NCBI GenBank assembly: GCA_016839945.1
Contig: JAEOTE010000090.1
Location: forward strand, 67,414-108,398
Direction: 5' to 3'
From: Candidatus Heimdallarchaeota archaeon
GTDB taxonomy: Archaea; Asgardarchaeota; Heimdallarchaeia; Heimdallarchaeales; Heimdallarchaeaceae
Length of the DNA stretch: 40,985 bases
Under the pieces are notes generated by a model, which did not search any database, was not told the DNA's origin, and worked only from the letters and a program-made list of their open reading frames with translations. Position numbers and translations under genes: made by a program. Each line of letters opens with the position of its first letter. Position 1 is the first letter of the stretch. Below, piece by piece: positions 1 through 40,985 of this stretch.

Positions 1-1009
1 CGAGAGAAATATCATTAAAAACATCAGTTGTATCCTTTTGGAACTTCGGATAGTAATATGTCCAGAATTCCTTTGAACTCGCTATAATATTCTCTAAAAA
101 TCTTGATTGTGATTCACCAAAACTTGGTGATGACATACTATAAATAGGTTGATTATACCATTCCTCTTTTCCTTGTAAGCCATGAATTGCATGACCACAC
201 TCATGAGCACCAGCAAGAAAAGCCGCCAAAACATTATCCTCATGATACTTAACTGTGACTCTTACGTCTTTAAAACCGCCACCAATTGTTAGAGGATGTT
301 CTACTTCAGCAATGTTACCTACAGCGTTCTCTGAGAAGAAATCATACTCAAGAAATTTTGCTAGATTTTCTACCATTTGAACTTGAGATGAACGAGGTAC
401 ATTTCTACTTAGAATTGACCTATCTGGTTTAACTTCAGATTCTTCACATTTCTTAATAAAAGGAACTAAGAAAGATTTCATTTCAGCAAAAAGTTTGGTG
501 AGATTCTTAACACCAAAACCTTTGTCTCTACTATCTATCAATGCATCGAAAGAATCACTCATATTCTTTGATTTAGCTAAGAGAGAGGAAGATTCAATAT
601 TAAGAGCATATAATTTCTCTAAATCAGGAAAAACCATCTGAAAATCAGATTTTGCTTTAGCTTTTTTCCATATTTCTAAGGTTTTGTTTGATTGAGCTGC
701 AAGTTTTCCTACTAACTCTGATGGAAGTATTGTCCTATCATTATAGATCCGTCTAAACCGCTCAACATTTCTTTTCTCTAAATCATTGAGGGAAGAATCC
801 TTTTCACATTTTTCTAACAAAGTTCCTATTTCAGAATGAGTTATTAAACCATGAATTTTTTGACTTATGTATTGAAACTGTTTTGTCCTATGTCCTACTG
901 CTGCAGGGGGCATGTAAGTATTGAGATCCCAGTATAGAACTCCATTTATCGAACCTAATAATCGTATTTCTTGATATCTTTCCAATAATTTTTCATAATC
1001 GTTTTTCAT
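1..1009 (-). CDS. M32-family metallocarboxypeptidase (Taq type), C-terminus cut by window edge
   Basis: I translated this by hand: an open frame runs from an ATG at 1009 to the window edge without a stop, giving about 336 residues of a family usually near 500. The zinc motif HECGH is present, preceded by DVRVT, the family DxRxT motif, and followed by GESQSRFLEN, which matches the conserved ESQSR segment of M32 enzymes. The N-terminus (SINGVLYWDLNTYMPP) also fits the family start. M32 enzymes are cytosolic zinc carboxypeptidases that trim C-terminal residues from peptides. All active-site residues visible so far look intact. The gene lies 75 bp downstream of enolase on the same strand and may be co-transcribed with it. 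The missing C-terminal part lies outside the window. Confidence 0.9.
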   Translation of the reverse strand, partial: MKNDYEKLLERYQEIRLLGSINGVLYWDLNTYMPPAAVGHRTKQFQYISQKIHGLITHSEIGTLLEKCEKDSSLNDLEKRNVERFRRIYNDRTILPSELVGKLAAQSNKTLEIWKKAKAKSDFQMVFPDLEKLYALNIESSSLLAKSKNMSDSFDALIDSRDKGFGVKNLTKLFAEMKSFLVPFIKKCEESEVKPDRSILSRNVPRSSQVQMVENLAKFLEYDFFSENAVGNIAEVEHPLTIGGGFKDVRVTVKYHEDNVLAAFLAGAHECGHAIHGLQGKEEWYNQPIYSMSSPSFGESQSRFLENIIASSKEFWTYYYPKFQKDTTDVFNDISL

Positions 1010-1083
1010 TTATTTTCATTTTCAGAAAATAAATAATATTCAAAAAGATTGCCTAAAAAAAGAAAAAATAAGATGGATACCAA

Positions 1084-2337
1084 TCATTTGGTTCCAAGAT
1101 AGTTTGCTTTACTTCCTAATTGTTCTTCAATTCGTAGAAGTTGATTATATTTCGCAGTACGTTCTCCTCTTGCAGGAGCACCTGTTTTTATTCTCTCAGC
1201 GCCTAATGCTACAGCTAAATCAGCGATGAAAGTATCTTCTGTTTCTCCTGATCTGTGAGAGATATTTATTCCCCAACCTTTACTTCTTGCGAGTTCAGCT
1301 GCTTGTATTGCTTCAGTCAATGTACCAATTTGATTTACTTTTAATAACAAGTAATTTGCGGCTTTTCTATCTATAGCCATCTGAATTCGTTTTGGATTTG
1401 TAACTGTTAAATCATCTGCTACTATTGAAGCATTGGGCAACTTAGCTAGAAGTTTTGCAAAAGAATCGAAATCATTCTCATCAAAGGGATCTTCGAGAGA
1501 TATTATAGGATATTTCCCTACTAAATCAACATAGTAATCTACCAATTCATCTCCAGATAACTTTTTACCATCAACTTCATAGACACTGCTTTCATAGAAT
1601 TCTGAAGCTGCAGAATCTAGTCCTATAGATATATCAACACCTGGTTTATAACCAGCATCTTTGATTGAATCAACAAGCATTTGTAATGCTTCAGGTGCGG
1701 TATCTACTGGACTTCCAAAACCACCTTCATCCCCTAGATTTATTGCTGAGGGGCCAAATTTCTTAAGATTGTTTCTAAGAACTTGATAAACTTCACAAGA
1801 TGCTCTAAAACAATCACTATATTTTGTAAAACCATGTGGAATTAACATAAATTCTTGAATTTTTAGATTCCCTCCAGCATGTTTACCGCCATTTATAACA
1901 TTAAACATAGGAACTGGTAAAGTGTTCGCATCTTTATTAAGATAGGAATAAACTGGAAGTTTTAGACTATTAGCAGCTGCATTGCAAACAGCAAGTGAGA
2001 CACCTAACATAGCATTGGCTCCTAGTTTGGATTTATTCTCAGTGCCATCCAACTCAAGCATAAGTTTGTCAATAGAAGCTTGCTCAGTTACTTCATGACC
2101 TATAATCTTTGGTGTTATCAATTGCTTTATGTTTTCAACTGCTTTTAATACACCTTTTCCGAGAAATCTTTCATCTTTATCACGAAGTTCTAAAGCTTCA
2201 TGTTCTCCAGTACTAGCACCAGAAGGAACCATACCTCTACCAAAAGAACCATCATCACAATAAACATCTACTTCAATTGTAGGATTTCCTCTTGAATCTA
2301 TTATTTCACGTGGAATGACTTTTGTAATCTTTGCCAT
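1084..2337 (-). CDS. eno: Enolase (phosphopyruvate hydratase)
   Basis: This cytosolic glycolytic and gluconeogenic enzyme interconverts 2-phosphoglycerate and phosphoenolpyruvate. The protein is about 417 residues, the usual size. Visible family marks are the N-terminal REIIDSRGNPTIEVDV segment, the substrate loop VPSGASTGEHEALELRD, the metal-binding region SLEDPFDENDFDS, the catalytic lysine in LLLKVNQIGT, and the signature SHRSGETEDTFIADLAV. I chose the ATG at 2337 (MAKITKV) over a TTG three codons upstream at 2346, because homologues begin there. It lies 52 bp downstream of thiL on the same strand, with no obvious functional link. The substrate 2-phosphoglycerate is also the precursor pool for cyclic DPG, whose synthetase homologue is at 10520-11845. 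Confidence 0.98.
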   Translation of the reverse strand: MAKITKVIPREIIDSRGNPTIEVDVYCDDGSFGRGMVPSGASTGEHEALELRDKDERFLGKGVLKAVENIKQLITPKIIGHEVTEQASIDKLMLELDGTENKSKLGANAMLGVSLAVCNAAANSLKLPVYSYLNKDANTLPVPMFNVINGGKHAGGNLKIQEFMLIPHGFTKYSDCFRASCEVYQVLRNNLKKFGPSAINLGDEGGFGSPVDTAPEALQMLVDSIKDAGYKPGVDISIGLDSAASEFYESSVYEVDGKKLSGDELVDYYVDLVGKYPIISLEDPFDENDFDSFAKLLAKLPNASIVADDLTVTNPKRIQMAIDRKAANYLLLKVNQIGTLTEAIQAAELARSKGWGINISHRSGETEDTFIADLAVALGAERIKTGAPARGERTAKYNQLLRIEEQLGSKANYLGTK

Positions 2338-2389
2338 GATAATCAAGGAACAAAATAATATCCTCTTATTAAGGATTTTTCAATGAATA

Positions 2390-3382
2390 TTATGTAAAGT
2401 GTTGGAAACCTTTAACTGATAATTGATATTTACTAAATCTGTTATCACTGATTTTTATTCCTTTATTCTTTGTTGAGAATTCACCAATTTGATAAACGGT
2501 TAGATCGAGTTTTTTTGCTGTTTTCTCTAATGAATCCTTATCAGTAGGCGCAACTGCAAAAACTAATTCAAACTCCTCTCCACCATTAAAAACTAGTTCT
2601 AAAGGATTCAAATTACTCTTTTCTACATACTCCAAAACAAGAGGATGGATTGGAACTGATGAAACATCTATACCAATATCATTTATAGAAGACAGATCAG
2701 ATAAAGTATAAGATAGACCATCAGACGAATCCATGCAGATTTTTATGTTCATTTTCTTGAATAAACTAAGATATTCTTTTCTAGCAATTGGTTTATAGAC
2801 TGAATCTAATGCTTCTTCTCTTAAAGAACCTTCAACTTCTAAATCTTCAAGTACAATCTTAAAACCTATTGAAGTTAATCCGAATAATCCTGTTGTGTAT
2901 ATTAGATCTCCTTCTTGCACTCCTTTTCTGGAAATGATTTCATTTTTTTCACATATACCGAATGTCGTTGCATCAATGATAATTTCAGACGATTCATTAG
3001 TATCTCCCCCAAGTAATTTACATCCATAAGTGATACATTGATCTTTCGCTCCTACAATTACCGCTTTTGCATCTGAAATAGAAAGATTTGAAGGAAATCC
3101 TACACTAAGTAAACACCCTAAAGGTTTTGTTCCTTTAGCTATAAGATCACTAACTGACATAGTGATAGCTTTCATTCCTATTTTTTTGAACGACATTCCA
3201 GGAAGAACATCTGTTTGTTGAACTAACATATCAGAGTTAACAACAAGTAGTTTCTCAGAGGGAAGAATAAAAGCAGAAGCATCATCGTTAAAATCTAAAA
3301 TCGATGTATCAACTAAGTTTGATATCAAAGACAAGAACTCTCTTTCTCCAACTTCTTTTAGTGTTTTCTCAGCATCTTTCAT
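2390..3382 (-). CDS. thiL: Thiamine-monophosphate kinase
   Basis: ThiL phosphorylates thiamine monophosphate with ATP to give the cofactor thiamine diphosphate. The 330-residue protein has the order typical of the PurM/ThiL/HypE superfamily: N-terminal VGEREFLSLI, the acidic metal/ATP motif DFNDDASAF, the VNSDMLVQQTD segment, the MSVSDLIAKGTKPLG motif, GGDTNESSEI, and a C-terminal FNGGEEFELVF motif. No other thiamine gene is in the window. The start ATG at 3382 gives a normal ThiL N-terminus. HypE and SelD share the fold, but the GGEEFELVF tail and VSDLIAKG motif favour ThiL. No frameshift or missing key residue was seen. Confidence 0.95.
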   Translation of the reverse strand: MKDAEKTLKEVGEREFLSLISNLVDTSILDFNDDASAFILPSEKLLVVNSDMLVQQTDVLPGMSFKKIGMKAITMSVSDLIAKGTKPLGCLLSVGFPSNLSISDAKAVIVGAKDQCITYGCKLLGGDTNESSEIIIDATTFGICEKNEIISRKGVQEGDLIYTTGLFGLTSIGFKIVLEDLEVEGSLREEALDSVYKPIARKEYLSLFKKMNIKICMDSSDGLSYTLSDLSSINDIGIDVSSVPIHPLVLEYVEKSNLNPLELVFNGGEEFELVFAVAPTDKDSLEKTAKKLDLTVYQIGEFSTKNKGIKISDNRFSKYQLSVKGFQHFT

Positions 3383-3456
3383 TATGTATAATCCTCAAAA
3401 ATCTATTTGTATATCTACTTACTAAAGATATCGAATGTTAATAAAAGGGAATTTTG

Positions 3457-4293
3457 TTATCCAAATAAACCTATGAAGTAGAAGAAGTAAACAAACAAAG
3501 CAACTGGTATAGTTATAGATGCAAATGCATTAACCCAAGCCATTTTTCCAACTATTCTTAAGGCAATTGAGGAGTATATTATTACAACTACCCAGAGGAT
3601 AATCATTAAAATCTTGAATACCAACATTGGTGCAGAATTATACAGGTTTTCAACAAATATTCTGAAAGTAGCGAAATCAGCTGCTTCAGGAGAACCAACA
3701 TTTCCTGATGGTCCCATAAGCGTAAAAAACATCCCCAGAAACTCACCTACTGCTATAGGAGCAATTGAATAACCTATGATAGTACGATATTGTTTTGTTG
3801 TTGCTTCAGAACCCAGCATAGTTGCAAATTTAGCCATTATCCAAGTTCCTATTGAGAACAATAATTTGTACATAATCCATATCACGAATGGCATTAATAA
3901 CAAACTTACGAAGAAGAAAATTAGGTTCAAAGAAATTTCCATACTCCATGCCTCTGGGTCAGTAGCATTACCAATTATGAGAGCAGAATAAGTAATACCT
4001 GCTTTGACCATAACAAAATAAAAACGGAGGGATAGGAATAGAGAAAAGAGTAGCAATATTATATTTCCTCCCTTTGTTTCAGTAGCAACTCCTAGTTCTT
4101 CACTTGTTTTGAAGGGTCTTCTAAAGAAGAAATATAACCTAATAAAAACTTCTTTTAGTGATGGTCTAAAAGCGAATTTTTTAAGTTCATATTCTAGTAA
4201 TCCAAAACCACAGAATGGACATACTGAGTATTCTAAAGGTACAGATTCAGTACAACTAGGGCATTTCTGTGTGTTCTCACTCATACTACTCAT
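3457..4293 (-). CDS. Zinc-ribbon YIP1-like membrane protein
   Basis: The 278-residue protein starts with a short zinc ribbon (CPSC at about residues 11-14, CPFC at 25-28), followed by a cytosolic stretch and then about five hydrophobic segments between residues 75 and 278. The spacing of the membrane segments and the conserved-looking TTKQYRTIIGYSIAPI stretch resemble the YIP1 superfamily. In eukaryotes these proteins bind Rab/Ypt GTPases on ER-Golgi membranes; archaeal and bacterial members have no settled role. The fused zinc ribbon suggests a cytosolic protein-binding head. There is an alternative ATG three codons in (4284). It stands as a single gene between thiL and a surface protein. 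The YIP1 assignment is by pattern and not certain. Confidence 0.6.
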   Translation of the reverse strand: MSSMSENTQKCPSCTESVPLEYSVCPFCGFGLLEYELKKFAFRPSLKEVFIRLYFFFRRPFKTSEELGVATETKGGNIILLLFSLFLSLRFYFVMVKAGITYSALIIGNATDPEAWSMEISLNLIFFFVSLLLMPFVIWIMYKLLFSIGTWIMAKFATMLGSEATTKQYRTIIGYSIAPIAVGEFLGMFFTLMGPSGNVGSPEAADFATFRIFVENLYNSAPMLVFKILMIILWVVVIIYSSIALRIVGKMAWVNAFASITIPVALFVYFFYFIGLFG

Positions 4294-4386
4294 TTCTTAA
4301 TATTGGTTATTATTTAATATCTGTTGTGGCTAGTAAATGAAAACCTTTTCGTTAATTGTAACAGGAAAATAATGATATGAATTTCT

Positions 4387-5130
4387 CTATTTACTGTCCA
4401 GGTTTTTCCTTCTAGACAGTAAAAGTATAGGAATGAAAGCAATAGACACAATTGCCAGACTTAAACCAAATCCAGTTGTCTGCATTGTGGGATTAATTTC
4501 TAAATTAGTAGAAATCAACGTTATGTTCAATTCGTAAAGACCATATGAAGTAAAAGCTTTGAGAAGTACCCCTGTGTCTGTGTGATAATAAAGTGAAGAA
4601 TTTTGACCATAGTAATCTTGTGTATTGAAGACTTTAACTTCGTATGAATTTAGAGTCCCATTAAGTGTATGTTCAAAATTAGATAGATCGCTTATGGTTG
4701 TGTTTGTTCCTTGTACTTGTACTTCAATATTATCCCAATCCGATTCATTAGCAAAAAAACCTCCGTTCCAAGGATATATACTCAGACCCAAACCAAATGC
4801 TACATCGATATTTCTTACATCGTAGAATTTGGTATTATTAAGCATGTTTCCAAGAAATAATGTACCATTAATTTCGGAAGAAGGAATAAATGAAGTTACA
4901 TTAAACATAATCCAATCTTCAGGTATCACTGACCAATTTCCATAATAGTGCCCTGGAGGCCAGTTTCCAACGAACATATTTTCAGTAGCGCTAGAAGCTA
5001 AAACTTGGTATTTTAGCCAATCTTCATCATTTAAGTTTAATTTGTATGAGAAACCATTTGAAACGAGTAATGTCAAAGAAAAGGAAAGCACAATCAAGAT
5101 AGTTAGCAGTAAATTCTTTTTGTTCCTCAT
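4387..5130 (-). CDS. Secreted surface protein with C-terminal membrane anchor
   Basis: The function is not recognised. The 247-residue protein has an N-terminal signal peptide (basic MRNKKN, then a hydrophobic LLLTILIVLSFSLTLLV core). An ectodomain of about 190 residues is rich in Asn-X-Ser/Thr sequons, as expected of an N-glycosylated archaeal surface protein. A single hydrophobic segment (about residues 222-240) precedes the basic end LSRRKNLDSK. This signal/ectodomain/TM/basic-tail plan is that of archaeal surface proteins with a sorting-type C-terminus. The ectodomain looks all-beta, with several Tyr/Trp-rich strands. It lies between the tRNA-Arg gene and the YIP1-like gene and is probably transcribed alone. 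Confidence 0.65.
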   Translation of the reverse strand: MRNKKNLLLTILIVLSFSLTLLVSNGFSYKLNLNDEDWLKYQVLASSATENMFVGNWPPGHYYGNWSVIPEDWIMFNVTSFIPSSEINGTLFLGNMLNNTKFYDVRNIDVAFGLGLSIYPWNGGFFANESDWDNIEVQVQGTNTTISDLSNFEHTLNGTLNSYEVKVFNTQDYYGQNSSLYYHTDTGVLLKAFTSYGLYELNITLISTNLEINPTMQTTGFGLSLAIVSIAFIPILLLSRRKNLDSK

Positions 5131-5185
5131 ATTACATACACTTGTGTTTATTCTGAAATATTCTCAATCAATTCTGAACTAAGGT

Positions 5186-5278
5186 TGGCGGACCAGGCAG
5201 GATTTGAACCTGCGACCTCTGGCTGTCTTCAGCTAACTTCCGAAGGCCAGTGCCTTATCCATACTAGACTACTGGTCC
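5186..5278 (-). tRNA. tRNA-Arg(UCG) with a 15-nt intron, CCA encoded
   Basis: On the minus strand the acceptor stem GGACCAG (5278-5272) pairs with CTGGTCC (5196-5190), the T-arm reads GCAGG-TTCAAAT-CCTGC, and discriminator G plus CCA are encoded (5189-5186). The anticodon stem CTGGC/GCCAG encloses 22 nt instead of 7. Removing 5225-5239 leaves the canonical loop CTTCGGA with anticodon TCG at 5243-5241, reading CGA (Arg). The junctions form a textbook archaeal bulge-helix-bulge: bulge GG|A, four-pair helix CTTC/GAAG, bulge AC|A, cut after nucleotide 37. Splicing endonuclease and ligase must act in trans; neither is in the window. Confidence 0.95.
5225..5239 (-). other. tRNA-Arg intron (bulge-helix-bulge type, position 37/38)
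   Basis: This 15-nt insertion (minus-strand sequence AAGTTAGCTGAAGAC) lies between tRNA nucleotides 37 and 38, the commonest archaeal intron position. Its GAAG pairs with anticodon-loop CTTC to form the four-pair central helix between two 3-nt bulges. Its length is near the minimum that can form this motif. Confidence 0.88.
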
Positions 5279-5367
5279 TTTTGGTTTCTTTCATCTCTTC
5301 ACTTTTTATTCTTTCTGTTAACTCATATATCTAAGTGAAAAACGAAACTTTCGAAATAAAATAAAAA

Positions 5368-6615
5368 CTATCTTGGTAGTCCGTTTTCTATCCAAGATCT
5401 AATTAATCTCTCAAATTCTTTCTTTTTCTTCAATGATTGTGTTTGATAAGCATAAATTTGAGACATGGCTAATCCACCCAATTCGATATACGCCTCATCC
5501 ATATCACAAATTGCAGCTATTCTGGCTTTCCAATTTTCATCTGTATCTGCTTGTTGTGCATAAGAAATGAATAATTTGAGAATCTTTTCAATCTTTGCTG
5601 AAACTTGTTTATCATCGACTTCAGGCTTAGGTTTAGGTTTAGCTTTAGGTTTAGGTTTGTGTTCTATGGATGTTTTGGGTTCTGCTACTGGGACAGGTTC
5701 AGGTTCTGGTTCTGGTTCTGGTGCAGGTTCTGCTACTTCTGGAGGTTCCTCAAAGATTTTTTCTTTAATTACAGGACGGGATGAAACAGCAGGTTTCTCT
5801 TCTACCTCAGGTGATTCTGGAGGGGGCATAGATTCAGGTTTAGGTGTTACTGGTTTGGATTCAATTGGTTTCGAACCAACTGATTGTGTTGTTGGAGCAG
5901 ATTCTGGTACTTTTGATGGTGTTACGAATTTTATTTGATCTGGAGAGATTGTTTCAGTTGCTGCTTCTTCTGTTTTTGCAGGTGGTGGTGCGGACTCAGT
6001 AGTTCTAATTGGTGCAGTTGTTTCTTTAGGTGCTGTGAAAACAACATCCCTTGGAAACTGTTTTGTTTCAATTATTGAATTTAAACTTTTTTCAAGATTA
6101 TGAACTAATGATCTTAAAGAAGGATTTTCTGAACCAAGTTTTAAGATGTTATCCTTAAGGGTTTGACATCCTGCAGTCATTACACTAACTTTTCTCTTTA
6201 AATCTTGATTTTCAACTTCTAATTGTTCTTCCCCTTTTTCAGCTTCAGTTTCTATTGTTTCTATTGAATCCATAAGGGCATGCATTTGCATTTTAAGTTC
6301 TTCGCGCTCCGCATTAAACAAATCTTGTTCTAGTCTTGTTTCTTCAATCTCTTTATCAAGCTCAGTTTTTTCCTTTTGTAAATCTTCCACAACCTTGGAA
6401 AGATGATCTAATTCCGAAGTTAATTCTTGAACTTTATCATCAGATTGAGCTTGTTCCATTTTTTCTTGTAACTTTTCAAATAGTTTTATTCTTCTCATTG
6501 CTAATTGCGGAGAAATTTCCTCTTTCTTCATGAAATTAAGAATGTATTCTAAATCATGAGGTTGAAGATTGTGCTTTTTAAGTAATTCATCTATTGAAAC
6601 ATGACCTTCTGTCAT
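5368..6615 (-). CDS. Coiled-coil and proline/glutamate-rich cytosolic protein of unknown function
   Basis: The protein of about 415 residues is not recognised. Residues 1-55 form a small helical head (ISIDELL-like start, NLQPHDLEYILNFM). Residues 55-185 are strongly heptad-like and Glu/Lys/Leu-rich, predicting a long coiled coil. Residues 190-335 are a low-complexity Pro/Glu/Thr/Lys linker that includes PEPEPEPEPVPVAEPK. The last 75 residues return to a compact helical domain with AQQADTDENWKARIAAICD. No signal peptide or membrane segment is present. The ATG at 6615 is preferred over the TTG at 6624 because a purine-rich GAGGG sits just before it. The head/coiled-coil/linker/domain plan suggests a scaffold or cytoskeletal adaptor; that is inference. 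Confidence 0.6.
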   Translation of the reverse strand: MTEGHVSIDELLKKHNLQPHDLEYILNFMKKEEISPQLAMRRIKLFEKLQEKMEQAQSDDKVQELTSELDHLSKVVEDLQKEKTELDKEIEETRLEQDLFNAEREELKMQMHALMDSIETIETEAEKGEEQLEVENQDLKRKVSVMTAGCQTLKDNILKLGSENPSLRSLVHNLEKSLNSIIETKQFPRDVVFTAPKETTAPIRTTESAPPPAKTEEAATETISPDQIKFVTPSKVPESAPTTQSVGSKPIESKPVTPKPESMPPPESPEVEEKPAVSSRPVIKEKIFEEPPEVAEPAPEPEPEPEPVPVAEPKTSIEHKPKPKAKPKPKPEVDDKQVSAKIEKILKLFISYAQQADTDENWKARIAAICDMDEAYIELGGLAMSQIYAYQTQSLKKKKEFERLIRSWIENGLPR

Positions 6616-6746
6616 AACCCTCAAAAAAAATAGAGAGTTTTAGTTTAATAAAGTTTAGTTTAAGTGAAATGAAAAAGAAAAGGTTTTTTTAATACGATTA
6701 CCATATTTCGAGCTAGGTGTAGCTATTGGTAGAACTAAGAGGATTG

Positions 6747-7778
6747 ATGATTAATAGACTAGTAGTCTTACTTCAAGTCTTTATTTTTCCAGCTTATTTC
6801 TATTTATGGGCGTTTTTTGGTCCTTATCCTGAAGATTTAGCTAACTTCTTTTTCTGGAGAGTATCTGGAACAAGTGCATTTGGGGAAACAGGAGATTTCA
6901 TTATTCTGAAAATTGTTGCACCTCTAATTTTTGCACTTCCATTTACGTTAGCTTCCTTAGTAAGAGCAACTAAAGTAGCAAATTCTTATGAACTTATGTG
7001 GAGAGCTTTAGGAAAAGTCAGAATAGATACAAAACTATTCTATATGGTTAATGCAATATTTTGTCTATTCTTCTTCATTCTACCATTTGGGGCTCCTATT
7101 ATTGCAGTTTTTGGAGCGTTTTTTGCAGTTAAACTATTATTGTATGCCTTTGGCGTTAAAAAAAGCGTTCCTGCAATCTTAATTGTTATCCCAGGATTAT
7201 TATTAGCAGCAATACCATTGATGGTCACAATTGCGTTTTACGCAAGTTATTCAGAAGTAATACAGCCAATATGGGTGATTTGGGCAGGGGAAAAAGGTTC
7301 AGCAATATCGGGAATTTCAGAATACTTCTATGGAGTAGTTCTCTGTTTAGCGTGTGCAATGGCGATTGGCAACTTTTTTGTTTTCTTACGAGAAGGTGCA
7401 TCTCAAGTATCATATACCAAACAAGTTGGACAGCGAATAGGAATTTTTCTAAAAGCAATTCTTTTCACTGGAATTTTGCTTCTTTATATATTTGTAGCAA
7501 AATGGGATACTTCAAATCTAACTATGTTCATAATCAATGGAATCGCTATTGGATTGAGTGGTTTTGAAACTTTAGTTAGATGGAGAAAGAAAGCAGGTAA
7601 AGAAAATGGTGGAGGAGGAGGGGGTACACTTATGGTGCCTATATTTATTTCTATCAATTTCATAGCTAAATATTGGAATGGTGCAATAACCTTTGTTGTT
7701 GCATTATCTGCATGTATTTTCTTTGTACTTTTTGTTCTAGCTTATAGATATGCTGAAGACGAAACATTATTTGAATAG
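6747..7778 (+). CDS. Polytopic membrane protein of unknown function
   Basis: The 343-residue protein is not recognised. It has about eight to ten hydrophobic segments, the first at residues 5-22 and the last at 320-337. Short cytosolic loops are mostly basic, and one loop near residue 290 carries six consecutive glycines. No transporter or enzyme motif was seen. I placed the start at the ATG at 6747, preceded by AGAGG, rather than at the TTG at 6726. It is transcribed in the same direction as V-ATPase subunit E, but a TATA-like element at 7813-7823 suggests subunit E has its own promoter. A role linked to the ATPase is possible but unsupported. Confidence 0.6.
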   Translation: MINRLVVLLQVFIFPAYFYLWAFFGPYPEDLANFFFWRVSGTSAFGETGDFIILKIVAPLIFALPFTLASLVRATKVANSYELMWRALGKVRIDTKLFYMVNAIFCLFFFILPFGAPIIAVFGAFFAVKLLLYAFGVKKSVPAILIVIPGLLLAAIPLMVTIAFYASYSEVIQPIWVIWAGEKGSAISGISEYFYGVVLCLACAMAIGNFFVFLREGASQVSYTKQVGQRIGIFLKAILFTGILLLYIFVAKWDTSNLTMFIINGIAIGLSGFETLVRWRKKAGKENGGGGGGTLMVPIFISINFIAKYWNGAITFVVALSACIFFVLFVLAYRYAEDETLFE

Positions 7779-7812
7779 ATTAACAGAAATACATCTAAAT
7801 TCATAACCATAA

Positions 7813-7823
7813 TTTTTATAAGC
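7813..7823 (+). promoter_or_regulatory. Probable TATA box for the subunit E gene
   Basis: TTTTTATAAGC lies about 45 bp upstream of the ATG at 7865, which would place transcription start near 7844 with a leader of about 20 nt. Only the sequence match and spacing support this. Confidence 0.4.
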
Positions 7824-7864
7824 TAACTTATTAAATCCTAAACAAATTCTCCTAAGTTTCAGAG

Positions 7865-8512
7865 ATGTTTCCAATGAATGATGAAGAATTCAATCCTGAG
7901 ATCACAAGAAAGATAGAGGAAAATACAGAAAAATTACTTAAGAAAATTCTAGTAGATCAAAAAAGTTCTATTGATGAAATCAATTCAGAAGCTGAAGAAA
8001 AATTAAAAAATATTACAGAAAGCATTGTAGAAGATGCGAAAAAGCATGCTGAAGCGGAATTTTCAAAAGAGAAAGCAAAACAAGAACTTGAACTTAGACT
8101 AAAGATAACCAAGTTTAGAGATGAATTAGTAAATAATTTCTTTGAAAAAGCTACTGAAAAAATTAAGTCGCTTACTGAAACAAAAGAATATGAAAAAAGT
8201 TTAGAAAAGCTTCTTTTCGAAGCAGGAGTGACTTTAAACCAACCAGAAATCATTGTTCATCACCGTAGTCAAGATGATAAAATATTGACTAAACAATTTC
8301 TAGAAAATATTGCGAATAGATTGAAAAAGGAAAATGATATAGAAACAAAATATCAATTATCTAAAAAACCAATAGATTGTTTGGGAGGAATAAAACTGGA
8401 AACACTTGATGGAAAAATCAGCATTGATAACACTTATGAGAAGAGAATTGAAAGACTCTTAGTTAGTCTGAAAAGAGAACTTTCATTAATGCTTACACAA
8501 GAACAGGAATGA
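7865..8512 (+). CDS. atpE: V/A-type ATP synthase subunit E
   Basis: Subunit E pairs with subunit G/H to form the peripheral stalk tying the catalytic A3B3 head to the membrane motor. The 215-residue protein is the family's usual size. A long charged N-terminal helix (residues 5-110, Glu/Lys-rich heptads) is followed by a C-terminal alpha/beta domain with CLGGIKLETLDGKISIDNTY, matching the conserved GGI/V...DGxIxxDNTxxxRL signature of archaeal subunit E. Alternative ATG codons lie at 7874 and 7880. Other ATPase subunits are not in the window, which is unusual because archaeal V-type subunits normally form one operon. Its stop overlaps the next gene by 4 bp, so those two are co-transcribed. Confidence 0.88.
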   Translation: MFPMNDEEFNPEITRKIEENTEKLLKKILVDQKSSIDEINSEAEEKLKNITESIVEDAKKHAEAEFSKEKAKQELELRLKITKFRDELVNNFFEKATEKIKSLTETKEYEKSLEKLLFEAGVTLNQPEIIVHHRSQDDKILTKQFLENIANRLKKENDIETKYQLSKKPIDCLGGIKLETLDGKISIDNTYEKRIERLLVSLKRELSLMLTQEQE

Positions 8513-9150
8513 TTATTATGAATAGTGGAATTGTAAAGAAAACCGGATTACTGGCAGTTTTATTTTTACTTGTAGTTATTCCGTTTACAAATGCATCAAT
8601 GGCAGAAAATAGTACACCAGTTCCTACTGATAATCATATAAATCAAAGTAATGTTATACAGGCTTTTAATGGTAATATCTCATCAACCTATATTGTTAGA
8701 GGTGACACAATTAGCTTTTATGGAACTGTCTTAAATTATGGTGACTTAAATGCAACAATTTTATCATTTAATGCAGAATTTGTTCATCAGGAAGAAAACG
8801 ACCGATTTAATAGACACTATTCGGTAAGCATAGATGCAGACCATAGAAATTTAGGCCCTGGTGAATCATTCACTGGAACATTGAGAGACGAAATAACAAA
8901 TCCTCAATCGTCATATAATGTTACAATATATTTTGTTGTAGAAGATGTTTATGATGCTAGTACCGAATTTGGAGCACCAGCGTGGAATTTTACAGCAGCT
9001 GAAAATATTGCAGTTACAGTAATAGACATTACTAGTCCTTCAGGCATAATAATAGGTGTAGGTGTCTCTTTCGCTGTTATCGTAGTGGTTATAGTTATAT
9101 TCATTCTTTATGGCTGGTTGAAAGAGAGATTCACAAAGAGAAAGCACTGA
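8509..9150 (+). CDS. Secreted protein with CARDB-like ectodomain and C-terminal anchor
   Basis: The function is not recognised. The 213-residue protein has a signal peptide (MNSGIVKKTG followed by a LLAVLFLLVVIPF core). An ectodomain of about 150 residues (about 30-180) has the pattern GDTISFYGTVLNYGD, LGPGESFTGTL and YNVTIYFVVED, resembling a CARDB/NEW3-type beta-sandwich with Asn-X-Thr sequons. A transmembrane helix follows at about 182-203, then the basic tail KERFTKRKH. The ATGA overlap with subunit E implies translational coupling; an alternative ATG is at 8518. A surface beta-sandwich protein coupled to an ATPase stalk gene is unexpected, and no functional link is known to me. Confidence 0.65.
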   Translation: MIIMNSGIVKKTGLLAVLFLLVVIPFTNASMAENSTPVPTDNHINQSNVIQAFNGNISSTYIVRGDTISFYGTVLNYGDLNATILSFNAEFVHQEENDRFNRHYSVSIDADHRNLGPGESFTGTLRDEITNPQSSYNVTIYFVVEDVYDASTEFGAPAWNFTAAENIAVTVIDITSPSGIIIGVGVSFAVIVVVIVIFILYGWLKERFTKRKH

Positions 9151-9157
9151 TATAATC

Positions 9158-9622
9158 TTAGATTAGATTTATCAACCACCCTTTTGGTAAGAATACAATT
9201 CCTTCTTTTCTTAATTTGATTACTATTTTCTCTAATTCTGCGAGATTAATATTGAAATTTGAACAATGTCTTATAAGCTCATCAAGTTCATTCGTTTCAC
9301 TTTTTTCAAGAATTAAAAGAACAGTGTCATTTAGTGTTGCAGCTTGTAAATCTAACAAAGGTGTCTGCTTTTCTTCATGTTTTTTTACTAATTCCATTAT
9401 AGAACTTTCAGCTTTATCCGCTAGTTTAAAGAAATCTACCGCAAGAGAGTCAGAGAGTTGTTTTGATTTGAAAAAAATATTATTACTACTTTCTTCAGAT
9501 AGAATTGCTTCTCTTGGAGAATACGTTACTATCCTACCACAATTTCTACAGAATCTAAATTGATGTTGGATTGGAATATCATTAATAACTTCACAGCTTG
9601 TACATCTGAAAATTACTTTCAT
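9158..9622 (-). CDS. Zinc-ribbon protein of unknown function
   Basis: This 154-residue protein has an N-terminal zinc ribbon (CTSC at residues 7-10, CRNCG at 25-29) followed by a Glu/Leu/Lys-rich helical region with no membrane segment. The last 45 residues (NLAELEKIVIKLRKEGIVF) look like a winged-helix or helical recognition element. It begins inside the last 4 bp of trmI (ATGA overlap), so the two are translated from one message. Zinc-ribbon partners of RNA enzymes are common in archaea, which makes an RNA- or protein-binding role plausible but unproven. It converges with the secreted-protein gene, leaving only 7 bp between the stops. Confidence 0.55.
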   Translation of the reverse strand: MKVIFRCTSCEVINDIPIQHQFRFCRNCGRIVTYSPREAILSEESSNNIFFKSKQLSDSLAVDFFKLADKAESSIMELVKKHEEKQTPLLDLQAATLNDTVLLILEKSETNELDELIRHCSNFNINLAELEKIVIKLRKEGIVFLPKGWLINLI

Positions 9623-10428
9623 TTTGTTTCTACTCTAGTCATTTTTCTAGCAAAGATAATAAAACCTGTGTGGCCTATCATTCTAGTTTTTGGTCTAATA
9701 GCTTCAGGTTTAAGTTGAATTTCTCGTTCAATAAGCTCTATTCCAATAATATCACCAAAATAGGATTCTTTGAGTTTTTTGATTGTTTTTTCTACTTGAT
9801 TATAAGTTGGTAAGAAGATTGATAGAGAGCCACTAGCCCTTAAAGAATCATAAGCGTGAGGTACAATCTGCCAAGGATCACCTAAATCTAAAACTATAGA
9901 ATCTGCGTTTTTTTCATCAAATCCTAATGATGCATCTTGTTTTTTAATAGTAACATATTTTTCTAATCTTAAATTCTCAATATTTTTCATAGAAGTCTTA
10001 TATGCATCTTCTCTGATTTCATAAGTATAAACATGCCCATTCGGTCGAACATAATTTGCAAGAATTGAAGTCAAAGCGCCACTACCAGTCCCAGTTTCAA
10101 TTACTTTGGAACCAGGACTTATTCCTCCATAAAGTAGTATTAAACCCGCATCTTTAGGGTAAATAATTTGTGAACTATGAGGAACTTGAGATAGAAGATC
10201 ACTAGGTATTGGTTTGAATATGTATAGAGGTGTGTTTTTACTTGTAAGAATTTTTATCCCGTATGGTTTTCCTATTATATCATCAAATTCAAAATAACCC
10301 TTATGTGTTTGAAATTGTTTTCCTTTTACTGCTTTTGTTAACCATCTTTTTCTTTCGTCTAGAACAACCAAAACATAAGAATCATCAATAATGGCATCAT
10401 TATCATGAAAATTATCACTAGCAGTCAT
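9619..10428 (-). CDS. trmI: tRNA (adenine-N1)-methyltransferase TrmI
   Basis: TrmI uses S-adenosylmethionine to make m1A at position 58 (57/58 in archaea) of the tRNA T-loop, which stabilises the fold. The 269-residue protein has the N-terminal beta-barrel (residues 15-85), a linker with QIIYPKDAGLILLYGGI, the SAM-binding motif I VIETGTGSGALT at about 110-121, the ribose-binding acidic residue in YTYEIRED, and DLGDPWQIV carrying the catalytic Asp. Length and motif order match archaeal TrmI, a homotetramer. It is co-transcribed with the zinc-ribbon gene downstream. TrmY, which modifies position 54 of the same T-loop, is about 2 kb away at 12239-12817. Confidence 0.92.
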   Translation of the reverse strand: MTASDNFHDNDAIIDDSYVLVVLDERKRWLTKAVKGKQFQTHKGYFEFDDIIGKPYGIKILTSKNTPLYIFKPIPSDLLSQVPHSSQIIYPKDAGLILLYGGISPGSKVIETGTGSGALTSILANYVRPNGHVYTYEIREDAYKTSMKNIENLRLEKYVTIKKQDASLGFDEKNADSIVLDLGDPWQIVPHAYDSLRASGSLSIFLPTYNQVEKTIKKLKESYFGDIIGIELIEREIQLKPEAIRPKTRMIGHTGFIIFARKMTRVETK

Positions 10429-10519
10429 AGAATACCCATTAGAAAAAAGAAAAAAGGGATATAAAATTCATTTGATTGCGAGTTTATCAAAAATAAAGAA
10501 AAGAAAAGAGTGAAAAGAA

Positions 10520-11845
10520 TTAGAAGAAACCTTTTTCCTTGAGTATATCTACTAATTTAGGATAACCAATTTCTTCAAGCTCATATTTAACTCTTATAAT
10601 TGGCTTATCTACTTTAACTAAACGGGTAATATCTATTGGTGTTGCTGAAACTACAACATCACAGTCAGTGTTATTGATTGTATCTTCCAAATCCTTTAGT
10701 TGTTGATCAAAGTATCCCATAGCTGGAAGAAGAGTACCAATATCAGGGTAGTTCTCAAAAGTTTCTTTCATGCTACCTACAAGATAAGGACGAGGATCTA
10801 CTAATTCCTTTGCTCCATAACGTCGTGCAGCAACAACACCAGCACCATATTTCATTTCTCCGTGAGTTAAAGTTGGTCCATCTTCGATAACTAATACCCT
10901 TTTTCCTTTTACTAATTCTGGTTTATCAACAAATATAGGTGATGAAGCTTCAACAATAGTGGCATTAGGATTAACCATTCTTATGTTTTCTTCGAGTTGC
11001 ATTACGTTCTTGTAATCTGCAGTTGCAATTTTGTTTACAACAACAACGTCTGCTAGATTTAGTGTAGTTTCTCCAGGATGATAACGAAGTTCGTGTCCAA
11101 CCCTATGAGGATCTACTACTACAATTTGTAAATCAGGCTTGTAAAAGGAGAAATCATTATTTCCTCCATCCCAAAGAATCACATCTGCTTCTTTTTCTGC
11201 TTCCCTTAAAATCGCCTCATAATCTACTCCAGAATAAATCACCAATCCTCTATCAATATATGGTTCATATTCTTCTCTTTCTTCAATAGTAGTTTCATGC
11301 AGATCTAAATCTGAATAATCAGCAAATCTTTGAACGGCTTGTTTTGCTAAGTCTCCGTAAGGCATAGGATGGCGTATAGCTACTACTTTCTTACCAGCAT
11401 TTTGAAGTATTTGCACAATCTTACGGGAGGTTTGAGATTTACCGCTTCCAGTTCTAACAGCGCAAACACTGATTAGGGGTTTAGTTGATTTTATCATAGT
11501 GCCTTTTGTTCCTAACAGAGTAAAAGCTGCACCACAAGCATTCACTAAAGAAGCTTTGTGCATAACATATTCATGAGATACATCAGAATATGAAAAAACA
11601 ATCTCATCAACATCATGGTTTTTAATCAATTCAGTCAGTTCGCTTTCATCATAAATTGGGATACCATTAGGATAAAGAGTACCAGATAATTCCGCAGGAT
11701 ATTTACGATCCACAATATCGGGGATTTGGGTAGCAGTGAATGCTACAACTTCATACATCTCATTATTCTTATAATACGTATTGAAATTATGAAAGTCTCT
11801 ACCTGCAGCGCCCATAATTATTATTTTTCTTCTTTTTGTTTCCAT
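10520..11845 (-). CDS. Cyclic 2,3-diphosphoglycerate synthetase homologue
   Basis: The 441-residue protein matches the cDPG synthetase family first known from Methanothermus, which cyclises 2,3-diphosphoglycerate using ATP. The N-terminal 125 residues form a nucleotide-binding-like domain starting KIIIMGAAGRDFHNFN. A P-loop domain follows with CAVRTGSGKSQTSRKI (residues 127-142), an acidic ILWDGGNNDFSF segment and a VVVVNKI motif like the specificity motif of P-loop kinases. Members occur widely in archaea and bacteria that do not accumulate cDPG, so the substrate here is uncertain. It appears to be a single gene with 80-90 bp flanking gaps. No missing motif was seen. Confidence 0.8.
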   Translation of the reverse strand: METKRRKIIIMGAAGRDFHNFNTYYKNNEMYEVVAFTATQIPDIVDRKYPAELSGTLYPNGIPIYDESELTELIKNHDVDEIVFSYSDVSHEYVMHKASLVNACGAAFTLLGTKGTMIKSTKPLISVCAVRTGSGKSQTSRKIVQILQNAGKKVVAIRHPMPYGDLAKQAVQRFADYSDLDLHETTIEEREEYEPYIDRGLVIYSGVDYEAILREAEKEADVILWDGGNNDFSFYKPDLQIVVVDPHRVGHELRYHPGETTLNLADVVVVNKIATADYKNVMQLEENIRMVNPNATIVEASSPIFVDKPELVKGKRVLVIEDGPTLTHGEMKYGAGVVAARRYGAKELVDPRPYLVGSMKETFENYPDIGTLLPAMGYFDQQLKDLEDTINNTDCDVVVSATPIDITRLVKVDKPIIRVKYELEEIGYPKLVDILKEKGFF

Positions 11846-11927
11846 TAAAATCCCTTATCAATTTCTGTTTGAACATTTAATGGAGTCTTAAAAAATTTAT
11901 GCTTAAACAAACATAAGAATAAGGAAT

Positions 11928-12173
11928 TTATTTTTCGGAGTTTTCAGCTTCTATTTTTCTATTAACAATTTTCTGTAAAACAAATATTGACCCTATTGCT
12001 AGAAAGAGACCAACGAAGGTTGCAACAATTAAAGCTATTTTTTGAGTAGTAGAAGAAGAGTTTCTAGTTGAGAAATAAGCAATTAACATCCCACTAACAC
12101 TAAAAAGAAAGGGAGAAATTAATGCAAAAGCAATCATATATTTAGATATAATTGGCTTTTTTTCTTCAGTCAT
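11928..12173 (-). CDS. Small two-helix membrane protein
   Basis: This 81-residue protein has two hydrophobic segments (about residues 13-33 and 44-65) separated by a Ser/Thr-rich turn, with a charged C-terminus (KIVNRKIEAENSEK). It resembles many small archaeal membrane proteins and carries no diagnostic motif. It lies between the cDPG synthetase homologue and trmY on the same strand. Codon use looks like that of its neighbours and the frame is clean, so it is probably real, but the function is unknown. Confidence 0.55.
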   Translation of the reverse strand: MTEEKKPIISKYMIAFALISPFLFSVSGMLIAYFSTRNSSSTTQKIALIVATFVGLFLAIGSIFVLQKIVNRKIEAENSEK

Positions 12174-12238
12174 ACTAAATAGTGATTGTGTCCGAAGAAT
12201 TAAAGTTTATTGAAAAATACGTTATCTGTGAGTTAGGA

Positions 12239-12817
12239 TTATTTTCTTAAAAATAAATGATGACAAACTATTGTAACAACATGCGATGCTAAATAGTTTC
12301 TTTTTCCGATACTAATGCGCGTAGCACCCATTTTAGATAACAAAGCTTCTTGTTCCTCAATTAAATCATATTGACTTCCTAAAACAAAACATGCTTTTTC
12401 TTTCTGATTGTTTTTTATCTGCAGTTCAGATACCTCTAAACCATCAGGTGTAAGGTAGTATAGTTTTGAGTCTTTTGATAACTTTTGAATTAGATTGATG
12501 AAACTTATGTTTTCCTTAGAAACACCACTTTCTTCTGGTTTTGAGAGAATTTTTATTAATTCCTGTGTTGAATCTACTTCGCTCTTAAGTTCTAATTCAA
12601 GTGAAGAAATTGGTATGATAAAGGCTTGTTGCTCATCAGGGCTAGAAAGATAAAGAATAAAGTTAATTTCCGAATTGAGTCTTCTATTCCATCTGGAAAG
12701 ATTCAAAAGACATCGAGATAGAACATCAACTCTTTCTTGACCACCAACAACAGATTTTACAGTCTTTTTTGTATCTGATTTTATTGTCTGTGATGGAATC
12801 AGGAACGTTAAATTCAT
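12239..12817 (-). CDS. trmY: tRNA (pseudouridine-54 N1)-methyltransferase TrmY
   Basis: TrmY is a SPOUT-class SAM enzyme that makes m1-pseudouridine at position 54 of archaeal tRNA, in place of bacterial ribothymidine. The corrected 192-residue protein starts at MNLTFLIPSQTIKS. It shows GGQERVDVLSRCLLNLSRW, matching the family RVD-cRC segment, and the C-terminal knot elements KACFVLGSQYDLIEEQEALL and ISIGKRNYLASHVVT. The frame is open upstream to 12928, but that extension overlaps rps26e and has no homology, so I placed the start at the ATG at 12817. The gap to rps26e is 43 bp, consistent with a shared transcript. Confidence 0.88.
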   Translation of the reverse strand: MNLTFLIPSQTIKSDTKKTVKSVVGGQERVDVLSRCLLNLSRWNRRLNSEINFILYLSSPDEQQAFIIPISSLELELKSEVDSTQELIKILSKPEESGVSKENISFINLIQKLSKDSKLYYLTPDGLEVSELQIKNNQKEKACFVLGSQYDLIEEQEALLSKMGATRISIGKRNYLASHVVTIVCHHLFLRK

Positions 12818-12860
12818 TGTTTTTTCCTTCTTTAAACAAAAATAAAAAAGAGAAATGGCA

Positions 12861-13136
12861 TTAACCAGATCTTCTTTGATCTTTTGGTCTAATATTAGTC
12901 CTACCTCTATGAATAGAACAAGAAACACAATAATACGCTATTTTCTTTTGTCTTGGGATATGAGCTCCTTCAGCTCTAAGTTCCTTTGCTAATCTATAGT
13001 CTACTGGACTACTATAAATAGTGTATTTCTTAGCTTTATCAGCAGGAATAAGAGCACCACAAGCATGACAATGTTTCATAGTTGCTCTTCCACGTTTTCC
13101 TCCCGATCTCCCACCACTTTTCCGTTTCTTAGGCAT
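12861..13136 (-). CDS. rps26e: Small-subunit ribosomal protein S26e
   Basis: The 91-residue protein has the S26e pattern: a basic Gly/Arg/Lys-rich N-terminus (KKRKSGGRSGGKRG), a zinc ribbon with CHACG at about residues 24-28 and CVSCS at 69-73, and the conserved IPADKAKKYTIYSSPVD stretch between them. S26e sits near the mRNA exit channel of the small subunit. It is known from eukaryotes and from TACK and Asgard archaea, not from most Euryarchaeota, so it helps place the genome. It precedes trmY by 43 bp. Confidence 0.93.
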   Translation of the reverse strand: MPKKRKSGGRSGGKRGRATMKHCHACGALIPADKAKKYTIYSSPVDYRLAKELRAEGAHIPRQKKIAYYCVSCSIHRGRTNIRPKDQRRSG

Positions 13137-13230
13137 TAAATTCTCACCTTCATAAAACTACACCTATCTTTCAAGTCAAATGAGAATTTTTAAATTTGTT
13201 GAAAAAGGAGCGAGTTAATTTTAGTTTAAA

Positions 13231-13605
13231 TTATTTATCTGGAAAGAGTTTTTTCATTGTATTATTGAGATATAAATTTGCCTCTTCCATGAGTTGTTCT
13301 CCAAATTCTGTGATTTCGTAGTACTTTCGATCTATTCGTTCATGTTCATTCCTTAACTCTGTTTTTGTTACAATACCTTCTCTTTCTAACAGATATAGTA
13401 TAGTATAATTTGTAACAGTAGCAGGACTGAAACCAAAACGGTTCTGTATCTCTTGCTTCAACTCATAAGCGTACTTGGGGCTTTCTTTTAGCAATTTTAA
13501 AACCCAAATCCAAAGCAAATCTATGGTTAAATTTTTTTCCAGTCTTTGAAATGCTTTTGATTCTCTAACTCCTTTAGGGAGTTCTGCTTGATTTGGTTGA
13601 CTCAT
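13231..13605 (-). CDS. PadR-like winged-helix transcriptional regulator
   Basis: The 124-residue protein has a single winged helix. LLWIWVLKLLKESPKYAYEL begins the PadR fold, followed by the recognition region RFGFSPATVTNYTILYLLER, the wing with a HERIDRKYYEIT strand pair, and a C-terminal helix EFGEQLMEEANLYLNN for dimerisation. The YYEITEFG step is typical of PadR. It is 66 bp or less from S19 and S26e but faces no obvious target. Its ligand cannot be read from sequence. Confidence 0.8.
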   Translation of the reverse strand: MSQPNQAELPKGVRESKAFQRLEKNLTIDLLWIWVLKLLKESPKYAYELKQEIQNRFGFSPATVTNYTILYLLEREGIVTKTELRNEHERIDRKYYEITEFGEQLMEEANLYLNNTMKKLFPDK

Positions 13606-13664
13606 ACTTCTTAATACGAAATTAACTAGTTTAAAAAATTTCAGTAGAAAAGTTGAGAAAATTA

Positions 13665-14078
13665 TTATTTTAAGGGCACATAAAGAGAAGATCTTGTTGC
13701 TCCAATTCCAGGGGCTCCATGTCTTACTATTTTAGTAGAAGGACTGAACTCTCCTAGCAGATGCCCAATCATTTGAGGTTGAATTTCAACTTCTATAAAC
13801 TCTTTACCATTATACACTCCAACTGTTGCTCCAACCATCTCTGGTAAAATTGGCATATCTCTAACGTGAGTTCTTACTACATTCCTTTGTCCCTTTTCTT
13901 GAGCTTCAATAGCTCTTCTTATATCTTCCAATAGTTTTTTTCTCCTTGGAGTCCAAAATTCTTGGCGAGATAAGCTTCTTCTTCTTCGAGAAGGTAGTAG
14001 GTCTAGTACCTCATCCATACTCATCTGCTTTAGTTCATCTAATGAATGTCCTCTGTATCTGAATTTTCTCGATGACAC
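13665..14078 (-). CDS. rps19: Small-subunit ribosomal protein S19 (uS19)
   Basis: The 137-residue protein has the archaeal/eukaryotic S19 N-terminal extension ([20 protein letters not shown]) and the conserved core: [50 protein letters not shown]. It sits in the head of the 30S subunit next to S13. Archaeal rps19 is normally inside the large L2-S19-L22-S3 cluster, but here it stands alone among a PadR regulator, S26e and a presenilin-like gene, so the cluster is broken up in this genome. Confidence 0.95.
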
Positions 14079-14164
14079 TGTTTTTCGACCGAATCAATAC
14101 CCCTTGACACTCATTTTAAACCTTTTGATTTTTGTTACCAAAAACCTGATCTCTTTCAATAATG

Positions 14165-15064
14165 TCAGAATGTCAATAAATACAAATCTACTAACCAACT
14201 AAGTCCAACAAGTGCTAAAGTAAAGAAAACTGGAAGTGGAAGACCAGGGAATTTACCATGTTTTAACAACATCTTCTCTGTTACTTTTACTCCAACCAAA
14301 AGACAGATTATGGAACCAAAACCTAAAACCAAACCAAGTTCTCTTGTAAAAAAAGTAACTACAGAGGAATAGAATATGAAATCTCCGATTCCTATAGCTA
14401 CTATTTTTTCATGAATTATGGATTTTTCTGATGTTATTGAAATGTTAGTTTTTTGGAATATCTTACTAATTGGTCCCCTAAAAACAGAATAAATATCAAA
14501 AAGCGAAATAAGAACAATTAAAGTTAAAAAAGTTATATAGTGCATAATTATACCAAATATTGATCCAATAGTAAAGCCTAATATCAGAATAATGGCGTTT
14601 CTTAGAAATTGTTTACCTTTCTCAAAAATAAAAACTAAACATGCGATTATCCCAACAATACTGCCGAAAATACCGAACACTATTTCAGCCCAAAATATCC
14701 CAGAAGAATTTGCTACTTCAGTTTTGTATATCTTAATGAAGTATGCATGTAACCAGAAGACACTTGCTGAAGAAACAAAAAGCCCAAATGAGAAAAATAT
14801 CTTTATGATTTTAAGTAGATTAAGTTTTATAGCTAAAACAATCAATGCACCACTCATTGCTGCAATAGAGACAAGCATAAATCCTTCAGCAAACTGTATT
14901 GAACCTCCTCCGTTTTCAGGAAGAAACAAGTTCATTTTTAAATCTGAGTTTTGATAAAACCACCCTATTAAGTAACTAAGGATTAAAACAGGTAATATTG
15001 CATATTCAATAGACCGCTTGGTCATAAATGTAATTAATATGAATCGTCGAGATTCCACAGTCAT
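14165..15064 (-). CDS. Presenilin-type intramembrane aspartyl protease
   Basis: The 299-residue protein has nine predicted membrane segments, as in presenilin and signal peptide peptidase. The two catalytic aspartates fall in the expected places: SLFDIYSVF (Asp190, the YD motif of TM6, here FD) and GIGDFIFYS (Asp228, the GxGD motif of TM7). The C-terminal PAL motif appears as LPLP (275-278), followed by the last two helices. Archaeal homologues such as PSH cut membrane-spanning segments without the gamma-secretase cofactors. The Leu-Pro change in PAL may affect activity. It lies upstream of and on the same strand as S19, and next to the ECF/DUF4430 pair. An alternative start is at Met14. Confidence 0.8.
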   Translation of the reverse strand: MTVESRRFILITFMTKRSIEYAILPVLILSYLIGWFYQNSDLKMNLFLPENGGGSIQFAEGFMLVSIAAMSGALIVLAIKLNLLKIIKIFFSFGLFVSSASVFWLHAYFIKIYKTEVANSSGIFWAEIVFGIFGSIVGIIACLVFIFEKGKQFLRNAIILILGFTIGSIFGIIMHYITFLTLIVLISLFDIYSVFRGPISKIFQKTNISITSEKSIIHEKIVAIGIGDFIFYSSVVTFFTRELGLVLGFGSIICLLVGVKVTEKMLLKHGKFPGLPLPVFFTLALVGLSWLVDLYLLTF

Positions 15065-15124
15065 TTGTTTTCACCTTATTTTATCTTCTTCCTCTTTTTG
15101 TATCGTTGTTAGGTGTTTTTTCGT

Positions 15125-15547
15125 TTATTGACTTGTATACATTAATTTTATTCGATCTCCATCCTCTACATAGTAATTACTGATACCAACTTCTGAATAA
15201 CTCCATGCATGAAGTTCAGGATTATAATAGTAAAAAGCCCAGTAATTTGGAAATTGCTCAGTATAACCATTTACGCCTTTAACATACACACCAAATGAGT
15301 AGTTAACTAAATTCAATGAAGCAATTTTATTGAAAACCTGAAGAGCTGAATTTCCTTTTGTAGTAGAGACATTATGTTCCTCATAATTATCAAGTTTTAG
15401 CGTTCCATACTCAATAATTGCCAAAACCATAATGTTATCGTCATTGTTGGTTTTTGTTCCATATTTCACATAGAAAAATAGACCCGTACTTAGAAGTACA
15501 ATGCTAAGAATAGCAAAACTTAGAAGAAAGATTCGAGTCTTATTCAT
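15125..15547 (-). CDS. Secreted DUF4430 (transcobalamin-like) protein
   Basis: The 140-residue protein has an N-terminal hydrophobic segment (residues 5-27) acting as a signal or anchor, then one extracellular domain of about 100 residues. NSALQVFNKIASLNLVNYSF, FPNYWAFYYYNPELHAWSY and YYVEDGDRIKLMY fit DUF4430, the small beta domain related to the C-terminal cobalamin-contacting domain of intrinsic factor and transcobalamin. Its start overlaps the end of the ECF S-component gene by 8 bp, so the two are translationally coupled. The likely role is presenting a substrate, perhaps a corrinoid, to the transporter outside the cell. The domain call rests on pattern and context. Confidence 0.68.
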   Translation of the reverse strand: MNKTRIFLLSFAILSIVLLSTGLFFYVKYGTKTNNDDNIMVLAIIEYGTLKLDNYEEHNVSTTKGNSALQVFNKIASLNLVNYSFGVYVKGVNGYTEQFPNYWAFYYYNPELHAWSYSEVGISNYYVEDGDRIKLMYTSQ

Positions 15548-16193
15548 CTTGAATTACCTTTTGTTGAAGTGTTGATTCTTTCTTGGTTTCCATAAAAACT
15601 GGAATCATCAGTAGTTTTATTCCTCTATGTCTGAAAGCTGAAATGATCCATTTGATGGTATTTCTGGTTAAACTGAACAGAGCGAAATTACCTAAGAAAT
15701 GGATAATTGTAAATGGTATCCCCGTGATGAGAACTAGAAAGATGTAATAGGGAGTTATTTGTGATTGAAGAACTATTAATTGAGCTCCTAAAGTTGTAAT
15801 AATGTCATAAATTAATGCAAATAATGAACCAAAAATTCCAAGCTCCCAAAATGAAAGTTTTAGAAAGGATTTTCTTCCTAGACCAGCAATTAAAGCCAAA
15901 CTAACATAACAGAAGAGTTTGAAGAAAATTAAGAGTCCAGCAGAACCATAGATTGAAGTTACAAAAAACTCGTACACTATTGTTATTGCAACAGCTGCTA
16001 TTACTCCATAATAATGACCAAAAAGGAGAGCAATTAGGAAGATCGTTACTGATATAAATTCAATATTTGGTATATAAACTACTATAGCAGATAGAATAAT
16101 TCCTAAGCTTGCTAAAGATGCTGATACAGATAACTTGAGAATTGTTTCTATATTAGCTTTGGACTTTTTCTCTGGAATTTTCCTTCTTTTCAT
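15540..16193 (-). CDS. ECF transporter S component (possibly for cobalamin)
   Basis: The 217-residue protein has about six membrane helices. It begins with the basic cytosolic KRRKIPEKKSK and the ASLGIILSAIVVYIPNIEF segment typical of substrate-binding S components, then IFLIALLFGHYYGVIAAV and a GLGRKSFLK loop. S components bind a vitamin and dock on a shared EcfA-A'-T energising module, which is not in this window and must be encoded elsewhere. Coupling to a DUF4430 protein suggests a corrinoid substrate, because such pairs are known in bacterial ECF loci. The vitamin cannot be fixed from sequence. Confidence 0.72.
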   Translation of the reverse strand: MKRRKIPEKKSKANIETILKLSVSASLASLGIILSAIVVYIPNIEFISVTIFLIALLFGHYYGVIAAVAITIVYEFFVTSIYGSAGLLIFFKLFCYVSLALIAGLGRKSFLKLSFWELGIFGSLFALIYDIITTLGAQLIVLQSQITPYYIFLVLITGIPFTIIHFLGNFALFSLTRNTIKWIISAFRHRGIKLLMIPVFMETKKESTLQQKVIQDE

Positions 16194-16337
16194 TAGTGCA
16201 ACCTATTATTCATGTTACTTTGTTTAACTTAAGAAGACATATGATAATAAATTATTTTCCTTTCTTATCCTATAGTATTTATTTCAAGTACTGGAAACTA
16301 ACTCAACATTTTTGTATATATAAAAGTCTGTTTTCAC

Positions 16338-16820
16338 ATGGAGAAAAACTCCCGTTCTGAAGAATTTAAACTCTTCAAAGTAATTAAAGTGGAAGTTCTA
16401 ACAGCTACCCCAGACATACCACTTTCTGAGGATGAAGAGAGTAGAGGTTATTTCCCAGAAATACCTCTTTTAAATTTTGAATTAGAAAATGGGGAGAATT
16501 TCTTAATGACTAACATTCCTGTTTCAGTTGCTATAGAAATTGCTAGGAAAGTTAATGCTGTTGAAGGAGCTGATTCTAGACTTACAATTGCTGAATTGAT
16601 TCCTGAAATATGTGTTATTGACAAAATCGTTATTGATTCTGTAATCCCATATTCAAATGCATATCAAGCAACTGTAGAAATTAGACTTGAAGGTTTTTCA
16701 GAAATACAACGTTTTCAAGTAATTCCTAGCCATGCAACATTATTAGCTTTAATCGCTGGTGCTGATATATTCGTATCAAGTTCAATTATTAAATCTCCTG
16801 AAAACAAGAGGAATGTTTAA
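16338..16820 (+). CDS. BFN-like (DUF151) protein
   Basis: The 160-residue protein matches the bifunctional-nuclease/DUF151 fold in its C-terminal 110 residues. LTIAELIPEICVIDKIVIDS corresponds to the family's T..Ll..ll...g..i..v.i segment, and QVIPSHATLLALIAGADIFV to its ..RPSDAIALAlr..aPIyV element, with the RPSD replaced by IPSH. The loss of Arg and Asp there makes nuclease activity doubtful. The N-terminal 40 residues are charged and not conserved in the family. A TATA-like run (TATATATAAAAG, 16315-16326) lies just before the ATG, oddly close for a promoter. It stands alone between divergent and small genes. Confidence 0.6.
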   Translation: MEKNSRSEEFKLFKVIKVEVLTATPDIPLSEDEESRGYFPEIPLLNFELENGENFLMTNIPVSVAIEIARKVNAVEGADSRLTIAELIPEICVIDKIVIDSVIPYSNAYQATVEIRLEGFSEIQRFQVIPSHATLLALIAGADIFVSSSIIKSPENKRNV

Positions 16821-16914
16821 TTCTTTAAATGAGCCAAAAGCATAAAAGAAGAAAAGAAACAAATATCACTAATCCTGATAAAGAATGAATAACCACAATA
16901 ATAGAGGAATATGA

Positions 16915-17082
16915 ATGGAACCAGAGAGTGAAAAAACAGAAATAAATGATGAAAATTTAGATGATATTCCAAGTTCAGATACAGAAGAAAGCAGTGGGAG
17001 AGATCGAGGAAAAATATTTTTAGGTATTTTGTTTATTTTCATAGTTGTGGTTATCTGGTATCTAATTGATCTATTAGCTTGA
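16915..17082 (+). CDS. 55-residue tail-anchored membrane protein
   Basis: Hand translation gives a 55-residue protein. The first 34 residues are very acidic and Ser-rich (MEPESEKTEINDENLDD), a short basic GRDRGK patch follows, and one hydrophobic helix of about 20 residues (IFLGILFIFIVVVIWYLIDL) ends the chain. AGAGGAATATGA just upstream provides a Shine-Dalgarno-like AGAGG, about 8 nt from the ATG at 16915. It lies 45 bp before the ABC exporter genes on the same strand, so it may be part of that operon as a small regulatory or accessory subunit. The function is unknown. Confidence 0.55.
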   Translation: MEPESEKTEINDENLDDIPSSDTEESSGRDRGKIFLGILFIFIVVVIWYLIDLLA

Positions 17083-17127
17083 AATCCAAAATAATTTAAG
17101 TGCTTACAAAAAGTAATTGTTGGTTAC

Positions 17128-17880
17128 ATGGGCGAGACTTTCATATCTATTGAAAATCTAATTAAAGTTTTTACTTCTAAAGCAGAAGATTTAACTGTCT
17201 TAAGTGGAACAAGTTTCCAGATAGAAAAGGGGGAGATTGTCTGCCTTTTAGGAACTTCTGGCTCAGGTAAAACTACAACTCTTAATTTATTAGCGGGCAT
17301 AGATAAGCCCACATCAGGAAAAATATCTTATGGGGGAGAAGATATAAGCAAATGGGATTTAGCAGAATTATATGATTATAGACTCAGAGAGATAGGTTTT
17401 ATTTTTCAAGATTTTCACCTAATGGAACATCTAACGGCTCTAGAAAATGTTATGGTGCCCATACTACTAATGAAAAAGGAAGAAGATGAAGCTAAAGAAA
17501 CAGCACTTGAACTCCTAAATAAAGTTGGTTTGGGAGCTAAAGCGCTGAATCATCCAGAAGAACTTAGTTCTGGAGAAAAACAAAGAGTATGTGTAGCAAG
17601 AGCTGTTGCTAATTCTCCATCAATTCTAATTGCTGATGAGCCTACTGGGACTTTGGACAGCAAAACTGGAGATGTTATTATGAATTTGCTTCTAGACCTT
17701 TCTAAGAAAAATAAAATGACTATGATTTATACAACCCATGATCCCTATTTAGCAAGAATTGCTACAAGGTTGTTAATTATCCAGAAAGGAATTATTTCGG
17801 AAACAGAAATAACCAATATAGAAGAAATTGATTATGACAATATTATCTTTGAATATAAGTTAGAGCGCGATGTAAAATGA
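17128..17880 (+). CDS. LolD/MacB-type ABC transporter ATPase
   Basis: The 250-residue ATP-binding subunit has all ABC motifs: Walker A GTSGSGKTT (about 45-53), Q-loop FIFQDFHLM, signature LSSGEKQRVCVARAV, Walker B ILIADEPTGTLD and H-loop TTHDP. The DEPTGTLDS string and LSSGEKQR signature place it with the MacB/LolD/FtsE group that drives FtsX-fold permeases by mechanotransmission rather than channel transport. Its last 4 bp overlap the start of the permease gene, confirming the pair. The 35-residue C-terminal tail after the H-loop is acidic (IEEIDYDNIIFEYKLERDVK). Confidence 0.93.
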   Translation: MGETFISIENLIKVFTSKAEDLTVLSGTSFQIEKGEIVCLLGTSGSGKTTTLNLLAGIDKPTSGKISYGGEDISKWDLAELYDYRLREIGFIFQDFHLMEHLTALENVMVPILLMKKEEDEAKETALELLNKVGLGAKALNHPEELSSGEKQRVCVARAVANSPSILIADEPTGTLDSKTGDVIMNLLLDLSKKNKMTMIYTTHDPYLARIATRLLIIQKGIISETEITNIEEIDYDNIIFEYKLERDVK

Positions 17881-20786
17881 CAGATCCTGATATTAGTAAA
17901 GACACTGAAAACGATGAACCATTTTTAAGAAAGGTGTTCTATATCTTCTCATTCAATATTCGCTTAATTCTAAAGAATATTAGTAGTAGAAAGAGAAGTA
18001 CTCTAATTGTAATTCTAGGGCTGATTTTTTCGCTTTCAGTTCTTTATACTTCATCTATATGGACTCACACATCAGAGAAAATTATAGCAGATGATTATAT
18101 TGAAACTTTAGACTATGAGATGTATATCACATCTTTCTTAACACATTCAATGGATGAAGTTTACACTTATGTTTCACAAGATCAAGTTGTAGAACAAGTA
18201 GATTGGATATACCCGTCTGTTGCTTTATTCAATTTCGATGATAAGAATGATACGTATAGATGGTACCCAGAAGAAGCTCAAGAAAACATGACTAATCCCT
18301 TGTCTTTATCTGCTGGTTTTGTCGTATCATCACGCTCTCTAAATAGAATAAAGTTAAATCTAGATATAGAAGGAAGAAGTGAAGTGAATTCAGGGGAGAT
18401 TTTGATAAGTTACACTCAAGCAAAGCAGTTAGAGTCGATTTTCAACGAAACCATAGCACCCGGTTATAAGATTGATGTAGCAATTACAAGAAGAATTCCC
18501 AATACTGATGATGGACAGATTTACATGTTTCATTATGATATAGATGAGACTAAATTTTACAATTATACGGTTGCTGGTATCTATAAATATGTGGGACACA
18601 ACACTGTAATTGACAGATTATTAGGAGGGGGGACATCAGGATCAGGAGGGATTATAGTTGATTCCATCTTTTTCCCTATTGAAGATTTAACTTCATTAGA
18701 TTTATTCATTATGGACGGGTGGGGGATTCTTCCAAGGCTCTTAGTAAAAACAGATCCACAACAACTTCGAATTGATGGAATAACTTCAATGCCTGATAAT
18801 CTTCTTGCATTAAGAGAAAGAATCGAAATTCGATTCTTTCATTCGTTTTGTTATATTTTATCTCAAGAAATCCAAACTATGACAGAAGAATATAGAAGAT
18901 CATTTGCATCAACAACATTATTTATACCAACAATAGCCACTGCCATTGTGCTTACGATACTTTCGTCTCATATGACAGTTAGAAGGAGAAGAGAAGAGAT
19001 AGCTTTTCTTAGATCAAAAGGAGCAGTTAGTAGTCAAATCATAGGGATCTTCTTTGGGGAATTTCTTTTTATTAGTGTTATCTCACTAGTTATTAGTATT
19101 GGAACGGGAATCTTGTTAGCAGCAACAATTCCGTCTGTAGGACACGGTAGTGTTTTTAACACATCGCTTTTTGTCAGATATTTGAATGAGCTTGAAATGT
19201 CCTTCTATGATATTGAAATTTTTACGGTACTAATCCTTGGAATATATCTAGGTTGGACACTTCTAAATGTAATTACATTTGTAAGAAGAGATATTCAAGA
19301 ATCGTTGTTAGTCACTCGCAAGGGTCAACAATTATTGACCATGGGTCTCAAAATCGCTGCATTTGCTCTTACTATTGCAGGGTTTATATTTCTTCTACTA
19401 GATTATTTGAAACTTGAACAGGAAAGTTTTACTTTTAATCTTACACTAATTACTGCTAGTTCCAATTCTCTTTACCTTTTTATTGGAGTAATATTCTTTA
19501 CCTGTTATTTCGTTTCTTTAGGTATAAATTATCTCTTAAAGAAGAGCGAAGTTATCCTTTCTTCAATATTTAAAAGAAGCAAATTCTTCATTATTAAGAA
19601 TATTAGAAGATATAGAAAAAGCTTTACTGATACTACTTTCTTCTTAATCTTAATAATCTGTTTATTAACTTCTTTCCTTACAATCCGTTCTTCAACAATA
19701 AGAAACAATATTCTAGAAGGCGAGTATAGAGAAGGAGCTGATTTAAGGATTGATGCTGTAGTTCCAGTTAACATAACAGATTTTGAGAATTCTTTAAGCA
19801 GTATAGAAGGTATAAATGAATCAATTGGGTTCTATACTGCTAAAGCAACTGTTGGATTTCAAGATGTGGAAGTATTTGGAATTGATCCTCTCAAGTACCT
19901 ACGGATTGGGAAATGGTTAGATAATAGTTTTGTCGGAATGACGGCAGAAGAAGGATTAACAGCCCTAGCAAACGAGGAAGAAGGTGTTATATTAAGTGAT
20001 TTTGTGGTTGACAGACTTGAATTCTCTCTTAATCAAATATTATCTATTACAGCTTTTAGAGGAGGACCATTTTATGTTGATTTTAGATTAACATCAATAA
20101 TAAGCTCTGCTCCAGGATTGGGTGTAGCTCATGGTCATGATCCGAAAATGAATAGAATTACAAATGAATGGGCATTAATCAATGAGAATTATTTTCTTCA
20201 AATGATTGAACAAAGAAATAGTACTTTATTCTTAGCTTCAGTTGAAGAGAATGCTGATGTGGAACAGATTATTGAACAAATAAAGGAGATTAATCCCCTA
20301 GTTGTAATAAATCCAACATTCATTAACCCTGATTATATAGGATATTTCCTTGTTAATTATATTCCGCCTGTAGCAGTTTCTTTATTGTTAGGGGCCATAT
20401 TTCTCAACGTTATAGGGGTAGTTTATATCATCATTTCAACAGATTTTATATTGGAACAACGTAGACGAGAGAATGCTGTAATGTTAGCTTTAGGTGGAAA
20501 ACAAAGAGATATAAGAAAAATGATAATATCTGAGCTATCAATATTCATGATTACTACAGTAATAATTGGATTCATTTTAGGATTAATACTGACAACGGTA
20601 CTATTAGTATTTATTAAGCCATTAATTATTTCAAGAGAAGTGGTTTCATTATCAATATTCATCGATGTTGTTCCGTTTATTATAATGTTCATTACATTAT
20701 TCGCTGCTGCTATGATAGGTCTTATCCCAATCTTAAGAAAGCAAATGAAACATGAAATAATAAATGAACTGCGTGCTATAGTTTAA
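17877..20786 (+). CDS. Double FtsX-domain ABC permease
   Basis: The 969-residue permease has about ten membrane helices arranged as two FtsX-like units. TM1 (about 40-62) precedes a 280-residue extracellular domain, then three helices (about 345-475) form the first FtsX domain. A TM pair and a further helix lead to a second large ectodomain (about 610-805) and three final helices (about 815-960). The AFLRSKGAVSSQIIGIF and VMLALGGKQRDIRKMIISEL coupling segments are the FtsX contact with the ATPase. The unit acts at the membrane, probably in extracting or moving lipids, lipoproteins or peptides. It is translationally coupled to its ATPase and ends 44 bp from a convergent regulator. Confidence 0.9.
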   Translation: MTDPDISKDTENDEPFLRKVFYIFSFNIRLILKNISSRKRSTLIVILGLIFSLSVLYTSSIWTHTSEKIIADDYIETLDYEMYITSFLTHSMDEVYTYVSQDQVVEQVDWIYPSVALFNFDDKNDTYRWYPEEAQENMTNPLSLSAGFVVSSRSLNRIKLNLDIEGRSEVNSGEILISYTQAKQLESIFNETIAPGYKIDVAITRRIPNTDDGQIYMFHYDIDETKFYNYTVAGIYKYVGHNTVIDRLLGGGTSGSGGIIVDSIFFPIEDLTSLDLFIMDGWGILPRLLVKTDPQQLRIDGITSMPDNLLALRERIEIRFFHSFCYILSQEIQTMTEEYRRSFASTTLFIPTIATAIVLTILSSHMTVRRRREEIAFLRSKGAVSSQIIGIFFGEFLFISVISLVISIGTGILLAATIPSVGHGSVFNTSLFVRYLNELEMSFYDIEIFTVLILGIYLGWTLLNVITFVRRDIQESLLVTRKGQQLLTMGLKIAAFALTIAGFIFLLLDYLKLEQESFTFNLTLITASSNSLYLFIGVIFFTCYFVSLGINYLLKKSEVILSSIFKRSKFFIIKNIRRYRKSFTDTTFFLILIICLLTSFLTIRSSTIRNNILEGEYREGADLRIDAVVPVNITDFENSLSSIEGINESIGFYTAKATVGFQDVEVFGIDPLKYLRIGKWLDNSFVGMTAEEGLTALANEEEGVILSDFVVDRLEFSLNQILSITAFRGGPFYVDFRLTSIISSAPGLGVAHGHDPKMNRITNEWALINENYFLQMIEQRNSTLFLASVEENADVEQIIEQIKEINPLVVINPTFINPDYIGYFLVNYIPPVAVSLLLGAIFLNVIGVVYIIISTDFILEQRRRENAVMLALGGKQRDIRKMIISELSIFMITTVIIGFILGLILTTVLLVFIKPLIISREVVSLSIFIDVVPFIIMFITLFAAAMIGLIPILRKQMKHEIINELRAIV

Positions 20787-20829
20787 ATGTATGAGAATAT
20801 CTACTGATAAAAACAGAAATGAAGAACTT

Positions 20830-21945
20830 TCAAGCAATTATTAACTCTACTCTTGCTTTTTCTAAAACTTGGTTAATCATATATTCTTCAGAATCCTTCC
20901 ATGATTGGTCAGCAAAAGAATAGTTATCAGGATTGAATAGTTTTGTTACTGTTGTTTGAGGATCTAGCATCATTATTTGAAGATCAGGAAATAAGGACCA
21001 TAAGAGATTTATTAGCTCTAATTTATCTTTTGGAGGTAATAAGATCTTCCAGAGAAAACCTTTTTCTGTATCACGAAAGTCAGACTCAAAAGGTAAATCC
21101 AGATTTTGAAGAAGATAAATTATTTTAGACATAGCTCTTTGACTACAAATTGCTTTGAATACTAGTTCGTCTTCAAGACCAAAGAAAGATCTATCGAAAT
21201 CTACTAAATAGTTCCGAATAACGTATTTACTAAGAAATTTCTTATGTCTAGAAATTGTGTATTGTGGAATATGAAGATGTTTTGAAAGGTTAACATATTT
21301 TTGAGTTGGATCCCTTACTAATTGCTCTAGAATTTGAAAATCAATGTACTTTAAGTTTTTAAGAACATTCTTAGGTTTTTCTCGTGATATTCTTTGGAAG
21401 TAATCAAATTGTGGGATGTAGTCCACACTATCGATATTTTTTTTCCAAATATCCCACTTGAACGTCCATCTTCTGTTTTGAGGATCCCAATAGGATAAAT
21501 CTATTCTTGTTTTAATACCTCTTCCAATGGTTGTTGAGTGTACTATTTCAACAATCAAATCATTGTCTTTTAAATAGTTTAGAAAACTTAGGAAGTTACT
21601 TATGGATCCAGAAGGGATGTGTACTTTTAAGAAAACTCCAGTTATACCACCATAGCATCTTTGTCTTACTACTAAATATGGATGATAATCTAGAATTCTT
21701 TCGACCACTCTGTATTTATCTATTGAATCAACTCGTAAAAGAAAGATATGGCTTTCAAGACCTAGTGATTCAGAGTGATATTCTGCATGAAAACTTGTTA
21801 TAACTTTATCTTTGAGAAGAATTTCAATCCTTTTCTTAACAGTAGGGGGGGATAAATCACTTTTTTCTGCAAGTTTACTGTAAGGCATAACAGGTTCTTT
21901 CAGAATGTGTTTCAAAATTACATATTCTTCTCTTTTAAGACTCAC
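20830..21945 (-). CDS. Lrp/AsnC-like regulator with two helix-turn-helix domains
   Basis: The 371-residue protein has an N-terminal AsnC-type winged helix (VILKHILKEPVMPYSKLAEK, SPPTVKKRIEILLKD) and a second HTH at about residues 200-255 (IDFQILEQLVRDPTQKYVNL, IPQYTISRHKKFL). Each HTH is followed by a ligand/dimerisation-like region of about 100 residues. The duplication gives a protein about twice the usual 150-residue Lrp length. The start is a GTG at 21945; an overlapping ATG is out of frame. Such double-HTH regulators are common in Asgard and related archaea, but the target and ligand are unknown. It converges with the ABC permease and is next to an anchored surface-protein gene. Confidence 0.78.
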   Translation of the reverse strand: MSLKREEYVILKHILKEPVMPYSKLAEKSDLSPPTVKKRIEILLKDKVITSFHAEYHSESLGLESHIFLLRVDSIDKYRVVERILDYHPYLVVRQRCYGGITGVFLKVHIPSGSISNFLSFLNYLKDNDLIVEIVHSTTIGRGIKTRIDLSYWDPQNRRWTFKWDIWKKNIDSVDYIPQFDYFQRISREKPKNVLKNLKYIDFQILEQLVRDPTQKYVNLSKHLHIPQYTISRHKKFLSKYVIRNYLVDFDRSFFGLEDELVFKAICSQRAMSKIIYLLQNLDLPFESDFRDTEKGFLWKILLPPKDKLELINLLWSLFPDLQIMMLDPQTTVTKLFNPDNYSFADQSWKDSEEYMINQVLEKARVELIIA

Positions 21946-22012
21946 TTTTTTTCATTAAGAACTCAATAGATTACTTAAAAAACATTTGTACTTAAATAAA
22001 AAAAAGGAAGGA

Positions 22013-22882
22013 TTATTGTTTCTTTCTTTTTCGTTTAATACCCGTAAGTAGAGCTAGTACTAACACAGTCGGAATTAACCAAGAATAGGATGTGTCTGTT
22101 GGTGTTGGAGTAGGTGTTGGTGTTGGAATCACTACTGGTTTTATATAAAGACCATAAAGTACGTCTATATTGAAACTCTCTGTAAAATCACCTATATGCG
22201 ATAATGAACGAAGCTTAATTGATAACTGTTTAAATAATCCAGATGTTACATTGTATGCAACTGTAGCATTTAGCTTTAAGTCTGTAATATTTGTAGGAAT
22301 TGGCAAAAAACCCATACCTTCTCCACTAGTCAATTCTTCAAGAAGTGTATTATTAACTGTAGGAGCGTATAAATCAGCATTAAGCTTCAAATAATTTTCA
22401 TTTAATTGAGAATATGCATACAAGTAAGTAACATTCAGAAATTCTGTGATATTCACAAGTAGATCCTCAAAAATAAATATAGAAGATGTTGCATTCACAA
22501 AATCGCCGAAGTAATCTAGGTAATTAGGGATAGTACCTAATGTTAAAGGTAAGGCTATTGGTAAGCCATCAGGTAAAGTGAATGTCGTCGATTCAACTTC
22601 TGTTTCTACGAAATTTGTTGTATTAGTCGTCATTAAGCCTGTAGAATTGTAAACGTCATAACTATACCCAATATCGGTCAAACTAGTAAACTCTACAATA
22701 AAAGACAGATTCTCTTTCAAAAGCGCAGAATAATCCGTAATTCCCATTTTAAATGATTTCAACTCAAATTCATATTCTACATCTGCTTCAATACCCCAAG
22801 TTGTTGCAGCATTTGTGGGAGTAATGAATGTTAGGGATAATATAATAAATAGAACCCCGCTTACTAAAAATGCTTTTTTCAT
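22013..22882 (-). CDS. Anchored surface protein with Pro-Thr stalk
   Basis: The 289-residue protein has a clear signal peptide (MKKAFLVSGVLFIILSLTF, cleavage near NAAT), a beta-rich ectodomain with many Asn-X-Thr/Ser sequons, a short Pro-Thr linker (PTPTPTPTPT at about 255-264), a single membrane helix (WLIPTVLVLALLTG) and a basic KRKRKKQ tail. The linker/helix/basic-tail plan matches archaeal CTERM-type sorting ends. The ectodomain resembles no family I recognise. It may bind the cell surface or ligands; nothing in the neighbourhood defines its role. Confidence 0.7.
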   Translation of the reverse strand: MKKAFLVSGVLFIILSLTFITPTNAATTWGIEADVEYEFELKSFKMGITDYSALLKENLSFIVEFTSLTDIGYSYDVYNSTGLMTTNTTNFVETEVESTTFTLPDGLPIALPLTLGTIPNYLDYFGDFVNATSSIFIFEDLLVNITEFLNVTYLYAYSQLNENYLKLNADLYAPTVNNTLLEELTSGEGMGFLPIPTNITDLKLNATVAYNVTSGLFKQLSIKLRSLSHIGDFTESFNIDVLYGLYIKPVVIPTPTPTPTPTDTSYSWLIPTVLVLALLTGIKRKRKKQ

Positions 22883-22951
22883 TATGTCACCAATTTATTT
22901 TATGTGATAACTACTTTTATACATATTGTTTTATATTTTTCGAAGAAACAA

Positions 22952-24745
22952 TTATTTGCTACTTCTCTTTGCGGTTTCAATAACTTCTTTTGCAATTTTT
23001 TCATTAACCGAAATAAGTTTCATTATTTCTTCTATATTTGCAGAAGCAATGTTTTTTATGTGTTGATACTCTTGGAAAAGGAGAAAAACCTTTGCTTTTC
23101 CTATTCCTTTAATTCTTTCAAAGTTAGAACTTTTGACTGTTCTTGCTCTTAGAGTTTTATGATAACTAATTGCAAATCTATGTGCTTCATCTCTTACATT
23201 CTGAACCAATTTTAGTACAAAAGAATCTTGATCGAGGGTTATTGGTAAATCTAACCATTCTACATATATTTCTTCATTTTTCTTAGCAATGCTTATTGCA
23301 GGAATACTAAGGTTCAGCTTTTTCAAAACTTCTAAAGCAATATTCAATTGCCCCTTACCACCATCAATTATTAGGAGATTAGGCAATGGATCAGACTTCA
23401 GAATATCAGAACTGTATTTTCTTTTTATTACTTCTTCCATCATAGCATAATCATCAGGATCCGTATAAGAACCTCTAATACGAAATCGTCTGTACAGATC
23501 CTTCTTAGGTTGTCCATCAACAAAAGCAACGCAAGAGCCAACTGAAAGTTGACCTTTCAAGGTTGATATATCAAAACCGTGAATTATTGTAGGTTCTTCA
23601 GATAATTGAAAAAGCTCTTGCATTTCTTTGAGAACTAATTTTGAATCCTTTTCATATTTAATATCTCTTAAAAATTTGAAGAGCTCTGCCCTTGCATTTT
23701 TCTTAGCAATGTCAACTAATTGGTTACTTGTATTATCTTTAGGGAAGACTATTTTTAGATTAATATTAGGATTGAAGCGCTTTGTAAAATCATCACTAGT
23801 TAAAATGCTTTTAATAGATTCAGTTGTCCCATATATGAATACTAGAATCTCACTTAATGTCTTAAAAAGGATTTTTTCACTTTTTGATGTTATATAATTC
23901 TTAATGTTTTGGACTCTATGATTACGTACTTCCAGCTTGCAAAATGCTAGATTTGGTTCTTCTTCTACAAATGCTAGAACATCAATATTCTTTATTTTAG
24001 AATGTAAATCCTCTTGCAGATTAAGTATTGTTCTTACAGATTGAGTAAGATCTCTAATAATTGTAGCTCTTTCGAAATCAGCTTCTTCAGATGCAGACCA
24101 CATTTCTTTTTCAAGATTATCTAAAAGATCAGCTACATCTCCATTTAAGAACGAGATGACATTTTTCACAGTTTTTGTGTATTCTTCAGTGGAAATATCG
24201 TTTTTACAGGGAGCTAAACACCTATCTAATCTTTCTCTCATGCATCTGATTGAAGATTTCTTTATTCTTAAATTCTCTACGTTTTTTCCACAATTACAAA
24301 TTGGAAATAGTCTTAAAACTAATTTGACTGTTTGCCTAAGCATTATGTTACTTGGAAAGGGACCGAAATAGATGTTTTTCTTATTTCTTGGATCTGTTTC
24401 TCTAACAATTAAAAGCTGAGGATATTTTTCTATCAAAGTTATACAAATTAGAAGATTCGATTTATCATCTTTTAGCATGCTATTAAATTTTGGTGATAAT
24501 TGTTTCACAAGTTTTTCTTCTAGAATAATAGCTTCTGATTCGTTTCTTGTTAAAATCCAATCTACCCTAGTAGCTAATTCTTGAAGCTTTTCTTCTCTTG
24601 GTAGTGACACAGCTTGAAAATGTTGTTTTACTCTTTTTTTCAGACTCTTTGCTTTTCCAACGTATATTACAATATCTTCTATGTCTTTGATTAAATAAAC
24701 ACCAGGATCGTTAGGTAATTCTTCTAAGTCTGAAAAAAGACTCAT
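22952..24745 (-). CDS. uvrC: UvrC excinuclease subunit
   Basis: UvrC makes both incisions around bulky DNA damage after UvrB has loaded. The 597-residue protein has an N-terminal GIY-YIG-type nuclease (GVYLIKDIEDIVIYVGKAKS), the Cys-rich cluster region IRCMRERLDRCLAPC plus CNCG (Fe-S type), a UVR helix (EEADFERATIIRDLT), the RNase H-like second nuclease with HGFDIS, LLIIDGGKGQL and RDEAHRFAISYHK, and a C-terminal helix-hairpin-helix (IKGIGKAKVFLLF). The first catalytic Asp, second Asp and His are all present. It overlaps uvrB by one base (TAATG). UvrABC is of bacterial origin in archaea. UvrA is outside the window. Confidence 0.96.
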   Translation of the reverse strand: MSLFSDLEELPNDPGVYLIKDIEDIVIYVGKAKSLKKRVKQHFQAVSLPREEKLQELATRVDWILTRNESEAIILEEKLVKQLSPKFNSMLKDDKSNLLICITLIEKYPQLLIVRETDPRNKKNIYFGPFPSNIMLRQTVKLVLRLFPICNCGKNVENLRIKKSSIRCMRERLDRCLAPCKNDISTEEYTKTVKNVISFLNGDVADLLDNLEKEMWSASEEADFERATIIRDLTQSVRTILNLQEDLHSKIKNIDVLAFVEEEPNLAFCKLEVRNHRVQNIKNYITSKSEKILFKTLSEILVFIYGTTESIKSILTSDDFTKRFNPNINLKIVFPKDNTSNQLVDIAKKNARAELFKFLRDIKYEKDSKLVLKEMQELFQLSEEPTIIHGFDISTLKGQLSVGSCVAFVDGQPKKDLYRRFRIRGSYTDPDDYAMMEEVIKRKYSSDILKSDPLPNLLIIDGGKGQLNIALEVLKKLNLSIPAISIAKKNEEIYVEWLDLPITLDQDSFVLKLVQNVRDEAHRFAISYHKTLRARTVKSSNFERIKGIGKAKVFLLFQEYQHIKNIASANIEEIMKLISVNEKIAKEVIETAKRSSK

Positions 24746-26718
24746 TAATTCGACACCATTCTTTCAAGTTCTTTTATTTTATCTCTATATATAGCTGCTT
24801 TTTCGAAATCAAGTTTTCCAGCAGCTTCAGCCATTTTTGTTTTGAGATCTTCAATTACATATAGAATGTCATCACTTGTTAAATCCTCTGGGATCTCTAT
24901 TTTTTCCTCCTCTTTTGGTGTTACTTGCATTAATGTTTCAACAATCGATTTAACTTCTTTACTAATCGTTTTGGGTGTAATTCCATGTTTTTCATTATGT
25001 TCTTTTTGAATTTGTCTTCTTCTATTGTTCTCACTAATTGCTTGCATCATTGAATTAGTTAGATTATCAGCAAATAGAATAACACTTCCATGAACATTTC
25101 TGCTTGCTCTTCCCATTAATTGGATAAGTGAAGTTTTAGATCGTAAAAAGCCTTCTTTGTCTGCATCCAGAACTGCTACAAGTGCTACTTCAGGTAAATC
25201 CAAACCTTCTCGAAGAAGATTAATTCCAACTACTACATCATACTTACCCAACCTAAGATCTCTCAAAATATCAATTCTTTCTAAAGTATCCACTTCATGG
25301 TGTAAATACACAGATTTAACTTTCATATCAAGAAGATAATCAGATAACATCTCTGCACTTTGTTTAGTTAGAGTTGTTACCAAAACTCTTTCTCCTTTAC
25401 TTGTCCTTTGATTTATCTCACTCAGGAGATCCGTGATTTGGTCATCAGTACCTCTTACTTCAATCTTAGGGTCCACTAATCCAGTAGGTCTAATTATTTG
25501 TTCAACAATCTGATTAGAAACATTATACTCATACGGACCAGGAGTTGCGCTTGTGAACATTGTGTTCCTCATATATTTCTCAGTTTCTTCAAATTTGAAT
25601 GGACGATTATCAAAAGCGGAAGGAAGTCTAAATCCATAAGTAATCAAATTGTTTTTTCGAGAATAATCTCCTGCATACATTCCTCTTAACTGAGGTATTG
25701 TTAGATGAGATTCATCGATAAACAATAGAAAATCTTCTGGGAAGTGGTCAAGTAAAGAATAAGGTTTCTCTCCCGGCTTTCTTCTATCAAAATGACGTGA
25801 ATAGTTCTCGATTCCAGGACATCCTCCAGTTTCTCGTAGAAGCTCTAAATCGTAGAGCGTTCTTTGTCTTAGCCTATGTTTCTCAATTATTTTTTCTTCT
25901 TTTTCTAGTTCTGCTAAACGCATATCTAATTCTAATTTTATATCTTCCAAAGCTGTTTCGAAGAATGCATCGTTTGCAAGATATTGAGTCCCTGGAAAGA
26001 TTGAAAGGTAATCGTAATCTTTTATTTTCTCCCCAGTTACAGGATGACGAGCTGTTAAACGTTCAATTTCATCCCCAAAGAATTCAATACGATAAATATA
26101 ATCTCCGTACAAAGGAAAGATATCTATTGAATCACCTCTAACTCTGAAGCATTTACGCTCAAGATTAACATCATTTCTTTCGTATTGGTTTTTTACTAGC
26201 TCCATCATTAAATCTTGTCTGTCAAGTGTATCTCCAAGCGCCAATGAAATTCTTCTAGAACGATATATTTCAGGAGGACCAGTACCATAAATGCAGGAGA
26301 CAGTAGCGCAGACAATTACATCATCTCTAGTAGCTAGTGCTTCAAGCGAAGTATGACGTAATCTCTCGATTTCTTCATTAATATCTACATCCTTCTCAAT
26401 ATACAAATCTTTGGAAGGCAAATATGCTTCTGGTTGATAGTAATCATAAAAACTAACATAATAATTTACGCTGGCTGAAGGAAACAGAGTCTTAAATTCA
26501 CCAAATAGCTGAGCTACAAGAGTTTTATTTGGACCAATTATTAATGTAGGTTTCTTGATAGTATCAATAACTTTAGCCATAGTGTAAGTTTTTCCACTAC
26601 CTGTTACACCTAACAATGTTTGAAATTTATTGTTATTCTTCATTCCATCTACTAGCTTTTTTATAGCTTTAGGCTGATCCCCTCTTGGTTTTAGTGGAGT
26701 CTCAATATCTAATGGCAT
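24745..26718 (-). CDS. uvrB: UvrB excinuclease helicase subunit
   Basis: UvrB is the damage-verifying helicase of bacterial-type nucleotide excision repair. The 657-residue protein shows Walker A LLGVTGSGKTYTMAKV, the beta-hairpin region YYVSFYDYYQPEAYLPS that probes the damaged strand, the Walker B FIDESH motif, helicase motifs TSATPGPYE and LVTTLTKQSAEML, VGINLLREGLDLPEV, QLMGRASRN, and a C-terminal UVR domain (AAGKLDFEKAAIYRDKIKEL) that contacts UvrC. All motifs are intact. It is immediately followed by uvrC with a 1-bp overlap. Confidence 0.98.
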   Translation of the reverse strand: MPLDIETPLKPRGDQPKAIKKLVDGMKNNNKFQTLLGVTGSGKTYTMAKVIDTIKKPTLIIGPNKTLVAQLFGEFKTLFPSASVNYYVSFYDYYQPEAYLPSKDLYIEKDVDINEEIERLRHTSLEALATRDDVIVCATVSCIYGTGPPEIYRSRRISLALGDTLDRQDLMMELVKNQYERNDVNLERKCFRVRGDSIDIFPLYGDYIYRIEFFGDEIERLTARHPVTGEKIKDYDYLSIFPGTQYLANDAFFETALEDIKLELDMRLAELEKEEKIIEKHRLRQRTLYDLELLRETGGCPGIENYSRHFDRRKPGEKPYSLLDHFPEDFLLFIDESHLTIPQLRGMYAGDYSRKNNLITYGFRLPSAFDNRPFKFEETEKYMRNTMFTSATPGPYEYNVSNQIVEQIIRPTGLVDPKIEVRGTDDQITDLLSEINQRTSKGERVLVTTLTKQSAEMLSDYLLDMKVKSVYLHHEVDTLERIDILRDLRLGKYDVVVGINLLREGLDLPEVALVAVLDADKEGFLRSKTSLIQLMGRASRNVHGSVILFADNLTNSMMQAISENNRRRQIQKEHNEKHGITPKTISKEVKSIVETLMQVTPKEEEKIEIPEDLTSDDILYVIEDLKTKMAEAAGKLDFEKAAIYRDKIKELERMVSN

Positions 26719-26780
26719 TCTAATTTCACCTATCTTCTGATAATTAAAAAGTATGTTTATCTTTCAGAAAGATTTCATCT

Positions 26781-26786
26781 TATAAA
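26781..26786 (+). promoter_or_regulatory. Possible TATA box for the small gene at 26805
   Basis: TATAAA lies in the gap between divergent uvrB and the small plus-strand gene. A start of transcription about 25 bp on (near 26807) favours translation from a codon downstream of the TTG at 26805. Confidence 0.3.
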
Positions 26787-26804
26787 TGCGGACAATCACG
26801 TTGC

Positions 26805-27080
26805 TTGAGAAAATGTAATAGCAATGTGATACATGTTTTTAATAATGATGAACGATTTTTGTCGGATATGGAGTTTCTTAATTACTTTGACATCCCTGAT
26901 GAAGAACTAAAACACAGAGATGTCATGGATTATGTGGACTCTATCTATAGAAAATTTAATGCTCCTAAGGGAAAAATACACTCTCTCCAGATTTTGCCAC
27001 ACGAAGAAGAAGGTATAAAGAGAGTTTGTGCAATTTACAAAGTTGAAGAAGAGATTGAATTAGCTAAAATTCATAACTAA
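26805..27080 (+). CDS. Small charged protein of unknown function
   Basis: The open frame codes for up to 91 residues with no recognised motif. The core FLSDMEFLNYFDIPDEELKH is followed by a helical, acidic end (KVEEEIELAKIHN). The TTG at 26805 is a weak start; a GTG at 26826 (84 residues) or an ATG at 26868 (70 residues) are alternatives, and the TATA position fits the later ones better. It is divergent from uvrB and tandem with another small gene. I give no function. Confidence 0.4.
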   Translation: MRKCNSNVIHVFNNDERFLSDMEFLNYFDIPDEELKHRDVMDYVDSIYRKFNAPKGKIHSLQILPHEEEGIKRVCAIYKVEEEIELAKIHN

Positions 27081-27154
27081 TCAAGACGCTTCGCTTTATT
27101 TTTACATATTAACACGTTTTTGTCGTTCTTAAATACTTAAATCATTATAGTATA

Positions 27155-27424
27155 ATGGAAAAAATGTTGAATGCAACAAGTTTAGGAGAGACGCAATTAC
27201 TTAAAATCAATGTTAAAATTCCACATCAAAAAAGAGCTTTAGTAATGTTGGAAAGTTCTGATATTCAAGTAAGAATGATGGGATATGCACTCTTAACTAC
27301 TTGTTTTCATTTATGTTCATCAGAAACTAAAAAATATGTTTATAAAAAGTGGAAACAAGAAGAAGTTGGTAAAAAATTCAAAAAAACTTTCATAATTTAT
27401 TGTGAAAAAATCTTTGCACGATAA
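27155..27424 (+). CDS. Small helical protein of unknown function
   Basis: This 89-residue protein is basic, with a central helix pair (KRALVMLESSDIQVRMMGY, ALLTTCFHLC) that has the spacing of a single HEAT-like repeat. A TTAAATACTT element about 20 bp upstream of the ATG would suit a leaderless message. It ends 1 bp before the stop of the convergent HEAT-repeat gene at 27426. It may be linked to that operon, though on the other strand. No domain is recognised. Confidence 0.45.
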   Translation: MEKMLNATSLGETQLLKINVKIPHQKRALVMLESSDIQVRMMGYALLTTCFHLCSSETKKYVYKKWKQEEVGKKFKKTFIIYCEKIFAR

Positions 27425-27425
27425 T

Positions 27426-28196
27426 TTACAAATTCATATTCTCAGCAATGGGGAAGTATTTTGGGAAAATCAATTTTGCGAAGTTTTGATACATTTCCAC
27501 ACTATAATCTTTTTGTTCAATTAAATCCTCTAGTTTAACTATTTCAGATTCATTGTATCCTTTCATATTGGGGAATTGGTTAAAATCACCATAATCAAGA
27601 ATCTTGCAGAAGATTTCACCTAATTGATCTAACTCAAGATAAGATTCTATAATTATGTGGATATGGTGAGTAAGTTTTTCTATTTGTTCTTCAGCTTTTA
27701 CTGAATTAGAAATTCTAATCACTGACAAAATAGCTGCTCGCCTTGTTATGTAATCTTCTGCATAAACTACGTTTGTGAGAGGGTACAATACATCAGCATC
27801 ATCCAGATATCCTATAGCTCTTATTGCAGCATATTGTAGATCATAACCGCTTTCTTCTAGTACCTTAACAAGATAAGGCTTAGACGAATAATCCTTCAAT
27901 TTTCCTAGAACTTCTAAAGAGGATAATTTGATTGCTAAAGAACTCCTTTCAATTAAATCGTGCAGGTATTCTAACACTTTCTCCTTTGTTTCAGGAAAAT
28001 GCTCTATAAGATAAATCAATGTCAAAGATGCTGCATTTCTAACATTCCAATCCGCATCTTCTATTAGAGGAAGAATTTTCTTAACATTCCTTGTTTTAGG
28101 TTTTTTCTGTAGAAAAAGCGCAAAGTGTGCTCTATCTAATGGTTCATCACTTTTCAGTTTTTTTCCAATAAGCATCCCTTTAAAGAAATCCATCAT
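27426..28196 (-). CDS. HEAT-repeat protein, last gene of the pseudo-Arf/MoxR/VWA operon
   Basis: The 256-residue protein consists of helical HEAT repeats through residues 35-175: LIEDADWNVRNAASLTLIYL, SSLAIKLSSLEVLGKL, SGYDLQYAAIRAIGYL, AEDYITRRAAILSVIRIS. The paired-helix pattern with Asp/Arg turns is clear. The last 80 residues are helical and not repeat-like. It has no catalytic motif; HEAT proteins are scaffolds that bind partners. It overlaps the upstream 524-residue gene by 4 bp (ATGA). The second Met (28193) is an alternative start. Its place suggests a scaffold for the AAA+/VWA machine. Confidence 0.75.
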   Translation of the reverse strand: MMDFFKGMLIGKKLKSDEPLDRAHFALFLQKKPKTRNVKKILPLIEDADWNVRNAASLTLIYLIEHFPETKEKVLEYLHDLIERSSLAIKLSSLEVLGKLKDYSSKPYLVKVLEESGYDLQYAAIRAIGYLDDADVLYPLTNVVYAEDYITRRAAILSVIRISNSVKAEEQIEKLTHHIHIIIESYLELDQLGEIFCKILDYGDFNQFPNMKGYNESEIVKLEDLIEQKDYSVEMYQNFAKLIFPKYFPIAENMNL

Positions 28197-29767
28197 AGCT
28201 CATATACCCCCTCTTTAATTAGATATGCTAAAGCTCCCCTCTGGGGTTGTGTAACTTTACGTAAGTATGTGTAATCAATCTTACTTACATCGATTTTTTC
28301 ATCCTTCTCATCGTCTAAATCAAATTTGTATGCGTCCTTCTTCTTTGTAACTTGTACAGCTCTTGTTGCGATTGGTAAATTATAAGGAGATAAAGGTTGA
28401 TACTTTGTTTTATGAACTGCAAAGAGTGTTGCTACATGTATGCCACCAAGTTTCTTGAATATCACAACATCAGCAAAAGCAGGCAGAATTGTTCGAAAAT
28501 CATCTCTATAAAGAGACATGTGATTGTGGAGGATAACTAGTTGATCAATCCCAATTCCATAATCATTAACTTCAAAGACATATACTTTCTTTTCTCCCAC
28601 CTTAACATAACCTTTTGAGTTTATCCTTGGTTTATCATCAAGGAGTTGTCCGAAAGTTGAGTATTTTTTCCTATATACTTTTCGTGTATATTCTTCTATT
28701 TGTCTCCAGCCATAGGCATAAACAGACCAAATATCTGTCCATCTACTTTTTGAAGAATGCCAGGTTTCAACAACACTTTCAGAATGTACATTCTTATTCA
28801 CTGCTAGTAAATCTTTAACTTCATCCCATGAGAATTCTTCTAACAGTTCATAATCCGACTTGTAGCTAAAAAGTTTATTAAACAATTCCTCCTCATTTTC
28901 TAGTTTGCTTAGGAGTCGTTCTATTATAGCAATAGTAAATTCACCAATTGGTGGTGCTAAAAAGGCTTTCAAATCGTTTGGATATTGTATTCTTTTATCT
29001 TCATCTCTCTTAGGTAGTTTATATTCATCTTTCTCAAGTAAATAATCTAAGGCTTTCATTTGTATATAGTGTGCAAAACCTTCATCGATTATTTCATGAA
29101 GGTGCTTTTTTCTTGCAAGTTTAGCCCTTTCCCCTATCAGATTTATGGCCTCTATTGAGAAATTATTGAACAAAGTATATTTTCTTGCATCTTCAGGAGG
29201 AGTGTAAAAATCTTCTACGTTTGCTTCAGTAAATAAACGTATCACACCGATTAGATCTTGGAAGTATTGCCAAGCCCAGGCATGTTTGTTGTCAGATGTT
29301 TGATTTAATTTGAAGACATTATTTACCATCAACTCCTTTAAAATCACATCAATTTGATATAGTTTTGAAAGAGTTCTTGCAGAGTTTGATTCAGTCTTTT
29401 CATTCATGTAAGCATGAGCAAAAGCATGAATTAGCATAATTCTTAGTGTAAGTTCTTGTTCTTTTGTCAATTCATAAGATGGTACTGAGAGATAAATCAA
29501 TGTAGGTAATGAATTATATACGGTTTCTTTTCCTGTTGGAAGAAAATCATTTATTCTAGCTGATCTTAGGTTTGTAATTTGTTCAGCTGTCAGTATTGCC
29601 TGAGGGGTTCCAGTTATTTCAACTACACGGTTAACTGAAACATGGAGTTCAGGATTTATAAAGATTAGAACACGATAATTTTCTGGATTAGAACCCACTA
29701 AAACTCTAAAATCTGCCTTAGCTTTTTGGTAGACTTCAACAATTTCTTCTAGTTCAGCTTTAAGCAT
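28193..29767 (-). CDS. Uncharacterised 524-residue protein with zincin-like HAFAH motif
   Basis: I do not recognise a family. Residues 108-125 read LRIMLIHAFAHAYMNEKT, which looks like a zincin helix with the catalytic Glu of HExxH replaced by Ala (His114, Ala115, His118). About 110 residues later, IIDEGFAHYIQMKAL resembles the third-ligand EGxAxY element of gluzincins. The rest is alpha/beta: an N-terminal 100-residue domain, a helical middle, and a C-terminal domain (about 385-524) with strands such as VKVGEKKVYVFEV and HVATLFAVHKTK. No membrane segment is present. It overlaps the VWA gene by 8 bp and the HEAT gene by 4 bp. The zincin reading is tentative. Confidence 0.55.
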   Translation of the reverse strand: MLKAELEEIVEVYQKAKADFRVLVGSNPENYRVLIFINPELHVSVNRVVEITGTPQAILTAEQITNLRSARINDFLPTGKETVYNSLPTLIYLSVPSYELTKEQELTLRIMLIHAFAHAYMNEKTESNSARTLSKLYQIDVILKELMVNNVFKLNQTSDNKHAWAWQYFQDLIGVIRLFTEANVEDFYTPPEDARKYTLFNNFSIEAINLIGERAKLARKKHLHEIIDEGFAHYIQMKALDYLLEKDEYKLPKRDEDKRIQYPNDLKAFLAPPIGEFTIAIIERLLSKLENEEELFNKLFSYKSDYELLEEFSWDEVKDLLAVNKNVHSESVVETWHSSKSRWTDIWSVYAYGWRQIEEYTRKVYRKKYSTFGQLLDDKPRINSKGYVKVGEKKVYVFEVNDYGIGIDQLVILHNHMSLYRDDFRTILPAFADVVIFKKLGGIHVATLFAVHKTKYQPLSPYNLPIATRAVQVTKKKDAYKFDLDDEKDEKIDVSKIDYTYLRKVTQPQRGALAYLIKEGVYEL

Positions 29768-31145
29768 AAAGTATACTCTCCTTTAGAATTTGTTCACCTA
29801 ATTTCTTGATTTGAGCTGGATCAATTAAAATTGGTCTAGTAATACCTTTCAGCATTTGTTTTGTATGAATGTATAACTCTTTGTTGCGGAGTGACTCAGT
29901 TCCCATCAAGAAGTAAGATACGTTCCATTTCCTTGAGCGATCTTTTTTCAAGCTTGTAAAAATAGCGTTGAGTTGAACTAAACACTCTATTGTTTCTGGT
30001 TTTGTTTTGGTTTGTATTTCAGAGAAATATCTTGTTAATGCATCACTTTTTCGATAATTAAATGGAAGAGTTGGAACATTAGGCATACCATCTGTTACTA
30101 TGGTGAATTGAACATCTATGTCTTTGTCTGTATGTTGTTTTTTTGCATGTTCAATTGCAGCTTGAACGGCTTGAACCATGTATGTCTTTCCTTTAGCTTC
30201 TGCAGATAACAGGAGATGTTCCATTTTTTTATCATCATCTACAACTGTTGTATTTTTTCTGATAGGTACAACTGCAAGTTTGAACATATCATGACGCTTT
30301 CTTTTTCTTCTGTTTATCAGTTTAAAATAGTAATAAAGACTTAAACTTGTTAATAGAGCTCCATCTAATCTAGACATTTTGCCCTCAAAAACAGTTTTTC
30401 TCATTGATTGACTCATATCGACAATGAGATAGACTAAAGATCGTCTGTCTTTCTTTACTCTTACTATATCTTCTTGCTTAACTGAGGATGGAGGTATGGT
30501 TTGAGAGCCAAGAATTGCGCTTTTGTAGGTTTCTTTTAAACGGATAGTTCCACTTGGACGTTTTTGGACTTCATCAATGGGTGCAACAGAAATTTGTTTC
30601 AATAGATATCGACCTAATATTTTCCCAAGTAAATCCATGACACTTTCTCGTGAAATCCTCTTTTTTCTTCCAAATGCATCAGTAATTTCTATATCTACTA
30701 TGTCTTTTAGTTGATTTAATTTATCTGCTAGTTGCTGCAAATCGACAGTGCCTTCGTGTTTTAATTCACGTAATAAATCTTGTATATACTTTAGAATGTC
30801 CTCGAGTGTTTGTAGCTCATTACGATTAACTCGTTCTAAAACATCAGGAAGAACATGATCTCCCATAAATCTTAGAAGTTTCAGTTCATTTACTAAACGT
30901 TCTTCTTCTTCAGGAGTAAGATATGTATTCATGATTTTCTGAAGTATATTTTCGATAGCAACAGAGTGTTTTGCTGCAATTGATAGAACTGCCCCTTCTC
31001 GAGAACTTCTACCTAAATGCGGATTTCTCCATAACCGTAAGACTTGAGCAGCATCCTCAAAATCCAATACAAACTCTACATCACCATAGTGTTGTAATGG
31101 ATCAGTGAATTCAGTTTCTGTAATGAAATATATTCTATGAGGCAA
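29760..31145 (-). CDS. VWA-domain protein, MoxR partner
   Basis: The 461-residue protein has a helical N-terminal half (about 30-230) and a C-terminal von Willebrand A domain. The metal-ion-dependent adhesion site is complete: LIVDMSQSM (Asp243, Ser245, Ser247), Thr321 in GKTYMVQAV, and Asp352 in FTIVTDGMPN. VWA proteins of this sort work with MoxR AAA+ ATPases, as in RavA-ViaA, BchI-BchD and NorQ-NorD. The start is a TTG at 31145 with GGAGATGA just upstream as a Shine-Dalgarno sequence. It follows the AAA+ gene by 35 bp and overlaps the next gene by 8 bp. Confidence 0.85.
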   Translation of the reverse strand: MPHRIYFITETEFTDPLQHYGDVEFVLDFEDAAQVLRLWRNPHLGRSSREGAVLSIAAKHSVAIENILQKIMNTYLTPEEEERLVNELKLLRFMGDHVLPDVLERVNRNELQTLEDILKYIQDLLRELKHEGTVDLQQLADKLNQLKDIVDIEITDAFGRKKRISRESVMDLLGKILGRYLLKQISVAPIDEVQKRPSGTIRLKETYKSAILGSQTIPPSSVKQEDIVRVKKDRRSLVYLIVDMSQSMRKTVFEGKMSRLDGALLTSLSLYYYFKLINRRKRKRHDMFKLAVVPIRKNTTVVDDDKKMEHLLLSAEAKGKTYMVQAVQAAIEHAKKQHTDKDIDVQFTIVTDGMPNVPTLPFNYRKSDALTRYFSEIQTKTKPETIECLVQLNAIFTSLKKDRSRKWNVSYFLMGTESLRNKELYIHTKQMLKGITRPILIDPAQIKKLGEQILKESILYA

Positions 31146-31180
31146 TTTATCATCTCCAAACGGTTATTATCAGATTGTTA

Positions 31181-32728
31181 TTAGATATAGTCAACTTTCA
31201 GTAGCTGTTCATAAGATGGTTTAAGTTTTTCAGTTATTAATTCTCTAATATTTTCTTTGAATTTGTCTAATCCTTCAAACTTAACAATCAATTGAGCTAA
31301 TTCTTCATCACTTAGAGCTTTCATTTTTGAGATATCTTCGGAGATATCTTGAACGCTTATTGAAACCTCAGATTCTTTTATTGCGGTTCTTAGAACAATT
31401 TTCATTTGTTGTAAAGCATCGTTTATCATTGAAACGGGTATATCATATGCACCCATTATGTTCCTAATTCTTTCTAGTGTAATAACGTTAACATCTTCTT
31501 CTATTTCTCTTGCTTGTAAGAGAACTGTCTCACCAATAATATTGTTCATGGTTCGAAGATCGATATGAGGATTTCTTTGAGGATCATGAATTTCATCTAA
31601 ACCCGAATAAAAATCGTTTCTAGCAACACGGCTTTCTGAGCGTAATCCTTTTGTTTTTAATGTTCCAGGTAAGGAATTGTTTCCAAGAAATGCTAGAAAA
31701 GCAACTGCTAAACGACTAACGAAATCTGTTGTTTCTTTTTCTAGTTCATGAAGCTGTATAAGTGAGGGATTAGCTGTAATCTTCTTCCTTGAAAGGATGA
31801 TTTGTTCTTCAAACATATCCTTAATAATTTGTTCTCTACTCTCAACTGAACGAGCTGGCCAGAGTACTTCTGGAATACGATTAATAATAGGTTGGCTTTC
31901 TTCTCCAAAAACAGTGAGTGGTGCATTAGATGTGAAAAGAACTGCTCCATCAATATAAACGGGTTCTCCTTGTATATTATACTTGATACCCATTGGTTCT
32001 TCTAGAAAGCCCATAAGTGATTCTAGCAAGGTTAATGGAAGTCTTTGAATTTCATTAACAACCAAAAAACCATGTGATAGAACTCCAACTTTATGTGATG
32101 TTGCAGCATAAGTTGTTGAAGTATCTTTACCAAATAGTTCTTCAAGATTTTCAACGCCTGCTAGGAGCATGTATAAGCTTTCTGGATCAGTTCTTGGATC
32201 AAGTTGAGATCTTCTAACTAGTGTTTTTTGAGCTTTAAGCTTTCCTAGTTTACTAACTACATCTTTTGGTGTTATTTGTAAAACACTATTTGTATTATCT
32301 AGTTCCACAGGATTATTTTCGCCTGAGAGAGTTTTTTCGATACTTTGTCTACAATATGGACATAAAGATTGTAGAACGCGAATACCAGCAAAAGGATTGG
32401 ATTGAAAGTTGTTTATAATGTCTACAATATATCCCGCATCTTCTAAGAAAGGACATCCTTCTATGTGATATTTATAATTGTTAATTTCTCTAACAACATG
32501 ATCGAGTAATACTCTAGCGAAAAGTGTTTTTGCTTCCCCTGTAGGTCCTGTAAGTAGTACTTTACCACCAACTGCTAATTTATCCATTACTAGATTCTTA
32601 CCTACTTCATTACCTCGTACACTAACGTCTTTTAACACTCTATCTCTAAATTCTGGATTCATTAAGATTGATCTAATTGAGTATCCAGAATATCCATCTT
32701 TCATTAATTTCTCTATAGTTTGAGTCAT
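31181..32728 (-). CDS. MoxR-type AAA+ ATPase
   Basis: The 515-residue protein has Walker A GPTGEAKT, the Walker B segment GFLVVNEIQRLPLTLLESLM, a sensor-1 FTSNAP, and an arginine-finger/sensor region around IINRIPEVLWPARS. The usual Walker B Asp is Asn (VVNE; codon AAT), which would weaken Mg binding. Between Walker A and Walker B lies an unusual insertion of about 110 residues with a possible zinc site (His-x3-Cys near residue 100, CPYC near 132-135 of the longer form). The ATG at 32728 is preferred over 32755 because AGAGGT lies upstream at normal spacing. C-terminal 200 residues are helical. It is the probable motor for the VWA protein. Confidence 0.82.
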   Translation of the reverse strand: MTQTIEKLMKDGYSGYSIRSILMNPEFRDRVLKDVSVRGNEVGKNLVMDKLAVGGKVLLTGPTGEAKTLFARVLLDHVVREINNYKYHIEGCPFLEDAGYIVDIINNFQSNPFAGIRVLQSLCPYCRQSIEKTLSGENNPVELDNTNSVLQITPKDVVSKLGKLKAQKTLVRRSQLDPRTDPESLYMLLAGVENLEELFGKDTSTTYAATSHKVGVLSHGFLVVNEIQRLPLTLLESLMGFLEEPMGIKYNIQGEPVYIDGAVLFTSNAPLTVFGEESQPIINRIPEVLWPARSVESREQIIKDMFEEQIILSRKKITANPSLIQLHELEKETTDFVSRLAVAFLAFLGNNSLPGTLKTKGLRSESRVARNDFYSGLDEIHDPQRNPHIDLRTMNNIIGETVLLQAREIEEDVNVITLERIRNIMGAYDIPVSMINDALQQMKIVLRTAIKESEVSISVQDISEDISKMKALSDEELAQLIVKFEGLDKFKENIRELITEKLKPSYEQLLKVDYI

Positions 32729-32744
32729 GGGAGGTACCTCTTTT

Positions 32745-33341
32745 TTATTTATCATTCTCTTCTTCTGAAGGAATTTGAATCTTAATTGGTTTTATTTTTT
32801 CTAATAATTTTTCTTTTTCCGACCAAGGTTTAACATAACCCATATGAATTATCTGTTTCAACCACTTTAATACATCATGCATTGATTCTTCGTTGGATAT
32901 TTCAAAAAGATTCCAAAGACGATCTGTGAGTCTTATCAGAGATAAGTTCTCGATTAGTTCTCCTCTAGATAATGCTCCTTGAAGCTCGGAGTTATAAGCA
33001 CATACAGCTATTGGTAAGTTCTTGGTCTCTTCTGCCCAGACAACCTTTTCCCAAAAATAATTTCTTTCATGTTTAATCATTTCTTCTTTTGTAGCATCTA
33101 TCAGATAAAGAAGTGCTTCAAAAGGTAGGAATTGTTTAGGTTTAAATTTAAATTTCTCTGTGTATGGTAATTCTGTTAAGCAACTATCTATTATGTATTC
33201 TCTTAGAGAAGTATAGGATCGTAACAATAAAACTCGGTTTCTGGTTGTGGGTATATCATTTCCCATAACCAGTATTGTTACTTCCGGGTAACCTAGCTTT
33301 CTTCGAATAGATTGTGAAATATTTTGGATGAAGTTAGTCAT
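32745..33341 (-). CDS. Degenerate Arf-like GTPase (pseudo-GTPase), first gene of the operon
   Basis: The 198-residue protein aligns by eye with Arf/Sar GTPases from residue 74 on: ALLYLIDATKEEMIKHER matches the Arf IFVVDSxDrxRxxEa segment, then NLPIAVCAYNSELQGALS matches the p.lv.aNKqDlpgA stretch, and LTDRLWNLFEISNEESMHDV with LKWLKQI matches the C-terminal helices. The P-loop is lost (MGNDIPTTRN at 26-35 in place of GxDxxGKT), switch II DxGG is missing, and NKxD reads YNSE. It is therefore predicted not to bind or hydrolyse GTP normally. It has no signal peptide and lies 16 bp before the MoxR gene. Descent from the Arf family is inference from pattern. Confidence 0.6.
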   Translation of the reverse strand: MTNFIQNISQSIRRKLGYPEVTILVMGNDIPTTRNRVLLLRSYTSLREYIIDSCLTELPYTEKFKFKPKQFLPFEALLYLIDATKEEMIKHERNYFWEKVVWAEETKNLPIAVCAYNSELQGALSRGELIENLSLIRLTDRLWNLFEISNEESMHDVLKWLKQIIHMGYVKPWSEKEKLLEKIKPIKIQIPSEEENDK

Positions 33342-33373
33342 TAGGCTTCGTCAAATTGTTTCAATAATAAATG

Positions 33374-33379
33374 TTTAAA
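33374..33379. promoter_or_regulatory. Possible shared TATA element between divergent genes
   Basis: TTTAAA, self-complementary, lies in the 92-bp gap between the pseudo-Arf operon (minus) and the NUDIX gene (plus). It is about 35 bp from the first ATG of the operon and about 57 bp from the NUDIX ATG, so it could serve both directions. Support is only position and base content. Confidence 0.25.
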
Positions 33380-33433
33380 TGTTTTATGAATCTGAAGGAA
33401 AATTTTTTGAGGTGGTAGAAAATTCAAAAATAT

Positions 33434-33928
33434 ATGACTAACAGCATTCTTAACATTGTGGTAGCAGGAATAAATTATGAATCAAAATGGCTTTTGATAA
33501 AGCGAAAAAGAGGGGACTATATAACCAAATGGGCTTTAGTTGGAGGAAAAATAGAGCATAATGAGGAAATTAAGGAATCTATACTTAGAGAGATAAAGGA
33601 AGAAACCAGTCTAAATGTAAGATGGGAAGGAGTAAAAGGTGTCATTAATGAGAGATTAGTTGAAAAAGAAAAGAAAAGTAAAATTAGACACTTCATAATC
33701 GTCTTGTGCCAAGTTAGTGTAGAAAATGATAAAGTTTTATCAACAGAGGAAGGAGAACTACAATGGTTTTCAGAACAAGAAATTATCAATAAGAAAGACG
33801 AAATCATTCCTTCAGATTATTATATGTTAACGGAAATTCTTCAAAAACAAGAAACAAAGCAACTAGTTGAAGTTGAAATGATTCAAGAAAAAGAAAAGCT
33901 AATGTTATCAAAACTCCTAGAATATTGA
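33434..33928 (+). CDS. NUDIX hydrolase
   Basis: NUDIX enzymes cut nucleoside diphosphates linked to another group, such as oxidised dNTPs, NADH or capped metabolites. The 164-residue protein has an N-terminal substrate strand region (LIKRKRGDYITKWALVGG) and the NUDIX box GKIEHNEEIKESILREIKEE, followed by TSL. This gives G-x5-E-x7-R-E-x-x-E-E with the usual Gly replaced by Ser, a tolerated change. The metal-binding REIKEE core is intact. The last 45 residues are a charged helix, beyond the usual domain. Its substrate is unknown. GAGGTGG at 33409-33415 is too far (about 18 nt) for a normal Shine-Dalgarno spacing. Confidence 0.88.
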   Translation: MTNSILNIVVAGINYESKWLLIKRKRGDYITKWALVGGKIEHNEEIKESILREIKEETSLNVRWEGVKGVINERLVEKEKKSKIRHFIIVLCQVSVENDKVLSTEEGELQWFSEQEIINKKDEIIPSDYYMLTEILQKQETKQLVEVEMIQEKEKLMLSKLLEY

Positions 33929-33946
33929 TACAATTATAGCACAATT

Positions 33947-34900
33947 TCAACTTATGATGTTCTTAAATTTTTCAATATCAATCTTAGAACCACTCAGAAT
34001 TAGAACTATATTTTTACCTTCAAATTTTTCACAATTCTTGATAAAGGATGCTACTGATAAAGCAGCAGCGCCTTCAATTTGCATGTAGTGTTTCTCTGAA
34101 ACTAACTTGATTGCTTCTTTTATTTCATCTTCTGTTAAAAGAACATAATCATCTACGTATTGCTTACATAAATCAAAAGTTATAGAATTCTCTTCAATTC
34201 CACCAGCTGTTCCATCAGATAGTGTTGGTTTAGAAGGTAAATCTAAAATTTTCCCTGCTTTTACTGATTCATACATAACAGCTGAATTGAAAGGTTGGCA
34301 ACCAATAATTGTTACTGGTGTTACTTTTTCTTTTAGATATCCAGCAATGCCTGATATCAGTCCTCCCCCACCAACAGGTACAAATATGTAATCTATCGAT
34401 TTCAATTGCTTTTCAAGTTCAATAGCTATTGTCGATTGTCCTGCAATAATTTTAGGATCATTATAAGGCGAAACAAAAACCAAACTATTTCTTTTAGCAA
34501 TTTCTCTTGCGTATATTTCTGTTTTCACACAGTCATCCCCGTAGAAGCTTACTTTAACATCATATTGCTTTATGGGTTTTCTTTTTGAGTTAGGAGTGGT
34601 TGTAGGCAAGAATATTGTTCCTTTTATCCCAAACTTATTAGTAATATATGCGAATGCCAAACCATGATTGCCAGAAGAAGCAGTAACGAACTCAGCATCT
34701 CTTTTATTTTCTAAGGTTGATAGGATTTTATTGGCTGATCCCCTCAATTTGAAGGAGCCAGTAATCTGCATGTTTTCCAATTTTAGGTAAACATTGCAAT
34801 TACCTAGTTCACTAAGGAATTTAGAATGTTCGAGTTGAGTTTCAATAACATGATCCTTTATTCTTTTTTCTGCATCTAAAGCTTCTTGAAGAATGTCCAT
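33947..34900 (-). CDS. Threonine/serine dehydratase (PLP-dependent)
   Basis: The 317-residue protein is a fold-type II PLP enzyme of the threonine ammonia-lyase/serine racemase group. The PLP lysine is in MQITGSFKLRGSANK (about residue 51), the Asn-binding loop is TASSGNHGLAFAY, and the phosphate-cradling glycine run is VPVGGGGLISGIAGYL. The C-terminal segment LILSGSKIDIEKF closes the fold. It lacks the C-terminal ACT regulatory domain of biosynthetic IlvA, so it looks catabolic or racemase-like. It converges with the NUDIX gene, 18 bp apart, and no pathway neighbours are present. Confidence 0.9.
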   Translation of the reverse strand: MDILQEALDAEKRIKDHVIETQLEHSKFLSELGNCNVYLKLENMQITGSFKLRGSANKILSTLENKRDAEFVTASSGNHGLAFAYITNKFGIKGTIFLPTTTPNSKRKPIKQYDVKVSFYGDDCVKTEIYAREIAKRNSLVFVSPYNDPKIIAGQSTIAIELEKQLKSIDYIFVPVGGGGLISGIAGYLKEKVTPVTIIGCQPFNSAVMYESVKAGKILDLPSKPTLSDGTAGGIEENSITFDLCKQYVDDYVLLTEDEIKEAIKLVSEKHYMQIEGAAALSVASFIKNCEKFEGKNIVLILSGSKIDIEKFKNIIS

Positions 34901-34999
34901 GAGTTATCAACTGAAAGAGGACTTTCTAAATATATAAACTTTAGATAGAGATTCTAGTCTTTTATAAATTGAAAATACTTGAGTAAATTTGAAAATTAG

Positions 35000-35078
35000 T
35001 GGTGGGGCAGGGCGGATTTGAACCACCGACCTCCCGCACGTCAAGCGGGTATCATAAACCGAGCTAGATCACTGCCCC
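35000..35078 (-). tRNA. tRNA-Val(GAC), CCA encoded
   Basis: On the minus strand the acceptor stem GGGGCAG (35078-35072) pairs with CTGCCCC (35010-35004), with discriminator A and encoded CCA (35003-35000). The anticodon stem CCCGC/GCGGG encloses the 7-nt loop TTGACGT, anticodon GAC at 35042-35040, reading GUC (Val). The T-arm reads GGTGG-TTCAAAT-CCGCC with one G-U pair. No intron is present, in contrast to the tRNA-Arg at 5186-5278. Confidence 0.95.
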
Positions 35079-35364
35079 ATTTATCTTGTCGTCTCTTTCT
35101 TCCTTATTTTCTTTAAATATTTTTTGTTATCGTTGGTTTATCCAAAATTAATGCAAAGTTTTCTTAGAGTCCCTAACACCCATTTTTTTGTCAGAAGATT
35201 TTTTTCGAATGAGCTTTCATTCCAATTATTGAATTGAAATAATGAATTATTCTTTCTATTTGAAGGAGTTTTTGTTTCACAAGGTTTCATTATAGATAGT
35301 GCAATAAATTAGAATTGAATATGATTCCAATCCTTGTTTCTCTTTTCTATAAATCGAGACAACA

Positions 35365-35374
35365 TTTATAAAAA
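35365..35374 (+). promoter_or_regulatory. Probable TATA box of the Dpp/Opp-type operon
   Basis: TTTATAAAAA lies about 70 bp upstream of the first ATG (35437). Transcription would start near 35395-35398, leaving a leader of about 40 nt that contains the inverted repeat at 35397-35414. Confidence 0.5.
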
Positions 35375-35396
35375 CTTTAATCGTTTGTTAAAATAC

Positions 35397-35414
35397 GAAT
35401 AGAAAAATCTATTC
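35397..35414 (+). promoter_or_regulatory. Inverted repeat at the predicted transcription start
   Basis: GAATAG-aaaaat-CTATTC is a perfect 6-bp inverted repeat with a 6-nt spacer, lying at the predicted start site. A 10-bp palindrome CACTCGAGTG follows at 35420-35429, just before the ATG at 35437. Either could be an operator for a dimeric repressor. No regulator gene is adjacent. Confidence 0.4.
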
Positions 35415-35436
35415 ATATTCACTCGAGTGGTTTAAT

Positions 35437-37197
35437 ATGGATAAAAGTGTAGCAATTTCACTTAAAATTGTTGGGTTTCTCTTGTTATTAGTATCTGCAT
35501 TCATACCTTTATATTCAATTAACTTTGATTCACAGCCTGCATCAATAGCTGGAACACATAATGATCCGGCCAATTTAGTAGGAACCAACGGAACCTTGGT
35601 TCGAGTGTTAGGCTTTAGAATTGAATATAAAGTTTTGTCATTTTCCAGTGTAACTAACAAGACAAGTGAAAATCTTCTATCATCAGAAGTACCAAGTAGT
35701 ATAGTGATTCTTTCTGCTGCAATATGGTTTATACTAATTTTTGCTATTTTGGCTACAGTTTTAGGACAAGTTTTTCAAAGTGGAGGTTTCAAGTCAAGAG
35801 GAACAGTTGCTGATATCGCAGCTGCAATTTTATTCCTCTGTGGACTAATTGCTTCAATCATTAGTATGAATCGGACGATTTTCATTGCTGCGGAAAGATA
35901 TCAAGCAGCAGTGACGGGGCAATCTGCATCTACGATAAATCTTAATCCAATTACTTTTAATCCAAATGATAATACCCCTTCATATTTCGATATAGGACTT
36001 GCAGGATCAATAAGTCCTGGTTTCTATATATATATAATAGGCATTCTTATTTTGGTCACAGGTATTTTCCTTCCAGTTGACTGGCAAAAAACAGCCGGAA
36101 CTGAAATGGGGAGAAGACTAGGAGAAAACACTGTCGTTAGATGGATTAAGACTGTTGCAGGATTGAGATTAACAACTTATATTACACGTCGTCTTTTAAC
36201 ACTTATTCCTCTATTTATAGCAATATGTGTCATGACGTTTGTAATGGTTAGCGGTATGGGAGATCCTGTATCACTGATGTTGTTAGGAAAACAACGAGCA
36301 ACGGAACAAGATAGAATAAACCTCACGCGTAAGCTTGGTTTGGATCAACCAGTATATGTTCAATTTATGATGTGGTTCTACAATCTGATACAAGGTGATA
36401 TGGGGCAATCTTTCACTTCTGGACAACCAATAAACAGTATAATAGGTGGTTTAATTTGGGAAACATTAAAACTTCAATTAGCAGCTTATGTTATTGCATT
36501 GGTTACTTCAATTCCTTTGGGAGTTATAGCAGCTAAAAATCAAAATACATGGATTGATTCTTCTGCAAGTGCTTTTGCTCTTTTGGCTCAATCTATGCCA
36601 ATATTTGTCTTTGGTTTATTACTCATTTATATTTTCAGTGGTTATGGATTGGGATGGTTCCCAGCAGCTAAAGCTCACAAAGTACCTGCGCCTACGCCAG
36701 TATTTAGTTCGGAAACGGTTGGCCTATTCTTTTCAGGCCAGATGGGCGCGTGGTGGGCAAGTGTTTCAGAAAGGTTACTTGACTCAATCATGCACATGGT
36801 TCTGCCTACAATTACTTTAGCTTTCAACTTTATGGCTCTTTATACTAGATTAGTCAGATCATCAATGTTAGAGGTTCTAAGGCAAGATTTTATTCTAGCT
36901 GCAAGGGCTAATGGTCTATCTGAAAGAGTTGTAACTTGGAAGCATGCATTCCGAAATACTCTCATTCCTGTTGTAACTTTTGTAGGATTATTCTTAGCTA
37001 CTGCATTAGCAGGCGCTCCAATAACTGAAACCCTATTTACTTGGCCAGGTTTAGGATACAAGTATATAGTTGCAATTGGATTTCTAGACTTCCCAATGAT
37101 ATTAGGAACGACGGCAATCCTTACGATATTGATTCTGATTGGAAATCTAGTAACCGATATAGTTTATGTGGCAGTGGACCCACGTATAGAGTTATAA
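35437..37197 (+). CDS. Dpp/Opp-type ABC permease B with extra N-terminal membrane domain
   Basis: The 586-residue protein carries a standard DppB/OppB permease in its C-terminal 340 residues, beginning TTYITRRLLTLIPLFIAICV (about 247). It has the family linker RKLGLDQPVYVQFMMW, GDMGQSFTSGQPI, and the EAA coupling loop with ILAARANGLSERVVTWKHAF. The N-terminal 240 residues are additional: four or so membrane helices with a 60-residue extracellular loop (SINFDSQPASIAGTHNDPAN). Usual DppB is about 330 residues. It is the first gene of the operon and follows a good TATA element. Substrate is probably oligopeptides or another solute of this family (nickel, sugars), not fixed by sequence. Confidence 0.88.
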   Translation: MDKSVAISLKIVGFLLLLVSAFIPLYSINFDSQPASIAGTHNDPANLVGTNGTLVRVLGFRIEYKVLSFSSVTNKTSENLLSSEVPSSIVILSAAIWFILIFAILATVLGQVFQSGGFKSRGTVADIAAAILFLCGLIASIISMNRTIFIAAERYQAAVTGQSASTINLNPITFNPNDNTPSYFDIGLAGSISPGFYIYIIGILILVTGIFLPVDWQKTAGTEMGRRLGENTVVRWIKTVAGLRLTTYITRRLLTLIPLFIAICVMTFVMVSGMGDPVSLMLLGKQRATEQDRINLTRKLGLDQPVYVQFMMWFYNLIQGDMGQSFTSGQPINSIIGGLIWETLKLQLAAYVIALVTSIPLGVIAAKNQNTWIDSSASAFALLAQSMPIFVFGLLLIYIFSGYGLGWFPAAKAHKVPAPTPVFSSETVGLFFSGQMGAWWASVSERLLDSIMHMVLPTITLAFNFMALYTRLVRSSMLEVLRQDFILAARANGLSERVVTWKHAFRNTLIPVVTFVGLFLATALAGAPITETLFTWPGLGYKYIVAIGFLDFPMILGTTAILTILILIGNLVTDIVYVAVDPRIEL

Positions 37198-37213
37198 CAA
37201 GGAGATCAACAAA

Positions 37214-38440
37214 ATGCAAAAAACAGCAAAACAAAAGGGATCTTTCTCAAGAAGATTAGATAGTTACATGAAAGAAAAAAGACTCCCAAAATCAATGACT
37301 TGGGCAGGGGTGCTAGCCGTTGGCTGGAAGCACTTCTACTTCAACTTTATCATAGAATTTTTAGTGGCTCTCATTGGATTATTCTTAGTGCTCGTTTTTA
37401 CCAACAATCAAGCAATCTACTGGAATATTTTATATGCAGTAGTTTTTTCAGTGGTTTGGATTGGACTAAGAATAGGTTGGAATTATATAAGAAAAACTGC
37501 TACAAAACAAGAAATAATCATTGCGAAAGACGGAACATTAAGGGAACGAAGTCCTTCCCAATGGACTTTAGTTTGGAGAAGATACAAGAAAAACAGAATC
37601 GCTGTGCTCTCTGGAGCTATAGTTATTTTGGTGACTATTATTGCCATTGCTTATCCGATTCTCATGCCCTTCAGTCCAGTAGGTACAACTCCGCTTTTTG
37701 ATGCTTGGAATGGTGGAGGTTCATTATCTAATCCTAATCTGAAATATCCTGGAGGAACAGATGTTCTAGGTAGAGATGAATTTTCAAGAATTCTTGCTGG
37801 AAGTGAAGTTTCTCTGACTGTAGGTTTATTCTCCAGTTTTTTGTCAGCGATAATTGGTGTTGCTTTAGGCGCTCTAGCTGGTTATTATAGAGGATGGACA
37901 GAAGAAATAATCATGAGATTAACTGACATGTTCCTTGCTTTACCTTTTCTTGTTATAGCAATCCTTGCAGTGTCCTTTATACGAAGAGGAAGATTAGCTT
38001 TCCTCAGACAAATACCACAGTCTGTAGTAATTATTATAGTACTGGGAGTTTTTGGATGGGCAGGGCTATGTAGACTGGTAAATGCAAATACGAAGCAAAT
38101 CTATAATTTAGACTATGTCAATGCTGCAAGAGTATTAGGAGCTAGTAATAGTAGAATAATTTTAGTACATATACTCCCAAACATCTTAGCTCCAATTATA
38201 GTAATAGTAACACTAGGCATTGCTGGTGGAATACTTGCAGAGGCGGGTTTAACGTTCCTGGGATTAGGAAGCCCAACCACGATATCGTGGGGACAAATGG
38301 TAAATGAAGCTCAAACGAATCTAAAAACGAACCCCGAATTGGCGTTGCTTCCAGGATTTGCAATATTCTTTGTAGTGTTAGCATTTAACCTATTAGGAGA
38401 CGCATTAAGAGATGCGTTAGATCCAAGATTAAGAGAGTAA
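37214..38440 (+). CDS. Dpp/Opp-type ABC permease C with N-terminal membrane extension
   Basis: The 408-residue protein has the DppC core from about residue 115 (WTLVWRRYKKNRIAVLSGAI). It includes the GTDVLGRDEFSRILAGSEVS motif, the EAA loop with YVNAARVLGASNSRIILVHI, and the C-terminal LPGFAIFFVVLAFNLLGDAL with LRDALDPRLRE. The N-terminal 110 residues hold two or three additional hydrophobic helices (FNFIIEFLVALIGLFLVLVF, ILYAVVFSVVWIGLRIG) not present in typical 280-300-residue DppC. It starts 16 bp after permease B, with AGGAGATCAAC upstream as ribosome-binding site. It overlaps the next gene by 1 bp. Confidence 0.9.
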   Translation: MQKTAKQKGSFSRRLDSYMKEKRLPKSMTWAGVLAVGWKHFYFNFIIEFLVALIGLFLVLVFTNNQAIYWNILYAVVFSVVWIGLRIGWNYIRKTATKQEIIIAKDGTLRERSPSQWTLVWRRYKKNRIAVLSGAIVILVTIIAIAYPILMPFSPVGTTPLFDAWNGGGSLSNPNLKYPGGTDVLGRDEFSRILAGSEVSLTVGLFSSFLSAIIGVALGALAGYYRGWTEEIIMRLTDMFLALPFLVIAILAVSFIRRGRLAFLRQIPQSVVIIIVLGVFGWAGLCRLVNANTKQIYNLDYVNAARVLGASNSRIILVHILPNILAPIIVIVTLGIAGGILAEAGLTFLGLGSPTTISWGQMVNEAQTNLKTNPELALLPGFAIFFVVLAFNLLGDALRDALDPRLRE

Positions 38441-39471
38441 TGAAAATGAAACCAATATTAGATGTTAGCGAGCTCAGTACTTATTTCTACACGGAAAGCG
38501 GTGTTGTCGAAGCCCTTGATGGTGTTTCCTTCGATGTTAGACCTGGAGAACCTGTTGGTGTTGTAGGTGAATCTGGTTGTGGTAAAACTGTAACAGGTAA
38601 ATCCATTCTCCGCATTCTTGATAAGAATGGAAGTATTGTCGCAGGAAAGATATTTTACAAGGGTATTAATTTAGTTGATCTCCCTGATCTACAAATGCGT
38701 AAAATCAGAGGTAAAGAAATTTCCATGATTTTCCAAGATCCTATGACTAGCCTTAATCCTATTTTTAAGGTAGAAGATCAAATGATTGAGGTTATTGCTC
38801 TTCATAGAAAATGTAAGAAGGATGAAGCTAAACAAATAGCTATAGATTCCCTTGAACTAGTTGGTATTCCAGAAGCTGAAAAAAGAATAATCGATTACCC
38901 CCATCAATTCAGTGGTGGAATGAGACAGCGTATTCTCATTGCAAGAGCTCTAGCTCTACGACCTAGTCTACTAATTGCTGATGAACCTACTACAGCTCTC
39001 GATGTAACTATTCAAGCTCAAGTTCTTGAAATCATAAAAGAAATGCAACAAAGACTTGGATTAGCAATGATGTTGATCACTCATAATCTTGGTGTTGTTG
39101 CAGAAATAACTAAACGAGTGCACATTTTTTATGGAGGTAGAGTTGTTGAATCTGGTGCGACAGAAGACATTTTTCTAGATCCAAAACATCCCTACACAAG
39201 AGCATTGTTTGATAGTATTCCCTCACTAGAAAAAGATAAAACACGTCTTGAAACTATTCCTGGCACTGTACCAAGGTTGATTAATCCTCCAAAGGGTTGT
39301 CGTTTTCATCCTCGATGTAAATATGCAACTGAGGTTTGTTCCCGCGTACGTCCCCCAGAAATTTCTTTTGGAAAGGAACGTCGTGTTGCATGTCATCACT
39401 TCGAAGAACTTGATTTACACGTTGATGAAGAACTTTTCGTTAAACAGGCCACTGTAAAGGAGGAGGTATGA
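38440..39471 (+). CDS. Dpp/Opp-type ABC ATPase D
   Basis: The 343-residue ATPase has Walker A GESGCGKTVTGKS, Q-loop FQDPMTSLNP, signature FSGGMRQRILIARAL, Walker B LIADEPTTALDVT and H-loop ITHNLGVVAE. The C-terminal oligopeptide-transporter domain includes the Cys-rich region GCRFHPRCKYATEVC and ACHHF, in this family a four-Cys element that may bind an iron-sulphur cluster. It drives transport through permeases B and C as a dimer with ATPase F. Its start overlaps permease C by 1 bp and its end overlaps ATPase F by 4 bp. Confidence 0.94.
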   Translation: MKMKPILDVSELSTYFYTESGVVEALDGVSFDVRPGEPVGVVGESGCGKTVTGKSILRILDKNGSIVAGKIFYKGINLVDLPDLQMRKIRGKEISMIFQDPMTSLNPIFKVEDQMIEVIALHRKCKKDEAKQIAIDSLELVGIPEAEKRIIDYPHQFSGGMRQRILIARALALRPSLLIADEPTTALDVTIQAQVLEIIKEMQQRLGLAMMLITHNLGVVAEITKRVHIFYGGRVVESGATEDIFLDPKHPYTRALFDSIPSLEKDKTRLETIPGTVPRLINPPKGCRFHPRCKYATEVCSRVRPPEISFGKERRVACHHFEELDLHVDEELFVKQATVKEEV

Positions 39472-40514
39472 AGATGGTAACAACATATGAAGAATATGAA
39501 GCTGTAGATCTTTTTGCTGATTGGGACGCTAAAACTCAACCAATAATAAATCTAATTAATCTTAGAAAATGGTTTCCTGTAAGTCAACAATCTGTTCTGT
39601 TTTCTCGAGTGGTTGCACAGATTAAAGCTGTTGACGGAGTTAAACTGTTTCTAAATAAAGGTGAAACTCTAGGATTAGTAGGTGAATCTGGTTGTGGTAA
39701 AAGTACTACTGCAAGGGTAATAAGCAAACTTGAGGAGCCAACAGAAGGCTCTGTATATTTCAAAGGCATTGATGTCTTTCAGCCAATGACTAGAGAAGAA
39801 GAACTTTCCATCAAACGTCAATTACAGATGGTTTTCCAAGACCCATATTCAAGCTTAAACCCAAGAAGAATGGTTCTTGATCTCATTAAGGAACCATTTG
39901 ATATACATTATCCTGATATGGCTTATGAAGAAAAAGAATCTAGGGTACTTGAGATTTTAGCAAAAGTAGGATTAGAGGATTATCATGCTTTGAGATATCC
40001 TCATGAGTTTAGTGGAGGACAACGACAAAGAATAGGTATAGCTCGAGCATTAGCAATACATCCAGAGGTTATCTTGCTTGATGAACCAGTATCTGCATTA
40101 GATGTATCTGTCCAAGCACAAATCTTGAATCTTCTACATGATCTTCAACTAGATTTTAATTTAACATTCATGTTTATTGCACATGATCTTAGTGTAATCA
40201 AACATGTCTCAGACAGAGTAGCAGTAATGTATCTAGGTAAGATAATGGAAATGACTCCCACTGGAGATCTATTTCGTAAAACAGCACATCCTTATTCTGT
40301 ATCATTATTATCTGCCATTCCTCGTCCTGATCCACGTATTAAGATGGATCGTATCATTCTAGAAGGAGATGTTCCAAGCCCAATAAATCCACCCTCAGGA
40401 TGTCCATTTCACCCAAGATGCTACAAAGCTCAAGAAATATGCAATCAAAAAACACCTATGCTTGAAGAAATTGAACCTGATCATTACGTCTCGTGTCATT
40501 TCCCTGAAATTTAG
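39468..40514 (+). CDS. Dpp/Opp-type ABC ATPase F
   Basis: The 348-residue ATPase has Walker A GESGCGKSTTARV, Q-loop FQDPYSSLNPR, signature FSGGQRQRIGIARAL, Walker B ILLDEPVSALDVS and H-loop IAHDLSVIKH, then the oligopeptide domain with GCPFHPRCYKAQEIC and SCHF. The N-terminal 45 residues include the substrate-side loop WFPVSQQSVLFSRVVAQIKA common in OppF. It is the last operon gene and is followed by a T-rich stretch at 40519-40545. No binding-protein gene follows. Confidence 0.94.
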   Translation: MKMVTTYEEYEAVDLFADWDAKTQPIINLINLRKWFPVSQQSVLFSRVVAQIKAVDGVKLFLNKGETLGLVGESGCGKSTTARVISKLEEPTEGSVYFKGIDVFQPMTREEELSIKRQLQMVFQDPYSSLNPRRMVLDLIKEPFDIHYPDMAYEEKESRVLEILAKVGLEDYHALRYPHEFSGGQRQRIGIARALAIHPEVILLDEPVSALDVSVQAQILNLLHDLQLDFNLTFMFIAHDLSVIKHVSDRVAVMYLGKIMEMTPTGDLFRKTAHPYSVSLLSAIPRPDPRIKMDRIILEGDVPSPINPPSGCPFHPRCYKAQEICNQKTPMLEEIEPDHYVSCHFPEI

Positions 40515-40518
40515 TAAT

Positions 40519-40545
40519 TTTCTTTTCTTTTTTTATTTCCTTTTT
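40519..40545 (+). terminator. T-rich terminator of the ABC operon
   Basis: TTTTCTTTTCTTTTTTTATTTCC and a further T5 run lie between the ATPase F stop and the convergent dehydrogenase stop. Archaeal RNA polymerase stops at such T-tracts without a hairpin. Confidence 0.55.
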
Positions 40546-40985
40546 AGTATCCTTCATTAATGTTTACTGTATTCAGATACTTCTTTTCTCCTCTTGCAAA
40601 TTGTGATATGATTTCTATTTGTTCATCCCATCTTCTTAAATCATTCATAGGTGATGCACCTCTGTGAGGTGATAAAACAACATTTTCTAGCGTATGGAAA
40701 GGATAAGATGAGGGATATTTCAAACCTTCAACTGTTGGCTCAGGTTGATAATTATACCAAACATCTATAGCTGCACCAGCAATGATTTTTTCACTTAAAG
40801 TTTTATACAAACTTTCCTCATCAATTACGGATCCTCTCCCCATATTGACTAAAAGACTATCTTTTCCTAAGAACTTAAGTTCGTTTATTCCTATCAATCC
40901 CTCTGTTTTTTCTGTCAATGGTATAGCAACAATCAAAACATCTATTTCTTTTAGGAAGTGATGTAGTTCATTAATAGTATATTTA
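40544..40985 (-). CDS. D-isomer-specific 2-hydroxyacid dehydrogenase, C-terminal part
   Basis: The frame stays open to the window edge (I read 16 codons beyond the TTG at 40936), so only the last 147 or so residues are seen. It holds the NAD-domain end VLIVAIPLTEKTEGLIG, LLVNMGRGSVIDEESLYKTL (catalytic Arg region), AGAAIDVWYNYQPEP (Glu region) and LSPHRGASPM (catalytic His). These fit the D-lactate/glyoxylate/phosphoglycerate dehydrogenase superfamily. The substrate cannot be told from this part. It converges with the ABC operon. Confidence 0.85.
   Translation of the reverse strand, partial: KYTINELHHFLKEIDVLIVAIPLTEKTEGLIGINELKFLGKDSLLVNMGRGSVIDEESLYKTLSEKIIAGAAIDVWYNYQPEPTVEGLKYPSSYPFHTLENVVLSPHRGASPMNDLRRWDEQIEIISQFARGEKKYLNTVNINEGY

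Follow-up and report, generated by a model that had tools for sequence, protein, structure and literature searches.

A five-gene unit of Heimdall archaea as a probable, far-diverged relative of the bacterial PrkA-YeaH-SpoVR module

The question raised by this locus is whether five neighbouring genes of a Heimdall archaeon make up one machine and, if they do, to which known machine it is related. The genes lie in a window (the whole stretch of DNA that was analysed) of 40,985 nucleotides. An earlier sequence-only reading had taken them for one unit, in which an Arf-like protein and a HEAT scaffold accompany a MoxR-type AAA+ ATPase, a VWA protein and a zincin-like protein. It had named RavA-ViaA, BchI-BchD and NorQ-NorD as relatives and knew of no described version. 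On balance we favour another relationship, in which the unit is a Heimdall-specific and highly divergent PrkA-YeaH-SpoVR module that would be docked by the Arf-like and HEAT proteins. The members of this module are called YeaG, YeaH and YcgB in E. coli, and PrkA, YhbH and SpoVR in Bacillota.

Gene layout and recurrence in Heimdall-class genomes

The list of open reading frames and their translations confirmed all five genes on the minus strand, running from 33341 down to 27426. An Arf-like pseudo-GTPase of 198 residues (P0001, 32745..33341) comes first, followed by a PrkA-like AAA+ ATPase of 515 residues (P0002, 31181..32728), a VWA protein of the YeaH/YhbH (DUF444) type with a TTG start and 461 residues (P0003, 29760..31145), a SpoVR-like protein with the look of a degenerate gluzincin and 524 residues (P0004, 28193..29767) and a HEAT-repeat protein of 256 residues (P0005, 27426..28196). 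The AAA+ frame is open to 32755, its listed start. Its relatives begin at the equivalent of residue 10, a conserved ATG at 32728; they are frames of 513-530 residues in most loci, and the family consensus opens at the same methionine. The gap between the pseudo-Arf and AAA+ genes is therefore 16 bp. With a gap of 35 bp between the AAA+ and VWA genes and overlaps of 8 bp (VWA and SpoVR-like) and 4 bp (SpoVR-like and HEAT), the spacings of the sequence-only reading are borne out.

We searched 227 genomes of the phylum and counted a genome as usable when it held a match of at least 250 residues to the AAA+ gene, which gave 40 genomes, all of the Heimdall class. The VWA gene follows the AAA+ gene in all 40, as expected from the AAA+/VWA pair proposed earlier, and the order AAA+, VWA, SpoVR-like, HEAT is unbroken wherever the contigs are long enough. 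The SpoVR-like gene is found in 35 of these genomes and the HEAT gene after it in 31, at a spacing of -8 to +12 bp in every case; the remaining nine loci are cut before the HEAT position. The module occupies one place per genome and is spread across one class, with identities that drop by rank from 85-94% within the genus to 68-70% within the family and 52-54% within the class. Far from being confined to this genome, the gene order recurs in 40 genomes within the limits set by contig ends and is beyond chance, and the five genes stand as one conserved unit.

Relationship of the core trio to PrkA, YeaH and SpoVR

Sequence comparison favours reading the three core genes (AAA+, VWA and zincin-like) as a far-diverged PrkA-YeaH-SpoVR module. 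In profile against profile comparisons with hhalign, a first broad run gave 3.2e-9 for PrkA, 7.8e-6 for YeaH and 6.2e-4 for SpoVR, with six off-diagonal and nine reversed pairs all at 0.0098 or worse. Profiles with more Heimdall sequences gave 1.2e-10, 7.8e-6 and 4.5e-4, with off-diagonal and shuffled pairs at 0.015 or worse; the best of 40 column shuffles each reached 0.017, 0.095 and 0.049 for the three families. These trio values were obtained only with a broader canonical set, to which Thermomicrobium and phage sequences had been added, and with few sequences the comparison is weak (0.03 for SpoVR, 0.046 for YeaH). Each member thus matches its own counterpart, and the canonical gene order, as seen in four annotated bacterial records, is identical to that of the Heimdall trio.

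The AAA part of the profile of the AAA+ protein, taken alone, matches the PrkA AAA domain at 2.1e-11, and single PrkA sequences are matched at 9.1e-11 (Thermus phage) and 6.2e-8 (Thermomicrobium), whereas E. coli PrkA as a single sequence does not score (0.013). In addition to a Walker A motif, the protein carries the PrkA-type cysteine signature, GCPxxED and LCPxC. CPxxED is present in 51 and [LS]CPxC in 52 of 57 Heimdall-type sequences, compared with 10 (first CP) and 7 (LCPxC) of 18 canonical PrkA sequences. The signature is common to PrkA of the Bacillota and Thermus-phage type, while PrkA of the E. coli type has a serine where the first cysteine stands. Among Pfam families P0002 matches only Sigma54_activat (21.1 bits, cut-off 20.2) and not AAA_PrkA (PF08298). 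Four distant relatives of Hodarchaeal type were scanned for the latter, with weak scores for P0194 (18.2 bits) and P0196 (16.2 bits) at a cut-off of 25 and no match for P0188 and P0195. The C-terminal kinase-like domain of PrkA (PF06798) was not detected, either by hhalign (0.31) or by Pfam. PDB sequence searches with P0002 and with the AAA+ profile gave no clear relative. The structure model of P0002 (pLDDT 80.5) has an AAA+ fold, and the matches listed by Foldseek and VIA include HslU, ClpX, Skd3, sigma54 activators and NorQ. The PrkA entry 9xip, which we had found by sequence, is absent among the matches listed, so structure fails to separate PrkA from other AAA+ proteins.

For the VWA protein the only Pfam match is VWA_2, at 18.1 bits under a cut-off of 27, and the cut-off of DUF444 (PF04285) is not reached. 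Its match is to the YeaH profile, and a single E. coli YeaH sequence gave 0.3. A MIDAS-type DxSQSM motif is found in all 19 aligned sequences and TDGxP in 17 of them.

P0004 has no convincing Pfam or NCBIfam family. Two separate parts of its family profile match SpoVR on their own, at 5.5e-4 and 9.8e-6, compared with shuffles of the whole and of the parts at 0.044 or worse (0.047 as the best of 59 in one series). The match places in register a site common to both families, H-x3/4-H followed by EG; the C-terminal part of SpoVR was not detected (hhalign 0.16). The site reads HxxxH and never HExxH: the catalytic glutamate is absent in all 42 sequences with residues there, both histidines are lost or altered in seven of these, and canonical SpoVR has a similarly degenerate site. 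P0004 thus looks like a dead gluzincin, set apart by the missing glutamate from members of that group such as the M1 aminopeptidases, leukotriene A4 hydrolase, M32 and M61, and the earlier description of a degenerate zincin-like protein fits. Its structure model found no Foldseek match at E 0.001. In PDB sequence searches P0004 had no clear relative and canonical SpoVR no match at E 0.01. The SpoVR-like profile also weakly matched a 583-residue protein of three genomes (G092-G094), which we rejected as a candidate; in G093 and G094 it is a MoxR ATPase, and the likeness is confined to a short C-terminal stretch.

Pfam and NCBIfam scans gave no family that would name any of the three core proteins. 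Given the missed Pfam cut-offs and the unmatched C-terminal parts of PrkA and SpoVR, we regard the trio as a variant of the module and not as a filed member. Canonical SpoVR (PF04293) is found in none of 56 relatives, the genome of the window included, and in 5 of the 227 genomes at E 0.001, two of them above the cut-off (G062 and G097); canonical PrkA (PF08298) is found in 16 at E 0.001, four of them above the cut-off. G062, an assembly of 860 contigs, holds E. coli-like PrkA, YeaH and SpoVR genes, by contamination or transfer.

The relatives named earlier are not supported. The AAA+ profile aligns with a single RavA sequence over just 23 Walker-A columns (1.9e-4), the VWA profile does not match a single ViaA sequence (0.38), and both RavA-ViaA and NorQ-NorD differ from the Heimdall unit in the third protein and in gene order. 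The trio is better read as a relative of PrkA-YeaH-SpoVR than of these or of BchI-BchD, and as a diverged form of that module it would not lack a described counterpart.

The Arf-like and HEAT proteins

The known module has neither a pseudo-Arf nor a HEAT protein, and these two are the novelty of the Heimdall unit. P0001 passes the Arf family of Pfam (PF00025) with 28 bits at a cut-off of 22.3 over residues 74-163, and its family profile matches Arf1 in the PDB at 3.7e-10 across the domain. Unlike the Arf/Arl small GTPases, the family has no P-loop: GxxxxGK[ST] is absent in all 69 sequences (that of the window included, some redundant) and, by a scripted check, in four of four further unlinked copies, while [NT]KxD, counted wherever in the sequence, occurs in only five of the 69. 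The earlier call of an Arf-like protein without a GTP loop therefore stands, as does that of the HEAT protein, where P0005 matches HEAT_2 (PF13646) at 2e-14.

A pseudo-Arf is present in each of the 39 module genomes where it could be looked up. It adjoins the module in 32, and the other seven hold a member without P-loop elsewhere in the genome. In four of these it shares the contig of the module, some 1.8 kb upstream (G026) or about 6 kb past the SpoVR-like gene (G025, G027 and G029), and in three it is on another contig. In three genomes without the module the best match to the Arf-like query is a real Arf.

Possible mechanism, alternatives and meaning

If the preferred reading holds, the five proteins would form one complex, in which the AAA+ ring, of PrkA type, and the VWA protein paired with it would be driven by ATP and would remodel the SpoVR-like pseudo-metallopeptidase, their putative client or effector. 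The ring could transmit force to the VWA protein, much as is reported for NorQ-NorD (PMC13036017). The pseudo-Arf may hold the HEAT protein or the membrane without a GTP switch. The process could be a response to stress or starvation, a role borrowed from two sources: a link between YeaG and YeaH in surviving nitrogen starvation is reported for E. coli (PMC4664914), and a Bacillus PrkA is reported to be an AAA+ protein in which protease activity is negligible and kinase activity undetectable (PMC13001217). More tentatively, the pseudo-Arf may be a permanent, GTP-independent subunit whose platform with the HEAT protein places the motor on a membrane or client, with SpoVR as a dead gluzincin that is client or effector; we give this fuller version somewhat less than even chances.

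It is rather unlikely, in our estimate, that only the core is related to PrkA-YeaH-SpoVR and that the Arf-like and HEAT genes are co-transcribed with it for separate roles. The seven genomes whose Arf-like gene lies apart from the module, and the four annotated bacterial operons, where the trio has neither an Arf nor a HEAT gene as neighbour, would fit such a view; however, all seven retain the P-loop-less member, four of them on the same contig, and the HEAT gene keeps its tight spacing in 31 of 31 loci long enough. We think it less probable still that the unit is a separate MoxR, VWA and zincin machine with an origin independent of PrkA-YeaH-SpoVR. A model for it would be an Asgard pair, present in G093 and in G094, made up of a MoxR gene and, next to it, the gene of a protein with an HEIGH motif and a VWA domain. 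The Heimdall profiles score far worse against that pair (MoxR 0.028, VWA 0.25, zincin part 0.15) than against PrkA, YeaH and SpoVR, which argues against independence. A ternary conflict system for defence, centred on MoxR and vWA proteins, appears very improbable. VMAP-type systems do have the same two core protein kinds with a third conserved protein (PMC7159879), but conflict loci are patchy and variable, whereas the Heimdall unit has a single place per genome in one class, a fixed order and identities falling by rank, an argument from distribution.

Searches of an open-licence library gave no paper on an Asgard SpoVR or a Heimdallarchaeota MoxR, and among the papers listed none on this combination of genes. 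The PrkA-YeaH-SpoVR module is a widespread bacterial ATP-driven stress-response machine, and to our knowledge the triplet is still mechanistically unexplained and SpoVR a long-unexplained family. A version as diverged as the Heimdall trio would show what stays constant, namely the AAA+ core together with the cysteine insertion, the metal motif of the VWA protein and, in most lineages, the HxxxH/EG site, and what may be dispensed with, the kinase-like domain of PrkA. It also gives a concrete hypothesis for SpoVR, that of a dead gluzincin. Heimdall archaea are close relatives of eukaryotes, and an Arf-family protein retained without its GTP loop across a class so near to them is relevant to the question of how small GTPases came to be recruited. 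If the fuller and more tentative version is true, Arf-family proteins would have steered AAA+ machinery in archaea, outside eukaryotes.

Recurrence of the five-gene unit

The window comes from a Heimdall-type genome. Our sequence-only reading had placed five genes at 27426-33341 of it, and all five were confirmed, on the minus strand. In the reading adopted here they encode an Arf-like protein, a PrkA-like AAA+ protein, a VWA protein, a 524-residue SpoVR-like protein and a HEAT protein. Their spacings of 16, 35, -8 and -4 bp hold, given an AAA+ start at the conserved ATG (32728). A convergent ORF of 89 residues (27155-27424, plus strand) ends one base short of the end of the HEAT gene. Two minus-strand ORFs that adjoin the unit (22952-26718) overlap each other by one base, and we take them to resemble the excision-repair proteins UvrC and UvrB. 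ARAGORN called a tRNA at 5186-5278 (minus strand), with no identity assigned and a four-base anticodon string, tcgg.

The reading had asked whether the gene order is found in other Asgard genomes, and it does recur. Of the phylum's 227 genomes, the AAA+ profile matched 42 at E 0.001. Two were left out, G009, matched at E 2.9e-4 across some 60 residues, and G049, with 34 residues matched where a contig ends, so that 40 were kept. These 40 belong to one class and ten genera; the members of that class left unmatched are both genomes of family f7, G046 and G047 from f6, and the 12 that are listed for f5. When the neighbourhoods of all 40 were compared, the AAA+ gene was followed by the VWA gene in every one, with the AAA+ gene of G028 divided between two contigs. 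The SpoVR-like gene comes next in 35, the remaining five loci reaching a contig end with the gene on another contig, and the HEAT gene follows in 31, the nine other loci being cut before its position. AAA+ identity declines as taxonomic rank widens, as vertical descent would give. Protein searches of word-based sensitivity found 26 relatives of the SpoVR-like protein, 56 of the Arf-like protein (a count that takes in the one from the window) and, with the best 7997 candidates scored, at least 109 of the AAA+ protein. Those named by organism were Asgard archaea without exception, and at 35-45% identity, the more distant range, the AAA+ relatives extend to Hodarchaeota and Promethearchaeota.

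Relation of the core to PrkA, YeaH and SpoVR

The unit is likely a divergent PrkA-YeaH-SpoVR module with two conserved partners. Our canonical set (18 PrkA, 16 YeaH, 13 SpoVR) came from E. coli K-12, bacterial plasmids, phage records and G062. This last is a Heimdall-class genome of 860 contigs with E. coli-like genes for all three proteins (L047, L174), which may reflect contamination or transfer. The order PrkA-YeaH-SpoVR, with short gaps, was seen in four annotated bacterial records; in E. coli ycgB is separate from yeaGH, and Thermus phages have a VWA-type gene, SpoVR and PrkA in a different order. PrkA was matched by 16 phage records. At loci L067-L074, from Thermus phages and uncultured phage records (about 595-642 kb), most of the PrkA genes have YeaH- and SpoVR-type genes close by.

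Profile-profile comparison of the AAA+, VWA and SpoVR-like families with PrkA, YeaH and SpoVR gave 3.2e-9, 7.8e-6 and 6.2e-4, and the six off-diagonal and nine reversed pairs were all 0.0098 or worse. After adding Heimdall sequences the values were 1.2e-10, 7.8e-6 and 4.5e-4, with off-diagonal pairs at 0.015 or worse. The best of 40 column shuffles per pair reached 0.017, 0.095 and 0.049, and among 59 SpoVR shuffles that gave a value the lowest was 0.047. The signal lies in the AAA part of PrkA (2.1e-11) and in the N and middle parts of SpoVR (5.5e-4 and 9.8e-6); the C-terminal part of PrkA (0.31) and the C part of SpoVR (0.16) did not match their Heimdall profiles. As single sequences, PrkA scores better than RavA, and YhbH (9.4e-4) better than ViaA (0.38) on the VWA profile. 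Since single E. coli PrkA (0.013) and YeaH (0.3) did not score against the Heimdall profiles, and canonical YeaH is itself similar to ViaA (3.4e-5), the kinship of the core runs via the Bacillota and phage type and the VWA signal is partly generic. We regard the kinship of the AAA+ protein to PrkA as firm, that of the VWA protein to YeaH as fair, and that of the SpoVR-like protein to SpoVR as moderate, with support from gene order.

A cysteine insertion in the AAA+ alignment reads CPxxED in 51 and [LS]CPxC in 52 of 57 Heimdall-type sequences. Of the 18 canonical PrkA, 7 have LCPxC and 10 have the first CP (those of Bacillota, Thermomicrobium, Thermus phages and one uncultured phage); E. coli PrkA and seven others have SP in place of the first CP.

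At family f3 loci L024, L026 and L028-L032 the degenerate zincin-like H-x3-H/EG site of the SpoVR-like protein is partly gone. Because the operon is retained there, the f3 protein must function without this site. In another Asgard family, a MoxR gene is directly followed by a 584-residue protein that carries the zincin motif HEIGH and has a VWA domain at its C-terminus (G093, L178, 5311-8814; G094, L179, 5280-8783); this HExxH, on another MoxR-VWA pair, seems to be intact.

The Arf-like partner

In 32 of the 39 genomes with a visible upstream region (G006 is cut there), the Arf-like gene is the immediate upstream neighbour of the AAA+ gene and shares its strand. The other seven have a family member not adjoining the AAA+ gene: on a different contig in G023, G024 and G030, 1.8 kb upstream on the opposite strand in G026, and on the module's own contig but about 6 kb past the SpoVR-like gene in G025, G027 and G029, with weak family scores in G025 (1.3e-5) and G029 (1.2e-4). 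No P-loop was found in these seven. Of five genomes searched that lack the module, G035, G037, G053 and G062 had a match to the Arf-like family and G055 had none; the best matches in the first three are genuine Arfs whose loop reads AGKTT.

The Arf-like protein scores above the Pfam Arf cut-off, its family profile matches Arf1 across the domain (3.7e-10), and its conserved SLxRxTDRxW stretch aligns to the Arf C-terminal region. GTP switching is unlikely, because the P-loop is missing in all 69 Arf-like sequences.

Mechanism and meaning

Because Walker A (55/57 AAA+ sequences), NEI[QH]RL at the Walker B position (55/57) and DxSQSM (19/19 VWA sequences) are kept, the AAA+ protein likely forms an ATP-driven ring that has the VWA protein as its partner. 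The ring-to-VWA mechanics could be modelled on NorQ-NorD, for which PMC13036017 describes a twisted linker and a VWA finger inside the pore of the ring. PMC4664914 reports that E. coli yeaG and yeaH mutants are alike in nitrogen starvation recovery, and also favours kinase activity; kinase activity was not detected in a Bacillus PrkA, according to PMC13001217. In PMC2375023, YcgB, YeaH and YeaG are described as a co-conserved triplet. The SpoVR-like protein may be the client or effector of the motor, with the pseudo-Arf and HEAT proteins docking it, and we infer a single five-part complex. The PrkA-YeaH-SpoVR module is the likely known counterpart of this system; what is added here is the pseudo-Arf and HEAT proteins as conserved partners of a core that is divergent.
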